Below are positions 1-64,000 of a DNA stretch of 64,000 bases, one piece after another. Made by a program: the position numbers and the translations under genes. Source of the DNA: Halomarina ordinaria (GTDB taxonomy: Archaea > Halobacteriota > Halobacteria > Halobacteriales > Haloarculaceae); contig NZ_JARRAH010000002.1 in the NCBI RefSeq assembly GCF_030553305.1, positions 1 through 64,000 on the forward strand. The letters are read 5' to 3'. The notes beneath the pieces were generated by a model. That model ran no database searches. It saw nothing but the letters and a program-made list of their open reading frames with translations, and was not told the DNA's origin. Numbering within the stretch: position 1 is the first letter of the stretch; each line of letters starts with the position of its first letter.

Positions 1-175
1 CGACGACGCCCGGCATGACGACCTTGCCCGTCGCATCGAGCGTCCGGTCGGCGTCCGGGAGGTGCCGTGGATCACCGAGTCCCACGATGGTTCCGTCGTC
101 GATCGCGATCGCACCCTCGAACGACCGCGTGCCGGAGACGATCGTGCCGCCCTCGATAACAGTGTCTACGACCAT
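1..175 (-). CDS. Hydantoinase/dihydroorotase-type amidohydrolase, 5' end only
   Basis: Only the first 58 codons lie in the window; the gene runs off the left edge. The N-terminus (MVVDTVIEGGTIV, then an IAIDDGTIVGLG strand and DATGKVVMPGVV) is the beta-sandwich entry typical of cyclic amidohydrolases such as dihydropyrimidinase, hydantoinase and allantoinase. The metal-binding HxH would lie just beyond the edge. The start is ATG at 175, with a cataaaag box at 201-208 about 29 bases upstream, which fits a leaderless transcript. It is convergent in theme with the purine genes that follow, so allantoinase or hydantoinase are both plausible. The substrate cannot be assigned from this fragment. 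Confidence 0.7.
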   Translation of the reverse strand, partial: MVVDTVIEGGTIVSGTRSFEGAIAIDDGTIVGLGDPRHLPDADRTLDATGKVVMPGVV

Positions 176-226
176 CGGATGCACTTCTACCGACGCGGAA
201 CATAAAAGTGCACCTGGGGGTCGCGC

Positions 227-1891
227 TCACTGGCGGACCACGTCGACGTGGTCCGCCGCCCCGACGTCGACCAGCCCGTTGTTCGTCAGGCGATACGTCG
301 GGATGACCTCGAGGGCGAGGAACGACAGCTCCATCAGTCCGTTGTCGACCAGACCGAGGTCCGTCACGAACGCCTCGACGGTCTCGTACTGCTCGGCCAC
401 CACCTCGATGGGCTCGTCGGACATCAGTCCCGCCACCGGGAGCGGGAGCGACGCCATTTCGGCGGTCTCCGGGTCGAAAGCGGCGAGCCCGCCGCCGATG
501 TCACGGAGGTGGTTGGCCACGCGGGCCATGGAGTCGCGGTCCGCACCGGCGACCACGCAGTTGTGTGCGTCGTGGGCGACGGTGGAACCGACGGCTCCGC
601 GGTGCAGGCCGAGACCGTGGACGAATCCCCGTCCGATCCCCCCGTCCCGGCCGTGTCGCTCGATGACGGCCAGCGAGAGGACGTCCTCGTCGACCGGCGG
701 GACCAGCGCGTCCGCTTCGACCGGGACGGTCGCTCGCATGGAGTCGGTCTGCAGCCCACCGACGGCGTCGATGACCCGGACGGGGACCGTCTCGCCGACG
801 TCGTCCGTCGCCGTTATCGCGAGGTCCCTGCCCGACACCGGGTCGAACTGGACGGTGTCCGCCGCCAGGTTCGTCGTCCCGGTGCGGTCCGCCGCCGTGG
901 GGTCCAGTTCGCCGTCGACCATCACGTGGGCGACGTCCCACGCGGTCAGGTCGTCGAGCAACACCAGGTCGGCCGGTGCCCCGGGTTTGAGCCGCCCGAA
1001 GGGGAGGTCGTAGCTCTCGGCCGTGTTGAGGGTCGCCATCTGGACGACGTCGACGGGGTCGGCACCCTCGGCGATGGCCGTGCGGACCGCGAAGTCGACG
1101 CCGCCGCGGTCGACGAGGTCCGTCACCTCCGTGTCGTCGGTACAGAGGGAGAGCAGACGGGTGTCGACGCCGTCGACGAGCGGCAGGAGGTCGGCGAGGT
1201 TCCTGCTCGACGACCCCTCGCGCAGGTAGACCCGGAGGCCGAGTCCCGCCCGCCGTCGCGCTTCGGCGAGCGTGATGCTCTCGTGGTCGGTGTCGAGATA
1301 CCGAGCCGCTTCGTGGAGGGCCGCCCCGTCGACGCCCGCCAGGTGTCCGTCGACGGTGAGGCCGCGCTCACGGGCGGCCGCTATCTTCGCGTGGACCTCG
1401 CTGTCGCCGGCGACCAGCCCCGGGATGTCCATCACCTCGCCGAGTGCGACGACAGGGTCGAGGTCGAGCAGCGTCGCCACGGCCGCCGCGTCCAGCGTCG
1501 CCCCGGTGTCCTGGAGCCCGGAGGCCGGGACGCTGGACGGAACGGTGAACCGGGCCTTCAGCGGCGTGTTCGCCGCGTCCTCGACGACGGCGCGAACGCC
1601 GGCCTCCCCCAGGACGTTCGCGATCTCGTGTGGGTCGCAGACGACGCTGGTCACGCCACCGGGCAGGACCGCGTTGCCGTACTCCGGGAGCGTCACCATG
1701 CTCGACTCGACGTGCATGTGGGCGTCGACGAGGCCGGGCGCGACGTACTCCGCGTCGAGGACGCGGTCGGCCGGACGGTCTGCCAGCGCGACGATCTCGC
1801 CGTCGTCGATAGCGACCGTCCCGTCCTCGAGCGTCCCGGTGTGGACGTTCACCAGCGTTCCGCGGACGAGCGTGTCGACCGACTCAGTCAT
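227..1891 (-). CDS. ade: Adenine deaminase
   Basis: About 554 residues. It hydrolyses adenine to hypoxanthine and ammonia in the cytosol, feeding purine salvage or catabolism. An amidohydrolase metal-binding motif AHMHVESSM is at residues 57-65 (H58, H60), the region VVCDPHEIANVLGE follows, and the C-terminal domain carries HNCVVAGAD, all characteristic of the Ade family. Length fits the family. A longer reading from GTG at 1927 is possible, but ATG at 1891 (MTESVDTLVRG) begins at the first conserved strand. A TATA-like actatttat lies near 2020 on this strand. Neighbouring nucleobase permeases and xanthine dehydrogenase genes support a purine role. Confidence 0.9.
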   Translation of the reverse strand: MTESVDTLVRGTLVNVHTGTLEDGTVAIDDGEIVALADRPADRVLDAEYVAPGLVDAHMHVESSMVTLPEYGNAVLPGGVTSVVCDPHEIANVLGEAGVRAVVEDAANTPLKARFTVPSSVPASGLQDTGATLDAAAVATLLDLDPVVALGEVMDIPGLVAGDSEVHAKIAAARERGLTVDGHLAGVDGAALHEAARYLDTDHESITLAEARRRAGLGLRVYLREGSSSRNLADLLPLVDGVDTRLLSLCTDDTEVTDLVDRGGVDFAVRTAIAEGADPVDVVQMATLNTAESYDLPFGRLKPGAPADLVLLDDLTAWDVAHVMVDGELDPTAADRTGTTNLAADTVQFDPVSGRDLAITATDDVGETVPVRVIDAVGGLQTDSMRATVPVEADALVPPVDEDVLSLAVIERHGRDGGIGRGFVHGLGLHRGAVGSTVAHDAHNCVVAGADRDSMARVANHLRDIGGGLAAFDPETAEMASLPLPVAGLMSDEPIEVVAEQYETVEAFVTDLGLVDNGLMELSFLALEVIPTYRLTNNGLVDVGAADHVDVVRQ

Positions 1892-2218
1892 CGCCGTCGA
1901 CGGTGCCGGCAGCGATGTCGCGTTCACGGCTCACCCGCGGTCGAATGGACGCAGTATCGGCTGACCCGACGCGTACGGTAGTACACCACATGCGAGCGAG
2001 TAGTTACCGGAGATAAATAGTCGTTTGGCCCGGGAGCCGCCGACCCGACGCACCGGGTCGAACGGGACCCTCGCGAGGGACCGAGACGTCCTCCTCACGG
2101 GTGCCGGCAGCCGCACGGACAGCGTGGACGGCGCCCCGCGGTGGGAGTGTGAGGACAGTGTGGGTTCGGTCGGCGACCCCAGGAAGGACGCGAAGGCGGG
2201 TCGGTCGTGCCGGTCGTG

Positions 2219-3610
2219 TCAACCCATCACGCCACCGGCGGTGACGTAGAAGTAGAGGGCGAACGACACTGCCAGGACCCACTGGAGGGCGTGGACGTCG
2301 TCGTGTTCGCCCTGGGCCGCTTTGACGAGGGGGTAACTGATGATGCCCGCGGCGATGCCGTTGGCTATCGAGGCCGTCAGGGGCATCATCACGATGGTGA
2401 GCCCCCCGGGGATGAGCCAGTCGGAGCGCTGCCACTCGATGTCCGTGACGCCCTGGAGCATGATGAGACCGACGAGGATGAGCCCGAGATAGGAGGCGTA
2501 CGTCGGTATCGCCGCCACGACCGGGACAGCGACGAGCGACGCCAGGAAGAGCACGGCGACGACGAGCGCGGTCAACCCGGTGCGGCCACCCTCTTCGACC
2601 CCGGTCGAACTCTCGACGTAGGTGGTCACGGTGGTCGTCCCGACGACCGCCCCGAAGGTGGTCGCCACGGCGTCGGCCATCAGCGGTTTCTCCATCTCCG
2701 GGAGGTTGCCGTCCTCGTCGAGGAAGTCCCCGAACTGCGAGACGCCGATGAGCGTTCCGGCGGTGTCGAAGAAATCGACGAAGAAGAACGTTATCATCAC
2801 GATGAGAAACGGTATCGGGTCGATGTTCTCGAAGCCGCCGACGAACGCCCCGAACAGCGGCGTGATGTCGTACTGAACCGGCGGGAGGCGTTCGGGCGTG
2901 AGGACGCCGCCGTTCACGACGCCGGCGAGCGTCAGTCCCCACCCGGCGGCCGCAGTCGCGACGATGCCAGCGATGATCGAGCCAGTGACGCCCTTGGCGT
3001 AGAGGACGATGGTGAAGGCGAGACCGGCGAGCGCCAGCAGAGCCACCGGGTCCGACGCGACGTTCCCGAGCGAAACCAGCGTCGCCTCGTCCGCGACCGC
3101 GACGTTGATCTCGATGAGGCCGAGCAAGAGGAGGAACAGGCCGATGCCGGCCCCGACGGCGAACTTCACGGGTTCCGGGAAGAACTCGATGATGTACCGT
3201 CTCGCGCCGACGCTGGACATCGCCATGAAGAGGATGCCCTCGACGAACACCGCCGCGAGCGCCGTCTCCCACGGGATGCCCAGCGAGATCACCACGGTGA
3301 ACGCGAAGTACGCGTTCAGCCCCATCCCGGGAGCGAGACCGAACGGCCGGTTCGCGTACAGCGCCATCACGATCGAACCGATAGCGGCGGCCAGGATCGT
3401 CGCGATGGCGAGCATCTGGAACGTCTGGCCGTCCGAATACCCCGGGATGGAGATCGCCTCCGACAGGATCGCCGGGTTCACCACGATGATGTACGACATG
3501 GTGAGGAACGTCGTGATGCCCGCAACGACCTCGGTCTCGACGTCCGTCCCGTGACGCTCGAAGCCGAAGAACGTCGCTACGCGTGACTGCCCCTTGTTAT
3601 CGCTTGCCAT
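2219..3610 (-). CDS. NCS2-family purine permease (AzgA-like)
   Basis: 463 residues with about 12-14 hydrophobic helices. The N-terminus (FFGFERHGTDVETEVVAGITTFLTMSYIIVVNPAIL) is typical of the AzgA/PbuG branch of nucleobase:cation symporter 2 transporters, which import adenine, guanine or hypoxanthine. Conserved LGLNAYFAF-like and VESSTGVEEGGRTGLTA segments are present. It lies downstream of, and in the same direction as, the second NCS2 permease, and upstream of adenine deaminase, so import and deamination of adenine are likely coupled. The start ATG at 3610 has an acttattt box near 3640, 30 bases upstream. Exact substrate is inferred. Confidence 0.88.
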   Translation of the reverse strand: MASDNKGQSRVATFFGFERHGTDVETEVVAGITTFLTMSYIIVVNPAILSEAISIPGYSDGQTFQMLAIATILAAAIGSIVMALYANRPFGLAPGMGLNAYFAFTVVISLGIPWETALAAVFVEGILFMAMSSVGARRYIIEFFPEPVKFAVGAGIGLFLLLLGLIEINVAVADEATLVSLGNVASDPVALLALAGLAFTIVLYAKGVTGSIIAGIVATAAAGWGLTLAGVVNGGVLTPERLPPVQYDITPLFGAFVGGFENIDPIPFLIVMITFFFVDFFDTAGTLIGVSQFGDFLDEDGNLPEMEKPLMADAVATTFGAVVGTTTVTTYVESSTGVEEGGRTGLTALVVAVLFLASLVAVPVVAAIPTYASYLGLILVGLIMLQGVTDIEWQRSDWLIPGGLTIVMMPLTASIANGIAAGIISYPLVKAAQGEHDDVHALQWVLAVSFALYFYVTAGGVMG

Positions 3611-3935
3611 AGACGTTCACTACCCTACTAGACACAAATAAGTTTCCACTGGACCCTCGGTTCTCGCCGGAGCGTTCGGCGTGATGCACCGACGCGGGGT
3701 TCGATGGGCAGCGAACGTCCCGGGGTGGCATCGAGGGGGCGTCGGGCGAGCGCTGGTCCATCGCGCCCTTTCCAGCACACCTGGGATGTCGGTCTCGCCC
3801 GCGGCCTCGAAGGCCCCGGCGGCGTGGGCGACCGACAGGTGGTCGATGCACGGCGTCGTTCCGCTCTCGAACGCTTCCAGACCCCTCCGAGAGAATCTGC
3901 CGCCGCCCCGACCGTCGATGGAAGTCGGCCGGGAC
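3611..3935. other. Intergenic stretch with the permease promoter
   Basis: 325 bases between two same-strand permease genes. It holds the minus-strand TATA-like acttattt (about 3636-3645) for the downstream permease. The short open frames here have no family resemblance, and nothing else was recognised. Confidence 0.6.
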
Positions 3936-5303
3936 TCAGTCGTCGACCGGTTCCGAGAGCGGTGCTGCGGCGTCGGTCCGGTCGAACAGGGGACTCGACT
4001 CGCCGGGGACGAACGTGTTCAACGTGAGCGCCACGAGGCCGGTGACGATGACCGGTTCGCCGAAGAACGTCTGCGCGCCGCTCGGCAACCCGGAGAGCGC
4101 GTCGGGCACCGTCGTGACCCCGAGGCCGAGGCTGAGCCCCGTGGCGATGATGACCATGTTCCGCCGGTTCATCTCGATGTTCAGGAACAGCAGCCGCATC
4201 CCGCTGGCGGCCACCATCCCGACCATGATGAGCACGGCGCCGCCGAAGACGGCGGAGGGGATCGTCGTCACGACCGCGCCGATTTTCGGAACTAACCCGA
4301 GGACGATCAGGATTCCGCCCCCGATGCCGACGATGTGACGGCTCATCACGCCCGTGAAGTTGATGATACCGACGTTCTGCGAGAACGACGTCTGCGGGAA
4401 CGACCCGAAGACCGCCCCGAGGGCGCTGATGAATCCGTCGGCGAAGATCCCGCCGCGGAACTCGTTCTCGGTCGGGTTGCGGCCCTCGGCGGCGGTGATC
4501 CCCGACATGTCACCGATCGTCTCCATCCCCGAGACCAGGAACAGGAACGCGAACGTCACGAGCGGAATCAACTCGAGGCTGAACCCGAACCGACCGGGGG
4601 TGGGAACCGCGATCCACGCCGCGTCGTAGACGGCGCTGAAGTCGACGACGCCCATCGCGATCGCGGCGATGTAGCCGACGCCGATACCGATGATGATACT
4701 CAACATCCGCCAGACCCCACGCAGGAGCAGGTTGAAGAGGACGGTTATCAGCAGGACCAGTCCCGCGAGCCCGAGGTTCTGTACGGAGCCGAAGTTCTCG
4801 GCGCCGACGCCGCCCGCGGCGTACTCGATGCCGACCGGGATGAGGTACAGCCCGATGATGATGACGATGAGCCCCGTGACGAGCGGCGGAAAGAACGCCC
4901 CGAGCCGTTTGAACTGCCAGCCCAGCAGGAACGGGACGACGGTCGCTGCGACGACGATGGACCCGAACACCACGTCGAGGCCCGAACTCGCGCCGATCGA
5001 CGACATCGCGCCGACGAACGCGAAACTCGTCCCCATCACGATCGGGAGCTTCGCGCCGACCGGCCCGACGGTGTAGGCCTGGACGACGGTCGCCACGCCC
5101 GCGAAGAGGATCACCATCTGCACGAGGAACGTCGTGTCCGCGGTCCCCAACCCCGTGGCCCCCGCGACGATGAACGCGACAGCGGTCGAGGGCACAATCA
5201 TAACCGATACGTGTTGCACCGCGAGCAGGAGCGACTTCGGTAGCGGCGGTTTCTCCTCCAAGCCGTACGCGAGGTCGATACCGTCACCCATGTTATCAGG
5301 CAT
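3936..5303 (-). CDS. NCS2-family uracil/xanthine permease
   Basis: About 455 residues of the UraA/PbuX branch of NCS2 transporters, a proton- or sodium-coupled importer of xanthine, urate or uracil in the cell membrane. The N-terminus LAYGLEEKPPLPKSLLLAVQHVSVMIVPSTAVAF carries the conserved QH of helix 1, and SFPQTSFSQNVGIINFTGVMSR matches the conserved QNxGxxxxT helix 10 motif. Start chosen at ATG 5303 (MPDNMGDGID); an upstream GTG at 5330 would overlap the strong AT box tttaaatatt (5331-5340). It is divergent from the XdhC gene, which favours xanthine or urate as substrate. Confidence 0.87.
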   Translation of the reverse strand: MPDNMGDGIDLAYGLEEKPPLPKSLLLAVQHVSVMIVPSTAVAFIVAGATGLGTADTTFLVQMVILFAGVATVVQAYTVGPVGAKLPIVMGTSFAFVGAMSSIGASSGLDVVFGSIVVAATVVPFLLGWQFKRLGAFFPPLVTGLIVIIIGLYLIPVGIEYAAGGVGAENFGSVQNLGLAGLVLLITVLFNLLLRGVWRMLSIIIGIGVGYIAAIAMGVVDFSAVYDAAWIAVPTPGRFGFSLELIPLVTFAFLFLVSGMETIGDMSGITAAEGRNPTENEFRGGIFADGFISALGAVFGSFPQTSFSQNVGIINFTGVMSRHIVGIGGGILIVLGLVPKIGAVVTTIPSAVFGGAVLIMVGMVAASGMRLLFLNIEMNRRNMVIIATGLSLGLGVTTVPDALSGLPSGAQTFFGEPVIVTGLVALTLNTFVPGESSPLFDRTDAAAPLSEPVDD

Positions 5304-5502
5304 GATCCGCGAGACAAATGTAGCTACCAATATTTAAATTTTTGCTGGCAGGTACTGTGTGGACCTCTAGCGATAGGACAGTATGTTGTGGACGATTATC
5401 CTGTTGAAACCGCAGACTGCTTGGCGGCTGCCGACTGCCGCGTTCGAAGCGGGCGACGCCGTGAGGAATACGTATAAGCGTACGGCTGTGCAACCAGGCG
5501 AC

Positions 5503-6654
5503 GTGCCCGACGCTAGCAAACACCCGTGGACTATCACTGCAAGCGATCTTCGAGGGGAGATGCGACGCGACCTGGAGTGCGACGCCGACAGTGTCGTCGT
5601 GACGGTCGCGGACGTCGAAGGGACCGCGTACCGCCGTCCCGGTGCGAAGATGCTCGTCCGCGGCGATGGAACGTCGGTCGGCGCGGTCACCGCGGGGTGT
5701 CTCGAGGACTCGGTCACGGCGTTGTCGATGGAGGTCCTCGACGCCGGGGGGCCACGACTGGTAACGTTCGACCTGATGGAGGAGGACGAGGACGCCTGGG
5801 GACTCGGCCTCGGCTGTAACGGCGTCATCGACGTGTTGCTCGAACCGCTCGACGCCAGTTGGAGAGGGCCGCTCGACGAACTCGACGCCGGTGGGTCGGC
5901 GACCGTGCTGACCGTCGTCGACTCGACGGCACCCAACGTCCCCGTCGGTGCACGGGTCTACACGGACGGCAGCAGCCGACCTCGAGAGGTGGCGGAGCGC
6001 GATTCCATCCCGGGGAGTGTCGTCGAGTCAGTAGCGTCGGTCGTCTCGGCGAGACACGGCCGGGGCGGGGCGACGACGGTCGAGGTCGGGACGGAACGCG
6101 GGACGGTCACGGTCCTCGTCGACGGACTGGTACCCGTCTCGACACTGTTGCTGTCCGGCAGTCAGCCGGACGTCCACCCGGTCGCCCGTGTCGCGTCGGC
6201 CGCCGGTTTCGAGGTGGCGGTTCACTCCCCCCGGGGAGCGCGAGGCCCCGAGGACTTCCCGCACGCGGACCGCGTCGAGACGGGTCACCCCTCGACCGTC
6301 GGTGCGAGTGTCGAGGTCCCGGAGCATACGTACGCGGTCGTCATGACGCACAACCTCGTCGACGACCGAATCGCCGTCGAGGCACTCCTGACCGAGACGG
6401 CCGTCCCGTACGTGGGGGTGATGGGGCCGCGGGACCGGTTCGAACGGCTCCGGGACCGCAGCGACGTCGTCGCAGGTGCCGACCCAGACCGCATCGCGAC
6501 GCCGGTCGGCCTCGACCTCGGCGGCGGTGAACCAATGGAGATCGCGCTCAGTATCGTGAGCGAGGTGCTGGCGGTCAGCAACGGCCGCGAGGGCGGCCGA
6601 CTGAGAGACGACGAGGGGCCGATCCACACGCGAGTCGGGAGCGAACGGTCGTGA
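5503..6654 (+). CDS. XdhC/CoxI-family molybdoenzyme maturation factor
   Basis: About 383 residues from GTG 5503. XdhC proteins bind molybdenum cofactor, promote its sulfuration and insert it into xanthine dehydrogenase. Diagnostic segments are the XdhC N-terminal domain (YRRPGAKMLVRGDG, GAVTAGCLED, GLGLGCNGVIDVLLEPL) and the C-terminal Rossmann-type domain (YVGVMGPRDRFERL, TPVGLDLGGGEPMEIALSIVSEVLA). The Cys of AGCLE and of GLGCNG are conserved in the family. An upstream in-frame ATG at 5383 exists, but the tataag box at 5472-5477 is about 28 bases before GTG 5503, supporting a leaderless start there. It sits next to the xanthine dehydrogenase genes, which are on the other strand. Confidence 0.82.
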   Translation: MPDASKHPWTITASDLRGEMRRDLECDADSVVVTVADVEGTAYRRPGAKMLVRGDGTSVGAVTAGCLEDSVTALSMEVLDAGGPRLVTFDLMEEDEDAWGLGLGCNGVIDVLLEPLDASWRGPLDELDAGGSATVLTVVDSTAPNVPVGARVYTDGSSRPREVAERDSIPGSVVESVASVVSARHGRGGATTVEVGTERGTVTVLVDGLVPVSTLLLSGSQPDVHPVARVASAAGFEVAVHSPRGARGPEDFPHADRVETGHPSTVGASVEVPEHTYAVVMTHNLVDDRIAVEALLTETAVPYVGVMGPRDRFERLRDRSDVVAGADPDRIATPVGLDLGGGEPMEIALSIVSEVLAVSNGREGGRLRDDEGPIHTRVGSERS

Positions 6655-6851
6655 CGACGGGGAGGGACGCCCGGTGAGTGATATCGTGTTCTACGTACTG
6701 GCAGACGGCTCGTTCCGGTCTCTTGTGTGCACGAGCCCGTCAGAGCCTCGTTCGAGCAGCGACCGCCGGGGCGGTCACGCTAGCGGACATCTCGGTTATC
6801 GTGACTGCCGGTGTCGGTGGGAACCCCCAATTCCTCGACGGGGAGTCGGCG

Positions 6852-9296
6852 CTACCGGGTCTCGTCGAGCGCGGTCTTGACCTTCTCCGGGGTGATCGGC
6901 ATGTCGCCGATGCGGACGTCGACGGCGCGGCGGATGGCGTTGCTCAGCGCCGGCGGAACCCCGTTGACGGGGATTTCGGCGACCGACTTCGCGCCGAAGG
7001 GCCCGGTCGGTTCGTGTGTCTCGACGATGATGGAGTCCATCGGCGGCTGGTCGGCCGTTGTGGGCATGTCGTAGTCGCGAAAGCCCATCACCTCCGGCCG
7101 GCCGTCCGCGTCGAACGTGATACCGTCACCGGTCGCCAGCTCGTAACTCATGTGCATCGCGCCCTCGATCTGCCCCTCCACGAGGTCGGGGTTGAGCGCG
7201 GTGCCACAGTCGACGGCGTACACCATGTCGTTGACCTCGAACTCGCCGGTCTCCTCGTTCACGGTCACGTCGACGAACTGTGCGCCGAAGGGTGGCGGCG
7301 ACTCCTCCGTGCAGTGGCTCGCCTCGCCCATCACGTGGGCCCGAACCTCGTCACCGTAGACGGACTCGTAGCCGATCTCTTCGAGCGAGACCGACGCGCC
7401 CGAGGCCTCGGAGACGACTGACTCCGCGCCGATGGTGAACGCCGATTCGGGCTCGTCGAGCAGCCGCGAGGCGAACTCGAACAGCATCCCGCGGGCGTCC
7501 TCGGCGGCCTTCTTGACCGCCTGCCCCGTGATGTACGTCGTCGAGGACGCGTACGCACCGTGGTCGAACGGGGAGATGTCGGTATCCGAGGGCTGGACCA
7601 GCACGTCCGCCGGGGGCACGCCGAGCACTTCGGCCGCGATCTGGGCCATCACCGTGTCGGCGCCGGGCCCGATGTCGACGGCGCCGGTCTGGAGGATGAA
7701 GGACCCGTCCTCGTTCATCTTGATGTGAGCCGCGCCGAGTTCGTCGCCGGGGACGCCACTCCCCTGAACGGTGAGCGCCACGCCACAGGCCCGGTGGAGG
7801 TGCGCCTCGTCGGGCTGTTCGAGGTCGTCCCAGCCGATCGCCGCCCGACCCTCGGCGATGCACTCGTCGAGACCGCACGACCGGATGCGCCGGCCGTACT
7901 CCCCGTCCTTCAGGACCCCGGAGGCGACCTCGAAGTCGCCCTCCGAGACGACGTTCCGCGCGCGGAGTTCGAGCGGGTCGATTCCGAGGTCGCGGGCGAC
8001 CTCGTCCATGTGGCCCTCGACGGCGAGGTGGCCCTGCGGGGCGCCGTAACCACGGATGGCACCCGCGATCGGCAGGTTGGTGTGAACGGCCGTCATTCCG
8101 AAGCGGATGTTCGGCGTGTGCGTGTAGAGCGGTAGCGGTTTCTTGCCGATGGAGATAGCGACGGTCATCCCGTGGGGACCGTACGCGCCCGAGTTCGTGA
8201 CGGCCTCCATGTCCAGCGCTCTGAGGTCACCGTCGTCGGTCACGACGCTCCGGAGTGTGATGCGTGCGGGCCGGCGATTGCGGACGGCGTGGAACTGCTC
8301 GCGGCGCGTCGTCTCGACCATCACCGGTCGGTCGGCGGCCTCGGAGAGGGCCACCGCGATCGGTTCGATGATCATCCCCTGTTTGGACCCGAACCCGGCG
8401 CCGATTCGCGGTTTCGACACCCGGACGTCACGTATCGGCACCTCGAAGAGGTGGGCGAGCTGTCGACGCGTGTGGTAGGGGACCTGCGTGCTGGAGATGA
8501 GGTGATAGCGGTTGTCCTCGTCGCGGTGGGCGATGGTCGTGTGGGGTTCGGGAACGCAGTGGGACTGGTAGGGGGTCTCCCACTCGGTTTCGGTCACCGT
8601 CAGGTCCGCGCGCTCCGCCGCCTCCGCGAAGGCCGCGTCCACGTCCCCGATCTCCCCGGTCGCCTGTGCCTCGATGTTTCGCTCGTAGTCCGCGCCGGGT
8701 TGGACGTTCTCCACGTCGGCTTCGTCGTGAATCTGCGGGGCGTCGGGTGCCATCGCCTCGGTCGTATCGAAGACGGCGTCGTACTCCTCGTAGGTGACGT
8801 CGAGCTGGCGCGCAGCCTTGCTCGCGGTGTCCTTGTCCTCGGCGGCGATGGCAGCGATGGGGTCGCCGACGAAGCGCGCCTTCCGGCGGAGGACCCGGAG
8901 GTCCCACGGTGAGGGCTCGGGATACGACTGGCCGGCGGAGGTGTAGGGCTTGTCCGGTACTTCGGGGGAATCCGGCGTGAGCACGGCGTAGACGCCCTCC
9001 ATCGCCTCGGCCCTGCTCGTGTCGATGTCCTCGACGACGCCGTGTGCGATATCCGAGCGGACGATCACCGCCTCGGCGAGGTCCGGGAACTCCCGGGCGT
9101 AGTCGGCCGTGTACTTCGCCTCTCCGGTGACGATTTTCCTGGCGTCGTCTTTCTCCTCACGGTGCGAAACCGTCCGCCGCTCGCCCGGTGCCTTCCGGTT
9201 GTTCGGGGCCTCGTCCCACTCGACCGGGTTCGCCTCTTCGGCCTCCGACGTGTCGGCGGTCTCCCCCGCTGGAGTCGGGTCGTCGCTCTTGCTCAT
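6852..9296 (-). CDS. Xanthine dehydrogenase-type molybdopterin-binding subunit
   Basis: 814 residues of the xanthine oxidase/CoxL family. It holds the Mo-pyranopterin cofactor and hydroxylates purines such as hypoxanthine and xanthine. Motifs: the family's GFGSKQGM and AIRGYGAPQGHLAVE (the xanthine dehydrogenase-type RG rather than the Cys loop of CO dehydrogenase) and GPFGAKSVAEIP near the C-terminus, whose Glu at about residue 774 is the catalytic base. The first 45-50 residues form an acidic extension before RRTVSHREEKDDARKIVTG. The start codon overlaps the stop of the 2Fe-2S subunit gene by four bases, so the two are co-translated. No FAD-binding (CoxM) subunit is found nearby. Substrate is inferred from the purine neighbours. 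Confidence 0.88.
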   Translation of the reverse strand: MSKSDDPTPAGETADTSEAEEANPVEWDEAPNNRKAPGERRTVSHREEKDDARKIVTGEAKYTADYAREFPDLAEAVIVRSDIAHGVVEDIDTSRAEAMEGVYAVLTPDSPEVPDKPYTSAGQSYPEPSPWDLRVLRRKARFVGDPIAAIAAEDKDTASKAARQLDVTYEEYDAVFDTTEAMAPDAPQIHDEADVENVQPGADYERNIEAQATGEIGDVDAAFAEAAERADLTVTETEWETPYQSHCVPEPHTTIAHRDEDNRYHLISSTQVPYHTRRQLAHLFEVPIRDVRVSKPRIGAGFGSKQGMIIEPIAVALSEAADRPVMVETTRREQFHAVRNRRPARITLRSVVTDDGDLRALDMEAVTNSGAYGPHGMTVAISIGKKPLPLYTHTPNIRFGMTAVHTNLPIAGAIRGYGAPQGHLAVEGHMDEVARDLGIDPLELRARNVVSEGDFEVASGVLKDGEYGRRIRSCGLDECIAEGRAAIGWDDLEQPDEAHLHRACGVALTVQGSGVPGDELGAAHIKMNEDGSFILQTGAVDIGPGADTVMAQIAAEVLGVPPADVLVQPSDTDISPFDHGAYASSTTYITGQAVKKAAEDARGMLFEFASRLLDEPESAFTIGAESVVSEASGASVSLEEIGYESVYGDEVRAHVMGEASHCTEESPPPFGAQFVDVTVNEETGEFEVNDMVYAVDCGTALNPDLVEGQIEGAMHMSYELATGDGITFDADGRPEVMGFRDYDMPTTADQPPMDSIIVETHEPTGPFGAKSVAEIPVNGVPPALSNAIRRAVDVRIGDMPITPEKVKTALDETR

Positions 9297-9841
9297 TCGT
9301 CGACCCCTCCCTCGTGGCAGTCACGACGCGGTGACGCGTCGCCGGTGAGCGGGTACCCGCCGTCGGCCGCCACGTCCCCGTCGCCGGCCAACCGGGTCGA
9401 GGCGTCCTGCACGGCGTCGATGATCTTCTCGTAGCCCGTGCACCGACAGAGGTTCCCCGAGAGTGCGTCGCGAATCTCGGCCTCGTCCGGGTCCGGGGTC
9501 GCTTCCAGCAGCGCCTTCGAGCGCATGATCATGCCCGGGATACAGAAGCCACACTGGAGCGCGGCGTTGTCGACGAACGCCGCCTGCACCGGGCCGAGGT
9601 CGTCTTGCGTCCCCAGGTTCTCGATGGTCTCGACGTCGCCCCCGTCGACCTGCCGGATCGGTCGGATACAGGACTTGAACGGTTCGCCGTCGACGAGTAC
9701 GGTGCAGAACCCGCAGTCGCCGGTGTCACAGCCGCGTTTCGCACCGGTGTACCCGTTGTCCCGGAGGACGTCGAGCAGCGTGTCTGAGCGGGCAGCTTCG
9801 AGCGTTACGTCGGTCTCGTTCAGCGTGAGGTCGATTTCCAT
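9293..9841 (-). CDS. Xanthine dehydrogenase-type 2Fe-2S subunit (CoxS-like)
   Basis: 182 residues. It carries two 2Fe-2S clusters that move electrons away from the Mo site. Plant-type ferredoxin cysteines are at 38, 43, 46 and 58 (GCDTGDCGFC...SC), and the C-terminal cluster cysteines at 97, 100, 132 and 134 (QCGFCIPGM...LCRCTGYEKI). All eight ligands are present. It is the promoter-proximal gene of a two-gene unit with the large subunit. No clear TATA box lies within 40 bases upstream, so a longer leader is possible. Confidence 0.92.
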   Translation of the reverse strand: MEIDLTLNETDVTLEAARSDTLLDVLRDNGYTGAKRGCDTGDCGFCTVLVDGEPFKSCIRPIRQVDGGDVETIENLGTQDDLGPVQAAFVDNAALQCGFCIPGMIMRSKALLEATPDPDEAEIRDALSGNLCRCTGYEKIIDAVQDASTRLAGDGDVAADGGYPLTGDASPRRDCHEGGVDE

Positions 9842-10671
9842 GGCTAGTGTGGTCGGTTGATGCTCGCGAGGGCGGTGTTCACCTGCCGGACGGGGTCGCG
9901 TGTGACCGGGGCCTCACGACTCGGGGACCGAAGGAGACGGGCAGACCGTACGACGTTCCTGACCCCGGGCATGCTAGGTTCCTACACAGTACACGGTGGT
10001 CGTCGGTCATGTAAAACTTCCCCCGGTCGCCTCACTCTCGAGAGAGTCTCCCGAACGAGTCGTCGAACCCCGGTCTCCGACCACGTCGTACGCGTGTTCG
10101 TCCCTCCGGTCGCGCTCGACGGCGAGTCTGCTGGCGGTTCGCCGCTGTCTCGCTGGCTTCAGGAGCTTCGTCGTGATGTGAGACCCGACTGCTCCGTCCG
10201 ACCCCCGAAACGGCGGACGAGACACTGAGCTATCCAGACAACTGCACCGAGGGGGTTCGTCCGTAACCGGCACGGTTTCAGGATTCACTCGATGAAAGTG
10301 TTCGTATTTTTCAAACGCGACTACCCACGATTCGACCCGGTTCGCAGGGCTGTTCGGGAGTGAGATAACAACTCTACAAGTGTTACCTGAAACGGGCCGT
10401 CTACGAGACCTACTGTGTTCACGGGGCTCGACGGCGTCGAGGTCGTGTAGTCCACACTCGGTGGTTCGTTCCGACTCGTCGACAGGTCTATCTGGCCACC
10501 GGGGTACGGTCCCGAGCGCCACGATTCTGGCCGGGAGCGACACGACACTCAGCATCCGTCTCTCGACAGGGAGGGAGCCACTCCGACTGTTTTCATTTTA
10601 CAAACGGGGGTATGCTGCCTGCCGAGCAGGCGAGGAGAGGGAGCGTCAGGGCGGGCGGACGGCCCGACGAG
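9842..10671. other. Non-coding stretch between the 2Fe-2S and amidohydrolase genes
   Basis: 830 bases with no convincing gene; the open frames have Ser/Arg-rich translations unlike haloarchaeal proteins. Two AT-rich motifs resemble each other, 10300-10317 (gttcgtatttttcaaacg) and 10589-10606 (gttttcattttacaaacg), with 14 of 18 positions alike. They may be remnants of promoters or binding sites. A minus-strand attttac-like box near 10010 could belong to the 2Fe-2S gene promoter but is about 165 bases away from it. Confidence 0.5.
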
Positions 10672-12090
10672 TCACTCGATACCCGCCCGCTCGACGACGG
10701 CCTCGGCCGCGGAGGAGGCGTCGGTGAGGAGGCCGTCACGCGAATCGTCGAGCGTCAGGACCTCCCGGTCGTGCATCACGAGGTCGCCGGCGCAGAGGAC
10801 GGTCTCGACCTCGAAGCCCTGGGCGCCGTAGACCAGTCCGAACACGGGGTCGGGACACGGGGTGAGGTGGGGGTAGTCGAGGTCGACGACGGCCAGGTCG
10901 GCCTGCTTTCCGGGTTCGATAGAGCCGAGGTCGTCGCCCCGCCGGATAGCGTGTGCCCCGTCTATCGTAATCATGTCGAACGCTCGCTGTGCGGGGACGA
11001 CCCCCGGGTCGCGGTGGTAGCCCTTGTGCCCGGCAGCGGCGGCACGGGCGTCCGAGAGCGGGTTGACCGTGTCGTTCAGGTTGGCGTTGTCCGTCCCGAG
11101 GGCGACGGTGACGCCGCCGTCCAGCATGGCGACGACCGGCGCGTAGCCGGTCGCGAGGCGCATGTTGGCCATGTAGTTGTGGGCGACCCGGGTGTCCGTC
11201 TTCGCCAGCAGGCGCACGTCGGCCGCGTCGACCTGGACGCAGTGACCGAGCAACGCCCGGTCGCCGAGGTAGCCGATGTTCCGCAGGTACCCGATACTGG
11301 AGAGGGCGACGCCCTGGTCCTCGACTTCGGCCTCGGCGACGTGGGTCGTCGTCATCACGTCGTACTCCTCGGCGAGTCGATAGGCCCCCTGGAGACCGCG
11401 CGTGGTGGACGTCGCGAGCACGATGGGCGCGGGCCAGACCGACTGGCGACCGTCCGCGCTCCCGTGATAGGTCTCGATGAGCGCCTCCACCTCCGCCAGC
11501 GCCGTCTCGGTGTCGACCGTGAAGTGGTCCGGTGTGGGGTGCTCGACCCCGGGGTCCCGAGCCTCGATATCGGCCAGCAGCGTGCGAAACGCCTCGTCGG
11601 ACGGATCGTCGGCGAACCCCGCGCCGTAGACGCTGCGGATGCCGGCCCGCTCGTACGCGTCGAGTTTGGCCTCGATGGTGTCCCACCCGTCCCAGACGAC
11701 CTCCGTGTCGTTCTCGACGAACGTCGTTACCCCCGACTGTATCGCCTCCACGCAGTACAGTTCGGCGGCGATGCCGTGTTCCTCGGCGGTCATCGCCAGC
11801 GTACCGGGGCGCTTGACGTTGTACAGCCAGTCGTAGAGGCCGCGGTCGGCGGCGAACGCTCCGCGAAGGAGGATGTCCGAGACGTGCGTGTGAGCGTTGA
11901 TGAGGCCTGGAATCACCGCACCACCGTCCGCGTCGATGACCCGGTCGGCGTCGTAGTCGGCCTCGAGGTCCGCCGTCGGTCCGACCGCCTCGATACGGTC
12001 ACCGGTGACGGCGACCGCACCGTCCTCGACGACTGCCCGTTGGGGGTTCTGCGTGACGACGCGGCCGTGGATGAGCAGCAGGTCCGTCAT
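10672..12090 (-). CDS. Amidohydrolase of the TrzN/AtzB/guanine-deaminase type
   Basis: About 472 residues. Metal-dependent aminohydrolase of the group that includes SAH/MTA deaminase, 8-oxoguanine deaminase and chlorohydrolases. Motifs: GLINAHTHVSD (H67, H69), THVAEAEVEDQG, LLGHCVQVD, and LGTDNANLNDTVN with the catalytic Asp. The start is ATG at 12090 (MTDLLLIHGRVV); the open frame continues upstream without homology. Its place in a purine block suggests guanine or 8-oxoguanine deamination, which would supply xanthine to the dehydrogenase, but a substituted purine, pterin or triazine substrate cannot be excluded. Confidence 0.82.
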   Translation of the reverse strand: MTDLLLIHGRVVTQNPQRAVVEDGAVAVTGDRIEAVGPTADLEADYDADRVIDADGGAVIPGLINAHTHVSDILLRGAFAADRGLYDWLYNVKRPGTLAMTAEEHGIAAELYCVEAIQSGVTTFVENDTEVVWDGWDTIEAKLDAYERAGIRSVYGAGFADDPSDEAFRTLLADIEARDPGVEHPTPDHFTVDTETALAEVEALIETYHGSADGRQSVWPAPIVLATSTTRGLQGAYRLAEEYDVMTTTHVAEAEVEDQGVALSSIGYLRNIGYLGDRALLGHCVQVDAADVRLLAKTDTRVAHNYMANMRLATGYAPVVAMLDGGVTVALGTDNANLNDTVNPLSDARAAAAGHKGYHRDPGVVPAQRAFDMITIDGAHAIRRGDDLGSIEPGKQADLAVVDLDYPHLTPCPDPVFGLVYGAQGFEVETVLCAGDLVMHDREVLTLDDSRDGLLTDASSAAEAVVERAGIE

Positions 12091-12820
12091 CGTCCGCTCG
12101 CGTCCGCGTTCCCTCGCTCGGTCGGCCGTCGTTCGTCGATACTCGGGGCCGGAGGCGCGCTCGTGACTGCATCGACTGCGTCTCGCTCGGAGGCGAGGGT
12201 ACCCCTCGCGACGTGAGACGACGCTCGCACTGCAGTGTGCATGGGCCGACGTTTTCACGCTCCAGTATAAACGTTCGTACGCCCGGGGGACCGTCCACGC
12301 GACGTTCGCCGAGTCTCGACCGGTCACCACGCCTCCGTGGCGTCCCGGTGAGGGACGCCGTGGAACGAGGAGTTTCCGCGCTGCGGATGGGCCGGTCGAC
12401 GCTCACCGTGCATCGCCGGAGCCGGGAAGCACCTGATTCGCCGCCTCAAAATTGGACAGAGGCCAAAGTGAAAGTTACTATGGGTACTCACACATACGAC
12501 GGAGATAAGAGTGCTTCTCGATAGTTATTGGGGAAATATTCCTTTATATAGAGACTAATATCTCAAAAATCAGTTAAATAAGTCGATAGTAGTCGAAACA
12601 GATAACTGCTGGAAGGGAACCGAGTTGATAAACGTAGGTCTATTTCGTTGTATCGCCGGTATAGTGCGGTTTCGTCGTCGGTCCGTGCTCCCGACGTGAC
12701 AGCATCACGCTCAGAGAACTACGAACGACGTCGACTCGGAGGCGGTAGACGGTCACGCCGTGGCGCCATCGCCGGTCGGCCGGCGGTAATCCTTTTGCGA
12801 ACAGTCGGTGAGGATGGTGT
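12091..12820. other. Non-coding stretch with an AT-rich island
   Basis: 730 bases without a supportable gene. About 12450-12650 is distinctly AT-rich relative to the rest of the window, with several TATA-like strings (cctttatatagag, agactaatatctc, cagttaaataagtc). These could be stacked promoters, an unannotated small RNA or foreign DNA. The MoeA promoter (taatccttttgcg, 12786-12798) is at the right end, about 28 bases before its ATG. Confidence 0.55.
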
Positions 12821-14029
12821 ATGAGCCACGACCACGGGGACATGTGCTGGCGAACGGCCGCGATCGAAACCGTCCAGCAGGTACGGGCGGCCGTTCTCTC
12901 GGAGACCGAGACGGAGGCCGTCGGTCTCGACGACGTCTCGGGCCGCGTCCTCGCCGAGTCCATCACCGCGTCGCGGACACTTCCCGAGTACGACCGTGCG
13001 ACGATGGACGGCTACGCCTTCGACGCCACCGACGAGTACCCACTGACCGTCGTCGAGGGCGAGGTGTATCCCGAGGACGACCCGCCGTCGATCGACGAGG
13101 GCGAGGCGGTCGAGATCGCGACGGGGGCGAGTCTGCCACCCGAGGCGAACGCCGTCCTCAAGCGAGAGGAGTCGACGGTGGACGGCGACCAGTTGACGGG
13201 GACGACGCTCGAGGTCGGGACCTACACCTACGAGCGAGGGAGCAACGTCGAACGGGGCGAGGTGCTGTTCGAGCGCGGCGAGCGTCTCTCGCCGAAGGAC
13301 GCCGTCTTCCTCGGCGACCTCGGATACGACTCGGTCGACGTCAGAGCCCGGCTGTCGGTCGGGGTTCTCGCGACCGGCACCGAGATTCACGAGGGGCGGC
13401 AGTCCGACCTCGACTCGAACATGCTGGTCGGTCTCGTGCGCTCGTGGGGACACGAGGCGACGTACGAGGGGACGGTTCCCGACGAGTACGACCGCGTCCG
13501 CGAGGCTATCGCCGACCTCGAAACAGAGTACGACGTCCTCCTGACGACCGGCGGGACGAGTGTCGGTCACAAGGACCACGTCGTCCGTGCGCTCTCGGAG
13601 CTGGGCGAGGTCCGGTTTCACCGCGTCCGCGTCCGCCCCGGGAAACCGCTCGCCCTCGCGGAGTTGCCGGAGGCCGTCGCGTTCGCCGTCCCCGGGAAAC
13701 CGCTCGGTGCGCATACGATCGCGACGCTCGTCGTCCGGCCCTTCTTCACCGGCGAGTCGACGCTCCCGAGTCTCGAGGCGACCTGTGCGCGAGACGTCGA
13801 ACTCGGACCCGAGGGGTTCGAATACGCCGTCCCCGTCACCCTCGACGACGGCGAGGCATTGCCGCTCGGACACGCTGACTCCGCGCTCCGGGTGTACGAC
13901 GAGACGTTCGACCCCAGCGTCCTCTCGTCGAGTACGCGCGCCACGCGGGCAGACGGGTTCGTGCTGACTCGGTCGGCGCTCGACGGTGGCGAGGCCGTCG
14001 ACGTCGTCCCCTACCCCGTCGTCGAGTGA
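12821..14029 (+). CDS. moeA: Molybdopterin molybdotransferase MoeA
   Basis: 402 residues. MoeA inserts molybdate into adenylylated molybdopterin in the last step of Mo-cofactor synthesis. Family motifs: LPEYDRATMDGYAF (the PxFxxSxMDGYA signature), EIATGASLPPEANAVLKREES, the MPTb domain LATGTEIHE...DLDSNMLVGLV with VLLTTGGTSVGHKD, and VRPGKPLALAE. Start ATG 12821 is about 28 bases after an aatccttttg box, consistent with leaderless transcription. A later Met at residue 8 is less likely. It supports the molybdoenzymes encoded in the window. Confidence 0.92.
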   Translation: MSHDHGDMCWRTAAIETVQQVRAAVLSETETEAVGLDDVSGRVLAESITASRTLPEYDRATMDGYAFDATDEYPLTVVEGEVYPEDDPPSIDEGEAVEIATGASLPPEANAVLKREESTVDGDQLTGTTLEVGTYTYERGSNVERGEVLFERGERLSPKDAVFLGDLGYDSVDVRARLSVGVLATGTEIHEGRQSDLDSNMLVGLVRSWGHEATYEGTVPDEYDRVREAIADLETEYDVLLTTGGTSVGHKDHVVRALSELGEVRFHRVRVRPGKPLALAELPEAVAFAVPGKPLGAHTIATLVVRPFFTGESTLPSLEATCARDVELGPEGFEYAVPVTLDDGEALPLGHADSALRVYDETFDPSVLSSSTRATRADGFVLTRSALDGGEAVDVVPYPVVE

Positions 14030-14197
14030 GACGAACGACTCCCCGTTCACCTCGTGAGTTCGGCCGGCTTCCCCATCGATTGCCGGTCCAGCACATGGAC
14101 ACGACGCACTCGGCGCGAGACCCACGCACCACGTGTCACCGCTGAGGAGCCGTCGCGAGGTCGAGCACCGCTCTGTCCCGAAGGAGGAGGAGTCGAG

Positions 14198-15427
14198 TCA
14201 GCGGGCGTCCAGCGCCGCTCCCGGTGACTCGACGTACTCGGCCAGACGGTCCAGGAACGCCCCGGAGTCGGCACCGTCCAGTACGCGGTGGTCGATCGTC
14301 AGGCTGAACGTGATTACGCTCTCGAAGTCCACCTCGCCGTCGCGTTCGACGGGCGCGTACTTCCGGCGCCCGATAGCGAGGATGGCGACCTCCGGCGGGT
14401 TGATGATCGAGTACGAGACGTCCATGTCGAAGACGCCGACGTTCGTGACGGTGAACGTCCCGCCCCGGAGGTCGGCGGGGTCGAAGTCGTCGTCGAGCAC
14501 GCGCTGGACCACCGACCGCCTCGCCTCCGACAACTCCGGGAGCGAGCGTCGCGGGACCTCGCGGATGACGGGGACGACGAGACCACGGGGCCCGTCGACG
14601 GCGTACCCGACGTTGACCTCGTCGATGAGCTCGTGCGTGTCGTCCTCGAAGTGAGCGTTGAACGCCGGGAGGTCCTCCAAGACTCGCCCGACGAAGTGCA
14701 ACAACAGGTCGTTCAGCGAGAGGGCGACGTCGTACTCCTCGTCGAGCCGAGCACGGACGCGTTCGAGTCGTTCGATGCTCACCTCCCGGGTCCCCATCAC
14801 GTGGGGTTTCTCCCGCGCACTCCGGCTCAGTCGGTCGGCGATCGTCTTTCGGATGCCGGAGAGTTCGCGTGACTCGGTGACGGTCAGGTCGCCAGTGGTC
14901 GCGGGCGCCTGACCCCTCGTCTCGGCCTCTCGCGTCTCGAGGTACGCCTCGATATCGTCCTCCGTGATCGCTCCCTGTGGGCCGGTCCCTTCGATAGTAG
15001 TCAGATCGACGTCGACCTCCTGCAGACGACGTTGCGCGCGCGGCGTCGTCTTGACGTCGGCGCGTTCCGTGTCCGGCGGTTCGTCGTCGCTCACGGGCGT
15101 GACCGCCGATTTCACCGCGTCCGAGGCCGTCGACTCCGCGCTCGCGCCCTCCCTCTCGAGGTCCTCCAGCGAGGGGACGGCTTCGCCGTCGGCGCCGACG
15201 ACGGCCAGCGGCCGCCCGACTTCGATGGCGACCTCGTCACCCTCCTCGACGTACGTCGTCAACAGGACGCCCTCGGACGGCGATTCGATCTCGGCGCTGG
15301 CCTTCTCCGATTCGAGGACCGCGACGACCTGCCCCGCCGAGACGGGGGCACCGACGTCGACTTCCCACGAGACGAGTTCGCCGGCGTCACTCAACCCGAG
15401 TTTGGGTATCCTGACAACGTCTACCAT
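14198..15427 (-). CDS. 2-oxoacid dehydrogenase E2 (lipoyl acyltransferase)
   Basis: About 409 residues. Domains in order: an N-terminal lipoyl domain with lipoylated Lys42 (LESEKASAE), an acidic linker, a peripheral subunit-binding domain (PRAQRRLQEVDVDLTTIEGTGPQG) and the catalytic acyltransferase domain ending in TIDHRVLDGADSG (His about 380, Asp about 384). It transfers the acyl group made by E1 to CoA. ATG 15427 (MVDVVRIPKLG) is preferred over GTG 15433 because a cattag box lies about 25 bases upstream. It is divergent from the E1 genes with an SDR between. No E3 (dihydrolipoamide dehydrogenase) is seen nearby. Confidence 0.9.
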   Translation of the reverse strand: MVDVVRIPKLGLSDAGELVSWEVDVGAPVSAGQVVAVLESEKASAEIESPSEGVLLTTYVEEGDEVAIEVGRPLAVVGADGEAVPSLEDLEREGASAESTASDAVKSAVTPVSDDEPPDTERADVKTTPRAQRRLQEVDVDLTTIEGTGPQGAITEDDIEAYLETREAETRGQAPATTGDLTVTESRELSGIRKTIADRLSRSAREKPHVMGTREVSIERLERVRARLDEEYDVALSLNDLLLHFVGRVLEDLPAFNAHFEDDTHELIDEVNVGYAVDGPRGLVVPVIREVPRRSLPELSEARRSVVQRVLDDDFDPADLRGGTFTVTNVGVFDMDVSYSIINPPEVAILAIGRRKYAPVERDGEVDFESVITFSLTIDHRVLDGADSGAFLDRLAEYVESPGAALDAR

Positions 15428-15572
15428 TGTCACCTACGCGTAGCCCGGTCTAATGAAGCCTCCGTCCAGTCGAAGCGCCCTCACGCCGAACCGTCCATCG
15501 GGTGGTCGGTCGCGTCCGTACCGACCGAGCGCGCGAACGAGTCGGGACACGCCTCCGCACTCTCGCCGCCGG

Positions 15573-16382
15573 TCACTCCTCGAAGAGCCCCATCTCGTCG
15601 AGCGTGTCCCAGTAACTGTGGAGGCCGCGGATGTGTTGTCCGCCGTCGACGCAGATCGTCTCGCCCGTCACCCACCGCGCGTAGTCCGAACAGAGGAACG
15701 TGACCACCCTGGCGATGTCGTCCGGCTCGCCGATGCGACCCAGCGGCGTCCGGTCGACGAACGCCTCGCCCATCTCCCCTTCCAGGAGGCCGTTCCCTTC
15801 CGTGAGTGGGGTCCGAGTCGAGCCGGGCGCGACGGCGTTGACCCGGACACCGTACCGACCGGCTTCCGCGGCGACGACCTCGGTGAACTGACTGACGCCA
15901 GCCTTCGCCGCCGAGTAGTGCGGGAGCCCGTCGGTCGCCGCGATGGCGTTGAGCGAACTGACGTTGACGACCGCGCCGTCGTGCCCCGCCTCCAGGACGT
16001 GATTGAGCACGGCCTTCGTACAGAGGAACGGTCCGGTGAGACAGACGTCGACCGTCCGTCGCCACTCCGACTCCGACATCTCCCACGTCCGGGCGAGTTC
16101 CGCAGCGCCGGCGTTGTTCACGAGGATGCCGACGTCGCCGAACCGGTCGACGGTGTGCTCGACCATCGCCTCGACGCTCTCTGAGTCAGTGACGTCGCAC
16201 GGAACCGCGACGGCGTCACCCTCGTACGCCTCCGTCAGTTCCGCACTCGTCTCGGTCGCCGTCGCCTCGTCGATGTCCGCGAGCGCGACGGACGCCCCCC
16301 GGTCCATGAGCGATTCGGCGATACCGCGGCCGATTCCCTGCGCTCCACCGGTGACGATGGCGTGGTTGCTAACGAGGTCCAT
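15573..16382 (-). CDS. SDR-family NAD(P)-dependent oxidoreductase
   Basis: 269 residues of classical short-chain dehydrogenase/reductase. Cofactor motif TGGAQGIGRG at residues 11-20, NNAG at the end of beta-4, catalytic Ser in NVSSLNA, and YSAAKAG for the Tyr/Lys pair; C-terminal VTGETICVDGGQHI. ATG 16382 is chosen over the longer frame because a ctttt/tacttt box lies 28-30 bases upstream. It is adjacent to the 2-oxoacid dehydrogenase genes, so a diacetyl/acetoin reductase or 3-ketoacyl-type reductase is conceivable; the substrate is not determined by sequence. Confidence 0.85.
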   Translation of the reverse strand: MDLVSNHAIVTGGAQGIGRGIAESLMDRGASVALADIDEATATETSAELTEAYEGDAVAVPCDVTDSESVEAMVEHTVDRFGDVGILVNNAGAAELARTWEMSESEWRRTVDVCLTGPFLCTKAVLNHVLEAGHDGAVVNVSSLNAIAATDGLPHYSAAKAGVSQFTEVVAAEAGRYGVRVNAVAPGSTRTPLTEGNGLLEGEMGEAFVDRTPLGRIGEPDDIARVVTFLCSDYARWVTGETICVDGGQHIRGLHSYWDTLDEMGLFEE

Positions 16383-16539
16383 GGTCGTGGTTGCTGAACG
16401 ACCGGCAAAAGTATTTCGCGGGGGCCGGTGAACCGCGAAGAGGACGGTCTGTGCACTGGTCACCGGGAGTATCGGCTATCGACCGCGGTCTGAGATAGTT
16501 TTATGACGAGCCCCAAATGAGGACTGTGCGTGATAGATA

Positions 16540-17532
16540 ATGGCAATCGATGAGGAGACCTCGAGGGGGTTCCTCCGGGAGATGCTCCGAATCCGGGCGT
16601 TCGAGGACGAGATCAAGACCCGGTTCCAGGAGGGCGAGATTCCGGGGTTCGTCCACCTCGATTACGGCCACGAGGGGACGCACGTCGGGATGAGTCAGGC
16701 GATGCGAGACGACGACTGGTTGGCGGTCGGCGGGGCACGGCTCGTCGGCCAGTACGTCGCGAAGGGCGTACCGTTGGGAGAGGTCATGGCCGAGCTGTAC
16801 GGCAAGCGCGGCGGGTCGAACAAGGGGTACGGCGGGCAGATGCACGTCTCGGACGTCGACCGGAAGCTGTACGGCCACGCCGCGACGATCGGCTCCGGCC
16901 AGAACCCGGCGGTGGGGCTGGCGTTCGCCGAGGAAATGAAGGGGACGGACAACGTCGCGGTCACGACCATCGGCGACGGCGGGACCAGCAGGGGCTCGTT
17001 CCACACGGCGCTGGTGTTCGCATCCTACTGGGACCTCCCCGTGGTGTTCGTCATCGAGAACAACCAGTGGGCGATCTCGACCCCGTCATCGGCCCTGTCG
17101 CCCGACAACCTCTCCGACTACGGGATACCGCACAAGATGCCCAACGAGAGTATCGACGGGAGCGACGTCGAGCGGGTCTACGAGACGGTTTCCGAGGCCA
17201 TCGAGCGTGCGCGTAACGGCGAGGGACCGTCGGTCGTCGAGAGCCGCGTCGCACGGCTCGGCCCCCACTTCGAGGGCGACAAGCAGACGTATCGCGACGA
17301 GACCGAGTTCGAGGAGGAGCGAGCACTGAAAGACCCGGTCGAGAACTACCGAGAACGACTCCTCGCCGATGGGGTCGTCACCGAAGAGGAACTCGACGAC
17401 ATGCTCGAAGCCATCCACGAAGAGGTCCAGGAAGCCGTCGAGTTCGCCCGAGACAGCCCCGACCCGGACCCCGAAACCGCCTACGAGAACGTCTATCGAA
17501 CTCCGCTGTACGGTCAGGGGGAGGGATCATGA
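16540..17532 (+). CDS. 2-oxoacid (acetoin-type) dehydrogenase E1 alpha
   Basis: 330 residues. The TPP-binding motif GDGGTSRGSFHTAL...ENNQWAIS (GDG at 145-147) and GSGQNPAVGLAFA are typical of E1 alpha. The short length, the MHVSDVDRKLYGHAATIGSG region and the GYGGQMH motif resemble acetoin dehydrogenase (AcoA) and archaeal branched/pyruvate E1 subunits. It decarboxylates a 2-oxoacid or cleaves acetoin and passes the acyl group to E2. A TATA-like agttttat lies at 16496-16503. The stop overlaps the E1 beta start by four bases. The substrate is not resolvable by eye. Confidence 0.87.
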   Translation: MAIDEETSRGFLREMLRIRAFEDEIKTRFQEGEIPGFVHLDYGHEGTHVGMSQAMRDDDWLAVGGARLVGQYVAKGVPLGEVMAELYGKRGGSNKGYGGQMHVSDVDRKLYGHAATIGSGQNPAVGLAFAEEMKGTDNVAVTTIGDGGTSRGSFHTALVFASYWDLPVVFVIENNQWAISTPSSALSPDNLSDYGIPHKMPNESIDGSDVERVYETVSEAIERARNGEGPSVVESRVARLGPHFEGDKQTYRDETEFEEERALKDPVENYRERLLADGVVTEEELDDMLEAIHEEVQEAVEFARDSPDPDPETAYENVYRTPLYGQGEGS

Positions 17533-18494
17533 CGAGAGAGATCACGTACATCGAGGCGATCGCAGAGGCCCTCGGCGAGGAACTCGAGCGAGACGACGAC
17601 GTCGTCCTCTTCGGCGAGGACGTCGAGGAGTTCGGCGGGAACTTCGGCGAGACCGCGGGCCTCCACGAACGGTTCGGGAGCGACCGCGTCAGGAACACGC
17701 CGCTGTCGGAGATCGGCATCGCGGGGATGGCGCTCGGGGCGGCCGTCGGCGGGATTCGGCCGGTCGCCGAACTCCAGTTCGCCGACTTCGCCGCCACCGC
17801 CGGTGACGAGGTCTTCAACCAGATCCCGAAACAGCCCTACGTGAGCGGGGGCAGACTCTCGGCTCCGCTCACCATCTTCGCGCCGTCGGGGGCGGGTATC
17901 GGCGCCGGCGCCCAGCACTCCCAGTCCGTCCACTCGTGGATCGGGAACGTCCCCGGCTGGGTGGTCGTCACGGCGACGACGCCGTACGACGCCAAGGGGT
18001 TGCTCAAAAGTTCGATCCGCGACGACAACCCCGTGTTCTTCCTCCCACACAAGATGCTGAGCGAGACGAAGGGGGAGGTCCCCGACGAGGAGTACACCCT
18101 CCCCCTCGGTGAGTCGGCCGTCGAACGGGAGGGCGAGGACGTGACGGTCGTGGCGACGCAGGTGATGTTCCACCGCGCGAAGGAGGCGGCGGCCGACCTC
18201 GACCTGGACGTGGAACTCGTCAACCCCCGAACGTTCGCCCCGCTCGACACCGACACCATCGCCGAGAGCGTCGAGAAGACCGGTCACCTCGTGGTCGTCG
18301 ACGAGACCGTCGAACGCTACGGGACACAGGGGTACATCGCCAACGAAATCGTCGAGAACAACTTCTTCAGCCTCGACGGGCCGCCGAAGACCATCGGCGT
18401 GAAGGACGTCCCGATCCCGGTGAGCCCCGTGCTGGAACAGGAGGTCCTGCCGAGCGTGGAGCGTATCAAGGCGGGAATCGAATCCGTCTTCTGA
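17529..18494 (+). CDS. 2-oxoacid dehydrogenase E1 beta
   Basis: 321 residues, transketolase central plus C-terminal domains. Conserved segments: EALGEELERDDDVVLFGEDVEEFGGNFGETAGL, RVRNTPLSEIGIAGMALGAAVGGIRPVAELQFADF, GAGIGAGAQHSQSVHSWIGNVPGWVVVTATTPYDAKGLLKSSIRDDNPVFF, and the C-terminal LVVVDET and PIPVSPVLEQEVLPS. It forms the alpha2beta2 E1 with the preceding gene, with which it overlaps (ATGA). The family-usual length and all core motifs are intact. Confidence 0.9.
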   Translation: MTREITYIEAIAEALGEELERDDDVVLFGEDVEEFGGNFGETAGLHERFGSDRVRNTPLSEIGIAGMALGAAVGGIRPVAELQFADFAATAGDEVFNQIPKQPYVSGGRLSAPLTIFAPSGAGIGAGAQHSQSVHSWIGNVPGWVVVTATTPYDAKGLLKSSIRDDNPVFFLPHKMLSETKGEVPDEEYTLPLGESAVEREGEDVTVVATQVMFHRAKEAAADLDLDVELVNPRTFAPLDTDTIAESVEKTGHLVVVDETVERYGTQGYIANEIVENNFFSLDGPPKTIGVKDVPIPVSPVLEQEVLPSVERIKAGIESVF

Positions 18495-18509
18495 CGCGCC
18501 GCTCTCGCT

Positions 18510-18911
18510 TCAAACCTCTCGCACCCAGGGTGGCCCCATTGTACGGACAGACGAGCATATCGAACGACATCCGTGGGTCTTGAAGTAATCCGACATCACC
18601 AGCCCGCCGTACGACCAGCCGACGAGCGTCGGCTGGTCGAGCTGCAACTCGTCGATGACCGCCCGAACGTCGTCGCCCCAGAGTGCGGGGTCGTCGTAGG
18701 CCTCGGTGGGCCTCTCCGAGTCACCGTGTCCTCGGAGGTCCATGGCCACCAATCGGAAGTCGTCGTCGAGGTCCGATTGCAGCTGGCGGTCCCACGCCAG
18801 TCGACTCTGGGTACATCCATGGACGAACAGGACGGCTGGTCCGTCGTCATCGCCGGTCTCGTCCACGTGAATCGTCGTCCTACCGCCGCCTGTTACGTCG
18901 TGCGACGCCAT
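18510..18911 (-). pseudogene. 3'-truncated alpha/beta hydrolase remnant
   Basis: From ATG 18911 the frame encodes a normal alpha/beta hydrolase N-terminal half: VLFVHGCTQSRLAWDRQL (oxyanion-hole HG), VAMDLRGHGDSERP, and the nucleophile elbow LVGWSYGGLVMSDY. Homology ends about ten residues past the elbow; the last 19 residues are unrelated and a stop follows. The lid, catalytic Asp and His, about half of the family's usual 270 residues, are absent, and the E1 beta gene ends only 16 bases away. The remnant is best explained by deletion of the 3' half. A functional short protein is unlikely. Confidence 0.75.
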
Positions 18912-19172
18912 ACCACATCTCCGTGGCAACCGGTCTGGATAACTGTTACTCAGCGAATGCGGAGTACACGTCGTCCCAATCACGTCACAAGAGAAGGTCC
19001 AGTGCGCCCTCTCTCACATCCCGTCTCGTCCGTCCGTCTCCGTTCTAGCTGGTACAACGACGGACCCGTGCAGGTGGTCCAGCGACGCGACGTCGGACAG
19101 CAGCGCCGCTAGAGCCACGGTGGAGGGCGATTCGTGGACCGACCTGATGGCGGTTCGTGATTCGTCCACCGC

Positions 19173-19679
19173 TTATCTCGGTATCGGGCCGAGGATATCG
19201 AGCCGGTACTTCGAGCCGAGCGTGGCCAACGCTTCGCCGTCGATTTCTCCTGGGGGTGGGGTCTCCATGGCTCCGGCCGGCTCGCCAGCCTCCACGAAGA
19301 ACGCCTCGAACCCCCCCGGTGTGAGTCCAATCACCATCCGGCAGTCGTGGGCACTGACGACGTGGAACCCGTGTGGAATATCCCGTGGCAGGAATACGGT
19401 ATCGTTCGGTCCGGCGCGTACTACCTCCTCCCCGGTGTCGCCGTGGTAACACTCGATTTCACCGTCGACCACGTAGAAGAACTCGTCTTCGGCGTGGTGG
19501 ACGTGATACGGGGTCTCGAACCCCGGTGCAGCGATGTGTTCGACCAGAGCGGAGACCCCGCCGGTGGCCGCCGAATCCGCTTTGACGACTACCAACGCCC
19601 CGGCGGACCAGAGCGCCTGTCCCTCTTCACTCGCGGTCACGAACGGCTCGGGTGTCACGTGATCTGTCGTGGATGCCAT
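19173..19679 (-). CDS. Cupin-domain protein (quercetin dioxygenase-like)
   Basis: 168 residues with a single conserved cupin barrel. Metal-binding motif 1 is TPYHVHHAEDEFFYVVDGEIECYHG (H, H, E) and motif 2 is FLPRDIPHGFHV (H). The C-terminus after RMVIGLTPGGFEAFFVE matches the quercetin 2,3-dioxygenase-like cupins common in haloarchaea. It may be a metal-dependent dioxygenase or a small-molecule-binding cupin; the substrate is unknown. It stands alone between degraded sequences. Confidence 0.8.
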   Translation of the reverse strand: MASTTDHVTPEPFVTASEEGQALWSAGALVVVKADSAATGGVSALVEHIAAPGFETPYHVHHAEDEFFYVVDGEIECYHGDTGEEVVRAGPNDTVFLPRDIPHGFHVVSAHDCRMVIGLTPGGFEAFFVEAGEPAGAMETPPPGEIDGEALATLGSKYRLDILGPIPR

Positions 19680-19989
19680 GATCTACCGCAGACCTGAACG
19701 ATAGATGATGGTATATCGTTGTCGTGATACGTGATAGCTCGGACATCTCCGTGACCACCGGGGGTGTTGTCTCCTCGGAGTCGGTACACCGGTCGTCAGT
19801 GTGAGAACGGAATCGTCACGGAGTGCTCCCCGGTCGATTCACGCCAGTTCCTTCACGACCGTCGCAGGGGCCCCTCGGACGAGCACCCTTTCTGGGGCGT
19901 CTTCGTGACTCAACGGTCGGCCGTGTGAGGAATGACGCCACATCGAGACGCGGCGAAGACCGGCAACGAGGGGGCGAGTGTGAACCGGG

Positions 19990-20447
19990 GGGAGCTCACC
20001 GACTCGATCTCCCAGCCGTCCGGCGCGGTCCTCGTAGGCGGGACCGATGCCGTTGCCGGTCGTGCCGACGGCGGTTGTGTCCGCGGCCCGTGACGCCTCT
20101 CCAGCGGCAGTCTAGTACCAGAGGGAACGGGAAGACGACGTGTGCGGCACTCGATACCCCGACGTCGGGGTCGTATCCACGCTCGCGAAGGCGATCGAGT
20201 TCATCGAACAGCGTGTCGGAATCGACCACGCACCCGTTGCCGAGGACGCCAGTCGCCCCAGGGCAACACCGCTGGGGAGTGATCGGAGTTCGAACTCGTC
20301 GTCGGCAACGGTGACGGTGGGGCCAACGCCGGCCCCACCCTGGTCCCGGACGACGACGTCGGCAGCGTCGCCGAACAGGTCGACGTCACTGCCCTCGCCT
20401 TCGTCGCCGGATTGCGAACCGACGACCGTCGCGCTCACGAACAGCAC
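19990..20447 (-). pseudogene. purA: Adenylosuccinate synthase (purA) remnant, frameshifted and truncated
   Basis: Read on the minus strand from GTG 20447, the first frame gives VSATVVGSQSGDEGEGSDVDLFG and VADDEFELRSLPSG, matching the purA start (GAQxGDEGKG...VDLF). The frame then shifts near 20260: TGVLGNGCVVDSDTLFDELDRL and PDVGVSSAAHVVFPF continue the homology. After another shift near 20100, the frame giving VGTTGNGIGPAYEDRAGRLGDRVGEL runs to about 19985. That covers only the first third of a family of about 430 residues. The GDEGKG P-loop Lys is replaced and two frameshifts are present. A working purA must lie elsewhere. Confidence 0.8.
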
Positions 20448-20467
20448 ACCCGTCCGTCTCGTAAAAG

Positions 20468-20497
20468 CCGGTCCGTGAAGCGCGCTTCACAGACCGG
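20468..20497. repeat. Near-perfect 30-base palindrome
   Basis: Arms 20468-20482 and 20483-20497 pair at 14 of 15 positions with no loop; the central 16 bases gtgaagcgcgcttcac are a perfect palindrome. It sits 20 bases upstream of the purA remnant. It could be an operator or a site associated with the rearrangement that brought the remnant here. Confidence 0.7.
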
Positions 20498-20786
20498 TAT
20501 TGCTGGTCGCTGTGGTAGAACGGGTTCACTGGAGGCCAGAACGTGATTTCGAGCCCTACCTCCGCCGTCTCGACGGTGAATATCCCGACCGAGAGTCGTC
20601 CTCAGCGGAGGGACACAGAGCGGTATCTCGGCCGTGTCGAACCCCGTACTCAGTGAGCGTCTGACGAAGCCGTGCGGCATACAGAGCGCGCCTCTCGTTC
20701 GACTCAGGTCTCCTCTCGGATGTGCGACGAGGTCACACGGTTGAGTAGTGTATATAGAGCAATGGAACGAACCGCCATCGGGAGGG

Positions 20787-21176
20787 GTGTCCGAAGTGAT
20801 CGTATACATCGACCGATCGACAGTCCGTGACGGGAAACTGGCCGAGCTCGAGCCGGCGATGGCTGATCTGGTGGCCTTCGTGGATGCCAACGAACCCGAC
20901 ATCCTGTCGTACAACGTCTACTTCAGTGACGACGGCACCCGGATGACCGTCGTCCACACGCACGCGAATGCAGCGTCACTCGCGTATCACATGGAGGTTG
21001 CAGGCCCCGAGTTCCCCCCGATCGGCGAGTTCATCGAACTCGAGGCCATCGACGTGTACGGGCGACCGGGTGAGGAACTCGTCCGCAAGCTCGAAGAGAA
21101 GGTATCGACGCTGGGACACGGTCGCGTGGTGATACACGACCACCATGCCGGGACGAATCGGGGGGCTGTCGACTGA
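20787..21176 (+). CDS. Antibiotic-biosynthesis-monooxygenase-fold protein
   Basis: About 129 residues. The first half (VIVYIDRSTVRDGKLAELEPAMADLVAFVDANEPDILSYNVYFSDDGTRMTVVHTHANAASLAYHMEVAG) has the ferredoxin-like alpha+beta pattern of ABM/quinol monooxygenase-type proteins, with the conserved late His-containing strand. GTG 20787 is favoured over ATG 20748 because the tatata box (20749-20755) overlaps the earlier codon. The C-terminal 45 residues are outside the usual domain. Function is unassigned; it may act on a quinone or aromatic compound, or only bind one. Confidence 0.65.
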   Translation: MSEVIVYIDRSTVRDGKLAELEPAMADLVAFVDANEPDILSYNVYFSDDGTRMTVVHTHANAASLAYHMEVAGPEFPPIGEFIELEAIDVYGRPGEELVRKLEEKVSTLGHGRVVIHDHHAGTNRGAVD

Positions 21177-21308
21177 TCCGCATGCCGAACTCGGTCCCCG
21201 TATTCAGCAGGGCGGTTTGTCACCCTCTACGGGGCTGAGAGCCCTCATCGACGAATCAGCCGTTCCGTGGGGTGGGAGTGTGTCGACGCCGGCCCCGTAA
21301 TACCCGGA

Positions 21309-22028
21309 CTACGCCGTCAGCACGTCTGCCAGCGCATCGGTGTCGGGGACGGTGATGTCGGGGCGATGGATCCAGCCACCGTACGGGTTCTCGTGTCTGT
21401 TGAGGAACGCCCCACGCATACCGATCGCCTTCGCACCGACGAGGTCGAACGTGTGGGCGGTCACGAAGAGGACCTCGTGCGGTGCGACGTCGAAGCGTTC
21501 ACAGCACAGGTCGTAGGACGCCCGATGCGGTTTGTACGCGCCGGCGTCGGCGACGGAGACGATACCGTCGAGGTCCGTCTCGAAGTTCGGACGGACCGCT
21601 TCGAGCATGTCCGGATCACCGTTCGAGAGACCCACGAGTTCGTATTCGTCGCTCAAGCGATCGAGGGCAGCGTCGACGTCCGGGTACGGTTCGAGGGTCT
21701 TCCACTGGCGGATGACCCAGCGGACGTCCTCGTCCGGCACGTCGAGACCGAGTTGCGCTAACCGGTAGCTGAGTGCCCGGCGACTGACCTCCTTGAACGG
21801 CGTGTGCGGGCCGGGAATCAGCGAATCGATCATCGAATCGCGGAAGTGCATCGCCAGGTATCGTCGCAGCAGAACCTCCGGGTCGTAATCGCTGCCGTGT
21901 TCGCTGAGCAGTTCGCCGAGGGCCGGCACGAGCACCGCCTCGCGGTCGAGGAGCGTGTCCCACAGGTCGAACGCGAGCACCTCGGTTTCCTCTCGGATGG
22001 TCTCCGCAGCAACTGTTGACATTTCCAC
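21309..22028 (-). CDS. HAD-superfamily hydrolase, haloacid dehalogenase type II
   Basis: 239 residues. Motif I is AFDLWDTLLD with nucleophile Asp21, motif II LSNGDPDML, motif III YKPHRASYDL with Lys, and motif IV VTAHTFDLVGAKAIGM. The spacing and SNG/YKPH motifs match L-2-haloacid dehalogenases, which release halide from 2-haloacids; a phosphatase activity is an alternative. WDT replaces the usual YGT after the nucleophile. A cttattat box about 25 bases before ATG 22028 suggests a leaderless transcript. Confidence 0.83.
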   Translation of the reverse strand: MEMSTVAAETIREETEVLAFDLWDTLLDREAVLVPALGELLSEHGSDYDPEVLLRRYLAMHFRDSMIDSLIPGPHTPFKEVSRRALSYRLAQLGLDVPDEDVRWVIRQWKTLEPYPDVDAALDRLSDEYELVGLSNGDPDMLEAVRPNFETDLDGIVSVADAGAYKPHRASYDLCCERFDVAPHEVLFVTAHTFDLVGAKAIGMRGAFLNRHENPYGGWIHRPDITVPDTDALADVLTA

Positions 22029-22195
22029 TTCTACGGAGGTACGGCGACATAATAAGTATTTTCTTGCGGATTTTCTATGGAATTATCCTTCGATGCCGGA
22101 TTTCATCGTGGAGGTTCCGGGGAGATTCGACGATGAAAAATCAACCACGGACGGCGCGGCTCAGCGGCGTATTCCCCGTCTCTACACGGGAGGTG

Positions 22196-22214
22196 CGAAG
22201 CGAGGGTCGCTTCG
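22196..22214. terminator. Hairpin between IclR and dehalogenase genes
   Basis: Perfect 8-base stem cgaagcga/tcgcttcg with a ggg loop. It lies about 86 bases downstream of the IclR gene on the minus strand and about 170 bases before the dehalogenase start, so it could end IclR transcription. No U-tract follows, so the role is tentative. Confidence 0.35.
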
Positions 22215-22299
22215 TCGACCCCTTCCATTCGGCTGTGGCGAACGGGGAATCGCTCGAACCGCGTTGGCGGGATCCGCTCGGCAGAGCGGCCACGACCGA

Positions 22300-23067
22300 T
22301 CACGTGAACGTGAGGTTGAGCGTGATATCCTCGATGGCGCCGCGGAGCGTCTCGCGGTAGAGAGCTTTGATTTCGCCGTCGGTCGAGAGCCGATGTGTCG
22401 GCCCGGAGATACTGATCGCCCCGATCACCCGCTCGTCCGCCGAACGGACCGGTGCGCCGATCGCGGTGAGTCCCTCGACGGTTTCGCCCTCGTTCGTCGA
22501 GTATCCTCGTTCCCTGATCGCTTCGAGTTCCGCGTGAAGTGTTTCCTCGTCCGTAATCGTCCGCTCTGTCTGGGCTGGCAATCCCCACCGGGCGACGATG
22601 TCGGAGACGCGTTCGGAGGGGAGATGTGCCAGAATAGCCTTTCCAGACGCACAGATGTGCAGGTATCGGGGGTTACCGAGCGTCGTATTGTTCGGCGTGC
22701 CGTGTCGCCCTTTGGCCGTGGTCACGTAGATTCCCCGCCCGTGTTCTTCGATCATGAACTGCACGCGCTCGTCGGTCTCCTCGGCCAACCGCTCGACGTT
22801 CGTTTCGATCACGTCGAGCCCCGTCACTCTCGCCCGCGCGTACTGTGAGAAGTACAGAAACCGGTTCGAGATGTCGTACTCCCCGTCGATGGTACGGACG
22901 TAACCGAGTCGATGAAGCGTCGCCAGGTGAGCATGGACCGTGCTGGGCGCGTATCCGAGTTCCGTCGCGAGTTCGTTCACCCCTGCTCCGTCGCGCTCGA
23001 CGAGCGCCCCGAGGATTCGGAACGACCTCTCGACGGAGCTAATCGTCTTCGTATCTCCCGGCTGCAT
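22300..23067 (-). CDS. IclR-family transcriptional regulator
   Basis: 255 residues. The N-terminal winged helix is at about 10-75 (SVERSFRILGALVERDGAGVNELATELGYAPSTVHAHLATLHRLGYV) and the IclR effector-binding domain at about 85-250 (LAEETDERVQFMIEEHGRGIYVTTAKG, LHICASGKAILAHLP, GYSTNEGETVEGLTAIGAPV). The haloarchaeal IclR proteins regulate catabolic operons in response to a small-molecule ligand. A leaderless start at ATG 23067 is supported by acttatctg about 25 bases upstream. Target genes are unknown; the neighbours are the dehalogenase and the molybdate transporter. Confidence 0.9.
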   Translation of the reverse strand: MQPGDTKTISSVERSFRILGALVERDGAGVNELATELGYAPSTVHAHLATLHRLGYVRTIDGEYDISNRFLYFSQYARARVTGLDVIETNVERLAEETDERVQFMIEEHGRGIYVTTAKGRHGTPNNTTLGNPRYLHICASGKAILAHLPSERVSDIVARWGLPAQTERTITDEETLHAELEAIRERGYSTNEGETVEGLTAIGAPVRSADERVIGAISISGPTHRLSTDGEIKALYRETLRGAIEDITLNLTFT

Positions 23068-23895
23068 ACTGGTCTCCAGCCACTGCGGTCAGATAAGTCC
23101 CAACCTCGCTCACGACACCGCGTTCCTGTCCGCAGCCCACGGCGTTCCTCTCGATAACTCCTCCTGAACCCACATCACCGTCCAGACGCCGGAGGAGAGA
23201 GCGCTCTGCTCATTTCGACGCCCCGGATGGGTGGCACTCCGCGCACAGCACCCCCGCTTTACCCGGTCCCAGGTGACAGGCCGATGGAATCCCCGATTCG
23301 ACTGTCTCTCCGGTCGAGTGTCTGTCCACCGACGGTCCCCGACTCCGTTCCTGCGGCCGGGGCCCTCATCAGCGGTACGCTCACCGTGGTTCCGGGGACC
23401 GTTCATTTCGTCACGAAGCGGCCACTGGACTTCGGCGGCACGAGACCGACCGGTCGGGACTCGGTGCGTCCGGTTGCTCTGCTTTGACCACCGCTCTGAC
23501 CGCTGCGAGCAGTTGGATATCGAGTCGGTCCCAGACCAGTCAACGCTGTGACGCAGTGGCACACGCGCGTCACCGACGAGCTTCGCGAGACTGTCGAGCG
23601 TGTGGCTCGAACGATTCGCACCAGAGCACGGAACGCCGACGTCGCTGTCCCGCGCGAATCGGAACGGAGCGTCCAGTCGCGGGGCGATGACGCGGACGAA
23701 ACGAATCCGGGGCACCGAGCCATTCTCGACGATACTCAGACGACCACGGAACACGTCAGTCGAGTCGCCGTCCCCGCACGTTCGTCAGAGCGCGGAGACG
23801 ACTCGAGAAATCGATAGTAGTTACGTACTGCCAGTGGGGAACCCGGCGATGGTTGCGAGACAGGTTGATGTACTTCGAGGACATGGCCAGAATCA
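23068..23895. other. Non-coding stretch before the molybdate transporter
   Basis: About 830 bases. Open frames on both strands have compositions unlike haloarchaeal proteins. One short frame (23548-23817, plus) is acidic and helical-looking (VTDELRETVERVARTIRTRA) and might be a degraded gene, but no family is recognised. A TATA-like gatagtagtt lies near 23812-23821. Confidence 0.45.
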
Positions 23896-24984
23896 GTGGC
23901 GTTCTCAAGCGATTACTGGCGTGAGCACTCGGTCGAATTCTCCGCCGGCGAGTTCACAGGGGCGATAGGGGATTCGGTTACGGTGTTTCCGGTGGTCGTC
24001 GCCATCGCTGCCCTCACGGACCTCTCGCTGAGCCATCTCCTCCTCTGGTTCGCCGTCTTCCAGGTCGTCTGGGGGCTCTACTACGGCCTGCCGGTCTCGG
24101 TCGAGCCGATGAAGGCACTCGCCGCGCTCGTGATCGCAGGCGCCCTCACGGCGAGCGAACTCGCACTCGCAGGGCTCCTCGCCGGCGTCGTTCTCCTCGT
24201 GGTGGGATGGACGGGGACGCTCGGTCGAATCGAGCAGTACGTGGGCCAGCCGGTGATTCGAGGCGTTCAACTCGGCGTCGGGCTCATTCTCCTCGAGACG
24301 GGTATCCAACTGAGCCTCGACGGGGTGACGCTCGCACTCCTCTCGGCCGGCGTCGCAGCGGTGGTGACCGTCGCGGGCTACCAGCAGGCGAGTGCGCTCG
24401 TCGTCCTGTGTGTCGGTGCCGTCTTCACGATTACACAGGTTGGCGTCCCCTCTCCACAGCTTCCCGCGGTCACGGCCGGCCTTCCGCGTCTATCGTCGGT
24501 CTCTGTGGCGACGCTCGAAGGAACGGTCGCGCAACTCGCGATGACGGTCGGAAACGCCGCCGTCGCCACCTCGTTACTCCTCTCGGACTACTACGACGCG
24601 GACGTGTCTGCCGACGAACTCTCGACGAGTATGGGCGCGATGAACCTGTTCGCGATTCCGCTCGGCGCGATGCCGATGTGCCACGGGAGTGGGGGTGTCG
24701 CGGGGAAGTACGCCTTCGGTGCCCGAACCGCCGGGTCGAACGTGATTCTCGGCGTGATCTACGCGGGGGCCGCGGTACTGGCGGTCGGCATCGTGGCCGC
24801 GTTCCCCCTGCCGATGCTCGGTGTCGTCCTCGGTCTCATCGCTATCGAACTCGGACGAGCGGGGCTCGATACGGACCACCTGCCACTCACGCTCGGAATC
24901 GGATTGCTCGGCGTGGTGACGAACATCGGTCTCGCGTTCGTACTCGGCGCCCTCGGATTTCTCCTCCTCGAGCGTTCGTCGTAG
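23896..24984 (+). CDS. Putative molybdate/sulfate transporter (MOT1-type)
   Basis: 362 residues, about 10-11 membrane helices. Motifs of the MFS_MOT1 family: FTGAIGDSVTVFPVVVAI near the N-terminus, YYGLPVSVEPMKALAALVIAG, GQPVIRGVQLGVGLIL, and PLGAMPMCHGSGGVAGKYAFGARTAGSN. Plant MOT1 members are high-affinity molybdate carriers related to the sulfate transporter superfamily. The start is GTG 23896, the only in-frame start near the first conserved residues. Together with MoeA, XdhC, xanthine dehydrogenase and the sulfite-oxidase-fold protein in this window, molybdate is the likelier substrate. Confidence 0.8.
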   Translation: MAFSSDYWREHSVEFSAGEFTGAIGDSVTVFPVVVAIAALTDLSLSHLLLWFAVFQVVWGLYYGLPVSVEPMKALAALVIAGALTASELALAGLLAGVVLLVVGWTGTLGRIEQYVGQPVIRGVQLGVGLILLETGIQLSLDGVTLALLSAGVAAVVTVAGYQQASALVVLCVGAVFTITQVGVPSPQLPAVTAGLPRLSSVSVATLEGTVAQLAMTVGNAAVATSLLLSDYYDADVSADELSTSMGAMNLFAIPLGAMPMCHGSGGVAGKYAFGARTAGSNVILGVIYAGAAVLAVGIVAAFPLPMLGVVLGLIAIELGRAGLDTDHLPLTLGIGLLGVVTNIGLAFVLGALGFLLLERSS

Positions 24985-25156
24985 TCACGTCTCGTGTCAC
25001 GTTCTCTGAACGAGGTGCATACGGTGTATCGAAGAAGGCTCCGAAGATTCCGCTCCCCCCGAGAGATCCCCCGAGCAGGGACGCAGCAAACGATGGACGC
25101 CTGTTCGTCAGCTATCACAATACGAGACGCTCCTGCGTCCTCCGACGGGTTACGGA

Positions 25157-25205
25157 ACGGCGAGGAGAAAGCCCCGTCCGTTGGGGGCGGGGATGAATCC
25201 GACAC
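25157..25205 (+). ncRNA. Possible IS200/IS605 right-end (omega RNA-like) hairpin remnant
   Basis: The string gaggagaaagccccgtccg is followed by ttgggggcggggatgaatcc, making a GC hairpin (gcccc/ggggc) and a downstream ggatgaatccgac tail. From memory, haloarchaeal tnpB elements end in this arrangement, where the RNA guides TnpB. No tnpB open frame is recognisable upstream, so this would be a solo relic. A simple transcription terminator for the transporter gene is the alternative. Confidence 0.35.
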
Positions 25206-25266
25206 GATGGTTCCGCACTCGACCGGTCACCGGTCGCCGGTCGCCGGTATCGAATCGCCTCGACCC

Positions 25267-25698
25267 TCACCGCGGCTCGAAGACGTGGACCGGCCAGTCG
25301 GTCTCGTAGTCGAGCGCGACCTCCCGCTCTGCGGCCGTCGGCTCGCGCACCGTGAGTTCGACCGCGTCACCGATGGCGACGTCGGCGTAGTCGGCGGTCA
25401 CGCGTCCGAGGAGGCGGCCACCGTCCGCGAGTTCCACGACGGCGACCGTGTAGGGGGCGTCCGCCGCGAACGCCGGCGGCGGCGTGTGAACCGCCGTGTA
25501 CGAGAAGACCCGCCCCTCTCGCGACTGCGGTTCGACGTCGACGGCACGGCTCCCACAGGCGTAGCAGGCCGGCCGCGGCGGCAACAGGACCTGTCCACAG
25601 TCCGCACAGACCCCGCCCAGGAGTTCGCCGTCCGCGAGGGCGTCGAAGAAGCCCGGAAGCGTCCGCGGGTCGGTCGCGTCGAGGCCACCGTCGGTCAT
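25267..25698 (-). CDS. DUF35 OB-fold, zinc-ribbon acyl-CoA-associated protein
   Basis: 143 residues. The N-terminal helix FFDALADGELLGG precedes a zinc ribbon CADCGQVLLPPRPACYACG (four Cys), then the OB-fold GRVFSYTAVHTPPPAFAADAPYTVAVVELADGGRLLGRV. Such proteins pair with thiolases and channel or hold acyl-CoA intermediates. ATG 25698 overlaps the thiolase stop by four bases, so the two are translationally coupled. A 465-codon open frame covers this gene, but its upstream part is antisense or out-of-frame noise. Confidence 0.88.
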   Translation of the reverse strand: MTDGGLDATDPRTLPGFFDALADGELLGGVCADCGQVLLPPRPACYACGSRAVDVEPQSREGRVFSYTAVHTPPPAFAADAPYTVAVVELADGGRLLGRVTADYADVAIGDAVELTVREPTAAEREVALDYETDWPVHVFEPR

Positions 25699-26864
25699 GG
25701 TGCCTCCGCCGTCGTGAGCACGTGACCGACGGTGACGGCGTCCGCGACGCCCCCCTCGTTGAGCAACAGGGCCGTCTCGGCCCCCTCGACGGCGCGGTCG
25801 CCCGCGGCCCCCGTGAGCTGTTCGTAGGCTTCGAGCGCCTGCAAGAGCCCGGTCGCGCCGATGGGGTGGCCGCGGGCCTTCAGCCCGCCGCTCGGACTCA
25901 ACTGCACGTCCGTCCAGCCGTCGGCCCGCTCCGCTGGCGCCCGGTAACTCTGATAGCCCGTTCCCGCGGGGGCGAAGCCGGCGGCCTCCGCGAGCAGCGC
26001 CTCGCAGACGGTGAAGGCGTCGTGGACCTCCGCGATGTCGACGGCCGCGGCGTCGATACCTGCTTCCTCGTAGGCGGTCTCGGCGGCGATGCGAGCGCCC
26101 GCGACGTCGGTCATGTCCCGCTCGGCGACCGCGATGTTGTTCGCGGAGGCCCCGCTGCCCGCGACGCGCACCTGCGGGCGGTCGAGGTCGGCCGCCAGTT
26201 CGGCGGTCGTCACGAGGACGGCCGCGGCGCCGTCCCCGACCGGCGCACAGTCGTAGAGCTTCAGCGGCGGGGCGATGGGGTCGGACTCCAGGACCGTCGC
26301 CACGTCGATCTCCTTCGGGAACTGCGCCCGGGGGTTGCGCGCGGCGTTGGCGTGGTTCTTCACCGCGATCTCGGCGAGGTCGCGTTCGGTGGCCTCCGTC
26401 TCGTGGAGGTAGCGCTGGGCGAGCAGTGCGTACTGGCTGGGCGCGGTGATACCGGAGCGCTGCTCGATGGCGCGGTCGAACGCCGCCGACAGCGCGTCCG
26501 TCGCGCCGCTGGTGCCCGCGGACGTCATCTTCTCGACGCCGCACGCGAGCACGGCCTCGTGTTCCCCGTTGCGGACGTCCTTTACCGCGTGGCGCAACGC
26601 GAGCGCGCCCGCGGCGGCACACCCCTCGACCCGCTCGGCGGGGACGTGACGGAGGCCGGCCCACTCGGCCAACAGCGTCCCGTACATGATCTGGTGTTCG
26701 TAGCTCTCCGACTGGTTGCCGACGTACACCGCCTCGACGAGGTCGGCGGGGTCGGGCAGTCCGTCGAACGCCTCCGCGAGGGCGACCGAGAACAGGTCGC
26801 GACCCGGGAGGTCCGTGCGGCCGAGCGGCGAGGCGCCGACCGACGCGATGACTGGCTGTGGCAT
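25695..26864 (-). CDS. Thiolase-family acyltransferase (SCP2-type)
   Basis: 389 residues. It makes or cleaves 3-ketoacyl-CoA. Motifs: nucleophilic Cys82 in ERVEGCAAAGALALRHA, VHDAFTVCEAL (active-site His), and GGLKARGHPIGATGLLQALEAYEQL (GHP loop). The SCP2-like, short N-terminal form paired with a DUF35 partner is the common archaeal arrangement. A taactat box lies about 28 bases before ATG 26864. It could be acetoacetyl-CoA thiolase or a fatty-acid or aromatic degradation enzyme. Confidence 0.88.
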   Translation of the reverse strand: MPQPVIASVGASPLGRTDLPGRDLFSVALAEAFDGLPDPADLVEAVYVGNQSESYEHQIMYGTLLAEWAGLRHVPAERVEGCAAAGALALRHAVKDVRNGEHEAVLACGVEKMTSAGTSGATDALSAAFDRAIEQRSGITAPSQYALLAQRYLHETEATERDLAEIAVKNHANAARNPRAQFPKEIDVATVLESDPIAPPLKLYDCAPVGDGAAAVLVTTAELAADLDRPQVRVAGSGASANNIAVAERDMTDVAGARIAAETAYEEAGIDAAAVDIAEVHDAFTVCEALLAEAAGFAPAGTGYQSYRAPAERADGWTDVQLSPSGGLKARGHPIGATGLLQALEAYEQLTGAAGDRAVEGAETALLLNEGGVADAVTVGHVLTTAEAP

Positions 26865-27293
26865 GCGTACCTACTCGGTTTCAATGGGCATAGTTAGCTA
26901 TTCGCATCTCCCCGGTCGGCAGGGAACCGTCGACGACGGTGGGCGTCGTCCCGGGATGCATCGTCGACCACTCGACGTGATGCAGTACCGACCGGCGACG
27001 CTGAACACAGCGGCAGTTTCACCACGGCAACGGAATGTACAGCAACCCCGACGTCGAAACGCCCCCTCACGCGTCGAACGGCCCGTCTCGAACGAGGCAT
27101 CTCGCGTCTCGGAACCCTCGCCCGTACCTTCCGCACCTTCGAGGAAGCAGGGCAGGCGATCGACGACGGCTACCGGTCGCTCGGTCTCGAAACCCGGTAC
27201 TGTCTCAGAATGCGTTCGGCACCGTCGACGTTCCACACCGACCAGAATATGTTCGGGAGCACGCTTTTTTCACTGGCTCTAGTTCGGTGATTA
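26865..27293. other. Divergent promoter region, thiolase/respiratory block
   Basis: 429 bases. It holds the thiolase promoter at the left end (minus strand, near 26893) and, at the right end, a gcttttttc box (27263-27271) facing the respiratory block. An imperfect gaa-tatg-ttc inverted repeat is at 27245-27254. No gene is supportable. Confidence 0.5.
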
Positions 27294-27418
27294 TGGCCCT
27301 ACGGTATCTCCCGGAGAGGTTAATGGAGGAGCGACTCTGTCGACGAACTGTTCGGGTTGCCGACTGGATAGTCGGGTCGCCGCGACCACCAACGGGGTGG
27401 TGTTCGGATGGTAGCTGA
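27294..27418 (+). CDS. Possible 41-codon leader ORF overlapping the next start
   Basis: ATG 27294 follows a gcttttttc box by about 26 bases. The frame encodes 40-41 residues (MALRYLPERLMEERL...) and stops 11 bases inside the next gene. It may be a chance frame; the only support is the TATA spacing and the overlap with the start of the cytochrome-molybdoenzyme gene. Confidence 0.25.
27344..27354. promoter_or_regulatory. Perfect 11-base palindrome cgaactgttcg
   Basis: Arms cgaac and gttcg flank a single t. It lies 54 bases before the start of the cytochrome-molybdoenzyme gene. It resembles the CGAA...TTCG type of half-site reported for haloarchaeal anaerobic regulators such as NarO, though the spacer here is 3 rather than 4 bases. 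An operator role is inferred. Confidence 0.4.
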
Positions 27419-28988
27419 GTCGTTCCCGTGGTGGCTCCGAATCACCCACTGGTTCAACTTCTTCTTCCTGATTCTGTTGTTCCGCAGCGGCTACGAGATA
27501 CTGATGAGCCACCCCAAGCTCTACTGGCACGACGACGCCGAGCCGGGCACCGAGTGGTTGCGGGCTGGTGACCGAGAGCGGTCGACCGAGTTCGACAAGG
27601 AGGTCATCGAGGACGACGAGCTGTGGGCGGCCGAAGACGAGATCGACCCACCCTCCGCACTCGTCTCGCTGCCGGGGCGCGACGCCATCGGGATGGGCCG
27701 ACACTGGCACTTCTGGGGTGCGCTCGGATGGACACTCTGTGGGCTGTTCTACGTTGGCGCGCTGTTTACCACCGGTGAGTGGGCGCGACTCGTCCCGACA
27801 TCGCTCGCGATCTTCCCCGAGGCGTGGGATAACCTGCTGACGTATCTGCAGTTCCGGATCCCTCACGGCGATGGGGGATACAACGCGCTCCAACAGCTGA
27901 CCTACTTCAGCGTCGTCTTCATCCTCTCGCCGGTGATGATCCTGACCGGTATCCTGCAGGCGCCGGCGTTTCGCGCCCACCTCCAGGGCTGGTTTTCGGT
28001 CAATCGGCAGTTCAACCGGAGCGTCCACTTCATCGGCTTCGTCGCGTTCAACGTCTTCCTGTTCGGCCACGTCGCGCTGGTCGCGGCCCACGGCTTCTGG
28101 TCGGAGATGCAGTTGATCGTCATCGGCCCCGGCGAACCCACCGGCGCGCTCGCGGCTGGCTGGACGGCCATCTTCGGGACGGCCCCGACGGGCTACGAGC
28201 TCACCGTCGCGCTCACGCTGCTCGGCGTCGGTATCGTCGGCAGTTTCGCTGGCTTCGCGACGTGGGTGACGCTGAGAGACCCCGACAGGACCCAAAACTG
28301 GCTGGAGATCGTCGTCGACCCGCTCCTGCACCGGCTCTTCACCCACGTCACGTTCTACGACGGCGACGACGTCGAGGAGTACTCGGACTTCGCCCGCGTC
28401 AACGGCAAGCCGCCGCGGAACGACGCCTACCGGGAGCACTTCGAACACGACTTCGAGGACTGGACGGTCACCGTCGACGGCGAGGTCGAGCACGAACTGG
28501 AGTTCTCCACCGAGGAGATCCGCGAGCTGGCCAAACAGGAACACGTCACCCGCCACGACTGTATTCAGGGATGGACCTACTACGCCAAGTGGGGCGGGGT
28601 CCCCATCTCGGCGTTCATCGAACGCTGTAACCCCGACGACGACGTCGAGTGGGTCGTCTTCTGGACGCTCGACGAGAAGTGGGAGTACTCCGAAGACGGG
28701 CCGTTCGAGGAGGTCGACGACGCGGTACCGGAGTTCTACTACGAAGCGATTCGTCTAGAGAAGGCCAGGGAACCACGGTCGATTCTGGCCTACGAGATGA
28801 ACGACGGGGACCTGCCGGTGGCTCACGGCGCGCCCTACCGCCTCCGCATCGAGAGCCAACTGGGCTACAAGATGGCCAAGTGGGTAAACCGCATCGAGTT
28901 CGTCGAGGACTTCGAGGACATCGGGAAGGGCAAGGGTGGCTGGCGCGACGACGTGCTGAACTACTACCCCAACAGCGCCGACATCTGA
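27408..28988 (+). CDS. Cytochrome b-type membrane domain fused to sulfite-oxidase-fold molybdoenzyme
   Basis: 526 residues. Residues 1-300 carry five or so membrane helices of the cytochrome b561/formate-dehydrogenase gamma type, with candidate haem His in ITHWFNFFF, GRHWHFWG and RSVHFIGFVAFNVFLFGHVAL. Residues 340-526 form a sulfite-oxidase-fold molybdopterin domain: HDCIQGWTYYAKWGGVPISAF, with Cys385 as the Mo ligand, and HGAPYRLRIESQLGYKMAKWVNRIEF. It resembles a YedZ-YedY fusion, with an oxidoreductase that exchanges electrons with quinones. The Mo domain faces outside or inside depending on export; no Tat signal is present, so the orientation is uncertain. First gene of a block with a TDT transporter and nitric oxide reductase. 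Confidence 0.85.
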   Translation: MVAESFPWWLRITHWFNFFFLILLFRSGYEILMSHPKLYWHDDAEPGTEWLRAGDRERSTEFDKEVIEDDELWAAEDEIDPPSALVSLPGRDAIGMGRHWHFWGALGWTLCGLFYVGALFTTGEWARLVPTSLAIFPEAWDNLLTYLQFRIPHGDGGYNALQQLTYFSVVFILSPVMILTGILQAPAFRAHLQGWFSVNRQFNRSVHFIGFVAFNVFLFGHVALVAAHGFWSEMQLIVIGPGEPTGALAAGWTAIFGTAPTGYELTVALTLLGVGIVGSFAGFATWVTLRDPDRTQNWLEIVVDPLLHRLFTHVTFYDGDDVEEYSDFARVNGKPPRNDAYREHFEHDFEDWTVTVDGEVEHELEFSTEEIRELAKQEHVTRHDCIQGWTYYAKWGGVPISAFIERCNPDDDVEWVVFWTLDEKWEYSEDGPFEEVDDAVPEFYYEAIRLEKAREPRSILAYEMNDGDLPVAHGAPYRLRIESQLGYKMAKWVNRIEFVEDFEDIGKGKGGWRDDVLNYYPNSADI

Positions 28989-29048
28989 CGGTCCGACCCG
29001 TCGGATTTATCGAGTTTCGATGGCTCGCCTCTGACGATTGCCGACGAG

Positions 29049-30122
29049 ATGGCCAACACACGAGACCCTCCGAGCGATTCGTTCGCCGACAGTGACATCG
29101 CCACGGTCGTAGACGAGTGGAACACGCTGTACTTCGCGTTCGTCATGGCGACCGGTATCGTCTCTGTCGCCGCCTACGAACTGGGCTTGACGTGGGTCGG
29201 CTGGGGGCTGTTCGGCCTCAACGTGGTCGCCTACCTCGTCGTCGGTGGGTTCACCCTCGCACGGATCGGCCACGTTCCGTCGGTCGCACTGCGTGACCTC
29301 CAGTCGTACGACCGTGGAATCGTCTCGTTTACGATGATCGCCGGAACCTGTGTCCTCGGCAGCCAGTTCGTCGTCTTCGATGTGTCGACGACGGTCGCGA
29401 CAGGTCTCCTCGTCGTGGGCAGCGTGCTGTGGGGACTCCTCATCTACGGCGTCTTTTTCGCCCTGACGATCACCGCGACCGACGAGCCGATCGCCCACGG
29501 CATCGACGGCAGTTGGTTCCTCGCGGTGGTCGCTACCCAATCAGTGGCGGTGTTGGCCGGCCTGCTCGCGCCAGTCTCCCAGTCGACCGAGTCGCTGCTG
29601 TTGGTCGCGGTCGGTCTCTACTCGGTCGGCGGCATGTTCTATCTGATCCTCATCACGCTGGTGTTCTACCGGATGACGTTCTACGCGTTCGAGCCACAAT
29701 CAGCGACCCCGCCGTACTGGATCAACATGGGGGCGGTGGCGATCACGACGCTCGCGGGGGCGACCCTGCTCGAAGCCACCGACCAGTGGCAGTTCCTGGC
29801 CGATATCGAACCGTTTCTGACCGGGTTCACCTTCTTCTTCTGGGCCACAGCGACGTGGTGGATTCCGTTGCTGCTCATACTCGGTGTGTGGCGGCATACG
29901 GTCGGTGGAATCGCGCTACCCCACACCCGCGAGGGGTACCGACCGCGCTACTGGGGGATGGTCTTCCCGCTCGGGATGTACGCCGAAAGTAGCCTCCGGC
30001 TGGGGACCGTCACCGACCTCACGGTTCTCACCGCTCTTCCGGAACTGTTCGTCTACGTCGCGCTCGTCGCGTGGGTCGGCGTGAGCGTCGGTCTCGTCCG
30101 TCGACTGGTCGACGTCGTGTGA
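29049..30122 (+). CDS. TDT-family transporter (TehA/SLAC1/Ssu1-like)
   Basis: 357 residues with ten predicted helices. The opening segment WNTLYFAFVMATGIVSVAAYELG and the helix pair FFFWATATWWIPLLLILGVWRH with YWGMVFPLGMYAESSLRLG are typical of the tellurite-resistance/dicarboxylate transporter family, whose members export sulfite, malate or other anions. It lies 60 bases after the sulfite-oxidase-fold gene in the same direction, so sulfite or a related anion is a reasonable substrate guess. No experimental homologue can be named from sequence alone. Confidence 0.82.
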   Translation: MANTRDPPSDSFADSDIATVVDEWNTLYFAFVMATGIVSVAAYELGLTWVGWGLFGLNVVAYLVVGGFTLARIGHVPSVALRDLQSYDRGIVSFTMIAGTCVLGSQFVVFDVSTTVATGLLVVGSVLWGLLIYGVFFALTITATDEPIAHGIDGSWFLAVVATQSVAVLAGLLAPVSQSTESLLLVAVGLYSVGGMFYLILITLVFYRMTFYAFEPQSATPPYWINMGAVAITTLAGATLLEATDQWQFLADIEPFLTGFTFFFWATATWWIPLLLILGVWRHTVGGIALPHTREGYRPRYWGMVFPLGMYAESSLRLGTVTDLTVLTALPELFVYVALVAWVGVSVGLVRRLVDVV

Positions 30123-30180
30123 CGACCGTTCGCCCCAATCATTATGTCTCGTGGTGTCGATGCGCACACAGGGATGAGAC

Positions 30181-33100
30181 ATGCCACTTGGACCCGTTTT
30201 CACCCACAGCCATCCGTCCGACGAGACGACACCGTCGACCGAGTCGAACAGCATCTTCGCAACCGGAGTACGAAAAGCACGGACCGTCTCACACCGGATC
30301 AAAGACCGGGCAACGGACGGGGTCGCGGCCGTCGAGAACGGAGCTGACCAGGTCAAGCAGACCGTCGCCGACGAAGCACGACGGAACGCCCTCGAACGCA
30401 TCGAGCGACGGCTCGAACGAGCGGTCGCTGACTACCCGAGCGTCGACGAACGGGCGGACCGTCGGCTGGACGCGTTCCTCTCACGGTACGCCCTCGAGAG
30501 AGCGCAGCTCGACGAGAGGACGGTCGACCGACTCCGCCGTCGGTTCCGACACGAGGAGCCCACACTGGCCGAGGAGCTTCTGAACTCCCTCACCACGGAC
30601 CGGTCGACCGAGCCGGTCGACGCGAACGAGGGGGGCGAACAGCTCACCGAGACGGTCGAGCAGTTCTGCGAGGACGCGGCGGTCGATTCCGATCAATCGC
30701 TCCGCGGGATCGTCGACGACCTCGTCCAGCAGGACGTGATCACGCTGGGGACGGCCATCGAGTCGCTCGTCGACTCGCTGGACGCTGGCTCTCTCGGGGC
30801 GCACCCGGGTACGGCCGAGTCGGACCGAGAGACGGAGCGTGTTTCCCCTGCCGGCCAGGTGCGACCACCCAGCGCCGATACCGCATCCCCGGACGGTCTC
30901 AGTCCGGTCGCGACCGTCGCCGTCCTGTCGACCATCTTCCTCGCCGGCGAGCGTGCCGGCGATGGAGGCGGTTCGGTCCTTCCGAACGTCGGCACAGCTG
31001 TTCCGGGGCTCGATACGGAGGTCACGACTGTACTGTCGGTCCTGGAGCGAGTGAGTAGCTTCGATAGAGGGGGTACGACGCTCCGACCGAGCGGTTCGAA
31101 GGCGCTGGTCGGCCTCTTCGTCGCCAATCTGGTCGCGATGTCGGTCGGTGCCTGGCTCTCTCGGACCCACGCGCCGCCGATTCCCGAGGAGATTCGGGGC
31201 CCCGATGGCGACCGACTGGTCAGCGCCGCCGGGATCAAACTGGGCAAGAAGGCGTTCCAGGCCAACGGGCTGATGAACCACGGCTCGGTGCTGGGGAACG
31301 GCTCGTATTTCGGCTCCGATCTGACCGCCGACGCACTCAGCGCGAAGGTCGACCACATGCGCGAGTACTACGCCGACGAGCGAGGGGCGGATTCCTTCGA
31401 CGACCTCGACTCGGACGAGCAGGCGATCGTCGCCCGGCGCGTCGAGGACGAACTCGACTCGGAACTCGAGTCCGAAGCGCTCGTCACGTACTCCGCCGCC
31501 GAAGCGTACGCCCACCGACAGCTACGGGCGGAATACGTCGACCGGTACTACCGCGGTCGACCGGAGCACGGTATTCCAGAGGGAGCCGTCGAGAGCCCCG
31601 AGCAGGCCGAACGCCTCGCGGATTTCGCGGCCTGGACGGCCTGGTTCGCACACACGAACCGCCCCGGTTCGGAACACTCCTTTACCAACGACTGGCCCTA
31701 CACTCCCGGAAGTGGGAACCGACCGACCGGGCAAGTACTCGGCTGGAGTACGATCAGCCTCGTGTTGCTGATCGCCGGTGGCGGACTCGGCGTCTGGGCC
31801 TACCACTCCCTGGATTTCGCCGAGCCAGCGACCGACGCCGTCGACGTTCCACATCCGGATTCGGTCGCGACGACGCCGACACAGCACGTCGCCGCGTGGT
31901 ACGTGCCGGTCGCCGGGGTGCTGTTCCTCGCACAGGTGTTCGCCGGTGCGATGCTCGCCCACTACTACGTCGAGCGAGACGACTTCTATCGCATCGGCGA
32001 GCGCTTCGACATCGACGTGCTCTCGGTGCTCCCGTTCTCCGTCGTGCGCACGTACCACGTGAACCTCGGCGTCCTCTGGATTACGCTGCTGTGGCTCGCG
32101 GGGGGACTCTTCCTTCCGGGGCTGTTCAGCGACAGTGACCCGGCAGGTCAATCGCTCGGTGCGGCCGTGTTGCTCGTCGCGCTCGTCGTCACCACGGTGG
32201 GTGCGTTCACCGGGGCCTGGCTGGGCATCCAGGGCAAACTCGGCTCACCCGAAGACGGAGACCGCTGGTGGCTCCTCGGTGCGGAGGGTCTCGAATATCT
32301 CGAGACCGGTCGCGTCTGGAAGGTGCTGTTGCTCGCCGGATTGGCCGGCTGGAGTGGCCTAGTGTTACGCGGGGCCAGACGGGTCGACGAGAGCCCCGTC
32401 GGTCTCGGACACTTCATGACGTACGCCGGTGGCTCGATCGCGCTGCTGTTCGGCGCGAGCATGCTCTACACCCCGGAGACGAACATCGCCGTCACGGAGT
32501 TCTGGCGCTGGTGGGTCGTCCACATGTGGGTCGAGGGCGTCTTCGAGTTCTTCGTCACCGCCGTCACGGCCATCGCGCTCGTCTCGATGGACCTCCTGGA
32601 CAAGACCTCCGCAGAACAGGCGATCATGTTCGAGGTGTTCGCGATCATGGGTGCCGGTATCGTCGGCGTTTCACACCACTACTGGTGGGTCGGCCTGCCG
32701 GACTTCTGGGTGCCGCTGGGGACGACGTTTTCGACGCTCGAGTTCGTGCCGCTGATGTTCATCCTCCACCAGAGCCTCGAGGAGTACCAGACCCTCCAGG
32801 CACAGACCGAGGCGTTCCCGTACACGCTGCCGTTGCTGTTCATTCTCGGCAGCAGTCTCTGGAACTTCGTCGGTGGTGGGGTGCTCGGCTTCTTCATCAA
32901 CATCCCCGCCATCAACTACTTCGAGCACGGCACGTACCTGACGGTGGCCCACGCACACACGGCGACGTTCGGTGCGTTCGGGCTCCTCGCGCTGGGACTC
33001 GGCACGTACATCCTCCGTGTCGTCACCCCGGAAGCCGCCTGGGAGCCCGGTTGGTTCCGGGCCACGTTCTGGCTGACGAACATCGGTCTCATCGTCATGA

Positions 33101-33351
33101 CAGTCGCGTCGCTGCTGCCGCTGGGGTTCAGCCAACTCCGCGCGGTGTACGCCGAGGGGTACGACGCAGCCCGGAGTCCGGAGTTCTACGAGCGACCACG
33201 GAACAAACGGTTGCTCTGGGCCCGGAGTCTCGGTGATACACCGATGATTCTCGGGGCGGCGGCGTTCACGCTCGGTGCTGTCAAACACCTCCTTGCGGCA
33301 CGAAAGGAAGCCGGAAAGCGTCCAGAAAACGAGCTATCGATTCACTCGTAG
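30181..33351 (+). CDS. norB: Quinol-dependent nitric oxide reductase with extra N-terminal region
   Basis: 1056 residues from ATG 30181. Residues from about 305 form a normal single-subunit qNOR: ALVGLFVANLVAMSVGAWL (first helix), GIKLGKKAFQANGLMNHGSVLGNGSYFGSDLTA (haemless cytochrome c-like domain), then 12-13 helices with haem and FeB ligands H626 (RTYHVNLG), H781 (VVHMWVEGVFE), H832/H833 (VSHHYWWVG) and H924/H926 (AHAHTATFGAFG). It reduces 2 NO to N2O with quinol electrons. Residues 1-290 are an additional acidic, mostly helical segment with a short hydrophobic stretch (SPVATVAVLSTIFLAG). GTG 31051 with ggag just upstream would give a standard 766-residue qNOR, so the start is uncertain. 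Confidence 0.88.
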   Translation: MPLGPVFTHSHPSDETTPSTESNSIFATGVRKARTVSHRIKDRATDGVAAVENGADQVKQTVADEARRNALERIERRLERAVADYPSVDERADRRLDAFLSRYALERAQLDERTVDRLRRRFRHEEPTLAEELLNSLTTDRSTEPVDANEGGEQLTETVEQFCEDAAVDSDQSLRGIVDDLVQQDVITLGTAIESLVDSLDAGSLGAHPGTAESDRETERVSPAGQVRPPSADTASPDGLSPVATVAVLSTIFLAGERAGDGGGSVLPNVGTAVPGLDTEVTTVLSVLERVSSFDRGGTTLRPSGSKALVGLFVANLVAMSVGAWLSRTHAPPIPEEIRGPDGDRLVSAAGIKLGKKAFQANGLMNHGSVLGNGSYFGSDLTADALSAKVDHMREYYADERGADSFDDLDSDEQAIVARRVEDELDSELESEALVTYSAAEAYAHRQLRAEYVDRYYRGRPEHGIPEGAVESPEQAERLADFAAWTAWFAHTNRPGSEHSFTNDWPYTPGSGNRPTGQVLGWSTISLVLLIAGGGLGVWAYHSLDFAEPATDAVDVPHPDSVATTPTQHVAAWYVPVAGVLFLAQVFAGAMLAHYYVERDDFYRIGERFDIDVLSVLPFSVVRTYHVNLGVLWITLLWLAGGLFLPGLFSDSDPAGQSLGAAVLLVALVVTTVGAFTGAWLGIQGKLGSPEDGDRWWLLGAEGLEYLETGRVWKVLLLAGLAGWSGLVLRGARRVDESPVGLGHFMTYAGGSIALLFGASMLYTPETNIAVTEFWRWWVVHMWVEGVFEFFVTAVTAIALVSMDLLDKTSAEQAIMFEVFAIMGAGIVGVSHHYWWVGLPDFWVPLGTTFSTLEFVPLMFILHQSLEEYQTLQAQTEAFPYTLPLLFILGSSLWNFVGGGVLGFFINIPAINYFEHGTYLTVAHAHTATFGAFGLLALGLGTYILRVVTPEAAWEPGWFRATFWLTNIGLIVMTVASLLPLGFSQLRAVYAEGYDAARSPEFYERPRNKRLLWARSLGDTPMILGAAAFTLGAVKHLLAARKEAGKRPENELSIHS

Positions 33352-33367
33352 AGCGCGGGTCGTCCGA

Positions 33368-33398
33368 ACCCCCGTGGATTCGGTTTTTCAACGGGGGT
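33368..33398 (+). terminator. Hairpin after the nitric oxide reductase gene
   Basis: Perfect 8-base stem acccccgt/acgggggt with a 15-base loop that includes ttttt. It starts 17 bases after the norB stop, so it probably ends the 27.4-33.4 kb transcript. Confidence 0.55.
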
Positions 33399-33727
33399 CC
33401 GGAGTGGCTTCGACAGTAGTTTGGTTCGTCCGAAAGGGCACCGCCGTTCGTGCACGTGTTCTCCTCTCACGAGTCGTGTCACCAGTGTGAGCCCCGAGTG
33501 CCTGGAACGTGTGACCGAGGCGTGCAACTCGGTACTCGAGTACTCCATCGAGCGAGTCCGGGTGGGGGAATCGCACGCGTGTCAGTCGAAACCGCATCAG
33601 GGTCGTGATACCCACTCCTGGTCGAGTTCCGTGCGTACCGTCACGTCCGGACCCGAGAGTGGTACGCCCCGTCGGCGAGCGCAACCCGGAACGTTAAGTG
33701 GCGTTCGATAGACCAAGCCAACGACGA

Positions 33728-34201
33728 ATGGACATCTCGAAACGGCAAGTCGGCAAGGCGACCATCGTCGCGGTTGGCGCGTTCATCGTGTTCGGGGTGG
33801 TCACCGCACTCATCCCGAACCCGTTCTATATCCGAAAGGTACCGAGAACGCCGCTCGATTATCTGTTCCTGAGTCTCACGTCCGGGTTGCTCGGAGTGTA
33901 CGTGGCACAGCGGTCGAACAGCGTGGACCAGAACGACAGTCGTTTCGCGGTGCTCGGCAGCGCGGGGGGCTTCTTGGCGTTCGGCTGTCCGATCTGTAAC
34001 GCCTTCCTGCTCGCCCTGTTCAGTAGTTCCGCGCTCATGACGTATCTCGACCCGCTCCGTCCCGTGCTGGGGGTCGTCTCGGTCGTCCTCCTCGGCGGGC
34101 TCGTCTACGTCCGTTACTCCCGGACGTGTCGACGGTGCCGAGCCGAGGACACTACCGACGAGGCTCTTTCCCAAGGTGGAGAGCCGAGTACGCACCAGTG
34201 A
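33728..34201 (+). CDS. Small membrane protein with CPxC motif
   Basis: 157 residues, about four helices. The conserved-looking core GGFLAFGCPICNAFLLALFSSSALMTYLDPLRPVLGVVSVVLL has a Cys-Pro-x-Cys pair at a helix start, and the C-terminus has RTCRRCRAED. Similar small CPxCN membrane proteins are common in haloarchaea and actinobacteria, with no known function; a redox or metal role is a guess. ATG 33728 is preferred over GTG 33698 because an acgttaag box (33691-33698) lies 30 bases upstream of ATG 33728. It follows the nitric oxide reductase but has its own promoter. Confidence 0.65.
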   Translation: MDISKRQVGKATIVAVGAFIVFGVVTALIPNPFYIRKVPRTPLDYLFLSLTSGLLGVYVAQRSNSVDQNDSRFAVLGSAGGFLAFGCPICNAFLLALFSSSALMTYLDPLRPVLGVVSVVLLGGLVYVRYSRTCRRCRAEDTTDEALSQGGEPSTHQ

Positions 34202-34854
34202 CTGCCCTCCGTCGGGACGGGCCCTAGTCAGCACCCCCCGTACCTCGGACGGCGTGTTCCGCAGGTCGGGGGGTGACCCGGACCAATTCTCGTGCCCCGT
34301 ATTGACCGCTGGTCAGGGGTCGCTACGCGTGAAAGGCTCGCGGCACGACTTCCGCAGCTAACTCACCGCCGACTGTCGTGGAAACAGCCCTCGCACGTCG
34401 GTTGTCGCGGTTGGTAGACACAGAGCGTGGGGCTCTCGCCGCACTACCCTTCGCGACGGTGCGTCAAACGATGCCAGCGCCTCGAGCGATGAGAAACAGT
34501 GAGACGAGAATACCAGGTATCCCAGGGACGATTCCAAGGCGCTCGTTCCGAGTCGTGGTCGTATGTACGGCGGTCACTCGTTGGGCAACAGCATCGCGCC
34601 ACGCGGCTCTCGATACACACTCGTGGCAGTCCCCCCAGCCTCATCATCGCACCTCGTCGTGGAACAGCCGGGGGTCATCACGTGTCGACACGTGTAGTGT
34701 ACGGGTCTCTCACTCCTCGAGCGCGTCGAGGGACGCAACCCCACGCCCTGTACAACACAGCGACTGGTGCGGTTTCCTCAGCTGTTCGGTCGAGTTGGTC
34801 CGTTCGAGGCACCGTCCGACTGGGGAGAACCGCAGGGTCGGTCGCACGCGGTAG
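34202..34854. other. Intergenic stretch without recognisable genes
   Basis: About 650 bases between a plus-strand and a minus-strand gene. Open frames on both strands have Ser/Arg/Thr-rich translations without family resemblance. No promoter-like, repeat or hairpin feature stands out. Confidence 0.5.
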
Positions 34855-35646
34855 TCAGTACTCAACGCCAGCAGTACCATCTGCAGGGGTGGCAGTTCCG
34901 GAGCCGTCGAACTCGTCCGCGTCGTCGTCGCGCAGTTGCAGATACGCCGCCGCCATCAACCCGTAGCCGAACAGCGCAAGCGCGCTGGTGAGCGTAATCG
35001 TCACGACCTCCCCGACGATTGGGACGCCCGCCAGGTCGAAGAGCGTCCCGAGGATACCGGTGACACCACCGACGAGGAACGCGAGTACCACGAAGACACT
35101 CAACTTCAGTCGGTTCCCACGTGACAGCGCCCAACTCGCTTGCAATCCATCAATGATACCCCGGTCCTCGACGCCGACAGTGAAGATGAAGAACAGGAAG
35201 CAGATCGTGAGAAACACACCTGGGACGATGATGAGTGCCAGTCCGATCGTGACGGAGACGCCGACGACGAGTCCCCCGACGACCATCGAGAGCGTCGCAC
35301 GTCCCATTCGGCGCGTGTAGAGGACGGACGGGAACGTCGAGAGGTCGCCCAGCGGCCGGGCGAGGGCTCTGGTGGCGACCACGAAGTACACCGAGCTGAG
35401 GAGTATCGCGACGACGAAGAGGATCCCACCGACCGTCCCGGAGACGGGCAGCGTGAGGCCGAGCATCCCCTCGAGCTCGCCAGACGCCTCGGGAGGGAAC
35501 AGTCCGAGGACAGCAGTGTTGACCGCCGCCTGAGTGAGGAGCTGAATCACGAGGAGGGCGAGCAACAGGATTCCGCCGGTTCGGGTCAGCACCCGTCTGG
35601 TTCCGTCGACGAACATGCGGCCGAGTTGGAGGGCCATGCCCCCCAT
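34855..35646 (-). CDS. DUF7847-type membrane protein
   Basis: 263 residues, about six helices in three hydrophobic blocks with a charged linker between (LARPLGDLSTFPSVLYTRRMGRATLSM). The block VEDRGIIDGLQASWALSRGNRLKLSVFVVL resembles the membrane domain of glycerophosphodiester phosphodiesterase-type and haloarchaeal DUF7847 proteins. The start may be ATG 35646 or ATG 35637; a tttatact box sits near 35668. C-terminal 30 residues are acidic and soluble. Function unknown; it stands alone. Confidence 0.7.
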   Translation of the reverse strand: MGGMALQLGRMFVDGTRRVLTRTGGILLLALLVIQLLTQAAVNTAVLGLFPPEASGELEGMLGLTLPVSGTVGGILFVVAILLSSVYFVVATRALARPLGDLSTFPSVLYTRRMGRATLSMVVGGLVVGVSVTIGLALIIVPGVFLTICFLFFIFTVGVEDRGIIDGLQASWALSRGNRLKLSVFVVLAFLVGGVTGILGTLFDLAGVPIVGEVVTITLTSALALFGYGLMAAAYLQLRDDDADEFDGSGTATPADGTAGVEY

Positions 35647-35802
35647 CTCGTATCCGTCAGTATAAATTCACATGACGCTCCCGATGGGTTACATTCGGTG
35701 TGAGCGGTTATCCCTCGCTCCTGTACGTAGCTAGAACGCCGTGTGGACGCAGATGCCCGCCTCGTCCGTCCTCATGCAGACAAACAACTGTGGATGGCCG
35801 TC

Positions 35803-36237
35803 TTACTCGGCCCACAGCGCAGCGATACGGTCTTCGATCTCAGAGAGGACGAGCCGCACCACGTCACGATAATCGTCCGGCCAGGAGGCATCGTCTCCGG
35901 CTGTGGGGGCGCTGGGTGGTGGGTGGAGGTGGTCTCGTGTATTGTGGGGGTTCGGATGACGATCCCAGCGACAGTCCCAGGAACATTCGGGATGTATCTC
36001 TCGATAGTGAATTTTGACGTCGTCGTTCGTATACCAGCGAACACTCAGAGTAGCCTCTTCGACCGCCTGGGGATAGTACGACGGTGCGAGTACAACACTG
36101 AGTTCGAGATGACCACCCCCATCCGTGATGGTCGCCTCTGCGACCTGACTCGTTGCCTGGAGCCGTGTCTGAAGGAATTCGAGGATCGGGCGATCGATGG
36201 GCGCGGGGCTCCCGCCATCGCCTGTCGGTGGGCCCAT
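35803..36237 (-). CDS. Small conserved haloarchaeal protein, possible toxin
   Basis: 144 residues. Segment SVRWYTNDDVKIHYREIHPECSWDCRWDRHPNPHNTRDHLHPPP, followed by WPDDYRDVVRLVLSEIEDRIAALW, is a compact pattern with several His, reminiscent of TumE/DUF6516-like toxins (strand with HY, a WxWDxHPN and HxxDH motif, C-terminal helix). It is separated by 8 bases from an upstream small acidic helical gene, the usual antitoxin-toxin layout. The family assignment is by resemblance only; the function is not established. Confidence 0.55.
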   Translation of the reverse strand: MGPPTGDGGSPAPIDRPILEFLQTRLQATSQVAEATITDGGGHLELSVVLAPSYYPQAVEEATLSVRWYTNDDVKIHYREIHPECSWDCRWDRHPNPHNTRDHLHPPPSAPTAGDDASWPDDYRDVVRLVLSEIEDRIAALWAE

Positions 36238-36245
36238 CGAGAGGA

Positions 36246-36431
36246 CTACCCGGACGCCTGCTCGCGCTCGCCACTCGTGCGTTGCTGACGGGCGCGTTCG
36301 AAGCGTTTGCGTTCCTCACGTGCGGTTGTCCAGTCTGCGAGGTCGTCGTACACGTCGTCGATAGTCAGCTCGTCGCTGGCCTCCGCGACAGCAACAGCGT
36401 CGACTGCGGCCGGCGATACAGCGTCGTACAC
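36246..36431 (-). CDS. Small acidic helical protein, possible antitoxin
   Basis: 61 residues from GTG 36431 (M/VYDAVSPAAVDAVAVAEASD...LTIDDVYDDLADWTTAREERKRFERARQQR). The frame is open upstream to a stop at about 36503 and reads GAHPFGCFIEYEDVYDAV, so the true protein may be longer or 5'-truncated. It precedes the 144-residue gene by 8 bases. The charged helical C-terminus is antitoxin-like, but no DNA-binding domain can be seen in what remains. Confidence 0.45.
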   Translation of the reverse strand: MYDAVSPAAVDAVAVAEASDELTIDDVYDDLADWTTAREERKRFERARQQRTSGEREQASG

Positions 36432-36639
36432 ATCCTCGTACTCGATGAAGCATCCGAACGGGTGTGCTCCAGCTACCGGGTACCGCAGCGTCTCGAAGCG
36501 GCCCGAGCGATGTCAGAGGACGTCCAGTGCCGTCCCAGAACGCTCGACGGACGTTTTCGGCGTGTCTTCGCTCCTCACAGGTAGTCGTACTGCGTCACTC
36601 GACGGTGCTCGAACCGAGGGACCGACCGGGAATTCGTCC

Positions 36640-37479
36640 TCAGACGGTCGGCTTCGTCAGCACGTTCGAGGTCCCGACCCGGTACGAGTGTGCCCGTCCC
36701 CAGGTGGTCTCGACGACCTCGTACTCCCGCTCGCCGTCGGCGATCTCGTGGAGTCCGTCGAGGAGGTCGTCGAGCAGCGACAGTTCGGACCCGGCGAGTG
36801 GCTCGTTGTGGCTGGTGACGAGGACGTCGAAGCGGCCATCGTCGCGCCAGTCTCTGAGCGTGGCCACCGATTCGAGATAGGCGTCGAGGCTACTCCCCTC
36901 GAACAGGACGTACAGACCGTGGTCGACGTGGACGATGTCACCGCCGTAGAGAACGCGCGTCTCCGGGTCCAGGACCCCGAGGTGGCCGGGGGAGTGTCCC
37001 GGGAGGTGGTGGAACTCGAGGGTGCGGTCGCCGAGCGGAAGGCCGTCCGCCATCGGGGCGGGCGCTGCCTCGAACGCCTCGACCGTGTACTCGTCGGGGT
37101 CGACGTCGTCGGGAAACGCGTTGTCGTCGGCGAGCCACTGTCGAGCGAACTCCCGCGGCCGGTGGGCGAACTCGTCGGAGATACTGTCGACCGAAATCCG
37201 GCCGTCACCGGGCAGTTCGACCGGACTGACGACCACCTCGTCGAACTGGGACGCGGCCCCGATGTGGTCCCAGTGCGTGTGGGTGAGGACGACCGTGACG
37301 GGCGTCTCGACCAGGTCGTCGACGAGTCCTCGGAGGGCACCGACGCCGACGCCGGTGTCGAGCAACACTGCCCGGGAAGAGCCCTCGACGAGGTACATGC
37401 CGTACTTGTCGCACTCGTCGATGCCGTAGGTCCCGTCCACCACCCGGGAGACGTCGTACCAGTCGTCCGTGGCGTTCAT
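36640..37479 (-). CDS. MBL-fold metallo-hydrolase
   Basis: 279 residues from ATG 37479. Zinc motif VVLTHTHWDHIGAASQF (HxHxDH), later LEFHHLPGHSPGHLGVLD (H), YGGDIVHVD (D), and LVTSHNEPL near the end (H). The GGD and SHN pattern fits glyoxalase II-like or lactonase-like enzymes; the substrate is not evident. A ctttacta box is about 28 bases before the start. A longer open frame extends upstream into the divergent gene but has no homology there. Confidence 0.88.
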   Translation of the reverse strand: MNATDDWYDVSRVVDGTYGIDECDKYGMYLVEGSSRAVLLDTGVGVGALRGLVDDLVETPVTVVLTHTHWDHIGAASQFDEVVVSPVELPGDGRISVDSISDEFAHRPREFARQWLADDNAFPDDVDPDEYTVEAFEAAPAPMADGLPLGDRTLEFHHLPGHSPGHLGVLDPETRVLYGGDIVHVDHGLYVLFEGSSLDAYLESVATLRDWRDDGRFDVLVTSHNEPLAGSELSLLDDLLDGLHEIADGEREYEVVETTWGRAHSYRVGTSNVLTKPTV

Positions 37480-37581
37480 ATCGTGTGATGTCGTGCCACG
37501 GTAGTAAAGGCGTCCGTCTACCGTGCGCCACGGACGCGCCACGATAGCAAGGACTATGTGAACACGTCCGCCCACTCGGGC

Positions 37582-38127
37582 ATGGGACGGCTTCCGTACG
37601 TGACGCAGGACGACCTCGACTCGGAGTACGAGGACCTCGTCGTGTCGTCGCTCCAGCCGGGCAAGACCGTAAACGTGTACAGCGCCATCGGCAACAACCA
37701 GGAGGTGCTGCGCGGCTTCCGCGAGTTCCTCGGGTCGCTCTGGACCCACTCCGGTCTCACCGACCGCCAGCGGGAACTCGTCATCCTGACCGCCGCCTCC
37801 GAGGTCGGCTCGGAGTACGAGTGGCACCAGCACGTCACCATCGGCTCCGACGCCGGACTCACACCCGAAGAGATGTCGGCGCTCGCCCGCGACGACCGGA
37901 CCCCGTTCTCGGCGGCAGAACGGACGCTCATTGCCTACACGCGTGCGGTGGCCCGCGGCCGCGTCACCGACGGACTCCACGACGCCCTGCTCGCTCACTT
38001 CGACGAGGCGACCGTCGCCGGGACCGCGTCGACCGCCGCCGGCTACGTCGCGCTCGGCCGCGTCATCGACGCCCTCGGCGTCGAGCTCGAAGCGGGCGAC
38101 GAGTTCGCCGGCTGGGACCTCGAGTAG
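37582..38127 (+). CDS. Carboxymuconolactone decarboxylase-family protein
   Basis: 181 residues of the CMD/AhpD-like all-helical fold. Core segment LTDRQRELVILTAASEVGSEYEWHQHVTIGSDAGLTPEEMSALAR has the ExxxH pair found in CMD proteins; the CxxC pair of AhpD peroxidases is replaced, so a decarboxylase- or lyase-like role is likelier than peroxidase. ATG 37582 (MGRLPYVTQDD) is chosen because it starts the conserved region. Convergent with the hydroxyacid dehydrogenase, whose stop directly abuts this one. Confidence 0.8.
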   Translation: MGRLPYVTQDDLDSEYEDLVVSSLQPGKTVNVYSAIGNNQEVLRGFREFLGSLWTHSGLTDRQRELVILTAASEVGSEYEWHQHVTIGSDAGLTPEEMSALARDDRTPFSAAERTLIAYTRAVARGRVTDGLHDALLAHFDEATVAGTASTAAGYVALGRVIDALGVELEAGDEFAGWDLE

Positions 38128-39012
38128 TCAGTCGCCGGTCTCGTCGGTCACCATCGTCTCGCGGAGGTAGTCGTAGACGTCCGTCATGTCGCCGTCGTCG
38201 CCGAAGCGCGCTCGCGTACAGCCGACCTGACTGCGAACGACGCTGCCCAGTAGAAGCGGGACGCGACTGTCCTCGGCGAACTGTAACAGGAGCCTGAGGT
38301 CCTTCTCCATCAACCCGAGAGCGAAATCGACGTCCCGGCCGGCCGAGACGTAGTCGGGGAACTTGTCCTCGGTGGCGGAGTTCCGGCCGGTGCTGACGTT
38401 GAAGACGTCGCACATCGTCTCGACGTCGAGGCCGACCTGCTGGCCGAGCACGATAGCTTCGGAGGTCGCGACCATCGCCGTGTTCGACAGGTAGTTGTTG
38501 AGCAGTTTCACGGCGTGGCCGTGGCCGGGGTCGTCCCCGACGTGCACGACGTTCGCCGCGAACGCGTCGAGGTACTCGCGACAGGCGTCGAGCGTCGCCC
38601 GGTCGCCGCCGACCATCACGGTGAGGGTGCCGTTCTCCGCACCTGAGGCGCCCCCGCTGACGGGAGCACCGAGGACGGTCACGCCGTCGTCGGCGAGTCG
38701 CTCGGCGAGCGACCGCGTCATGGCCGGCGTCGACGTCGTGGTGTCGACGATCGCCGCACCCGCTCCGAGCGTCGTCTCCAGTTCCGAGACGACAGTCTCG
38801 ACCACGCCGGGATTCGGCAGCGAGAGGAAGACCACGTCCGCCTCGGCCCCGACGTCGGCCGCCGAAGCCACTCCCTTCGCCCCCGCGGACTCGACGGCCG
38901 CCATCGCGTCCCGTCTCCGGTCGAAGACGACGACGTCGTGTCCGTCCCGAACGAGGTGCGTCGCCATCCGACCGCCCATCCGTCCGAGGCCGATGAACCC
39001 GAGGGACGTCAT
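38128..39012 (-). CDS. NAD(P)-dependent beta-hydroxyacid dehydrogenase
   Basis: 294 residues of the 3-hydroxyisobutyrate/6-phosphogluconate dehydrogenase family. N-terminal Rossmann motif GFIGLGRMGGRMATHLVRDGHDV (GxGxMG), then DTTTSTPAM, LGAPVSGGASGAENGTLTVMVGG (substrate loop) and catalytic Lys in GHGHAVKLLNNYLS. C-terminal helical domain intact. It oxidises a beta-hydroxyacid or reduces the matching semialdehyde; the specific substrate is unknown. ATG 39012 starts at the first strand; the same frame stays open for 470 codons upstream, by chance. Confidence 0.88.
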   Translation of the reverse strand: MTSLGFIGLGRMGGRMATHLVRDGHDVVVFDRRRDAMAAVESAGAKGVASAADVGAEADVVFLSLPNPGVVETVVSELETTLGAGAAIVDTTTSTPAMTRSLAERLADDGVTVLGAPVSGGASGAENGTLTVMVGGDRATLDACREYLDAFAANVVHVGDDPGHGHAVKLLNNYLSNTAMVATSEAIVLGQQVGLDVETMCDVFNVSTGRNSATEDKFPDYVSAGRDVDFALGLMEKDLRLLLQFAEDSRVPLLLGSVVRSQVGCTRARFGDDGDMTDVYDYLRETMVTDETGD

Positions 39013-39164
39013 GCGACACGCATCAGCGCCTCGGGACAAGTACCTACCGTCGGCACACGTCGGACGGCAGCCATCGGACGGTCGCTCTCTCGGGACTGAG
39101 CACCGTTCAGGTCTCGACCGAGCGTCGTTCCGTTCGACGGCCGGGCTCGGTGGGGAATCGGTAC

Positions 39165-39809
39165 TCAGCCGTCGGACTGGACCGCGTCGTCGATGGGGGT
39201 GTCGCCGCCGAAGAGCCGGATGGTCTCGCCGACCGTCTCGTCGTGTGCGAGACAGGCGACGACCGTCTGGGCGACGTCGGCGCGCGGAATCTCCGCGCCC
39301 GCCGCCTCGGGGTGTTCGAAGGCCGCCGAGACGCGTCCCGTTCCCTCGTCGTCGGTGAGCGTGGTCGGTCGCAGAACCGTGGCGTCGAGCGGAGACCACT
39401 CGAGGTAGTCGTCGGCACACCGCTTGGCCACCTGGTACGGGCGGATGGCCTCCGGGCTGGCCGACGGGTCGCCCGCCCCGTACGCGCTGACCATGACGAA
39501 CCGGTCGATGCCGTGCTCGACGCACGCGTCGACCGCTCGGCGCGCGCCCCACAGGTCGACCAGGAGCGTCTCGTCCCAGCCGGTCCCCCCGCCGGAACCG
39601 GCCGTGAAGACGACCGCGTCGGCCCCCTGAAGTGCCGGGACGAACTCCCCCTCGAGGTCGCCCACTCGCGGTTCGCCGCCGCGTTCGCGGACCGCGTCGA
39701 ACTGTGACTCGGCTCGCACGACGCCGAGTGCGTCGTGCCCGGCGTCCGCGAGTCGGGCGACTACCTCGCGGCCGATTCCACCGTTCGCACCGATGACTGC
39801 GACGTGCAT
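39165..39809 (-). CDS. NAD(P)H-binding atypical SDR
   Basis: 214 residues. Start MHVAVIGANGGIGREVVARLADAGHDALGVVR with the GxxGxxG nucleotide motif; DAVVFTAGSG and DRFVMVSAYGAGDP are characteristic of NmrA/NAD(P)-binding epimerase-like SDRs. The usual YxxxK is PYQVAKR here. Likely an NADPH-dependent reductase or a redox sensor. Not obviously in an operon with its neighbours. Confidence 0.82.
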   Translation of the reverse strand: MHVAVIGANGGIGREVVARLADAGHDALGVVRAESQFDAVRERGGEPRVGDLEGEFVPALQGADAVVFTAGSGGGTGWDETLLVDLWGARRAVDACVEHGIDRFVMVSAYGAGDPSASPEAIRPYQVAKRCADDYLEWSPLDATVLRPTTLTDDEGTGRVSAAFEHPEAAGAEIPRADVAQTVVACLAHDETVGETIRLFGGDTPIDDAVQSDG

Positions 39810-39929
39810 CGTGTCTCGTATCGACGTGGGCACTCTCAATAGGGACTGTGGTGGCCGACCTTTGCTCGACGAACCCACTGCTCGCGGCCACGGCCACCCG
39901 ACGGTTCCGGCTCCCGTGGTTCGTCCTCG

Positions 39930-40532
39930 TCACTCCGGTTGCCCCGGTTCGACACCGGAGAGGAGGTCGTCCCCGTAGGGATAGTCCATCTGTGCCTTGA
40001 TCTCGGCGCGAACGTCTTCGTCCCCCCACCGGTAGCAGAGGTGAAGCCCGAGGTCGATCGCCGAGGTGACGCCCCGCGCGGTGATCACGTCCCCGTCGTC
40101 GACGACGCGGTCCTCGACGACGGTCGCGTACTGCGCGAGTTCCTCGAAGGCCATCGGATGGGTCGTCGCACGGTGCCCGTCGAGCAAGCCCGCGGCACCC
40201 AGGAGGACGGCACCAGTGCAGACGGAGACCTTGTACTCGCAGTCGGCCGCGGTGCGGAGCCAGTCGACGAACGCCACGTCGGTCCGGTACGCCTCGGTTT
40301 CGACCGTCCCCGGGACGATGACCGCGTCGTAGGCGTCGAGTGGCTCGCCCACCTCGGTCGCGGTGAGCGAGAGACCGCCAGTCGCGGTCACCGTCGCCCG
40401 TGACGGGGGCGCACAGATCTCCCACGAGACGTCGTCCCGGAACCCCATCGTGACCAGTCGAGTGACCGGGTCGTACACCCCGACGAAGTCGAGCGCCGTC
40501 AACTCGTCGTACACGACGAACGCGATTCTCAT
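39930..40532 (-). CDS. DJ-1/PfpI-family protein
   Basis: 200 residues of the glutamine amidotransferase class-1-like fold. FVVYDELTALDFVGVYDPV at the start, nucleophile elbow KVSVCTGAVLLGAAGLLDGHRATTH with Cys and neighbouring His, and a late GVTSAIDLGLHLC. This matches the AraC-type/isonitrile hydratase-like (InhA) branch of DJ-1 proteins. Isonitrile hydratases act on isonitriles, so its place just left of the nitrile hydratase genes is noteworthy, but it is on the opposite strand. A gttatgag box is about 25 bases upstream. Confidence 0.82.
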   Translation of the reverse strand: MRIAFVVYDELTALDFVGVYDPVTRLVTMGFRDDVSWEICAPPSRATVTATGGLSLTATEVGEPLDAYDAVIVPGTVETEAYRTDVAFVDWLRTAADCEYKVSVCTGAVLLGAAGLLDGHRATTHPMAFEELAQYATVVEDRVVDDGDVITARGVTSAIDLGLHLCYRWGDEDVRAEIKAQMDYPYGDDLLSGVEPGQPE

Positions 40533-40778
40533 GTCCGAGAGTGGAAGTACGTGCTCATAACCGTAGTGCCGTTCCTCGACACGGTGCCGGTTCTTCCGGC
40601 TCCCCTACCGAGACCACACGATGACACACCAATCCGGTACGAGGTGACGGGTCACGCGCCGTGACTGCTGGTGCTGCTTCGGTGTGTGTACGGGACACGA
40701 CCAGGGCGGAGTTCGAAGCGTACGTCGCCGGCACGCGGGCCAGCAAGTATTAACAACGTGCTATGCTATGACGCCACT

Positions 40779-41486
40779 ATGGACGGTATCCACGACCTCG
40801 GGGGGATGCAGGGGTTCCCCCCGGTGGACCCACACGACGACGTCGTCGGCTATCACGACGACTGGGAGGGGCTCGTCCACAGCGCCTTCACCGGGACGCT
40901 CGGCTCCGGCGTCCACAACATGGACGAGTTCAGACACGCCATCGAGCGGATGGACCCCGCACACTACCTCACGGCGGCCTACTACGACCGGTGGCTGGTC
41001 GGCGTCTCGACGCTCGCCGTCGAGAAGGGCGTCATCTCGCCCGGGGAACTGCGCGAGCGGACGGCCGCGATGGCGGACGGCGAGGCGACGGTCACCGAGC
41101 GTCGTGACCCGACGCTCATCGACGACCTCGTCGACGGCGTCGTCGACGCGTACGCGGCGTGGGAGGACGACCGCGAACCCGCCTTCGAGGCGGGCGATAC
41201 CGTCCGCGTCCGACACATGCACCCGGACGGGCACACCCGCTGCCCGGGCTACGTGCGCAACGCCTACGGAACGGTCACCGAGTACCGCGGAACCCACACC
41301 CTGCCCGACGCGCACGCCCACGGCGGCGACGGGTCGGAACCGGTGTACAACGTCGCCTTCGACCTGGGCGCACTCTGGGATGCCGACGGTGGGGAGGACC
41401 ACAGCGGTGACTCACAGTCGGAGAGTGCGGGCGACACGATTCGCGTCGAACTCTGGGAGAGCTACCTCGAACACGTAAACGAATGA
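40779..41486 (+). CDS. nthB: Nitrile hydratase subunit beta
   Basis: 235 residues. Beginning [17 protein letters not shown], with [41 protein letters not shown], then the SH3-like barrel [27 protein letters not shown] and C-terminal [10 protein letters not shown], it matches NHase beta throughout. With alpha it hydrates nitriles to amides. The start ATG 40779 lies about 28 bases after a gtattaac box, so the transcript is leaderless. An insert rich in Asp, His and Gly ([15 protein letters not shown]) interrupts the barrel. Stop overlaps the alpha start by four bases. Beta-alpha-activator order is that of cobalt-type operons. Confidence 0.93.
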
Positions 41487-42130
41487 GCGACCACGACCAC
41501 CCACCGGACGACTCGACCCGAGCATCGATCGACGAGACCGTCGAAGCCCTCGCACGGGAGTACGACCCCGAACCGCGCGCCCGCGCCCTCCAGTCGCTGT
41601 TGGTCGAGAAGGAACTGCTCTCGACCGACGCCGTCGACGCCGTCGTCTCCACGTACGAACGGGAGATCGGCCCGCTGAACGGCGCGAAGGTCGTCGCGCG
41701 CGCCTGGTCCGACGAGGCGTACCGCCGCCGATTGCTGGACGACGGGATGGCGGCCATCGAGGAACTCGACGTCGAGGTGAACGGCGACGTCATGGAGATC
41801 GAGGTCCTGGAGAACACCCCGGAGACCCACAACGTCGTCGTCTGTACGCTCTGCTCGTGTTACCCGTGGGCGGTCCTCGGACTCCCACCGACGTGGTACA
41901 AATCGCCCTCGTACCGCTCGCGCGTCGTCCGCGAACCGCGCGCCCTGCTCCGCGAGGAGTTCGGTGTCGACCTCGACGACGACGTCGCGGTCGACGTCTG
42001 GGACAGCACCTCCGAACTCCGCTACATGGTCCTCCCCCAGCGACCGCCGGGGACCGACGGCCTGGACGAAGCGGAACTCGTCGAACACGTCACGCGCGAC
42101 TCGATGATCGGGGTCGACCGGTTGGCATGA
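41483..42130 (+). CDS. nthA: Nitrile hydratase subunit alpha, cobalt type
   Basis: 215 residues. The metal-binding claw is VCTLCSC at 120-126 (Cys121, Cys124, Ser125, Cys126). Thr at 122 is the residue found in cobalt-type enzymes, where iron types have Ser. [23 protein letters not shown] and [28 protein letters not shown] are family signatures. Two claw Cys become sulfenic and sulfinic acids in characterised enzymes. The N-terminal DHDHPPDD stretch is acidic. Overlapped by both neighbours (ATGA junctions), so the three NHase genes are translationally coupled. Confidence 0.94.
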
Positions 42131-42672
42131 CCGACGAGGACGGGCGGTCGGACCGAGACGATGCGGCCTCGTCATCCGGGGAGGTGCTCTCGGCCCTCCT
42201 GAACGACGCCGACGAACCGAGGTTCGAGGCGCCGTGGCAGGCACGAGCGTTCGCACTCGCCGTCGCGCTCTCCTCCTACGATGCGGATATCTATTCGTGG
42301 AACGACTTCCAGCGACGCCTCGTCGCGGAGGTCGGGGCCGAGGGGGACGGTGCGGCCGGGCCCGACGGCACGTCGTCGGGGGGAGCGTCCGCCTACACCG
42401 AGTCGACCTACTACGAACAGTGGCTCCGGGCGCTGGAACGGGTCCTGCTCGAGGAGGGGCTGGTCGACCCGGACGAGGTCCAGCGGCGAGTGCGGGCGTT
42501 CGCCGACGGCGACCGCGACGCGTCGGAGTTCGTCGAGGGCGAACACAGCCACGACCACGCGCACCCGCACGACCACGCACACGACCACGCCGAGGACCAC
42601 GACCGTTCACACGGGACGGGTTACGACCACGGCCACGACCACGACCACGCGCGCGGCGGAGACGACCGGTGA
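42127..42672 (+). CDS. Nitrile hydratase activator (P14K-like) with His-rich tail
   Basis: 181 residues. The middle ([39 protein letters not shown] and [27 protein letters not shown]) resembles the N-terminal domain of NHase beta, as in activators that deliver cobalt to alpha. About 45 C-terminal residues (from codons near 42540) are dominated by His and Asp repeats ([16 protein letters not shown], then more). The tail probably binds metal and stores or transfers cobalt. Start ATG 42127 overlaps the alpha stop and the stop overlaps the DUF6282 start. Confidence 0.85.
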
Positions 42673-43523
42673 GCGTCTCGCTGGAGGGGGCGGTCGACGT
42701 CCACGTCCACACCGCGCCGGACCTGGTCGAGCGGTACGCGTTCGACCTCGACCTCGCCCGCGAAGCGCGCGACGCGGGGATGCGCGGCCTCGTGGTGAAG
42801 AGCCACGTCGTCCCGACCGTCGGGCGGGTCGACCAGGTGAACCGCGCGCTCGGCGAGGACCTGCTCTACGGAGGTGTCGCGCTGAACGCCGGGACGGGGG
42901 GCCTCAACCCCGAGGCGGTGCGAATCGCCCTGGAACTGGGCGGCCGAATCGTCTGGCTTCCGACCGCCTGGAGCGCGAACCACGCCCGGCAGGAGCGCCG
43001 GGCCGGCGCGGACTCGTTCGTCGGCCAGCGGCTCCCCGGCCCGGACGAGGAGCTCGTGGTGGCGCGCGACGGGTCGCTACTCGAGGAGACCAGCGAGATC
43101 GTCGACCTCGTCGCCGAGTACGGCGCGGTCCTCGGGACCGGTCACGTCGGCGCTGAGGAGGTCGAGGCGGTGGTGGCCGCCTGCGCCGACAGGGGTGCCG
43201 ACGTACTCGTCAATCACCCCTTCTTCAGGGCCACGGAGCTCTCGATAGCGACCCAGGAGTCGCTCGCCGAGCAGGGGGCGACGATGGAGTACTGCGCCTA
43301 CGCGGTCGACAGCACCGAGGGGCACTCCGTCGAACGCGTCGCGGAGGCCGTCGCCCGGGTCGGCCCCGAGCGCTGTCTGCTCGCCACCGACTACGGACAG
43401 GTCGGCAACTCGCCCGTCGACGGCCTGGCCGCGTTCGCCCGCCGCGTCGTCGACGCCGGAGTGCCCGCGTCGACGGTCCGAGAACTCGTGCGCGACCGGC
43501 CGGTCGAGTTGTTCGGTCTCTAG
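42669..43523 (+). CDS. DUF6282-family TIM-barrel-like protein
   Basis: 284 residues from GTG 42669. It begins with AVDVHVHTAPDLVER (His12, His14, the HxH of metal-dependent hydrolases), followed by DAGMRGLVVKSHVVPTVGRV, NPEAVRIALELGGRIVWLPTAWSANH, VLGTGHVGAEEV, LVNHPFFR and LLATDYGQVGN, the pattern of a PHP/amidohydrolase-like barrel with Lys, His and Asp at the expected strand ends. DUF6282 has no assigned function. A four-base overlap with the activator gene makes it part of the nitrile hydratase transcript, suggesting hydrolysis or rearrangement of the amide or a related product. Confidence 0.75.
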   Translation: MSVSLEGAVDVHVHTAPDLVERYAFDLDLAREARDAGMRGLVVKSHVVPTVGRVDQVNRALGEDLLYGGVALNAGTGGLNPEAVRIALELGGRIVWLPTAWSANHARQERRAGADSFVGQRLPGPDEELVVARDGSLLEETSEIVDLVAEYGAVLGTGHVGAEEVEAVVAACADRGADVLVNHPFFRATELSIATQESLAEQGATMEYCAYAVDSTEGHSVERVAEAVARVGPERCLLATDYGQVGNSPVDGLAAFARRVVDAGVPASTVRELVRDRPVELFGL

Positions 43524-43707
43524 TGGGCGAGCGGGGAGCGACGTCGACACGGATGCGAGGAACCCGCCACTCGACCCCTCCCCGGCGAACCGGTGTGGCC
43601 AGCCGCGCCACTGGTCGGGGGCGAGTCGTCGGTTCGTCGACAGGAGACGCGTCGTCGCTCGATACCCCGGCGATATCTTTATTTCAATCGGTTACACTGC
43701 TAGTGCC

Positions 43708-43773
43708 ATGCCTGTCAGACACAAGCACAATCATCAGTACGTGGAGTACGTTACGGGAGGGCGACATGTCTAG
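43708..43773 (+). CDS. His-rich 21-codon micro-ORF before the symporter genes
   Basis: ATG 43708 lies 28 bases after a ctttattt box (43677-43684), the spacing of a leaderless start. It encodes 21 residues, five of them His, beginning MPVRHKHNHQ. Its stop codon overlaps the ATG of the small symporter subunit at 43766, preceded by ggaggg. This layout would couple translation of the symporter subunit to the micro-ORF. The peptide itself has no known relatives; a leader-peptide role is inferred. Confidence 0.5.
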   Translation: MPVRHKHNHQYVEYVTGGRHV

Positions 43774-44086
43774 CCTCGAACTCCGGGCCTTCCCGATACT
43801 CCCGCGGTCGAGGGCCGGGAAGGTGCTCCTGGCGGTCGTCCTGGTCGCGTTCGTCGCGATCGGACTGTCGGTGTTCGGCCTCGTCTTCAACGAACCCCGG
43901 CTGTTCGGACCGTTCCCGGAGAGCGTGTCCTGGCACTACTTCTGGTACGGCGTCATCTACCTCGTGCTCGTGGCGACGTACGTCCTGCTGTTCAAGCCGT
44001 GGGCCGACGCGGCCGAAGACCTGGACGTCGCGGACGTCGACGCGCCCCCCGAGGTAGAGGAACCGGAGGTGGTCTCCGATGACTGA
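43766..44086 (+). CDS. Small membrane subunit of SSS symporter
   Basis: 106 residues with two membrane helices (KVLLAVVLVAFVAIGLSVFGLVF and HYFWYGVIYLVLVATYVLLFK) and an acidic C-terminus (DLDVADVDAPPEVEEPE). Short two-helix proteins of this kind are paired with sodium:solute symporters of the DUF3311-type arrangement. Start at ATG 43766 with a ggaggg ribosome-binding site; overlaps the symporter gene by eight bases. Confidence 0.7.
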   Translation: MSSLELRAFPILPRSRAGKVLLAVVLVAFVAIGLSVFGLVFNEPRLFGPFPESVSWHYFWYGVIYLVLVATYVLLFKPWADAAEDLDVADVDAPPEVEEPEVVSDD

Positions 44087-45632
44087 CCCCCTCGCGCTGC
44101 AGGGGGGAATCCTCACGCTCCGGAACGTCCTGCTGGTCCTCGGGCTCTACATGGTGGTCGTCCTCGTCATCGCCTACTACGCGAACAAGCACCTCAGCGT
44201 CGAGCCCGAGGACTACTACCTCGGCGGCGGGCTCGGCACGCTGGTCCTGACGGGGACCGTGCTCGCGACGTGGTACAGCACCTTCGCGTTCCTCGGGGGA
44301 CCGGGCACCTACTACACGAGCGGGACCTCGTGGCTGTACTTCGCCTTCTTCAACATCACCGGCGCCCTGCTCATCTGGGTGGTCGGGACCCGGTTCTGGC
44401 TGCTCGGGCAGAAGTTCGGCCACATCACCCCCTCCGACCTCGTGGCGGGGTTCTACGAGGAGGACGACGGCGTCCGGATACTCGTCGCGGCCATCGCCAT
44501 CCTGGCACTCGTCCCGTACGCGGTCATCCAGCTCACCGGGGCCGCACAGGCGCTCGTCGGCGCGATGGGCTCGCCGCAGTACTTCACGTGGGGGGTCGTC
44601 GCGCTCATGGTGATGGTGACGTTCTACCTGTACGTCGGCGGGCTCCGGGCGGTGGCCTGGATCGACACGCTCCAGGGCGCCATCTTCATGAGCCTGCTCG
44701 TCATCACCGCGGGCGTCGTCGCCCTCTGGGCGGGTGGCATCGAGACCGGGTTCTCGCTCGCCCTCGAGAACAACGAGGACCTGTGGGTCTTCACCGAGTC
44801 GGAGTCCCCCGGCGCCTGGTACACCGGGGCGCTCATCTGGACGGTCGCGTGGGTGTTCATCCCCCACATGTGGCAGCGGATGCTGATGGCGAAGAGCCCG
44901 AAGGTCATCGCCAAGACGTCCATCCTCTCGGGGACCGCCGCGCTGTGGATAATCACGTTCTCCGCGGTCATCATCGGGGGGGTCAGTTCGGGCATGATCC
45001 CCGAACTCCCCGACGGCATCCCGTCGGACGGACTGATGACGTACGTGTACACGGAGATCTTCCCCGCCGGGGCGCTGTTCATCGTCGTGGCCGCGTTCGC
45101 CGCGGGGATGTCGACCATCAGCAGCCAGATCCTCACCTCCAGTTCCATCTTCGTCCGCGACGTCGTCAAACGGCCGTTCCGCCCCGAGATGGCCTCGACG
45201 CGGGAGGGGCAGATCGGCCGGTACTTCACCGTCGTGTTCTCCGCCATCGTGCTGGCGTTCGCGCTGAGTCCGGCCGCGGAGCAGGCCATCATCCCGCTCG
45301 CCACCGACGGGGTGGCGCTCGCGTTGCTCTACCTCCCCTGTGTCGTCGGGCTCTTCGTCTGGGAGGGCGCCTCGACCGCAGGGGCGAAGTGGTCGCTCCT
45401 GCTCGGTCTCGTCTTCATGCAGCTCTCCATCTGGACGCCGTTCGGCGCTATCTTCCCGTTCTTCGGCCCGCCGGTGTACGGACTTCTGTTCGCCACCCTC
45501 GTCTACTACGTCGTCTCGAAGGTGACGACGCCGGTTCCCATGGCCCACCAGAACGAGTACCGCGAGGTACTCATCAAGGGGATGCGCGTCCACGACCCGT
45601 CGGCGACCGACGCGGTCCCGGGCGACGACTGA
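44079..45632 (+). CDS. Sodium:solute symporter (SSS family)
   Basis: 517 residues, about 13 helices. Family motifs include YYLGGGLGTLVLTGTVLATWYSTFAFLGGPG, the WTVAWVFIPHMWQRMLMAKSP loop and the AAFAAGMSTISSQILTSSSIFVRDV stretch (the GMST/SSxL signature of the sodium site). It imports a small organic solute with sodium. Between nitrile hydratase and amidase genes it is the obvious candidate to bring in a nitrile, amide or an organic acid; the substrate is not determinable from sequence. Confidence 0.9.
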   Translation: MTDPLALQGGILTLRNVLLVLGLYMVVVLVIAYYANKHLSVEPEDYYLGGGLGTLVLTGTVLATWYSTFAFLGGPGTYYTSGTSWLYFAFFNITGALLIWVVGTRFWLLGQKFGHITPSDLVAGFYEEDDGVRILVAAIAILALVPYAVIQLTGAAQALVGAMGSPQYFTWGVVALMVMVTFYLYVGGLRAVAWIDTLQGAIFMSLLVITAGVVALWAGGIETGFSLALENNEDLWVFTESESPGAWYTGALIWTVAWVFIPHMWQRMLMAKSPKVIAKTSILSGTAALWIITFSAVIIGGVSSGMIPELPDGIPSDGLMTYVYTEIFPAGALFIVVAAFAAGMSTISSQILTSSSIFVRDVVKRPFRPEMASTREGQIGRYFTVVFSAIVLAFALSPAAEQAIIPLATDGVALALLYLPCVVGLFVWEGASTAGAKWSLLLGLVFMQLSIWTPFGAIFPFFGPPVYGLLFATLVYYVVSKVTTPVPMAHQNEYREVLIKGMRVHDPSATDAVPGDD

Positions 45633-45736
45633 GTCGAGGAGACCCGACACTCGACCCCCCTGCACGGCCGCCCCGTCCTGTGTCGCGTTTCACGCGACGT
45701 CGATACGCCTATACCGTCGTTCTCCTACCCGATGCT

Positions 45737-45796
45737 ATGCAGAACGGTATCACAGCACGCTCGGCGACGGTGACGCTCCCGGGGGTATCGGCGTGA
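45737..45796 (+). CDS. 19-codon micro-ORF overlapping the amidase start
   Basis: ATG 45737 lies about 25 bases after a cctatacc box (45708-45715). It encodes 19 residues starting MQNGITARSAT and stops at tga 45794-45796, which overlaps the amidase GTG (45793) in a four-base GTGA junction. The same layout is seen before the symporter subunit. A translational coupling role is inferred; the frame could also be fortuitous. Confidence 0.45.
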   Translation: MQNGITARSATVTLPGVSA

Positions 45797-47070
45797 CCGT
45801 CCAGCGGGCACCGCTCGACGAGGCAGCCATGGCTCTCCGGACCGGCGAACGCGCCGTGACCGACTACGTCGCCGAACTGTACGAGCGTATCGACGCATTC
45901 GACGACGACGTTCGGGCGTGGGTCGACGCGGAGGCGGCGGCGCTCGCGGAGCGCTCTCCTGACCCGTCGCATCGACCGCCGCTGTACGGCGTGCCGGTCG
46001 GCGTGAAGGACGTCTTCCACGTGGACGGGATGCCGACACGGGCGGGGTCGGACCTCCCCCCGGCAGAACTCGTCGGCCAGCAGGCCGCGGTCGTGACGTC
46101 GCTTCGGGCCGCCGGTGCGCTCGTCCTGGGGAAGACCATGACGACCGAGTTCGCCTACTTCGAACCGGGACCGACCCGGAACCCGCACGACCTCGCGCAC
46201 ACGCCGGGCGGGTCGAGCAGCGGGTCGGCCGCCGCCGTCGCCGCGGGGATGTGCCCGCTCGCCATCGGCACACAGACCTACGGGTCGATCGTCCGACCGG
46301 CGACGTTCTGCGGTATCGTCGGCTTCAAGCCCAGTTACGGTCGTATCCCGTTCGACGGCATCATCCCGCTGGCCCCATCCGTGGACCACGTCGGCTTGTT
46401 CACACAGGACGTCCCTGGTATGGAACTCGCGGCCTCCGTCTGCGTCGACGACTGGGACCCATCGACGGTCGACGAACACGACCGACCCGTCGTCGGGGTG
46501 CCAGCAGGGGAGTACCTCGACCAGGCGTCAAAGAGAGGTCTCGACCGCTTCGAGGAGCACGTCGCCACCCTCGAGCGCGCCGGGTTCGAGGTCCGCCGGA
46601 CGGTGGCGTTCGACGACATCCGGACGGTCAACGACCGGCACGACGACCTGGTCGCCGCCGAGGCAGCGCTGGCGCACCACGAGTGGTTCGACGCGCACGC
46701 GGATCGGTACGCCGACAGTACGGCCGACCTGATTCGTGACGGCCGGGCGGTCTCGATCGAGACGCTCGCCGACGCTCGGCGCGAGTGTGTCCGGCTTCGC
46801 GCGTCGGTCGTCGACACGATGACCGAGCACGGCATCGACGTCTGGGTCGCTCCCGGTGCGCCCGGCCCCGCCCCTGCAGGCATCGATACGACCGGCGACC
46901 CCGTCATGAACCTCCCGTGGACCCAGGCCGGGGTGCCCGCGATCGCGATTCCTGCCGACGACGTCGACGGTCTGCCAGTCGGCGTCCAGTGCATCGCGGC
47001 GTTCGGGGCGGACGAACGACTCCTCGCGTGGGCGACGCCGATCGCGAACGTGCTTCGCGGTGTCGCGTGA
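45793..47070 (+). CDS. Amidase (amidase-signature family)
   Basis: 425 residues. Ser-cisSer-Lys triad: Lys72 in YGVPVGVKDVFH, the GGSSSGSAAAVAAG loop (Ser at 141-143) and nucleophile Ser165 in GTQTYGSIVRPATFCG. The C-terminal half is shorter and freer in sequence than that of GatA. It hydrolyses amides to acid and ammonia. Following nitrile hydratase it would finish the nitrile-to-acid pathway. The start is GTG 45793, coupled to the preceding micro-ORF. Confidence 0.9.
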   Translation: MTVQRAPLDEAAMALRTGERAVTDYVAELYERIDAFDDDVRAWVDAEAAALAERSPDPSHRPPLYGVPVGVKDVFHVDGMPTRAGSDLPPAELVGQQAAVVTSLRAAGALVLGKTMTTEFAYFEPGPTRNPHDLAHTPGGSSSGSAAAVAAGMCPLAIGTQTYGSIVRPATFCGIVGFKPSYGRIPFDGIIPLAPSVDHVGLFTQDVPGMELAASVCVDDWDPSTVDEHDRPVVGVPAGEYLDQASKRGLDRFEEHVATLERAGFEVRRTVAFDDIRTVNDRHDDLVAAEAALAHHEWFDAHADRYADSTADLIRDGRAVSIETLADARRECVRLRASVVDTMTEHGIDVWVAPGAPGPAPAGIDTTGDPVMNLPWTQAGVPAIAIPADDVDGLPVGVQCIAAFGADERLLAWATPIANVLRGVA

Positions 47071-47214
47071 GCGACGGACGGTGCGCGTCGAACCGACCGA
47101 ACACGAGTCGTTCGGCCGTCGTGAGGTCCCACTGCGGGTGGACCGTTCGTTCACTCCTGTGGCTCGGCAGGGACCCGTCGGGGAGTACCCGGAACCTGCC
47201 ATCTGTGAAAGCCG

Positions 47215-47331
47215 CTAGAGCGACGTCGATTGGAGGTCGAAGGACCGCTCACCGGACCGGTCGTCGACGAGGACCGTCTCGTAGGCGGGTTGCGAGTCAC
47301 CCACGAGACGGTGATCGAACGTGGATACCAC
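47215..47331 (-). CDS. Short acidic ORF beside the origin, probably truncated
   Basis: 38 residues from GTG 47331 (VSTFDHRLVGDSQPAYETV and ERSFDLQSTSL). The composition is haloarchaeal, and the start abuts the first origin box, but the length suggests a truncated gene. No family is recognised. Confidence 0.3.
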   Translation of the reverse strand: MVSTFDHRLVGDSQPAYETVLVDDRSGERSFDLQSTSL

Positions 47332-47361
47332 CCCCCTCTCACACAGCGGTTTTCCTGAGTT
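47331..47361 (-). repeat. Origin recognition box ORB1
   Basis: Minus-strand copy of the 19-base core aactcaggaaaaccgctgt (47343-47361) followed by gtgagagggggg. Its 30-base match to ORB4 on the opposite strand is perfect, making the two a long inverted pair around the candidate unwinding region. Confidence 0.85.
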
Positions 47362-47397
47362 ATCCACGCGAAGGGGAGGCCAGTAGCGGCTGGTCGA

Positions 47398-47424
47398 CCC
47401 CTCACACAGCGGTTTTCCCGAGTT
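47398..47424 (-). repeat. Origin recognition box ORB2
   Basis: Minus-strand copy of the core with one change (aactcgggaaaaccgctgt, 47406-47424) and a shortened G-tract (gtgagggg). Same orientation as ORB1, 45 bases away. Confidence 0.8.
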
Positions 47425-47654
47425 CCCCACCGAACAGCGGAGCACTCACTTCAGGTCGAACCGACGGTACTACTACTAGCTATCATAACTGTAGTGGTAG
47501 TAGTAGTAGTTGCCGTATCTTGTACAGGGCAAAACCACTATACTGTGTGACGTCTGACAGCGGTTTTCCTGAGTTAGATTCCGCGAACCAGTGATTCTTT
47601 ATATGTGTAACCGGTGCAACTAGCGAGTCGCGGTGTGGATAGACGAGCGACGCC
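47425..47654. other. Candidate DNA unwinding region of the origin
   Basis: Between the left and right boxes the sequence is AT-richer than its surroundings, with tctttatatgtg near 47596-47607 and complementary trinucleotide runs (tactactac at 47468-47476 and gtagtagtagtagt at 47497-47510) that can fold onto each other. This is the expected position of the duplex unwinding element. Confidence 0.55.
47557..47575 (-). repeat. Origin recognition box ORB3 (core only)
   Basis: A perfect copy of the 19-base core in the ORB1 orientation but without the flanking G-tract, so it may be a weaker (mini-ORB) site. Confidence 0.75.
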
Positions 47655-47687
47655 AACTCAGGAAAACCGCTGTGTGAGAGGGGGAGG
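47655..47687 (+). repeat. Origin recognition box ORB4
   Basis: Plus-strand core 47655-47673 followed by gtgagagggggagg. Inverted relative to ORB1-3, the usual haloarchaeal arrangement, and about 50 bases before orc1. Confidence 0.85.
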
Positions 47688-47705
47688 TAGCCAGCGATTC
47701 GGGGG

Positions 47706-47732
47706 ACTCGGGAAACTCGGGAAACTCGGGAA
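47706..47732 (+). repeat. Three tandem 9-base repeats before orc1
   Basis: actcgggaa repeated three times head to tail, ending 6 bases before the orc1 start codon. The unit resembles the left half of ORB2 (aactcggga), so these may be half-sites for autoregulation by Orc1. Confidence 0.7.
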
Positions 47733-47738
47733 AGACTG

Positions 47739-49052
47739 ATGTCGCTGGATGCGTCAGTCTCTCTCACCATGGACGACGTCGATTCGATCTTCGCTGACGA
47801 CGTAGAGTTGATCAAAAACGCCGAGGTCCTCGAAGAGGACTACACCCCGACGGAGATCCTGTGTCGGGACGACGTCCTTCGGCAGTACACGAGCGTCTTC
47901 AAGCCGATCTACAAGGGTCGTCCGCCACAGAACGCCTTTCTCTACGGCGATACGGGGGTCGGAAAGACCGCGGCGACGAAGTACCTCCGGGAGAACCTCG
48001 AACACGACATCGAGAAGAAGAACGACCAGTTGCCCGAGGAGAAGCGGATCACGCTCAACGTCGTCTGGATCAACTGCGAGAACTTCACGACCGGTGATCA
48101 CAAGACGTCGTCGTACCAGGTCGCCGTGGGCATCGTGAATCGACTCCGGGACAAAGGGAACCGAATCACGGGAACCGGGTACGCCCCACAGGACGTCTAC
48201 GACATCATGTACGAGGAACTGGACAACCTCGAGGGGACCGTCCTCGTGATCTTAGACGAAGTCGACAAGATCGGGAACGACGACACACTCCTCTACGAAC
48301 TCCCACGCTCTCGCGACATCGGCTACGTCGAAAACGTCCGCGTCGGCGTCATCGGTATCAGTAACGACTACACCTTCCGAAAGAACCTCTCCCCGAAGGT
48401 CAAAGACAGCCTGTGTGAGACCGAGATCAAGTTTCCCGCCTACAACGCGACGGAGCTCTCGGACATCCTCAACGCTCGTGCGGAGCTCGCGCTCTACGAC
48501 GGTGCCTACACTGCGGAGACGATCTCGCTCTGTTCGGCACTCGCGTATCAGGAGGCATCGGGGAGCGCTCGTCGAGCGATCCGACTGCTCCGACGGTCGG
48601 CAGAGATCGCCGAAGAGAACGGCTCGGAACAGATCGAGGAGGAGCACATCCGCCAGGCCGACAAGGACCTGGAGTACGGCAACATCGTCGAGTCCATCGT
48701 CGACCAGGACGACGAGAAGCTCTACATCCTGAAGGCACTCGCCCACCTCGATACCGCGGGCCTCACGCCTGCCCGCACGCGGACGATTCACGCCGCGTAC
48801 TCCCGGGTAGTTCGGTCCTACAACACGGCGAGCGGGAAGGACCCCCTCACGCAGCGCGGGATGTTCAATCACCTCTCGAAACTGGTGATGTTCGGCTTCG
48901 TGAACACCATCGACCACAACAAGGGCGTCGGTGGTGGACAGTGGAACGAACACGAGTTCAGCGACGACCTCGACGCACAGAAAGTGAGAGACGCGTTCGA
49001 GGACCGAAACCTCGAATGGCTGACGATCGACGTGCGTGGAATCGAGGAGTAA
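47739..49052 (+). CDS. orc1: Orc1/Cdc6-family replication initiator
   Basis: 437 residues. An AAA+ ATPase with Walker A GDTGVGKT (70-77) and Walker B VILDEVDK (Asp173, Glu174), sensor motif GVIGISNDY, and a C-terminal winged helix (ARTRTIHAAYSRVVRSYN...LTQRGMFNHLSKLVMFGFV). It binds the ORB elements beside it and opens the origin. ATG 47739 directly follows the tandem repeats; a later Met at residue 11 is less likely. The stop codon overlaps ORB5. Such orc1-ORB pairs mark active or once-active origins on chromosomes and megaplasmids. Confidence 0.94.
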   Translation: MSLDASVSLTMDDVDSIFADDVELIKNAEVLEEDYTPTEILCRDDVLRQYTSVFKPIYKGRPPQNAFLYGDTGVGKTAATKYLRENLEHDIEKKNDQLPEEKRITLNVVWINCENFTTGDHKTSSYQVAVGIVNRLRDKGNRITGTGYAPQDVYDIMYEELDNLEGTVLVILDEVDKIGNDDTLLYELPRSRDIGYVENVRVGVIGISNDYTFRKNLSPKVKDSLCETEIKFPAYNATELSDILNARAELALYDGAYTAETISLCSALAYQEASGSARRAIRLLRRSAEIAEENGSEQIEEEHIRQADKDLEYGNIVESIVDQDDEKLYILKALAHLDTAGLTPARTRTIHAAYSRVVRSYNTASGKDPLTQRGMFNHLSKLVMFGFVNTIDHNKGVGGGQWNEHEFSDDLDAQKVRDAFEDRNLEWLTIDVRGIEE

Positions 49053-49083
49053 CTCAGGAAAACCGCTGTTGGACCCCCGGTGG
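49051..49083 (+). repeat. Origin recognition box ORB5 overlapping the orc1 stop
   Basis: The 19-base core (49051-49069) begins inside the orc1 stop codon taa and is followed by a tggacccccggtggg tail. It has the same orientation as ORB4, so orc1 is bracketed by two boxes. Confidence 0.75.
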
Positions 49084-49204
49084 GTGCTTTCGCAGTACGA
49101 GCGAACCGGTCACGAGAGAGTACACGTCGTCTGTGGTGTCGATGACAGCTACTCCACCACGCTAGTGATTACCGTACGTTGGTGGCCGCTTCGCGATGGC
49201 CGGT

Positions 49205-49873
49205 TCAGTCGAGGGTGTCGAGCGAACCGTAGCGTTCTTCGTTCTGAATGTGCGTGCAGAACTGCGCACACAGTCGACAGCAGTCCGTGGCGTCCGTGAA
49301 TGTTCGGACGCTGGCGTCCCAGCGCGCGTGGACTGCCCCGAGCATCGCGCTCCGCACCGACGGTTCGGCAACGACCATCATCCGCCGGGTGCGTTCCGGC
49401 GGCGTGGCATCGGCCGCTGGTCCCTGCATGCCGCCGCTCGACAGCACGTCCTCGAGGACGCTCCCGATCTCGATACCGACGCCGAGATTGTCGCCCACCT
49501 GTGGCGCGACGAAGACGGTCACGTTGCTCGCTCGCGTGAAGGCGATACTCTGTGTCGCGGCGTCCATCTCGTCGAGCGAGATTCCGACGTCGATCGCGAG
49601 GAAGGCGTTGAAGCCGCGATCGCGGAGACAGTCGCGCGTCTCCTGGAGGAGACGTAGCACCTCGTCCTCTGCGTACGCCCCGCTGGTCTCGTTCCACGTC
49701 GCGAACGATGGAACGTCGGTCTCAGCATCGGCATCTGCCGGTAGCAGTGCGTCGACGTCGAACGTCCGGTACGGACCCATCACGTAGACGAGAAAGTGCT
49801 CGCGCCGGACTGGCGGAAGGGCAGTCGAGTCACCGACCGCCCGAGGGAGGTCGTCGATAATCCGATTCCGCAT
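49205..49873 (-). CDS. DUF7509-like haloarchaeal protein
   Basis: 222 residues. The segment REHFLVYVMGPYRTFDVDALLPAD, NAFLAIDVGISLDEMDAATQSIAFTRASNVTVFVAPQVGDNLGVGIEIGSVLED resembles DUF7509, a haloarchaeal family with a nucleoside 2-deoxyribosyltransferase/TIR-like alpha-beta pattern. The C-terminus has an unusual cluster DCCRLCAQFC. A gtatttataa box 26 bases before ATG 49873 fits a leaderless transcript. It is next to an origin, as is common for this family; function unknown. Confidence 0.65.
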   Translation of the reverse strand: MRNRIIDDLPRAVGDSTALPPVRREHFLVYVMGPYRTFDVDALLPADADAETDVPSFATWNETSGAYAEDEVLRLLQETRDCLRDRGFNAFLAIDVGISLDEMDAATQSIAFTRASNVTVFVAPQVGDNLGVGIEIGSVLEDVLSSGGMQGPAADATPPERTRRMMVVAEPSVRSAMLGAVHARWDASVRTFTDATDCCRLCAQFCTHIQNEERYGSLDTLD

Positions 49874-49984
49874 TCACGTCGCCGATTCGGAGCGCCAGTT
49901 TATAAATACCGGTGCTTTCAGGAATCTTCTACTAGAGAACGGCTAAGTGTATGGCGCTACTACACTCGAACCGAGGTACCTACA

Positions 49985-50377
49985 ATGGCCGAAACCGACC
50001 GCCGCCCGACCGACGAGGTCCGCCAGCCGGAGCCCCCACTCCCCGAGGAGAGTGGACTGACGCTCGAGGAGTACCTCGCCATGCAGCAGGCGATCGGCCA
50101 CCCGACGCGATTTCGCATCCTGCGCACCCTCGTCGTCAACGACGAGCTGAGTGCCGCCGAACTCAAGTCTGCGGTCGGAGTGGAACCCCACAACTTCCAC
50201 TACCACCTCGACGAACTGGTCGACGTCGGCCTCGTCGACAAGCGCCAGCGACGGACCGCCGACAGCCAGGGCTTCTACACGTACTACCGACCGACCGCGA
50301 TGGGCGACGGCATCCTCGAGCACGGTGTCGCAGAGCTGATGCGCCGCGAACGCGAGTTCAACGACACCTATTCATGA
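49985..50377 (+). CDS. Winged helix-turn-helix regulator (ArsR-like)
   Basis: 130 residues. The central domain LAMQQAIGHPTRFRILRTLVVNDELSAAELKSAVGVEPHNFHYHLDELVDVGLVDKRQRRTADSQGFYTYYRPT is a typical ArsR/DUF-type winged helix; HxH in FHYHLDEL is part of the recognition helix. The N-terminal 25 residues are acidic and disordered. The start ATG 49985 was chosen over longer frames. It may regulate the origin-proximal genes; the pseudogene that follows was probably its operon partner. Confidence 0.8.
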   Translation: MAETDRRPTDEVRQPEPPLPEESGLTLEEYLAMQQAIGHPTRFRILRTLVVNDELSAAELKSAVGVEPHNFHYHLDELVDVGLVDKRQRRTADSQGFYTYYRPTAMGDGILEHGVAELMRREREFNDTYS

Positions 50378-50468
50378 CCGAACGCTTTTCGTGGGTAGAT
50401 CCAATCCGCCCCCTTGACCAACGAGACTACGCGTTGGTGTTCTTTGTTGGTTAATACGAGCGGTGGAG

Positions 50469-50766
50469 ATGTCCCACGAACCACCGACTCCACCAGCGGA
50501 CCTCCCGACGGGGGTAGTCGACGTTCTCGACGAGTTCGCACCGAAACGCCTCCGAGACGTTGCCCGCTCCGCCGCGGCGCTGGCCAAACACGAGGCGCGT
50601 GAGAACCGTCTCGAGGTGGGGTCGGATGACAACGGCGACGAGAAACGGCCCGACGGTCTCCCGGACGACTTCCCGCAAGGGCGACGACTATCACGGAGTT
50701 CAACGACGACCACTACTGGCAGTGGAGGGAGGGTGACGCGTCGATTCCGGCTGACCAGTCGAAATA
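50469..50766 (+). pseudogene. Frameshifted small haloarchaeal gene
   Basis: From ATG 50469 the frame gives SHEPPTPPADLPTGVVDVLDEFAPKRLRDVARSAAALAKHEARE and DEKRPDGLPDDFP; it then shifts near 50683, and another frame continues ATTITEFNDDHYWQWREGD. The joined product resembles small haloarchaeal proteins that end in an YYYWQWREG segment and often follow a winged-helix gene. The sequence after WQWREGD no longer resembles that family. Its function is unknown. Confidence 0.65.
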
Positions 50767-51137
50767 CCGGTTCTGTCTCACCGACCATCTCGGTGTTGAA
50801 GCCGTCAGGTCGGACAAGACGGCGGAGGCGACGCTCCTCCTGTCTCGTGGAAGTGTGACCGGACCGACCCCTCTCGATATCGGTCGTCGATGAACTGTTC
50901 GAGCAGTATTCGACGGAGAACCACACGAGGGGATGAGTAACACCGAGTGCATATCCCCGACAGCAGCCTCGTCGAGCGCTCGCAGAAGAAGCTGAGGAGA
51001 CATCCCGAACGACTGCCGTCGACGAAGGTACCCAGCCGAAGAGCACCTCGACCAACAGCTCCGTTCGCACACCACAGAATCGTTTCTCACCAACTATCAT
51101 TAACTCTTTAAAATGGTGGTGTGAGTGTGTCACACCG
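50767..51137. other. Intergenic stretch
   Basis: About 370 bases without a supportable gene. A ctttaaaatgg box (51106-51116) about 28 bases before 51138 is the promoter of the exported nuclease/phosphatase-fold gene. Confidence 0.55.
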
Positions 51138-52394
51138 ATGCGCTCGATAGCTCGACCTCGGACCAGACGGGACGTTCTCAAGACGATCGGTGGTACAGCG
51201 ACAGCAGCCGGTTTCGTCGGCACCGTGAGCGGTCGACGGCGACCCGGAGGCGGCAAACAGGGTCGTGGGATACGGTACGCTGCGTTCAACGTCATCGAAC
51301 TGGAGACGGAGCAGGTACAATCGCCGGGGGATCCACAGGCCGAAGCGGCCGCCCGAGTCGTCCAGGAAGTGCAGCCGGACGTCCTCGTCGTCAATGAACT
51401 CACCAACAACACCCAGGAGGACGAACACACCAATAGAACGAACATCGACGCGTTCGTCGAGAACTACCTCAGCGTCCCACAGCGAGACGACCTCGACGGC
51501 ATCGACTACGAACACACGCTCCAGCCGGAGAGCAATACCGGCGTCCTCCCGGACCAGGACTACGACTTCAACAAGGACGGAACGGCCGGCGAACGGCCGG
51601 GTGACGCGTACGGGTTCGGGGAGTATCCGGGCCACTACGCGTTCGCGATCGCGAGCAACTACCCGATCGACGAATCGAACCTCCGTTCGTTCCAGACGTT
51701 CAAGTGGGCGGACATGCCCGGGAACCTCATCCCGGTCGCGGGCGAGGACGGCGTCGTCACGGATCCCGAGGGCGACGACCTCGCGCTCTACCTCACGGAG
51801 GAGGAACTCGACGTCTATCGGCTCTCTTCGAAGACCCACATCGACGTCCCGTTCGAGGTCGAGGGGGGGACGGTTCACGGTCTGTTCGCGCACCCGACGC
51901 CGCCCGGCTTCGACGGCGTGAACAACTTCAACGGGAAGTGGAACCACGACGAAGTCCGGTTCTTCGCGGATTACGTCGCTGGCGCAGAGTACATCTACGA
52001 CGACAGCGGCGTCCACGGCGGTCTCGACGACGACGCCTCCTACGTCCTGATGGGCGACATGAACGCGGGGCCAGGCCTGGGGCGGGACGAGCGTCCGCTC
52101 ACCCCCGCCCAGGAGTTCCTCATCGACAACGACGACTTCGATACCGACCGTCTCCCGAAGAGTCCGGGCGGGGCGCAGCGCGGTCTCCCCACCGCGACAC
52201 GGGTCGGCGGCGATGTCGAGGGCGTCGTCGAACAGATCGACTACGTCCTCCCCTCTCCGGACCTGTCGCTTCGCGCCTCCTCGGTCGTCTGGCCGAGCGA
52301 GAACGCGACGAAGCGGAACCTCGGCGAGGACGTCAGTCTCGCCTCGGATCACCGACTCGTCTGGGCCGACATCGCGACCCATCCCGGTCACTGA
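51138..52394 (+). CDS. Tat-exported endonuclease/exonuclease/phosphatase-family protein
   Basis: 418 residues. The N-terminal TRRDVLKTIGGTATAAGFVGTV is a twin-arginine signal, so the protein acts outside the cell. The EEP fold is marked by RYAAFNVIELE, VLVVNELTNN, SSKTHIDVPF, SYVLMGDMNAGPG (GDMN), and the C-terminal LASDHRLVWADI (SDH). The active-site Asp, Asn and His are present. Insertions with Asp-rich loops are typical of halophilic secreted proteins. It may be an extracellular DNase or phosphodiesterase. Leaderless promoter at 51106-51116. Confidence 0.85.
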   Translation: MRSIARPRTRRDVLKTIGGTATAAGFVGTVSGRRRPGGGKQGRGIRYAAFNVIELETEQVQSPGDPQAEAAARVVQEVQPDVLVVNELTNNTQEDEHTNRTNIDAFVENYLSVPQRDDLDGIDYEHTLQPESNTGVLPDQDYDFNKDGTAGERPGDAYGFGEYPGHYAFAIASNYPIDESNLRSFQTFKWADMPGNLIPVAGEDGVVTDPEGDDLALYLTEEELDVYRLSSKTHIDVPFEVEGGTVHGLFAHPTPPGFDGVNNFNGKWNHDEVRFFADYVAGAEYIYDDSGVHGGLDDDASYVLMGDMNAGPGLGRDERPLTPAQEFLIDNDDFDTDRLPKSPGGAQRGLPTATRVGGDVEGVVEQIDYVLPSPDLSLRASSVVWPSENATKRNLGEDVSLASDHRLVWADIATHPGH

Positions 52395-52936
52395 CGGCAT
52401 TCGATCGCTCACTCTCGATACTCGCCTACGATACGAACTCGGCCGTCGGAACTAGCGGCCGAGCCCTCCTTTTGTGACACCGAGGGTTTGACGATATTGC
52501 CGGTCCGGTCTCGCAGCAAGAGGAGGCGTACTGATGCCAGCGACTGAGCATTAGTTCCTGCTGTACGAGTCTATCCCAGATGAGGAGTGGTCTGACTAGC
52601 CGACATGGGGGTGCCACGTTTGTACGTCGTCACCGCACGGACCGTAACTGATAATCGGTCGAGTAAGAGCGTACCCGACAAAAACGTCGGCGTCGAAAGT
52701 ATTGGTTAAGATTCGTACCGGGTGTCGGCGTGAGCTATCAGCGTCCCCGTCTCGATATTCTATGCCAGTAGTCGTCAGAGGTACACATCATGGGTCACTC
52801 GACCGTACCTCCGACGAAACGGCGTTAGACAGCTCATCGAACTGTCCTGTCCCCCTCAACGACGTGCTCCGGACGGGTGTGTTCTATCGATTTCTGTGGA
52901 CTAACATTATTAGTCTATGTGTCAGATGTCACTTCT
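52395..52936. other. Intergenic stretch before the dihydropyrimidinase
   Basis: 540 bases. Apart from the hairpin above and a ctaacattatta box (52902-52914), likely the promoter of the next gene, nothing is recognisable. Confidence 0.55.
52438..52475 (+). terminator. Hairpin and T-tract terminator
   Basis: Perfect 8-base stem ctcggccg/cggccgag (52438-52445 and 52456-52463) with a 10-base loop, followed by ccctccttttg. It lies about 45 bases after the exported nuclease gene. Confidence 0.6.
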
Positions 52937-54316
52937 ATGCCTGCAGACACGATCATCAGGGGAGGGACGCTGGTGCAACCGGGTGGGACACTCGATGCGA
53001 GTATCGCGATTACGGGAGGGAAGATCGCCGCGATCGGTACCGAATCGGAACTCCCCGACGCAGCGGAGGTGATCGACGCGTCGGGAAAGTTCGTTCTCCC
53101 CGGCGCGGTCGACGTTCACGTTCACCTCGACGATCACTTCTCGAACGACACCTACGAGACAGCCTCGAAGGCGGCGGCGCTCGGTGGGACGACGACGGTG
53201 ATCGACTTCGCCTGGCAGGCCTGGGTCGGGGAGGCGAGCCTCTTCGAGGAAGAGAGCACACTCGTCGAAGGGATCGACCGGAAGCAAGCCAAAGCCGAAG
53301 GTTCGCTCATCGACTACAGTCTCCACGGGGCGATCACCCGCGAGGACCCGACGATATTCGACGAGTTGCCCGAAGTCATCGACCGGGGCGTCACCTCGAT
53401 AAAGCTCTTTACCGCATACGAGTTCGGCTTGCCGAACGGGTTCATCAACAAGGTGTTCGCAGCGGCCGCGGACTACGACCTCGTAGCCGTCCTTCATACG
53501 GAGGATTCCTCCGTCTGTGAGGTGATCACCGAGCAGTTCAAACGCGAAAGCAAAGGCGAGGCCGAGTACTATCCGAAATCTCGGCCCGATTACGCGGAGG
53601 CGATGGCAGCCGACGACGCCATCCGGATGGCGATGGAGGCTGGCTGTCGGTACTACGGTATCCACACGACCTGTCGGAAGGCCGCAGACGTCATCGAGCA
53701 GCACCGCGCGGCCAATCGGAACATGATTCGCGCCGAGACGTGCACTCAATATACCGTGGCCGACGACTCACTGTTCGAGGAGGTCGGTCTGCTCCCGATG
53801 GCAGCGCCGCCGTTACGGAAACCGGACGACAACGAGGCCATGTTCGAACATCTCGAACGAGGGACGATCGACGTCGTCTCGACAGACCACTGTGGATACA
53901 CGCGCGAGCAGAAGCAGGTCTATCCGTGGTGGGAGGGTACCTACGGGATGAACTCGCTCCAGCGGAGCCTGCCGGTGTTCCACGACGAGGCGGTCGCCGA
54001 ACGCGGGTTCAGTTACCCGTTCCTCGTTCGGAAATTGGCCGCAAACCCGGCGCGCATCTTCGGGTTGACGAATAAAGGGACGCTCGACCCGGGAACGGAT
54101 GCCGACCTCGTGGTCTTCGACCCGGACGACACCGACCCGATCGACCCGGAGGACAACGCCTCGATCGCTGACTTCTCGGTCTACGAGGGACGCGAGGTCG
54201 GCACGGTCGAGAAGACGTTCGTCCGCGGCGAACTCGTCGCTGATGGGGGGGAAATTGTCGGACACCTAGGTCACGGCGAGTTCGTCGAGCGTGGGATTCC
54301 AGAGTGGCGGACGTGA
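52937..54316 (+). CDS. Dihydropyrimidinase/D-hydantoinase-type hydrolase
   Basis: 459 residues from ATG 52937. Binuclear-metal hydrolase that opens cyclic ureides. Motifs: DVHVHLDD (His61, His63), carbamylated Lys156 in GVTSIKLFTA, His187 in LHTEDSS, YYGIHTT (second His), and STDHCGYT (Asp). The C-terminal beta-sandwich returns with FDPDDTDPIDPED. Length fits the family. A ttatta box lies about 28 bases before the start. Substrate could be dihydropyrimidine, hydantoin or allantoin; a related fragment begins at the left edge of the window. Confidence 0.88.
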   Translation: MPADTIIRGGTLVQPGGTLDASIAITGGKIAAIGTESELPDAAEVIDASGKFVLPGAVDVHVHLDDHFSNDTYETASKAAALGGTTTVIDFAWQAWVGEASLFEEESTLVEGIDRKQAKAEGSLIDYSLHGAITREDPTIFDELPEVIDRGVTSIKLFTAYEFGLPNGFINKVFAAAADYDLVAVLHTEDSSVCEVITEQFKRESKGEAEYYPKSRPDYAEAMAADDAIRMAMEAGCRYYGIHTTCRKAADVIEQHRAANRNMIRAETCTQYTVADDSLFEEVGLLPMAAPPLRKPDDNEAMFEHLERGTIDVVSTDHCGYTREQKQVYPWWEGTYGMNSLQRSLPVFHDEAVAERGFSYPFLVRKLAANPARIFGLTNKGTLDPGTDADLVVFDPDDTDPIDPEDNASIADFSVYEGREVGTVEKTFVRGELVADGGEIVGHLGHGEFVERGIPEWRT

Positions 54317-54472
54317 ACCGAAGGCCCAGCATCTATCTACGGTTCACCCATACGCAGTGGTCTGCGGGATTCGTTCGTTGCTCGGGTACGTCACCGACTA
54401 CGTCCTCCGATTGACGCACCGGCCGGCGGCCGTCGTGAAAACCGACGTCAGCGAGTGGCGAGTGAACGTCCG

Positions 54473-54868
54473 CTACCGGCCATCGTCTGGTGTGAGACGG
54501 GCGCGGCGGCGGTCGAACTCCTCGTCGTCGATGTCGCCACGAGCGTACCGTTCCTGGAGGACAGCGAGCGCCCTGTCCTCAGCGCGGCCGTCCGTTCGGG
54601 ATCGAGTCGCCAGCCAGTAGACGAGATAGGCCGGGAGGGCGACGAGGAGGGCCATCCACAGCAGGCCGAGGAGCATCGTCCCCCAGCCCCATCCGCCCCA
54701 CCCGACCATATGGCCGTCATTCCACGTACCGCCGTGCCACCCCCACATCGTCGTATCCGGGACGGTCGCGTGCGTCAGGGTCACTCCGCCGACGACGGCC
54801 AGCGACAGTGCTCCGACGACGATGAGTCCCAGAGAACGGAGTCCGCGCGATTGAATTGGGTTTTGCAT
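54473..54868 (-). CDS. SHOCT-domain membrane protein
   Basis: 131 residues. Two helices (SLGLIVVGALSLAVVGGVTL and WGTMLLGLLWMALLVALPAYLVYWLA) flank a Gly/Trp/His loop (MWGWHGGTWNDGHMVGWGG), and the C-terminus LAVLQERYARGDIDDEEFDRRRARL is a SHOCT oligomerisation domain. Such proteins are frequent in haloarchaea and have no assigned role. It follows DoxX in the same direction. Confidence 0.82.
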   Translation of the reverse strand: MQNPIQSRGLRSLGLIVVGALSLAVVGGVTLTHATVPDTTMWGWHGGTWNDGHMVGWGGWGWGTMLLGLLWMALLVALPAYLVYWLATRSRTDGRAEDRALAVLQERYARGDIDDEEFDRRRARLTPDDGR

Positions 54869-54898
54869 GATCGTACGTCCGAAGAGAGCTCGGCGTGG

Positions 54899-55459
54899 TT
54901 AGCCGAGGATGTATTCGAGGGCGGGGTAGCGCTCGACGAGTGGTTGGCCGCCGACCTCGTACCGTTCGATGTACTTGTCGAGCCCGAGGATGCGGCCGGC
55001 GCCGAACGCCGCGACCGCGAGGAACACGAGCATGTACGCGAAGTCGCCGTTGATGAACCCGTGGGCCATGTCCCAGTTCCCGAAGTAGAACATGAGCATC
55101 ATGAGCGCGCCGAAGAACGCCGCGAGGCGGACCATCGCGCCCACGAGCAGGCCGAGGCCGATGAGCAACTCGCCCCACGGCACGGCGACGTTCGCGAACT
55201 CGACGAACCACGGCGTCGAGCCCATCCACGCGAACATCCCGGCGAGCGGGTTGCCGTTCGTCGCCGCGACGTTCGACAGGTAGCCGCCAGCGGCGAACTC
55301 GCCGGTGATCTTCGTGAATCCGGAGTACGCGAACGCGTAGCCCATCATGAGGCGGAGCGCGAGCACGAACCACGCGCTGAGGCTGTGGACTTTCCCGCCG
55401 ACGGTCAGGCCGCCGACTCTGCTCTCGAGCTGGTTCATACCGGAGTCGAGTGTGGACAT
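54899..55459 (-). CDS. DoxX-family membrane protein
   Basis: 186 residues with four helices typical of DoxX/DoxD proteins (SAWFVLALRLMMGYAFAYSGFTKI, VPWGELLIGLGLLVGAMVRLAAFFGALMML, FAYMLVFLAVAAFGAGRILGLDKYIE). DoxD relatives form thiosulfate:quinone oxidoreductase, but most DoxX proteins act in redox stress or unknown roles. ATG 55459 is chosen over an earlier Met because the family homology starts after it. Divergent from the winged-helix gene with a palindrome between. Confidence 0.85.
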   Translation of the reverse strand: MSTLDSGMNQLESRVGGLTVGGKVHSLSAWFVLALRLMMGYAFAYSGFTKITGEFAAGGYLSNVAATNGNPLAGMFAWMGSTPWFVEFANVAVPWGELLIGLGLLVGAMVRLAAFFGALMMLMFYFGNWDMAHGFINGDFAYMLVFLAVAAFGAGRILGLDKYIERYEVGGQPLVERYPALEYILG

Positions 55460-55518
55460 AGTTATTGCACCTTCAATCAACCGTAGGTGGCAGGAGACGA
55501 TATAACAGCGAGCCAGCG

Positions 55519-55531
55519 TTCTGAGTCAGAA
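55519..55531. promoter_or_regulatory. Perfect 13-base palindrome ttctgagtcagaa
   Basis: Arms ttctga and tcagaa around a central g, in the 114-base gap between divergent DoxX and winged-helix genes, and 10 bases before the gctatatta box of the latter. It is a plausible operator for the adjacent regulator. Confidence 0.55.
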
Positions 55532-55573
55532 AATCGGCGGGCTATATTACCCTCCTGTCACGAGTACGGACGT

Positions 55574-55924
55574 GTGACCGAGGAGCCCGCCCCGTCGGAG
55601 GTCTTCGCCACCCTCGACGACGAGTACGCCCGCGACATCCTCGTGGCGACGAAGACGGACCGGCTGTCTGCGAAGGAACTCAGCGAGGAGTGCGACATGT
55701 CGCGCCCGACCGTCTCCCGACGCGTCACCCGCCTCGTCGAGCAGGGGTTCCTCGAGGAGTACACACACGTCGACCCCGGAGGCCGGCACTACAGCGAGTA
55801 CGAGGCGCGCCTCGAACGCATCGAAGTCCTCCTCCAGGCGGAGGGCTTCGACGTTCGAATCGACGTCCGGCCGGACCCCGCCGACCGGATCACGACCATC
55901 TTCGAAGCGATGCGGAGAGACTGA
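55574..55924 (+). CDS. Winged helix-turn-helix regulator
   Basis: 116 residues from GTG 55574. The domain EVFATLDDEYARDILVATKTDRLSAKELSEECDMSRPTVSRRVTRLVEQGFLEEYTHVDPGGRHYSEYEARLERIEVLL is the haloarchaeal ArsR/DUF-type winged helix. A ctatatta box about 28 bases before this GTG supports a leaderless transcript; the longer ATG frame would lie upstream of it. It is three bases before the DUF7521 gene, so the two are one unit, and probably controls the divergent DoxX gene through the palindrome. Confidence 0.83.
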   Translation: MTEEPAPSEVFATLDDEYARDILVATKTDRLSAKELSEECDMSRPTVSRRVTRLVEQGFLEEYTHVDPGGRHYSEYEARLERIEVLLQAEGFDVRIDVRPDPADRITTIFEAMRRD

Positions 55925-55927
55925 CTC

Positions 55928-56203
55928 ATGGAACACACGTTATTCGTCATCGGGAAACTGTTCACGACCGTGTTGGCGCTGGTCATCGCGTACCAGGCCT
56001 ACCGCGGATACCAGCGCCACCGCACGCCGTTGCTCCTGTACGTCGCAGCCGGTTTCGCACTGGTCGGGCTCGGCGGTCTCCTCGAGGGCGTACTCTTCGA
56101 GGTCGTCCACGTGTCGCTCTTCGAGGCCGGATTCGTCGCGGCAGTCGTCACCGCGATGGGGATGATGTCGATTCTGTACGCCCTGTACGCCCCGAATCCC
56201 TGA
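55928..56203 (+). CDS. DUF7521-like small membrane protein
   Basis: 91 residues with three helices (LFTTVLALVIAYQAYRGY, TPLLLYVAAGFALVGLGGLLEGVLFEVV, FEAGFVAAVVTAMGMMSILYALYA). Haloarchaeal DUF7521 proteins of this length are regularly encoded next to winged-helix regulators. It starts three bases after the regulator's stop and so is co-transcribed. The function is not known. Confidence 0.78.
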   Translation: MEHTLFVIGKLFTTVLALVIAYQAYRGYQRHRTPLLLYVAAGFALVGLGGLLEGVLFEVVHVSLFEAGFVAAVVTAMGMMSILYALYAPNP

Positions 56204-56392
56204 GTGGTCGGGGCGCGACAGTGATCGCGGTGCTTCTCGGGCGTGACGCCGGTCATGCACGACTTCTGGGCGGTCGGCGACTCCGCGCGGAGCAACTGGC
56301 CGAGAACGTACGGCGCGGGTGGGACGTGACGAAGGCGGCACCACTCGTCCGCAGCAGAGGAATGGTTATTACCAACCGTGTGCATCAGTCAC

Positions 56393-57199
56393 ATGGGGTC
56401 GACCATGGGATCACCAATCGACGACATCGCGTATCTCGCGCGGTCCGAGCACCGGGCCCCGACGCTTGTCGCACTGACCGTCCGTCCTCGGAGTCGGTCC
56501 GAACTCTGGGAGATGACTGGTGTCTCGTCGTCGACGATCCGACGGACACTACGCGAGTTCGACGACCGCCAGTGGATTCGCAGGGACGGGTATCAGTACG
56601 AGACGACGCAGTTGGGCTCCTACATCGCGTCCGCGATGGCTGAACTGATCGACTGCTTCGAAACCGAGCGCAAACTCCGCGACGTCTGGAAGTGGCTCCC
56701 GGACGAGGAAAGCGGCTTCACGATAGACTTGTGTGCCGATGCGACCGTAACGATAGCTGACGCCGACGACCCGTACGGCCCCATCAACCGATTCCGCACG
56801 CTCATCAGGGAGACCGACACGTTCCGATTCATCGAGTCCTCCCTCGCACTCTGTGAGCCGCATCGGGACGAGTTCTGCCAGCGGGTCATCGATGGCATGG
56901 AAGCGGAGATCATCGACCCACCGAGCGTCGCCAGGTACATCCGCTCGACGTACCCGGAGTTGGCGTCCGAAACCCTCGCGAGCGGGAATCTCACCGTCTG
57001 GTTGCACGACGATCTCCCGCCATACGGGATCGGCATCTTCGACCGTCGGATTGCGATATTCGGCCACGACCCGGACAGCGTCACGGTCCGTGTGTTGCTC
57101 GACACCGATTCGGAGGACGCTCGCGAGTGGGCGGAGTCACAGTACGAGTTCTACCGTCGCCAGACTCCAACCGTCCCACTCGAAACCGTCGTGGATTGA
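56393..57199 (+). CDS. Helix-turn-helix regulator (FilR1-like effector domain)
   Basis: About 268 residues. The N-terminal winged helix (DDIAYLARSEHRAPTLVALTVRPRSRSELWEMTGVSSSTIRRTLREFDDRQWIRRDG) precedes a domain with NLTVWLHDDLPPYGIGIFDRRIAIFGHD, the pattern of FilR1 C-terminal domains in archaeal regulators. ATG 56393 has a gttatta box (56365-56371) about 26 bases upstream; ATG 56405 is an alternative. Ligand and targets unknown. Confidence 0.82.
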   Translation: MGSTMGSPIDDIAYLARSEHRAPTLVALTVRPRSRSELWEMTGVSSSTIRRTLREFDDRQWIRRDGYQYETTQLGSYIASAMAELIDCFETERKLRDVWKWLPDEESGFTIDLCADATVTIADADDPYGPINRFRTLIRETDTFRFIESSLALCEPHRDEFCQRVIDGMEAEIIDPPSVARYIRSTYPELASETLASGNLTVWLHDDLPPYGIGIFDRRIAIFGHDPDSVTVRVLLDTDSEDAREWAESQYEFYRRQTPTVPLETVVD

Positions 57200-57476
57200 C
57201 GAGACACCCGCCTCGAAGTCGAGCGACCACACCCCGTCGGTCCCACGGTCCTACCGCATCACTACCCGCGTATGTGAGTAGAGAACGGGGAATCGAATCG
57301 CCCGGCATGTGGGTCGCCCTTTCCAACCGGTACCGACTGGGCATCGTCTGCACGGGCGTCAGTCGCTGCCGGTTCGTTGCAACGTGGACACGCCGTCAGC
57401 GAGCGCTGGTGTGCCACGAGTTAGCTACCTAACGGTCGACCCCGTATCGATTCTGCCGGAAGGCAACTGAACCACT

Positions 57477-57650
57477 ATGGGACAAGCACACAAACTCGAC
57501 TGCGAATCGGCAGCGGCCGATTGCCGGTTCATCGTCCAGTCGGAGAACGAAGCCGAAGCGATCGAACTAGCCAAGAACCACATGAAAGAGGTGCACGGGG
57601 CGAACTACACGGACGACGAACTTCGTGCGGACCACCTGCAGGTCGTGTAA
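57477..57650 (+). CDS. DUF1059-family small protein
   Basis: 57 residues. The sequence with KLDCESAAADCRFIVQSENEAEAIELAKNHMKEVHG followed by a D-rich tail is the DUF1059 pattern, with two Cys (CxxxxxxC) and a helix ending in HxxxxHG. The frame ends at TAA 57650 and the next ATG is at 57653, so it is the first gene of an operon with OsmC. No function is established; the context suggests oxidative or metal stress. Confidence 0.85.
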   Translation: MGQAHKLDCESAAADCRFIVQSENEAEAIELAKNHMKEVHGANYTDDELRADHLQVV

Positions 57651-57652
57651 CG

Positions 57653-58258
57653 ATGACGACTGACAAGCAGGTGTCCCACGGGGTGGACCTCGAGACACTC
57701 GAGGGGTTCGCTGCGTATGCGGCTGCCAACCCGGACGATGTACAGCTCGGGCTCGGTGCCCGGTCGACCTACGAGGGGACGTGCGCTCACAGCCTCGCAC
57801 AGATAGACAGCTACACGCTCGGCGGCGAAACGATCGCACGCGAGACCCGTGAATACACGATTCCCTACGGGGCGTGGAAAGAGGTCTTAGACGCGGGCGG
57901 GTGGGTCGGCGGGACCGACCGGCTGGAGCCGATCGAGGCCGCGCTCTCCGCGCTGGCCTCGTGTATCAACGTCGGCATCACCATCAACGCCGTCGCCAAC
58001 GGCGTCGACATCGAGTATCTCCAGACTCGCGTCCGAACCGAGTTCGATCCGAGGGTCCTTTTCAGCCTCGAGGACCTCGGAGAAGCCGGTGCGGTCTTCG
58101 AGAACCTGACCGCTGAAATCGAGATCGAGAGCCCGGACCTCGATAAGGACCAGATCGACGAGTGGGCGCGGCGTGCGCCAGTGTATACGCTCGTCTCGCT
58201 CGACCAAGATATCCAGCTCACGGTGAACACGCCGCCCGAGGTGGCGGCCGACGACTGA
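57653..58258 (+). CDS. OsmC-family protein lacking the second Cys
   Basis: 201 residues of the OsmC/Ohr fold. The first catalytic region EAALSALASCINVGITINAVANGVDI has the peroxidatic Cys, but the resolving-Cys site is DEWARRAPVYTLVSL, with Ala where the family has Cys (normally CPV). So the thiol peroxidase mechanism is probably lost, and the protein may bind or transfer another ligand. The N-terminal 40 residues resemble the extension in SfnD/OsmC-like proteins. Starts two bases after the DUF1059 stop. Confidence 0.83.
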   Translation: MTTDKQVSHGVDLETLEGFAAYAAANPDDVQLGLGARSTYEGTCAHSLAQIDSYTLGGETIARETREYTIPYGAWKEVLDAGGWVGGTDRLEPIEAALSALASCINVGITINAVANGVDIEYLQTRVRTEFDPRVLFSLEDLGEAGAVFENLTAEIEIESPDLDKDQIDEWARRAPVYTLVSLDQDIQLTVNTPPEVAADD

Positions 58259-58273
58259 TCGAGGTGACGACAT

Positions 58274-59041
58274 ATGCCAGAGTCACTCGACATCGACCGC
58301 CTCGAGCGGGCCGTCAAGAGCGTCTATCGGGACGTCGCGGAGGAACCGGCCGAGGAGTATCACTTCGAGATGGGTCGTCCCCTAGCGGAACGGCTTGGCT
58401 ACCCGGACCGGGACCTCGACACGATTCCCGAGGAAGCGCTAGAGTCCTTCGCCGGCGTCGGATACCACTTCGATTTCGCCGGCCTCGACGAGGGAGACGA
58501 CGTCCTCGACCTCGGAAGCGGGTCGGGCACGGACGTCTTCGTCGCGGCAGTCCACGTCGGGGAGTCGGGAAGCGTGACCGGGGTGGACATGACCGACGAG
58601 CAACTCGTGAAGGCGCGGCACTTGCGTGACGAGGGGGAGATGGACAACGTCTCCTTCGAACGGGGATACATCGAGGATCTCCCGTTCGAGGACGGGACGT
58701 TCGATGTCGTCCTCTCGAACGGGGTCATCAACCTCTCGCCGGACAAACAGCAGGTGTTCACGGAGGCGAATCGCGTCCTCACCGCTGGGGGGCGCATCGC
58801 CATCTCGGACATCATCAGCGAGGAACCGATGCCCGAGAGCATCAAGAACAACGAGGACCTCTGGGCGGCCTGTATCGGCGGTGCCGAACAGGTCGACCGG
58901 TACACGAGGCTCATCGAAGCGGCCGGATTCGAGGTGAGAGACGTCCGGGACAATCAGCAGTACGAGTTCGTCTCGGCGCAGGCGGCGAACGCGTGTCAGC
59001 AGTACGGCGTGAAGAGCATCTCGCTCGGCGCGCGCACGTGA
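58274..59041 (+). CDS. Class I SAM methyltransferase, ArsM-like
   Basis: 255 residues. Motif I LDLGSGSGTDVFVAAVHVG, GVDMTDEQLVKARHL, DLPFEDGTFDVVLSNGVINLSPDKQQVFTEANRVLTAGGRIAISDI. The INLSPDK and DLWAACIGGA segments resemble arsenite methyltransferase ArsM, but SNGVINLS has Gly where ArsM has Cys, and the N-terminal Cys pair is absent. Only the Cys of AACIGGA is kept. A non-arsenic substrate is therefore likely. It lies 15 bases after OsmC in the same operon. Confidence 0.83.
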   Translation: MPESLDIDRLERAVKSVYRDVAEEPAEEYHFEMGRPLAERLGYPDRDLDTIPEEALESFAGVGYHFDFAGLDEGDDVLDLGSGSGTDVFVAAVHVGESGSVTGVDMTDEQLVKARHLRDEGEMDNVSFERGYIEDLPFEDGTFDVVLSNGVINLSPDKQQVFTEANRVLTAGGRIAISDIISEEPMPESIKNNEDLWAACIGGAEQVDRYTRLIEAAGFEVRDVRDNQQYEFVSAQAANACQQYGVKSISLGART

Positions 59042-59046
59042 TCACT

Positions 59047-59544
59047 ATGGCAACCGAACAATCAATCGCAGACGAACGGGAAGACCAGACCGAACTCGGG
59101 GCACCGCTCCGGAACGGGTCCCTGCTGATGGCGCTCGCCGGCATCGCGTTCATCGGCTACGGGATCGTATTTCTCGTGTTGAACTTCGCGGGAAGCGGGT
59201 TCGAACTCGGAGTCAGCACGCTCGACGGAATGACGAAAGCCGACCTGAATCCGACGGTGGCGTACTACATCAGTCACCTGCACGTCGCCACTGCCGCGTT
59301 CATCATCTCGACGGGAATCGCGGTCACAGCGCTGTCGTGGTACGGCGTGCGGCAGCGACTTCGGTGGGCGTGGGCGACCGCGGTCGTCGCCGCCGTCGTC
59401 GGCCTCGCGCTCGCGCTCCCGATGCACTACACGGCGGACGCGTTCGCCCACGACTGGGTGACCCACCTCGGCCCCATCTACCTGGCGACGATCGTCTTCG
59501 TCGTCGGCGTCGTCATGGCCTATCGTGGCTTGACCACGACGTAA
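59047..59544 (+). CDS. Four-helix membrane protein
   Basis: 165 residues with four membrane helices (LLMALAGIAFIGYGIVFLVLNF, HLHVATAAFIISTGIAVTALSW, WAWATAVVAAVVGLALALPMHY, HLGPIYLATIVFVVGVVMAYRG). Several His at helix ends (SHLHV, MHY, THLG) could bind haem or metal. No family is recognised. It starts 5 bases after the methyltransferase stop, so is part of the same transcript. Confidence 0.72.
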   Translation: MATEQSIADEREDQTELGAPLRNGSLLMALAGIAFIGYGIVFLVLNFAGSGFELGVSTLDGMTKADLNPTVAYYISHLHVATAAFIISTGIAVTALSWYGVRQRLRWAWATAVVAAVVGLALALPMHYTADAFAHDWVTHLGPIYLATIVFVVGVVMAYRGLTTT

Positions 59545-59573
59545 CTGTGGTCCGTACACCAGCCAACGCACGG

Positions 59574-59771
59574 ATGAATCCACTCTCCATCGTTGTTTTG
59601 CACGGCGGCGGCGTCTATGAGATTACGTTCCTCGAATACCTGCTCGGTGTCGGGAGCTACCTGGTCGCTTTCGGTGGACTCGGTGGCATCGTGTACTGGG
59701 GATTCGAAGCTATCAGTCCCACTCACTCCGAGGTCACCGAACCCCCGGACGGCAGGGAGGACGACCTGTAA
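59574..59771 (+). CDS. Small single-helix membrane protein
   Basis: 65 residues with one or two helices (EITFLEYLLGVGSYLVAFGGLGGIVYWGFEAI) and an acidic C-terminus. It begins 29 bases after the preceding gene and ends the operon. No family is recognised; the composition and position support a real gene. Confidence 0.6.
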   Translation: MNPLSIVVLHGGGVYEITFLEYLLGVGSYLVAFGGLGGIVYWGFEAISPTHSEVTEPPDGREDDL

Positions 59772-59990
59772 CCGAGGACGGTCGTGTCGAGATACCTCGC
59801 GTCGCTACCATGTGCTTCCTGCGAAGTTCTCGACCTACAACGAGTTCAGTAGACCCGGTAAACCAGTGTCGCCGATAGGTCCTGGCGGTCCGCCAGAGTC
59901 TATTGCCTCCTCGACGAGTGCGGGGCTCGCCGTGATGGTGAGTTCCCGGTACACCGGTGAGAACGATGGCGCTCAGAGGCATCTACGAGA

Positions 59991-60239
59991 CTGACTTCGA
60001 CGACAGAGGGCGAAGCCGAGGCGGTCGCGTACGTGGTCGCTCAGCACTTCGGGTTCGATGGGAGCACCTCCGCGCTGTTCGTCGCAGCGTGGAGCAGTGA
60101 GGCCGTCGACACCATCAACGAGCGAACCCAGCGACTCCAGCGGACAGCTCTCGACCTCATCGAGGCAATCGGTGAGCGTTTCGAGCAGTACATGGTACGC
60201 GTCACACCCTGCCTGCGGGCCTCTAGCTACGTCGCTTAG
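59991..60239 (+). pseudogene. Remnant of a plasmid-type ArdC/ImmA-like protein
   Basis: The frame TTEGEAEAVAYVVAQHFGFDGSTSALFVAAWSSEAVDTINERTQRLQRTALDLIEAI matches the C-terminal end of haloarchaeal plasmid proteins with the EAVAYVV...GxD...W pattern. Upstream sequence has no homologous continuation in frame, and the last 15 residues are unrelated. A decayed fragment of integrated plasmid or ICE DNA is likely. Confidence 0.55.
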
Positions 60240-60350
60240 TTCACAATGTACACACGATGGGCTCTATTACGAAGCGTGGACAGTTCAGAGCGCCCCATCG
60301 GGGTCTCGACCGAGCCGACGCCTGGTGGCCGTCCTCGGTGCTGACCGACG

Positions 60351-60500
60351 GACGTGCTGCTGACTGCGCTCCGTGAGTATCTCCAAGACGCTGCACACGA
60401 CGGCGCGCTCACCCAGGAGATCGGCGCGGCATACTACGATGATGAGACCTCCTTCGAGCAACTCTCGACACTGAGCGCCCAGGCGACTCGTACGGTCTAA
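60351..60500 (+). pseudogene. Remnant of a small helical (antitoxin-like) protein
   Basis: The frame LLTALREYLQDAAHDGALTQEIGAAYYDDETSFEQLSTL ends at TAA 60500. It recalls haloarchaeal UPF0175/antitoxin-like proteins with the AYYDDEISFEQLSxLVG pattern, but the C-terminal conserved part is missing and no start codon lies in a suitable context. Confidence 0.45.
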
Positions 60501-60612
60501 CGCCCCTCTGCGTCGGAAGCCGTGAGTAGATATCCGATGATGTGACAGGAATTCGAGAGTTGCTCGCTCTATTCTGGAATCATTGTCGTCCGGAGGACCG
60601 CGAGTGGAGTCG

Positions 60613-61800
60613 CTAGTCGTCAGCAGCGAGCGTGTCTTGTGGCCCGATTTTGAAGACGTCCTCGTCGGGAACCGGCTCCTCGTAGGTCGTGACTTGCTGT
60701 TTGGAATAGGCCCGTGGACCGAGACGGGATTGGAATGCTGGAATGACCTCCTCCGCGAACCACTCGAGTGACTGGTTCCACTTGTACTGGGGCAGGCCCC
60801 AGTCGTGGTGGTTGATGAGGAGCTGGCCGAACGGACCGACCCGATCGTGGAGCGCTTTGATCTGTTTGACGACATCGTCCGGCGACCCGATGAGGAACGG
60901 AACGTTCTCGACCATCCATTCGACCGTCAGGTCCTCGACCTCCTGATCGGCGTCCCGTTTCATGAACGGAGCAAGCCCGATGTCGAACATGTACTCGTAG
61001 TAGCCCTCGATGCCACTTCGGAGGTCCTCGAGTGCCTGTTCTTTGCTCTCTGCGACGTACACTTCACGGGTGATACACCAGCTCTGTCGTGCTTTCGCTG
61101 GATCACGTCCCGCCTCTCTCGCCCCTTCTTCGATGGCCTCCCCCGCTTCTTCGAGACTGACGCAGGCGGGATTGTTCGGCGCCTCCATCGGGATGAAGCT
61201 GATGCTCAAGGGGCGGTGGCCGTCCTTCGCGGCGTTGTAGAACGTACTCCGGGAGGTGAGGCCGGCCACGGACGAGAGCGGTTCCTCCTGGTACGTCGGG
61301 AACTGGACCATCCGAGCTTCGTACTGGTAGAATTCGCCGTCGTAGTCGGTAGGTTCCTCGGCGTCGAGGTACGTCTCGATGACGTCGATGGCCTCCCACA
61401 TCCGGTCTTTCATCTCGTCGTCGGTGGCGTTGAACATCTCCATGTCGCTCATCAGCGCGCCGCCACCGAACCCGAGAATCGTCCGTCCGTGAGAGATCTG
61501 GTCGAGGAACGCGAGCCGTTCTGCGACCGCGAAGGGGTCGTGGATGTCATACGGGAGGTTGACCGTCGCCGGCATCAACTTGATCCGGTCCGTGACCTGC
61601 GCGATCCGCGCGAGTTGCATCTCGGGGAGGGGGACCGTCTCGTGTCCACCGCTGTGGTGTTCCCCGACCCAGTACTCGTCGAACCCCAGTTTGTCCGCGA
61701 GTTGTGCTTCCTCGACCATCTGGTCGAGTGCGAGCGTCCAATTCGTGTGTGGTCGCCACGCTGGTTGTGCGAAGATGCCGAAGTCGAGTTCGAAGTACAT
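60613..61800 (-). CDS. LLM-class flavin-dependent monooxygenase
   Basis: 395 residues of the bacterial-luciferase-like family. ELDFGIFAQPAW, QLADKLGFDEYWVGEHHSGG, PLPEMQLARIAQVTDRIKLMPATVNLPYDIHDPFAVAERLAFLDQISHGRTILGFGGGA are standard. The C-terminal part IGSPDDVVKQIKALHDRVGPFGQLLINHHDWG is the usual ending with flavin-contact region. The cofactor may be FMN or F420; haloarchaea have both. Monooxygenation of an organic substrate is expected, identity unknown. ATG 61800 starts at the first conserved strand although the frame is open upstream. Confidence 0.87.
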   Translation of the reverse strand: MYFELDFGIFAQPAWRPHTNWTLALDQMVEEAQLADKLGFDEYWVGEHHSGGHETVPLPEMQLARIAQVTDRIKLMPATVNLPYDIHDPFAVAERLAFLDQISHGRTILGFGGGALMSDMEMFNATDDEMKDRMWEAIDVIETYLDAEEPTDYDGEFYQYEARMVQFPTYQEEPLSSVAGLTSRSTFYNAAKDGHRPLSISFIPMEAPNNPACVSLEEAGEAIEEGAREAGRDPAKARQSWCITREVYVAESKEQALEDLRSGIEGYYEYMFDIGLAPFMKRDADQEVEDLTVEWMVENVPFLIGSPDDVVKQIKALHDRVGPFGQLLINHHDWGLPQYKWNQSLEWFAEEVIPAFQSRLGPRAYSKQQVTTYEEPVPDEDVFKIGPQDTLAADD

Positions 61801-62358
61801 GCTGTTTGACACCACACTGCACTCCCGAACGATCGAGCATAAGGATTTCGTCGGGTCGTGGAGTTCGGTGTGACTATCGAGCGGGCTCGAAACGCGCCCT
61901 GTTCGAGAGGGACAACCTGCGTCATAGACGCCTGATGACAGTCCCTGTGAGGGGTTGGCACCCGGTGATCTCCCATAGTCGTACTCACCGACGCCTGACT
62001 TTTCGGTCGTCAGATCGCCGTCGACAGACGCTCGATGTAATCGTTGGTCCGTCCAACAGCGCCTTTTTATCCGAGACGACTCGCGATATCCTGCAGCAGC
62101 CACACCGTCAACGTCCGACAATCCCTTGACAGCGCACCAATCATCGGTCGAACGGGAAGCACGGGTGCTTCCGTTCGTGATCGAACCGGAAGTGGGTCTG
62201 TTCGGGATGCGCGTACCGCCAAACCCGTTCTGGTTCAGTCGTTGCGTACGTACGGGACGGACCGCTGAGAGGGGTTTCGAATAGAGAGACGCGGATGGAA
62301 CCGTACGGATGCTCGGTGGTAACACTTAACGCGATATGGCTCCACTGGGGGAGCCAAT
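61801..62358. other. Divergent intergenic region
   Basis: About 560 bases between divergent oxidoreductase genes. A cacttaac box (62319-62326) is the likely promoter of the FAD enzyme. Nothing else was recognised apart from the small hairpin covering its ribosome-binding site. Confidence 0.5.
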
Positions 62359-62361
62359 ATG
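62338..62361 (+). promoter_or_regulatory. Ribosome-binding site inside a hairpin
   Basis: Stem ggctcc (62338-62343)/ggagcc (62350-62355) with a 6-base loop encloses the gggggag Shine-Dalgarno-like string five bases before ATG 62359. It could gate translation of the FAD oxidoreductase; whether the transcript begins early enough to include it is uncertain. Confidence 0.35.
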
Positions 62362-63711
62362 ACGTTAGCGACGGTTCGGAGATATCACCCGACTCGGACC
62401 CCTCCCTCGAAGGAGGCGGCGGTCGTGGTAGGGGGAAGTATGGCCGGTCTCCTCACTGCCCGGGTCCTCGCGGACAGTTTGCGGGAGGTAACCGTGATCG
62501 AGCGGGACCCAATTCCCCCCGAACCGATCACTCGCCGGGGCGTCCCCCAGGGCAGGCACGTCCACCTGTTGCTCGAGTCAGGGCGCGCTACCCTCGACGA
62601 TCTGTTTCCGGGATTCGGCGAGGAGCTCGCGAGGGAAGGCGGGGTGATACTCGACGGCTCGCGCGACGTGATGCACTACCAGGAGGGCGACTATCTCGTC
62701 GACGGGACTCGACAGTTCCCGTTGTATTTCGCCACCCGACCACTCTTCGAACACGTAGTTCGGCGACGCGTGGCCGACCTCGACGCGGTCACGTTCCGGT
62801 CGCGGTGCCAGTGGACCGATTACCTCGTGGATGGATCCGCCACGACCGTGACGGGAGTCACCGTCGACGCAGCGGAGGGCGGCTCGGAGGAATTGGATGC
62901 CGATCTGGTCGTCGATGCGACCGGTCGGACGTCCCGGACGCCGACGTGGCTACAGACGCACGACTACGACCCGCCGCAAACCGACGAAGTTCGCGTCGAT
63001 ATGGCCTACAGTACGGCGTACATCGAACGGCCCGCCAACGACCGAAAGATGGTCCTGGCGGCCCCATCACCCGAACTCGGTCGTGGCGGATCGACGTTTC
63101 CGGTCGAAGACGGTGGACGGCTCGTGACCCTGTTCGGACTGCACGGCGATCATCCGCCGACGGACGAGGACGGACTGATCGAGTTCGCGTCGTCCCTCCC
63201 CGTCCAGCGATTCGAACGGCTTCTCGATACGCGGACGTGGCTCTCCGAGGATATCGCACACTACCCGTTCCCGACCAGCATCCGCCGGCGCTACGAGGGC
63301 CTGGAGCGGTTTCCGGAGGGGTTACTCGTCGTCGGTGACGCCCTCGCCAGTTTCAATCCGATCTACGGTCAGGGGATGTCGGTCGCGGCCCTGGAGGCGC
63401 TGGTTCTGCATCGCACACTCGCGGACGGGAGCCGCGAGGATCTTGGGCTGCGCTTTTTCGACCGTGTCGAAGACATCGTCGACATCGCCTGGACGTTGTC
63501 CGTCGGCGGGGACTTCGTGTTCCCGCAAACCGAGGGCCCGAAGCCTCTCGGTACCGATCTGACCAACAGGTATATATCCCGCCTGTTGCGTGGGTCCCAC
63601 GACGACCAAGTGCTCCGGGAGGCGTTCGTCGAAGTGCTCATGATGGAGCGGCCCCCGACGACACTGTTCTCCCCTCACATCCTCTGGCGCGTCCTCAGGT
63701 CGAACACGTGA
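62359..63711 (+). CDS. FAD-dependent oxidoreductase (PHBH-like)
   Basis: 450 residues. N-terminal dinucleotide motif AAVVVGGSMAGLLTARVLADSLREVTVIERD (GGSMAG variant of GxGxxG), substrate part TRPLFEHVVRRRV, second FAD motif VVDATGRTSRTPTWL, and the C-terminal VVGDALASFNPIYGQGMSVAALEALVL (GD...P...GQGM) of p-hydroxybenzoate hydroxylase-like and geranylgeranyl reductase-like flavoproteins. RGVPQGRHVHLLLESG resembles halogenase/hydroxylase members. Substrate unknown. Confidence 0.87.
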   Translation: MTLATVRRYHPTRTPPSKEAAVVVGGSMAGLLTARVLADSLREVTVIERDPIPPEPITRRGVPQGRHVHLLLESGRATLDDLFPGFGEELAREGGVILDGSRDVMHYQEGDYLVDGTRQFPLYFATRPLFEHVVRRRVADLDAVTFRSRCQWTDYLVDGSATTVTGVTVDAAEGGSEELDADLVVDATGRTSRTPTWLQTHDYDPPQTDEVRVDMAYSTAYIERPANDRKMVLAAPSPELGRGGSTFPVEDGGRLVTLFGLHGDHPPTDEDGLIEFASSLPVQRFERLLDTRTWLSEDIAHYPFPTSIRRRYEGLERFPEGLLVVGDALASFNPIYGQGMSVAALEALVLHRTLADGSREDLGLRFFDRVEDIVDIAWTLSVGGDFVFPQTEGPKPLGTDLTNRYISRLLRGSHDDQVLREAFVEVLMMERPPTTLFSPHILWRVLRSNT

Positions 63712-64000
63712 GCGGGAATGCAACCACGTTCCGCGTACGCTTCGCCGTGTCACAGTGGACCGATAGAATGTCGAGTCAACAGGGTTGGTTCGGTGAATAC
63801 AGATTCCGTGTTCAGCCCGGATGTATCGACGACTACCGTAGAGGCCAGTGAAGGCAGGGAGCTCGGCTTCGTGAGAGACCTAGATGCCACCCGAACGCTG
63901 ACAATCGTGCCATCCTCGCTAACGTTGTCTCGTGCACACTGATAGCGAAATCGACGTGGCGACCCTATTTAACTAGAAGGTTTAATACTTGGCGAGTCAT
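63712..64000. other. Right edge, promoter-like sequence
   Basis: About 290 bases. No gene is supportable; ctatttaactagaaggtttaatactt (63964 onward) contains two TATA-like strings and probably drives a gene beyond the edge. Confidence 0.5.

Follow-up and report, generated by a model that had tools for sequence, protein, structure and literature searches.

The 64,000-nucleotide stretch of Halomarina ordinaria DNA analysed here (the window) carries an open reading frame that continues into a quinol-dependent nitric oxide reductase (qNOR) only after a long N-terminal extension, which raises the questions of whether the extension belongs to the enzyme, where it came from and what it now does. An earlier note, made from the letters and translations alone, had read a continuous frame from the ATG at 30181 into a standard qNOR. 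The frame is indeed unbroken from that ATG to a stop ending at 33351, with PF22085 and PF00115 downstream, and its enzyme portion has the following features:

30181..33351, + strand: long-form quinol-dependent nitric oxide reductase, a single ORF of 1056 aa in its own clade
31093..31164, + strand: first transmembrane helix (TM1) of the qNOR core, residues 305-328
31183..31701, + strand: NorB cytochrome c-like domain PF22085, residues 335-507 (Pfam, E 8.6e-47)
31888..33237, + strand: haem-copper oxidase/NOR catalytic domain COX1 PF00115, residues 570-1019 (Pfam, E 4.8e-50)

The NorB cytochrome-c-like domain is followed by the COX1 domain within one chain, the arrangement by which a qNOR is recognised. 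Ligand motifs are present in PF00115 (LAHYY 592, VHMWVEG 779, SHHYWW 831, STLEF 850 and AHAHTATFG 923), and the His and Glu ligand motifs for haem b, haem b3 and FeB all align with those of the Geobacillus qNOR 3ayf. Judged by these domains and motifs the ORF, which encodes the only qNOR of the window's genome, is a qNOR with predicted NO reductase activity using quinol. It resembles Geobacillus 3ayf and ordinary haloarchaeal NorZ in having both domains complete, ~735 residues aligned and the ligand motifs kept, but differs from solved and ordinary haloarchaeal qNORs in bearing ~300 additional N-terminal residues and in belonging to a separate clade. Alignments to solved bacterial qNORs begin no earlier than residue 310 (Geobacillus 3ayf) or 329, and ordinary haloarchaeal matches start at query residue ~302, in keeping with the earlier expectation that haloarchaeal qNORs begin near the first helix. 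The extra region is real, although it spans ~304 residues ahead of TM1 and not the 290 first proposed.

We asked how widely the extension occurs. With the window extension as query, the 59 nearest genomes yielded only the query itself, while a 392-genome sample of the order yielded relatives, almost all lying in open frames 1000-1120 aa long. A profile built from 28 extensions (A2) returned ~30 intact fusions from the 392 genomes, always in frame, and no intact free-standing extension. Copies outside a full frame were found in G181, G347, G266, G239 and G365, all of them broken, and the fused gene appears to have been lost repeatedly. A whole-protein scan of 84,980 species genomes yielded 80 qNOR loci, ~17 of which were long, the remainder being ordinary and mostly matching only from residue ~302. 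Long forms include those of Halegenticoccus tardaugens (89% identity), Natrinema, Halopiger, Haloterrigena, Halogranum, Natronococcus, Halalkalicoccus, Haladaptatus, Natronoglomus and two Halococcaceae MAGs; L049 (1078 aa) and L051 (1117 aa) are likewise long. In a tree of the core, the long forms made up one clade (SH-aLRT 100) nested among haloarchaeal qNORs lacking the extension, with L170 (G132) branching first and no return to the short form within it.

Several observations accompany this survey. L136, L176, L177, L178 and L179, from five haloarchaeal genomes, are long-qNOR genes that carry frameshifts or are in decay; L170:189-3182 (- strand) and L223 are divergent long qNORs in family f5; and the Natronococcus occultus long qNOR (NC_019976.1, around 124028-124525) is misannotated as a cbb3-type cytochrome c oxidase subunit I.

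No conserved neighbourhood was found around the long qNORs. Positions 29957-33345 of the window are 90.9% identical in DNA to L029:5777-9165 of H. tardaugens, which belongs to another family, and the only region common to the two is the qNOR gene together with ~220 bases upstream (the tail of a SLAC1-type gene). This match has the appearance of a recent horizontal transfer of the qNOR gene alone. In the window, a SLAC1/TehA-family anion channel gene (PF03595, 29049-30122) lies directly 5' of the qNOR; it is not kept beside other long qNORs, though H. tardaugens has a fragment of it. A single ORF at 27408-28988, two genes upstream of the qNOR, combines cytochrome b561 (PF01292) with a molybdopterin oxidoreductase (PF00174).

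Whether the extension and the core form one protein depends in part on where translation starts, and two features bear on this point:

30139..30146, + strand: TATA-like box tcattatg, a putative promoter element recognised by sequence, ~35 bases 5' of the ATG
31051..31053, + strand: GTG at residue 291, the suggested alternative start, which the family does not conserve as a start

The box is present as the earlier note had described it, although its spacing is ~35 and not ~40 bases, and an AT-rich box aligns with it in the H. tardaugens copy (90% identical). The first residues of the extension are alike family-wide (consensus MxLxxxL) and often stand right after an in-frame stop. In several members, the 30 codons preceding TM1 contain no start codon, the one candidate being an ATG within TM1 itself. 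We compared ten close pairs of long qNORs. The dN/dS of the extension was 0.33-0.50 in nine of them and 0.96 in one metagenome-assembly pair, while that of the core was 0.06-0.17, and in 9 of the 10 the core was under selection 2-8 times stronger than the extension. Within the extension, pooled dN/dS was lowest (0.28) at residues 88-125. The genuine fusion that had been offered as one option is supported by conservation across the family, by membership in one clade, by purifying selection and by the lack of a conserved internal start. The other option, a separate upstream gene followed by a qNOR starting at the GTG, is not supported, as that codon is not conserved as a start. The extension would be part of one protein, translated with the core as one chain.

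The extension itself divides into the following parts:

30181..30555, + strand: domain homologous, at the family level, to the IS701-family transposase N-terminal domain, residues 1-125 (profile and reciprocal searches)
30454..30552, + strand: most conserved block, residues 92-124, consensus DRALExFLRRYxLDxxRLDDxTLxAIR (alignment, dN/dS, AF2)
30556..31092, + strand: acidic, mostly helical linker, residues 126-304, common to the long clade
30697..30780, + strand: second conserved block, residues 173-200, consensus LERDAVxVGHxLER, with D185 and E194 invariant
30889..30948, + strand: short hydrophobic helix, residues 237-256, improbable as a membrane span (KD19, AF2 model)

The earlier description of the region as acidic and mostly helical fits these data. 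Asp and Glu make up 18% and Lys and Arg 11% of it overall, though unevenly along its length: the net charge of the window copy is +2 in residues 1-125 and -23 in residues 126-304, and a net charge per 100 residues of -4.5 was obtained for the transposase-derived part versus -11.7 for the remainder. The AF2 model of the extension predicts a mostly helical structure, with pLDDT 94-96 in the block at residues 92-124. A hydrophobic stretch is present, as had been noted, but falls short of membrane-helix strength (the family median of KD19 is 1.24 at residues 237-256 versus 2.06 for TM1) and probably does not span the membrane. Pairwise identity between extensions is low (~20-25%), and seven positions are invariant across many genera; the second conserved block has a dN/dS of 0.37. 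R94, R102, R109 and R119 are kept in more than 90% of members, the window having Q at 109, and R94 is also found in transposases. Since no Cys or His column is conserved in the 28 extensions (best H 15/28, C 11/28), the suggestion that the extension is an electron-transfer partner is disfavoured. A tandem repeat search with the conserved unit found two copies in L170 only, the second at residues 140-167; this is not general, but suggests that the extension may have grown by duplication.

A search with the extension alone, as the earlier note had recommended, yielded the ~30 fused relatives and IS701 transposase N-termini, while the window extension had no significant match in Pfam, NCBIfam, PHROGs or PDB sequences. 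The 28 extensions gave scattered weak matches only in Pfam, with DDE_5 recognised in none, and viral contigs held no relative of the extension. A partial match to DUF7472 (residues 297-328, E 0.064) fell below that family's cut-off and lies on TM1. Structure models were no more informative: neither the extension model (mean pLDDT 61.5) nor a model of the IS701 transposase N-terminal domain (mean pLDDT 64.6) had a significant match among PDB structures, and the second match list was filled by three-helix bundles such as protein A domains, which indicate no function. Both models are of low confidence.

Sequence profiles pointed instead to transposases. In a blind search of the 392 genomes, A2 gave six weak matches outside the long-qNOR family, five of which were IS701-family transposases or their fragments in family f5, the sixth being a 248-aa frame (E 8e-4); a further match, L170, proved to be a divergent long qNOR. 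The matched transposases carry Pfam DDE_5 and DDE_Tnp_1, and their close relatives on haloarchaeal plasmids are annotated as IS701 family, ISHala4 and ISHti12. When A2 was aligned with 13 haloarchaeal transposase N-termini by hhalign, residues 1-125 fell on 2-84 with a probability of 93.8 (P 1.8e-7), collinear from the first methionine; with bacterial transposases added, the probability was 87 (P 4.5e-6). The real comparison scored 50.6, versus at most 15.4 for 60 column-shuffled transposase profiles and 15.3 for the reversed one. In the reciprocal direction, a profile of the 13 transposase N-termini was run against 16,534 six-frame ORFs, a set assembled around these genes in which ~16,000 other ORFs serve as background. 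Right after the transposases it ranked 34 long-qNOR ORFs, a count that includes some genes fetched twice; next came a bacterial IS701 transposase (E 0.39), and the best unrelated ORF stood at E 0.76.

The early-branching L170 serves as an intermediate. Aligned with the transposase L174 from Met1 of both proteins, L170 is identical at 32% of 93 residues; the match has E 3.5e-7 in a set of 19 sequences and z 13 relative to shuffled controls, and its ~84 columns contain a single gap, of one residue. An ungapped block of 33 residues has nine positions with a common consensus, and F99 and Y103, invariant in the qNORs, coincide with F62 and Y66, invariant in the transposases. A transposase profile including L170 retrieved transposases, their fragments and long qNORs from 195 genomes, plus a 703-aa frame at E 0.005. 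The window's own extension is too diverged to match the transposase profile even at E 10, and the window copy is linked to the transposases only through its family. The long qNORs thus resemble haloarchaeal IS701-family transposases (ISHala4, ISHti12) in a homologous N-terminal region of ~85 residues with the same starting methionine, but differ in lacking a DDE domain, in having most polar invariants replaced and in having an additional helical segment and the acidic linker. Specifically, ~45 extension residues are without a transposase counterpart, the transposase-invariant N60, K61, W68, N74 and R77 are mostly replaced, and the DDE catalytic domain (PF13546 / PF01609) is absent from the window protein and all 28 extensions. 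By eye, no IS701 end remains were evident upstream of L170.

The extension is fused to the enzyme, homologous to a transposase domain, confined to a single clade and under selection. Both domains lie in one continuous ORF of single origin with purifying selection on the captured domain, as is characteristic of host-transposase fusions. Because IS701 transposases of bacteria and archaea generally contain the domain, whereas among qNORs it occurs in one nested clade, capture by a qNOR is far likelier than the reverse. We infer that the domain was a DNA-binding one in origin; Tn5 transposases match the transposase profile weakly (E 0.002) and in the DDE region only. By the known fold of qNORs, the segment ahead of the first helix lies in the cytosol, with the cytochrome-c-like domain on the outer side, so that the extension would be cytosolic and anchored to the enzyme. 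Most transposase polar invariants are replaced, the domain is less acidic than the linker and four arginines are near-invariant. We take this to mean that the fold survives, that the ability to recognise transposon ends has probably been lost, and that the domain would now contact a partner protein, the surface of the membrane, or nucleic acid, in the last case without its former specificity. A regulatory role is possible.

We therefore favour, with a probability of about 0.8, the view that residues 1-125 began as an IS701-family transposase's N-terminal domain, were captured once by a qNOR and kept under purifying selection, and most likely serve now as a cytosolic docking, assembly or regulatory domain. 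In such a history, a single in-frame fusion would have placed the transposase domain, along with the start region that belonged to the transposase, ahead of a haloarchaeal qNOR; the domain would later have been extended by the acidic helical linker, and the fused gene would have been retained by purifying selection and passed between families by horizontal transfer. The resulting enzyme would bear a membrane-anchored cytosolic helical domain, its fold kept and its recognition of transposon ends lost, that may act in docking, assembly or regulation on a catalytically ordinary NO reductase.

Other accounts of the origin deserve far less weight. One of them, in which the first 290 codons belong to a gene of their own or to a GC-rich open stretch that is not translated, with the qNOR starting at GTG 31051, is very hard to credit. 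Long frames do stay open in GC-rich genomes, and a Haladaptatus-type genome (G181, L136) splits extension and core between two frames; yet this case, like those of G347, G266, G239 and G365, represents a fused gene that has broken, the homologous extension is fused in ~30 genomes with no intact free-standing homologue, and a conserved start region, the lack of a conserved internal start and a dN/dS below 1 all speak for one protein. We also consider it improbable, if somewhat less so, that the extension is a real fused domain unrelated to transposases, the likeness reflecting convergence of short helical segments. Most extensions are only weakly similar to transposases directly, Pfam misses them and the structure models are unhelpful, but convergence accounts poorly for collinearity from Met1, the reciprocal ranking over 16,534 ORFs, the results of the shuffled and reversed controls and the existence of L170 as an intermediate.

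Present function is less constrained, and our estimates for the readings that follow overlap with that for transposase capture, which is mainly about what the extension is. A serious alternative, though on the unlikely side, is that the transposase part has no role at the protein level: it would have donated an expressed start region, and the tail it brought would be tolerated, with selection acting only against misfolding. The 2-8 times weaker selection on the extension than on the core in 9 of 10 pairs, the ~20-25% identity and the functioning of qNORs without an extension in sister lineages are consistent with this, whereas the seven invariant positions across many genera, the location of the lowest dN/dS (0.28) in the transposase-homologous block and the fact that no member of the long clade has gone back to the short form argue for a role. 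Less likely is that the domain still binds DNA, the enzyme doubling as a membrane-bound regulator or DNA anchor. The transposase origin, the far less acidic character of the transposase-derived part (-4.5 versus -11.7 per 100 residues) and the Arg residues at 94, 102, 109 and 119 in over 90% of members fit such a role, but most transposase-invariant polar residues are lost and no target site, regulon or structure is known; moreover, according to the available parts of PMC12062965, a comparable captured HTH in nematode F-box proteins serves germ-granule localisation, fertility and thermotolerance. More doubtful still is a respiratory enzyme turned membrane-anchored DNA-binding protein, in which NO or quinol turnover would be coupled to DNA contact, making it a one-component NO-responsive regulator or a chromosome or plasmid anchor. 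The analogy with ToxR-like membrane-bound regulators would lie in a cytosolic DNA-binding domain suggested by origin, although the fold searches gave no significant match.

Host-gene capture of transposase domains is well described in eukaryotes, where splicing eases capture. We found no report in the open-access papers searched of archaeal transposase-domain capture on a respiratory enzyme, and to our knowledge a conserved in-frame capture in archaea, on a membrane-bound respiratory enzyme and across several families, has not been described. The long qNORs differ from eukaryotic host-transposase fusions in being archaeal, in arising without splicing and in being joined to an integral membrane respiratory enzyme. 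Their closest likeness is to the F-box A2 family, in which, as far as the accessible text of PMC12062965 goes, an N-terminal Tc1/mariner HTH was likewise acquired in a single event at a host protein's N-terminus and has been maintained by purifying selection; that HTH is needed for the three functions given above, and a section heading names one role in which it is not involved. In the parts available of two papers on haloarchaeal denitrification (PMC8301774, PMC8400030), NorZ is the only nor gene type in haloarchaea and a qNOR variant with such an extension receives no mention.

Taken together, these findings place the long qNORs on a phylogeny as a host-transposase fusion with an intermediate (L170), and give an origin to an extension that the Pfam, NCBIfam and PHROGs families miss. 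They point to a distinct class of N2O-making enzyme in hypersaline settings, and raise the question of what role a cytosolic, transposase-derived domain plays on an NO reductase.

Follow-up and report, generated by a model that had tools for sequence, protein, structure and literature searches.

A putative catabolic module combining nitrile hydratase, DUF6282 and a sodium:solute symporter in Halomarina ordinaria and two other haloarchaea

Introduction

Bacterial operons for cobalt-type nitrile hydratase (NHase) carry the genes for the alpha and beta subunits and for an activator together with an amidase, and sometimes CbtAB. A 2009 survey of 47 archaea, in which the Co motif is given as CTLCSCY, recorded no NHase of the Co-binding kind (PMC2667541). 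We analysed a 64,000-nucleotide stretch of Halomarina ordinaria DNA (the window; contig NZ_JARRAH010000002.1, positions 1 to 64,000) in which NHase genes are joined to a gene of the DUF6282 family, on which a literature search found no paper.

Results

The NHase genes and their neighbours were ordered as follows:

36643..37479, minus strand: metallo-beta-lactamase-fold (MBL) hydrolase (PF00753, E 1.3e-16), in a block common with Halomarina halobia
37558..38127, plus strand: carboxymuconolactone decarboxylase / AhpD-family protein (CMD; PF02627, E 1.4e-11)
38128..39012, minus strand: 3-hydroxyisobutyrate dehydrogenase (HIBADH) / tartronate semialdehyde reductase-like dehydrogenase (PF03446, PF14833; under all equivalog cut-offs)
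39165-39809: NAD_binding_10 gene
39930-40532: DJ-1/PfpI gene
40745..40753, plus strand: putative TATA-like box AAGTATTAA, 26-34 bases 5' of the NHase beta start codon, identical in H. halobia
40779..41486, plus strand: NHase beta (PF21006, PF02211; TIGR03888, 191.6 bits, cut-off 152.2)
41483..42130, plus strand: NHase alpha (PF02979; TIGR01323, 269.5 bits, cut-off 249.85; motif CTLCSC)
42127..42672, plus strand: NHase activator/accessory protein with a His-rich C-terminal tail (TIGR03889, 64.6 bits, cut-off 46)
42669..43523, plus strand: DUF6282, GTG start (PF19799, E 1.1e-60; 205.2 bits, gathering cut-off 26.8)
43677..43684, plus strand: putative AT-rich TATA-like box CTTTATTT, 82-89 bases 5' of the small-protein start codon, conserved in H. 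halobia
43766..44086, plus strand: small membrane protein that accompanies the SSS symporter, also in H. halobia and in locus L164
44079..45632, plus strand: SSS-family sodium:solute symporter (PF00474, SSF; E 3.5e-35)
45793..47070, plus strand: amidase-signature amidase, GTG start (PF01425, E 1.2e-71), outside the blocks common with H. halobia

Direct reading of the ORFs bore out the first-pass annotation in two respects: NHase beta, alpha, activator and DUF6282 overlap by four bases at each junction (40779-43523), and the symporter pair (43766-45632) and the amidase follow downstream in the same direction. The small ORF and SSS share an 8-base overlap. As 242 bases separate DUF6282 from the small ORF and 160 bases separate SSS from the amidase, the term operon applies, by overlap, to the first four genes only. 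The span originally described also omitted the upstream genes of the conserved set (36600-39053). The module adjoins a probable replication origin in H. ordinaria.

NHase alpha, beta and activator all exceeded the curated NCBIfam cut-offs (TIGR01323, TIGR03888 and TIGR03889), and the SSS (PF00474) and amidase (PF01425) matches likewise passed their curated thresholds. The best PDB match of alpha was a Co-NHase alpha (4ob1, E 4.6e-81), residues 1-231 of beta matched a Co-type NHase beta (3qxe), and CTLCSC was read in the window alpha and in 30 other called haloarchaeal alpha ORFs. By these sequence matches, the window NHase is of the cobalt type. That the enzyme is instead a thiocyanate hydrolase or some other member of the NHase family is very improbable: alpha does match thiocyanate hydrolase gamma, but with 174.8 bits against TIGR03887 it falls under the cut-off of 291.45 while it passes that of TIGR01323, and the window encodes two subunits and an activator, whereas thiocyanate hydrolase has three subunits. 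The locus resembles bacterial Co-type operons in its alpha, beta and activator orthologues, its CTLCSC motif and its nearby amidase. It differs in that NHase is joined to DUF6282 and has its own dehydrogenase, CMD and SSS, and in that the conserved blocks do not include the amidase. Neither CbtA nor CbtB was found among the annotated genes at 36.6-47.1 kb of the window. NHase had been called rare in haloarchaea, which holds in part: in an even draw of 391 Halobacteria genomes from the larger group, it was present in 31 genomes, belonging to 17 of the 86 genera.

The window was compared with two other loci linking NHase and DUF6282: L105, which lies on a plasmid record of H. halobia, and L077, from a probable Halalkalicoccus. 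Similarity to L105 starts at 40739, just 5' of AAGTATTAA, the sequence upstream being diverged; after a second diverged stretch it resumes at 43636 with a block that contains CTTTATTT, and it ends at 45635, before the amidase. Each block thus runs from just before its TATA-like box to its last stop codon, with diverged spacers between. This structure and the last four-base overlap (activator-DUF6282) are conserved in H. halobia at 84-85% nucleotide identity. At the level of sequence, the genes from NHase to DUF6282 make up one conserved block and the small protein-SSS pair another, and a putative TATA-like box belongs to each. L105 also shares a further block, 36600-39053, with 84.6% nucleotide identity.

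The genes common to the window, H. halobia and L077 are those for NHase, DUF6282, SSS and its small partner, CMD and HIBADH, and the NHase alpha proteins of these genomes form one clade (support 97/92). In the DUF6282 tree, the three NHase-linked copies were not united, and a single origin was neither shown nor excluded. In L077, DUF6282 lies outside the NHase transcription unit; it overlaps by 4 bases a MOFRL/glycerate 2-kinase-like gene, which scored below its equivalog cut-offs and is followed by an enolase gene above its own. Since two of the three genomes are closely related, the distant linkage has been seen once beyond the lineage of the window itself.

The amidase had been presented as a member of the operon, which the comparison does not support. 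It lies outside the blocks common with L105, and no homologue was found in L105 or at 30 of the 31 other haloarchaeal NHase loci (tblastn, E<=1e-3; in L060, L073 and L078 one flank of NHase was shorter than 5 kb). The exception is L056, where an amidase confirmed as PF01425 is encoded on the opposite strand, about 1.5 kb downstream. A stricter search (at least 40% of the query, E<=1e-10) found none near other NHase loci. Among the 32 haloarchaeal NHase loci and L105, only the window has a same-strand amidase beside NHase. By these comparisons, the amidase is not part of the shared module.

These results bear on the reading that a single operon covers both import and hydrolysis, with NHase yielding the amide, the adjacent amidase yielding the acid and DUF6282 adding an extra step. 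Same-strand gene order and the L056 amidase, although the latter is on the opposite strand, speak for it, as does the bacterial arrangement. Of 179 plasmid records matching NHase alpha, we examined a non-random set of nine by hand (six bacterial, three Haladaptatus): amidase was close to NHase in all four annotated bacterial loci (Parageobacillus, Thioclava, Aminobacter, Pantoea), tblastn found one in a fifth, unannotated locus (Rhodococcus, L158), and none lay within 3 kb of NHase in the sixth (Streptomyces, L155). However, the missing homologues in haloarchaea, the end of the L105 similarity short of the amidase, the 160-base gap and the presence of four amidase-family genes in the genome, of which this PF01425 gene is one, make a single operon unlikely. 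Of the complete import-and-hydrolysis operon first proposed, the NHase, here of the Co type, the appended DUF6282 and the matched symporter stand; a single operon including the amidase is not supported.

NHase and DUF6282 are mostly found apart. Within the stretches examined, DUF6282 was missing from 30 of the 32 haloarchaeal NHase loci sampled, and 20 of 22 haloarchaeal DUF6282 places had no NHase nearby, so neither needs the other. The 22 places were drawn from 23, the weak one in genome G381 (E 7.5e-4, under the cut-off) being left out. Both were present in the same genome four times against 1.74 expected (P ~0.09, genomes taken as independent). Genome-wide co-occurrence is not clearly above chance; physical linkage is. 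Neighbour genes came from a codon-score caller that missed NHase in L077 and the amidase in L056, both recovered otherwise.

The SSS subfamily (E<=1e-100) was detected in 2 of the 391 genomes, G000 and G134, which are also the two where NHase and DUF6282 are linked; if genomes are independent, the chance of this restriction is ~1.3e-5. In these genome counts, up to 3 first-look candidates were scored per genome for SSS, up to 8 for CMD and up to 6 for HIBADH. The symporter does belong with the NHase genes, as had been suggested. The small ORF (43766-44086) matched neither Pfam nor NCBIfam at E 0.001; its product is conserved at 80% in L105 and has a 53% homologue directly upstream of SSS in L164. 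As a two-part carboxylate symporter of the PanF/MctP kind, the pair was not recognized: the SSS scored 136.1 against a panF cut-off of 328.05 and 63.3 against an MctP cut-off of 625. NHase might also be a stand-alone enzyme for detoxification or nitrogen scavenging, with DUF6282 and SSS as neighbours through accidental plasmid shuffling; both genes are missing from 30 of 32 haloarchaeal NHase loci, and the annotation of the three Haladaptatus plasmids shows neither amidase nor DUF6282 nor SSS within 6 kb of NHase. The confinement of the SSS subfamily, among 391 genomes, to the two with NHase-DUF6282 linkage and the preservation of the last overlap and block structure at 84-85% in H. halobia make such an accident rather improbable.

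Upstream, CMD is 65% identical in L077 and 85% in L105; its relatives occur in 132 of 391 genomes (E<=1e-20), so it is not diagnostic of the module. The HIBADH-like dehydrogenase is conserved at 70% in L077 and 87% in L105, with relatives in 14 of 391 genomes (E<=1e-70). An MBL homologue (61%) sits beside CMD and HIBADH in L174, and MBL-CMD-HIBADH and HIBADH-CMD groupings also exist without NHase (L174 and L173, respectively). With the corrected query, the MBL gene had no match in L077; a match obtained with an over-extended 452-aa ORF was dropped, as it was antisense to the CMD gene. The DJ-1/PfpI gene, of a family with links to isonitrile hydratase, and the NAD_binding_10 gene were weighed as isonitrile-hydratase-like or pathway genes but rejected as core genes: L105 and L077 had no counterpart of either, and DJ-1/PfpI scored under the cut-offs of its NCBIfam matches. 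DJ-1 homologues were also seen near DUF6282 in L102 and L104. By sequence comparison, then, the shared module comprises the HIBADH-like dehydrogenase, CMD, NHase, DUF6282 and the small protein/SSS pair, in three haloarchaea.

By sequence, DUF6282 had no significant match in the PDB (lowest E 0.22). Its AlphaFold model (pLDDT 93.3, pTM 0.92) gave 50 listed VIA matches, almost all to structures of the amidohydrolase superfamily, TatD, phosphotriesterase or dipeptidases, with 229-258 residues aligned at an rmsd of 2.9-3.4 and Z of 19.3-20.4, and its top Foldseek match was a decarboxylase, 2dvt. An HxH at 12-14 was invariant in 9 aligned sequences, and K44, H46, H159, H183 and D241 in 17. The model predicts an amidohydrolase-fold TIM barrel, and DUF6282 is probably a metal-dependent enzyme. 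Like members of that superfamily (dihydroorotase, isoaspartyl dipeptidase, TatD, phosphotriesterase, 2,6-dihydroxybenzoate decarboxylase), it would have the barrel, with the HxH, H, H and D residues in conserved positions; it differs in sharing only 10-19% sequence identity with the listed matches and in ending strand 2 with the invariant pair Lys44/His46.

DUF6282 usually sits in operons other than those of NHase. The other haloarchaeal operons contain a C-N hydrolase, an FAD-FeS oxidase, DUF6282, an amidohydrolase-2, often MmgE-PrpD, and an OpuAC-type ABC importer, and their DUF6282 proteins are the closest relatives of the window copy (61-65% in the nine-sequence alignment). Each resembles the window in having a C-N bond enzyme, a hydroxyacid-type oxidoreductase and an importer; judged by this parallel gene content, NHase, HIBADH and SSS would in the window replace the C-N hydrolase, FAD oxidase and ABC importer. 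In L087, DUF6282 lies beside an OpuAC substrate-binding protein, an ATPase with a CBS match and permeases; the importer was typed by family scan in this locus and the others were matched to it by homology. The OpuAC match ruled out a LIV-type label for this transporter, and it widened the proposed substrate class to zwitterions.

Outside haloarchaea, 37 DUF6282 loci were collected, from which L126 and L143 were dropped because no DUF6282 gene was called. Among the 133 neighbouring genes of the remaining 35 loci, and within the 25 most frequent of 184 families, the commonest were 2-hydroxyacid dehydrogenase (7), DctM (6), CitMHS (5) and RraA-like (5), which together cover a minority of the loci; partial loci L147 and L151-L153 were left out of this count. 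No NHase alpha was found in L112-L153.

DUF6282 might itself be the amide hydrolase acting after NHase, as a metal-dependent stand-in for the serine amidase. The modelled fold, the overlap with the NHase genes, the presence of DUF6282 in L105 and L077, both without a detectable amidase homologue, and a carbon-nitrogen hydrolase gene near the closest relatives in 7 of the 20 loci L085-L104 are in keeping with this role. On the other hand, that C-N hydrolase could already perform the amide step, the recurrent neighbours across phyla (25 most frequent of 184 families) are acid transporters and hydroxyacid dehydrogenases, L112-L153 lack a detected NHase alpha, and the top Foldseek match is a decarboxylase; we consider the amidase role doubtful.

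Discussion

We lean towards reading these genes as a catabolic module that is patchy in its distribution and probably carried on plasmids, its substrate being an organic acid or zwitterion with a nitrile or amide group. The two-part SSS symporter would import the charged substrate, the activator would help to load cobalt into NHase via its His-rich tail, and the cobalt-loaded enzyme would hydrate the nitrile group to an amide. DUF6282, as a metal-dependent hydrolase, would cut the next bond, either the amide C-N bond or a ring or lactone bond, and the HIBADH-like dehydrogenase would convert the resulting hydroxy acid, which in L077 may drain via the glycerate 2-kinase-like enzyme and enolase. 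The adjacent amidase may serve the amide step in H. ordinaria, yet be replaceable or unrelated. It counts against the module that the closest DUF6282 relatives adjoin an OpuAC-type ABC importer and not a carboxylate transporter.

A bolder proposal, which we put forward tentatively and hold to be unlikely, is a new nitrile pathway in which DUF6282 acts directly on the NHase product, as an amidase or as a hydrolase that deaminates or opens a ring, and feeds a hydroxy-acid route to glycerate/2-phosphoglycerate. If true, DUF6282 would be a general enzyme for the breakdown of C-N-bearing organic acids or zwitterions, with NHase, C-N hydrolase and others exchanged upstream of it.

In contrast to the 2009 survey (PMC2667541), what looks like an intact cobalt NHase is seen here in haloarchaea, accompanied by a matched symporter and dehydrogenase. 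The module also offers a testable first function for DUF6282. Finally, self-subunit-swapping is the accepted model of NHase cobalt loading, and 16 of the 32 haloarchaeal NHase loci, in three parts of the tree, were observed to encode alpha as an in-frame fusion with the activator. This fusion bears on the model, as a tethered alpha would have to be released by chain cleavage before normal swapping.

Genes of the nitrile hydratase locus

The first-pass annotation presented positions 40779-47070 as one operon for import and hydrolysis of a nitrile or amide, made of nitrile hydratase (NHase), DUF6282 (PF19799), a symporter pair and an amidase. The genes described, their positions and the 4-base overlaps running from NHase beta through alpha and activator to DUF6282 were all confirmed in the window sequence; the interpretation stood only in part.

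Genes of the window locus
40779-41486, + strand: NHase beta, over the NCBIfam curated cut-off; cobalt NHase beta match, residues 1-231
41483-42130, + strand: NHase alpha, over the NCBIfam curated cut-off; motif CTLCSC
42127-42672, + strand: NHase activator, over the NCBIfam curated cut-off; His-rich tail
42669-43523, + strand: DUF6282, over the Pfam cut-off
43766-44086, + strand: small membrane ORF, 8-base overlap with the symporter gene
44079-45632, + strand: sodium:solute symporter (SSS), over the Pfam cut-off
45793-47070, + strand: amidase, over the Pfam cut-off

The overlaps are ATGA (beta/alpha and alpha/activator) and GTGA (activator/DUF6282). CTLCSC is the cobalt-type motif of NHase alpha (PMC2667541), and the closest PDB relatives of the window alpha subunit are cobalt NHases. 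The locus is a variant NHase gene cluster rather than a new kind of system.

Conservation of the module

A scan of genome contigs for close DUF6282 relatives gave 49 loci, among them L105, a Halomarina halobia plasmid locus with the gene order of the window: metallo-beta-lactamase (MBL), carboxymuconolactone decarboxylase/AhpD-family protein (CMD), 3-hydroxyisobutyrate dehydrogenase (HIBADH), NHase, DUF6282, small protein and SSS. Nucleotide alignment of the two loci gave three main blocks.

Window blocks aligned to L105
36600-39053: block 1, MBL-fold hydrolase, CMD and HIBADH-like genes
40739-43523: block 2, NHase and DUF6282
43636-45635: block 3, small protein and SSS

Block 2 runs from a AAGTATTAACAACG stretch common to both loci, about 30 bases 5' of the start codon of beta, as far as the stop codon of DUF6282; block 3 contains a common CTTTATTT box and ends just beyond the SSS stop. 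The spacers between blocks have diverged and similarity stops ahead of the amidase, a pattern that would be expected for separate transcription units conserved together. The conserved module is not the one annotated at first, since the L105 blocks add the MBL, CMD and HIBADH genes and exclude the amidase. The DJ-1, NAD_binding_10 and amidase genes of the window had no match in L105 or in L077, the third module copy. The DJ-1/PfpI-family gene (39930-40532) is divergent from the NHase beta gene, and homologues lie near DUF6282 in loci L102 and L104.

L077 belongs to G134, a probable Halalkalicoccus sharing genus g42 with G060, which itself has a DUF6282-bearing contig. This copy, more distant than that of L105, lies within about 14 kb and carries SSS (81-82% identity to the window), its small partner (53%, locus L164), DUF6282 (61%), CMD (65%), NHase (beta 57%, alpha 76%, activator about 50%) and HIBADH (70%). 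Its DUF6282 gene belongs to another unit, where it overlaps a MOFRL/glycerate 2-kinase-like gene that scores under the equivalog cut-offs, and an enolase gene (over cut-off) comes next; creatininase-family, second CMD-like and acyl-CoA dehydrogenase genes are also present. The NHase alphas of the three module copies form one clade (support 97/92).

The SSS subfamily (E <= 1e-100) was found in 2 of 391 haloarchaeal genomes, G134 and that of the window, which has seven SSF genes. Relatives of HIBADH (E <= 1e-70) occur in 14 of the 391 and those of CMD (E <= 1e-20) in 132, and NHase-free sets exist (MBL-CMD-HIBADH triad in L174, HIBADH-CMD in L173). The HIBADH-CMD pair without NHase was seen in L173, L174 and L175; the genes near HIBADH in L173 code for an acyl-CoA dehydrogenase, an MmgE/PrpD protein, an acetyl-CoA hydrolase/transferase-family protein and a MaoC/mesaconyl-CoA hydratase, and L175 has homologues.

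The amidase

The amidase (PF01425) had been annotated as part of the NHase unit, which comparison did not bear out: with tblastn (E <= 1e-3), an amidase was detected at 1 of 31 other haloarchaeal NHase loci (L056, where it matches PF01425 at E 5.6e-90 and lies about 1.5 kb past the activator, on the other strand) and none within the 20.9 kb of L105. The window genome has four amidase-family genes. In bacteria, NHase and amidase are usually paired: an annotated amidase lay nearby in all four annotated plasmid loci inspected, two of which also carry CbtA/CbtB; of two unannotated records, one had an amidase match and the other none within 3 kb.

Distribution of NHase and DUF6282

Of the 391 genomes sampled from the class, 31, spread over 17 of the 86 genera, have NHase alpha, and 22 have DUF6282 (21 over cut-off). 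Their co-occurrence in one genome is not clearly above chance (4 observed versus 1.74 expected, P ~0.09), though their physical linkage is: it was found in two genomes (G134 and that of the window) in the fetched 20-kb stretches, with a rough chance figure of 3e-4 that assumes five DUF6282 copies in four co-occurrence genomes of 3.6 Mb. A 2009 survey reported no Co-binding NHase from archaea (PMC2667541), and nthA was reported in 2025 in two ammonia-oxidising archaeal lineages (PMC12625717). Our literature searches, which covered sources in part, found no account of NHase in haloarchaea; a search for DUF6282 found no paper.

Predicted fold and gene contexts of DUF6282

The AlphaFold model of DUF6282 is a TIM barrel (mean pLDDT 93.3, pTM 0.92). 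The structures that match it best are those of enzymes in the amidohydrolase superfamily and of related dipeptidases (VIA Z 19-20), and the top Foldseek match is 2dvt, a decarboxylase. Invariant residues include K44, H46, H159, H183 and D241 (17 haloarchaeal sequences) and HxH at 12-14 (nine closest sequences), a set of residues that would fit a putative metal site.

The closest relatives occur at 7 of the 20 loci L085-L104 and at 7 of the 49 scan loci, the organisms being partly the same. Their neighbours are C-N hydrolase, FAD/FeS oxidase, amidohydrolase-2, HTH_10 regulator and ABC importer genes, with MmgE/PrpD at 5 of the 7 within L085-L104; this conserved haloarchaeal set is found in L087, L088, L089, L091, L092, L095, L098, L106-L111 and L146. 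The L087 importer comprises an ATPase, permeases and an OpuAC-type binding protein, the type found in glycine-betaine systems. Outside haloarchaea (35 loci, 133 neighbour genes), the commonest neighbours are 2-hydroxyacid dehydrogenase (7), DctM (6), CitMHS (5) and RraA-like (5), and amidohydrolase-2 (3), C-N hydrolase (2) and MmgE/PrpD (2) also recur. No NHase alpha was found by tblastn at L112-L153. The recurrent partners, each at a minority of loci, are thus genes for breaking down organic acids and C-N compounds, with NHase as a special case. In haloarchaea and actinobacteria alike, a UGSC-family gene and a gene of about 350 aa without Pfam match are also found close to DUF6282 (L097, L099-L101, L103, L112, L119, L129 and L138).

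Proposed pathway

Most likely, the module handles an organic acid or zwitterion that carries a nitrile or amide group. SSS would import this compound, NHase would hydrate it, DUF6282 would cleave the product further, and the HIBADH-like enzyme would oxidise or reduce what results; in the L077 version, drainage to glycerate is possible. We infer all these chemical steps, that of NHase included, from family membership or context; what the analysis shows is the gene content, order, fold and conservation of the module. That DUF6282 is itself the amide hydrolase seems rather unlikely.

Fusions of NHase alpha and activator

NHase alpha and activator are joined through a linker of 24-49 residues into a single open reading frame at 16 of the 32 haloarchaeal NHase loci surveyed (L054, L057, L060, L062-L065, L068-L072, L074, L075, L079 and L080). 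All 10 fused proteins scanned, of the 16, have TIGR01323 (alpha) and TIGR03889 (activator) over cut-off within one chain, and 13 of the 16 have at least 7 His within the first or last 60 residues. On the alpha tree, well-supported branches force three changes of fusion state; one gain followed by losses is the formal alternative, but every fused group lies among unfused relatives, so that three gains would be the natural reading. Laboratory work has described self-subunit swapping, in which an alpha subunit bound to the activator enters the enzyme by exchange, and has reported engineered beta-alpha and beta-alpha-P14K fusions (PMC4709657); eukaryotic beta-alpha fusions have been surveyed (PMC3323583). 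The portions available of a review (PMC7193024) and of the eukaryotic survey name no natural alpha-activator fusion. For the model in which cobalt is inserted by self-subunit swapping, such fusions would be a constraint.

Probable replication origin next to the locus

Just past the amidase, contig C2 (247 kb) has origin-like repeats at 47332-49069: CTCACACAGCGGTTTTCCTGAGTT and its inverse, a perfect inverted pair of 30 nt. Between them lies an Orc1/Cdc6-type gene (47769-49052; Cdc6_lid and Cdc6_C over cut-off), and this region is a probable replication origin.
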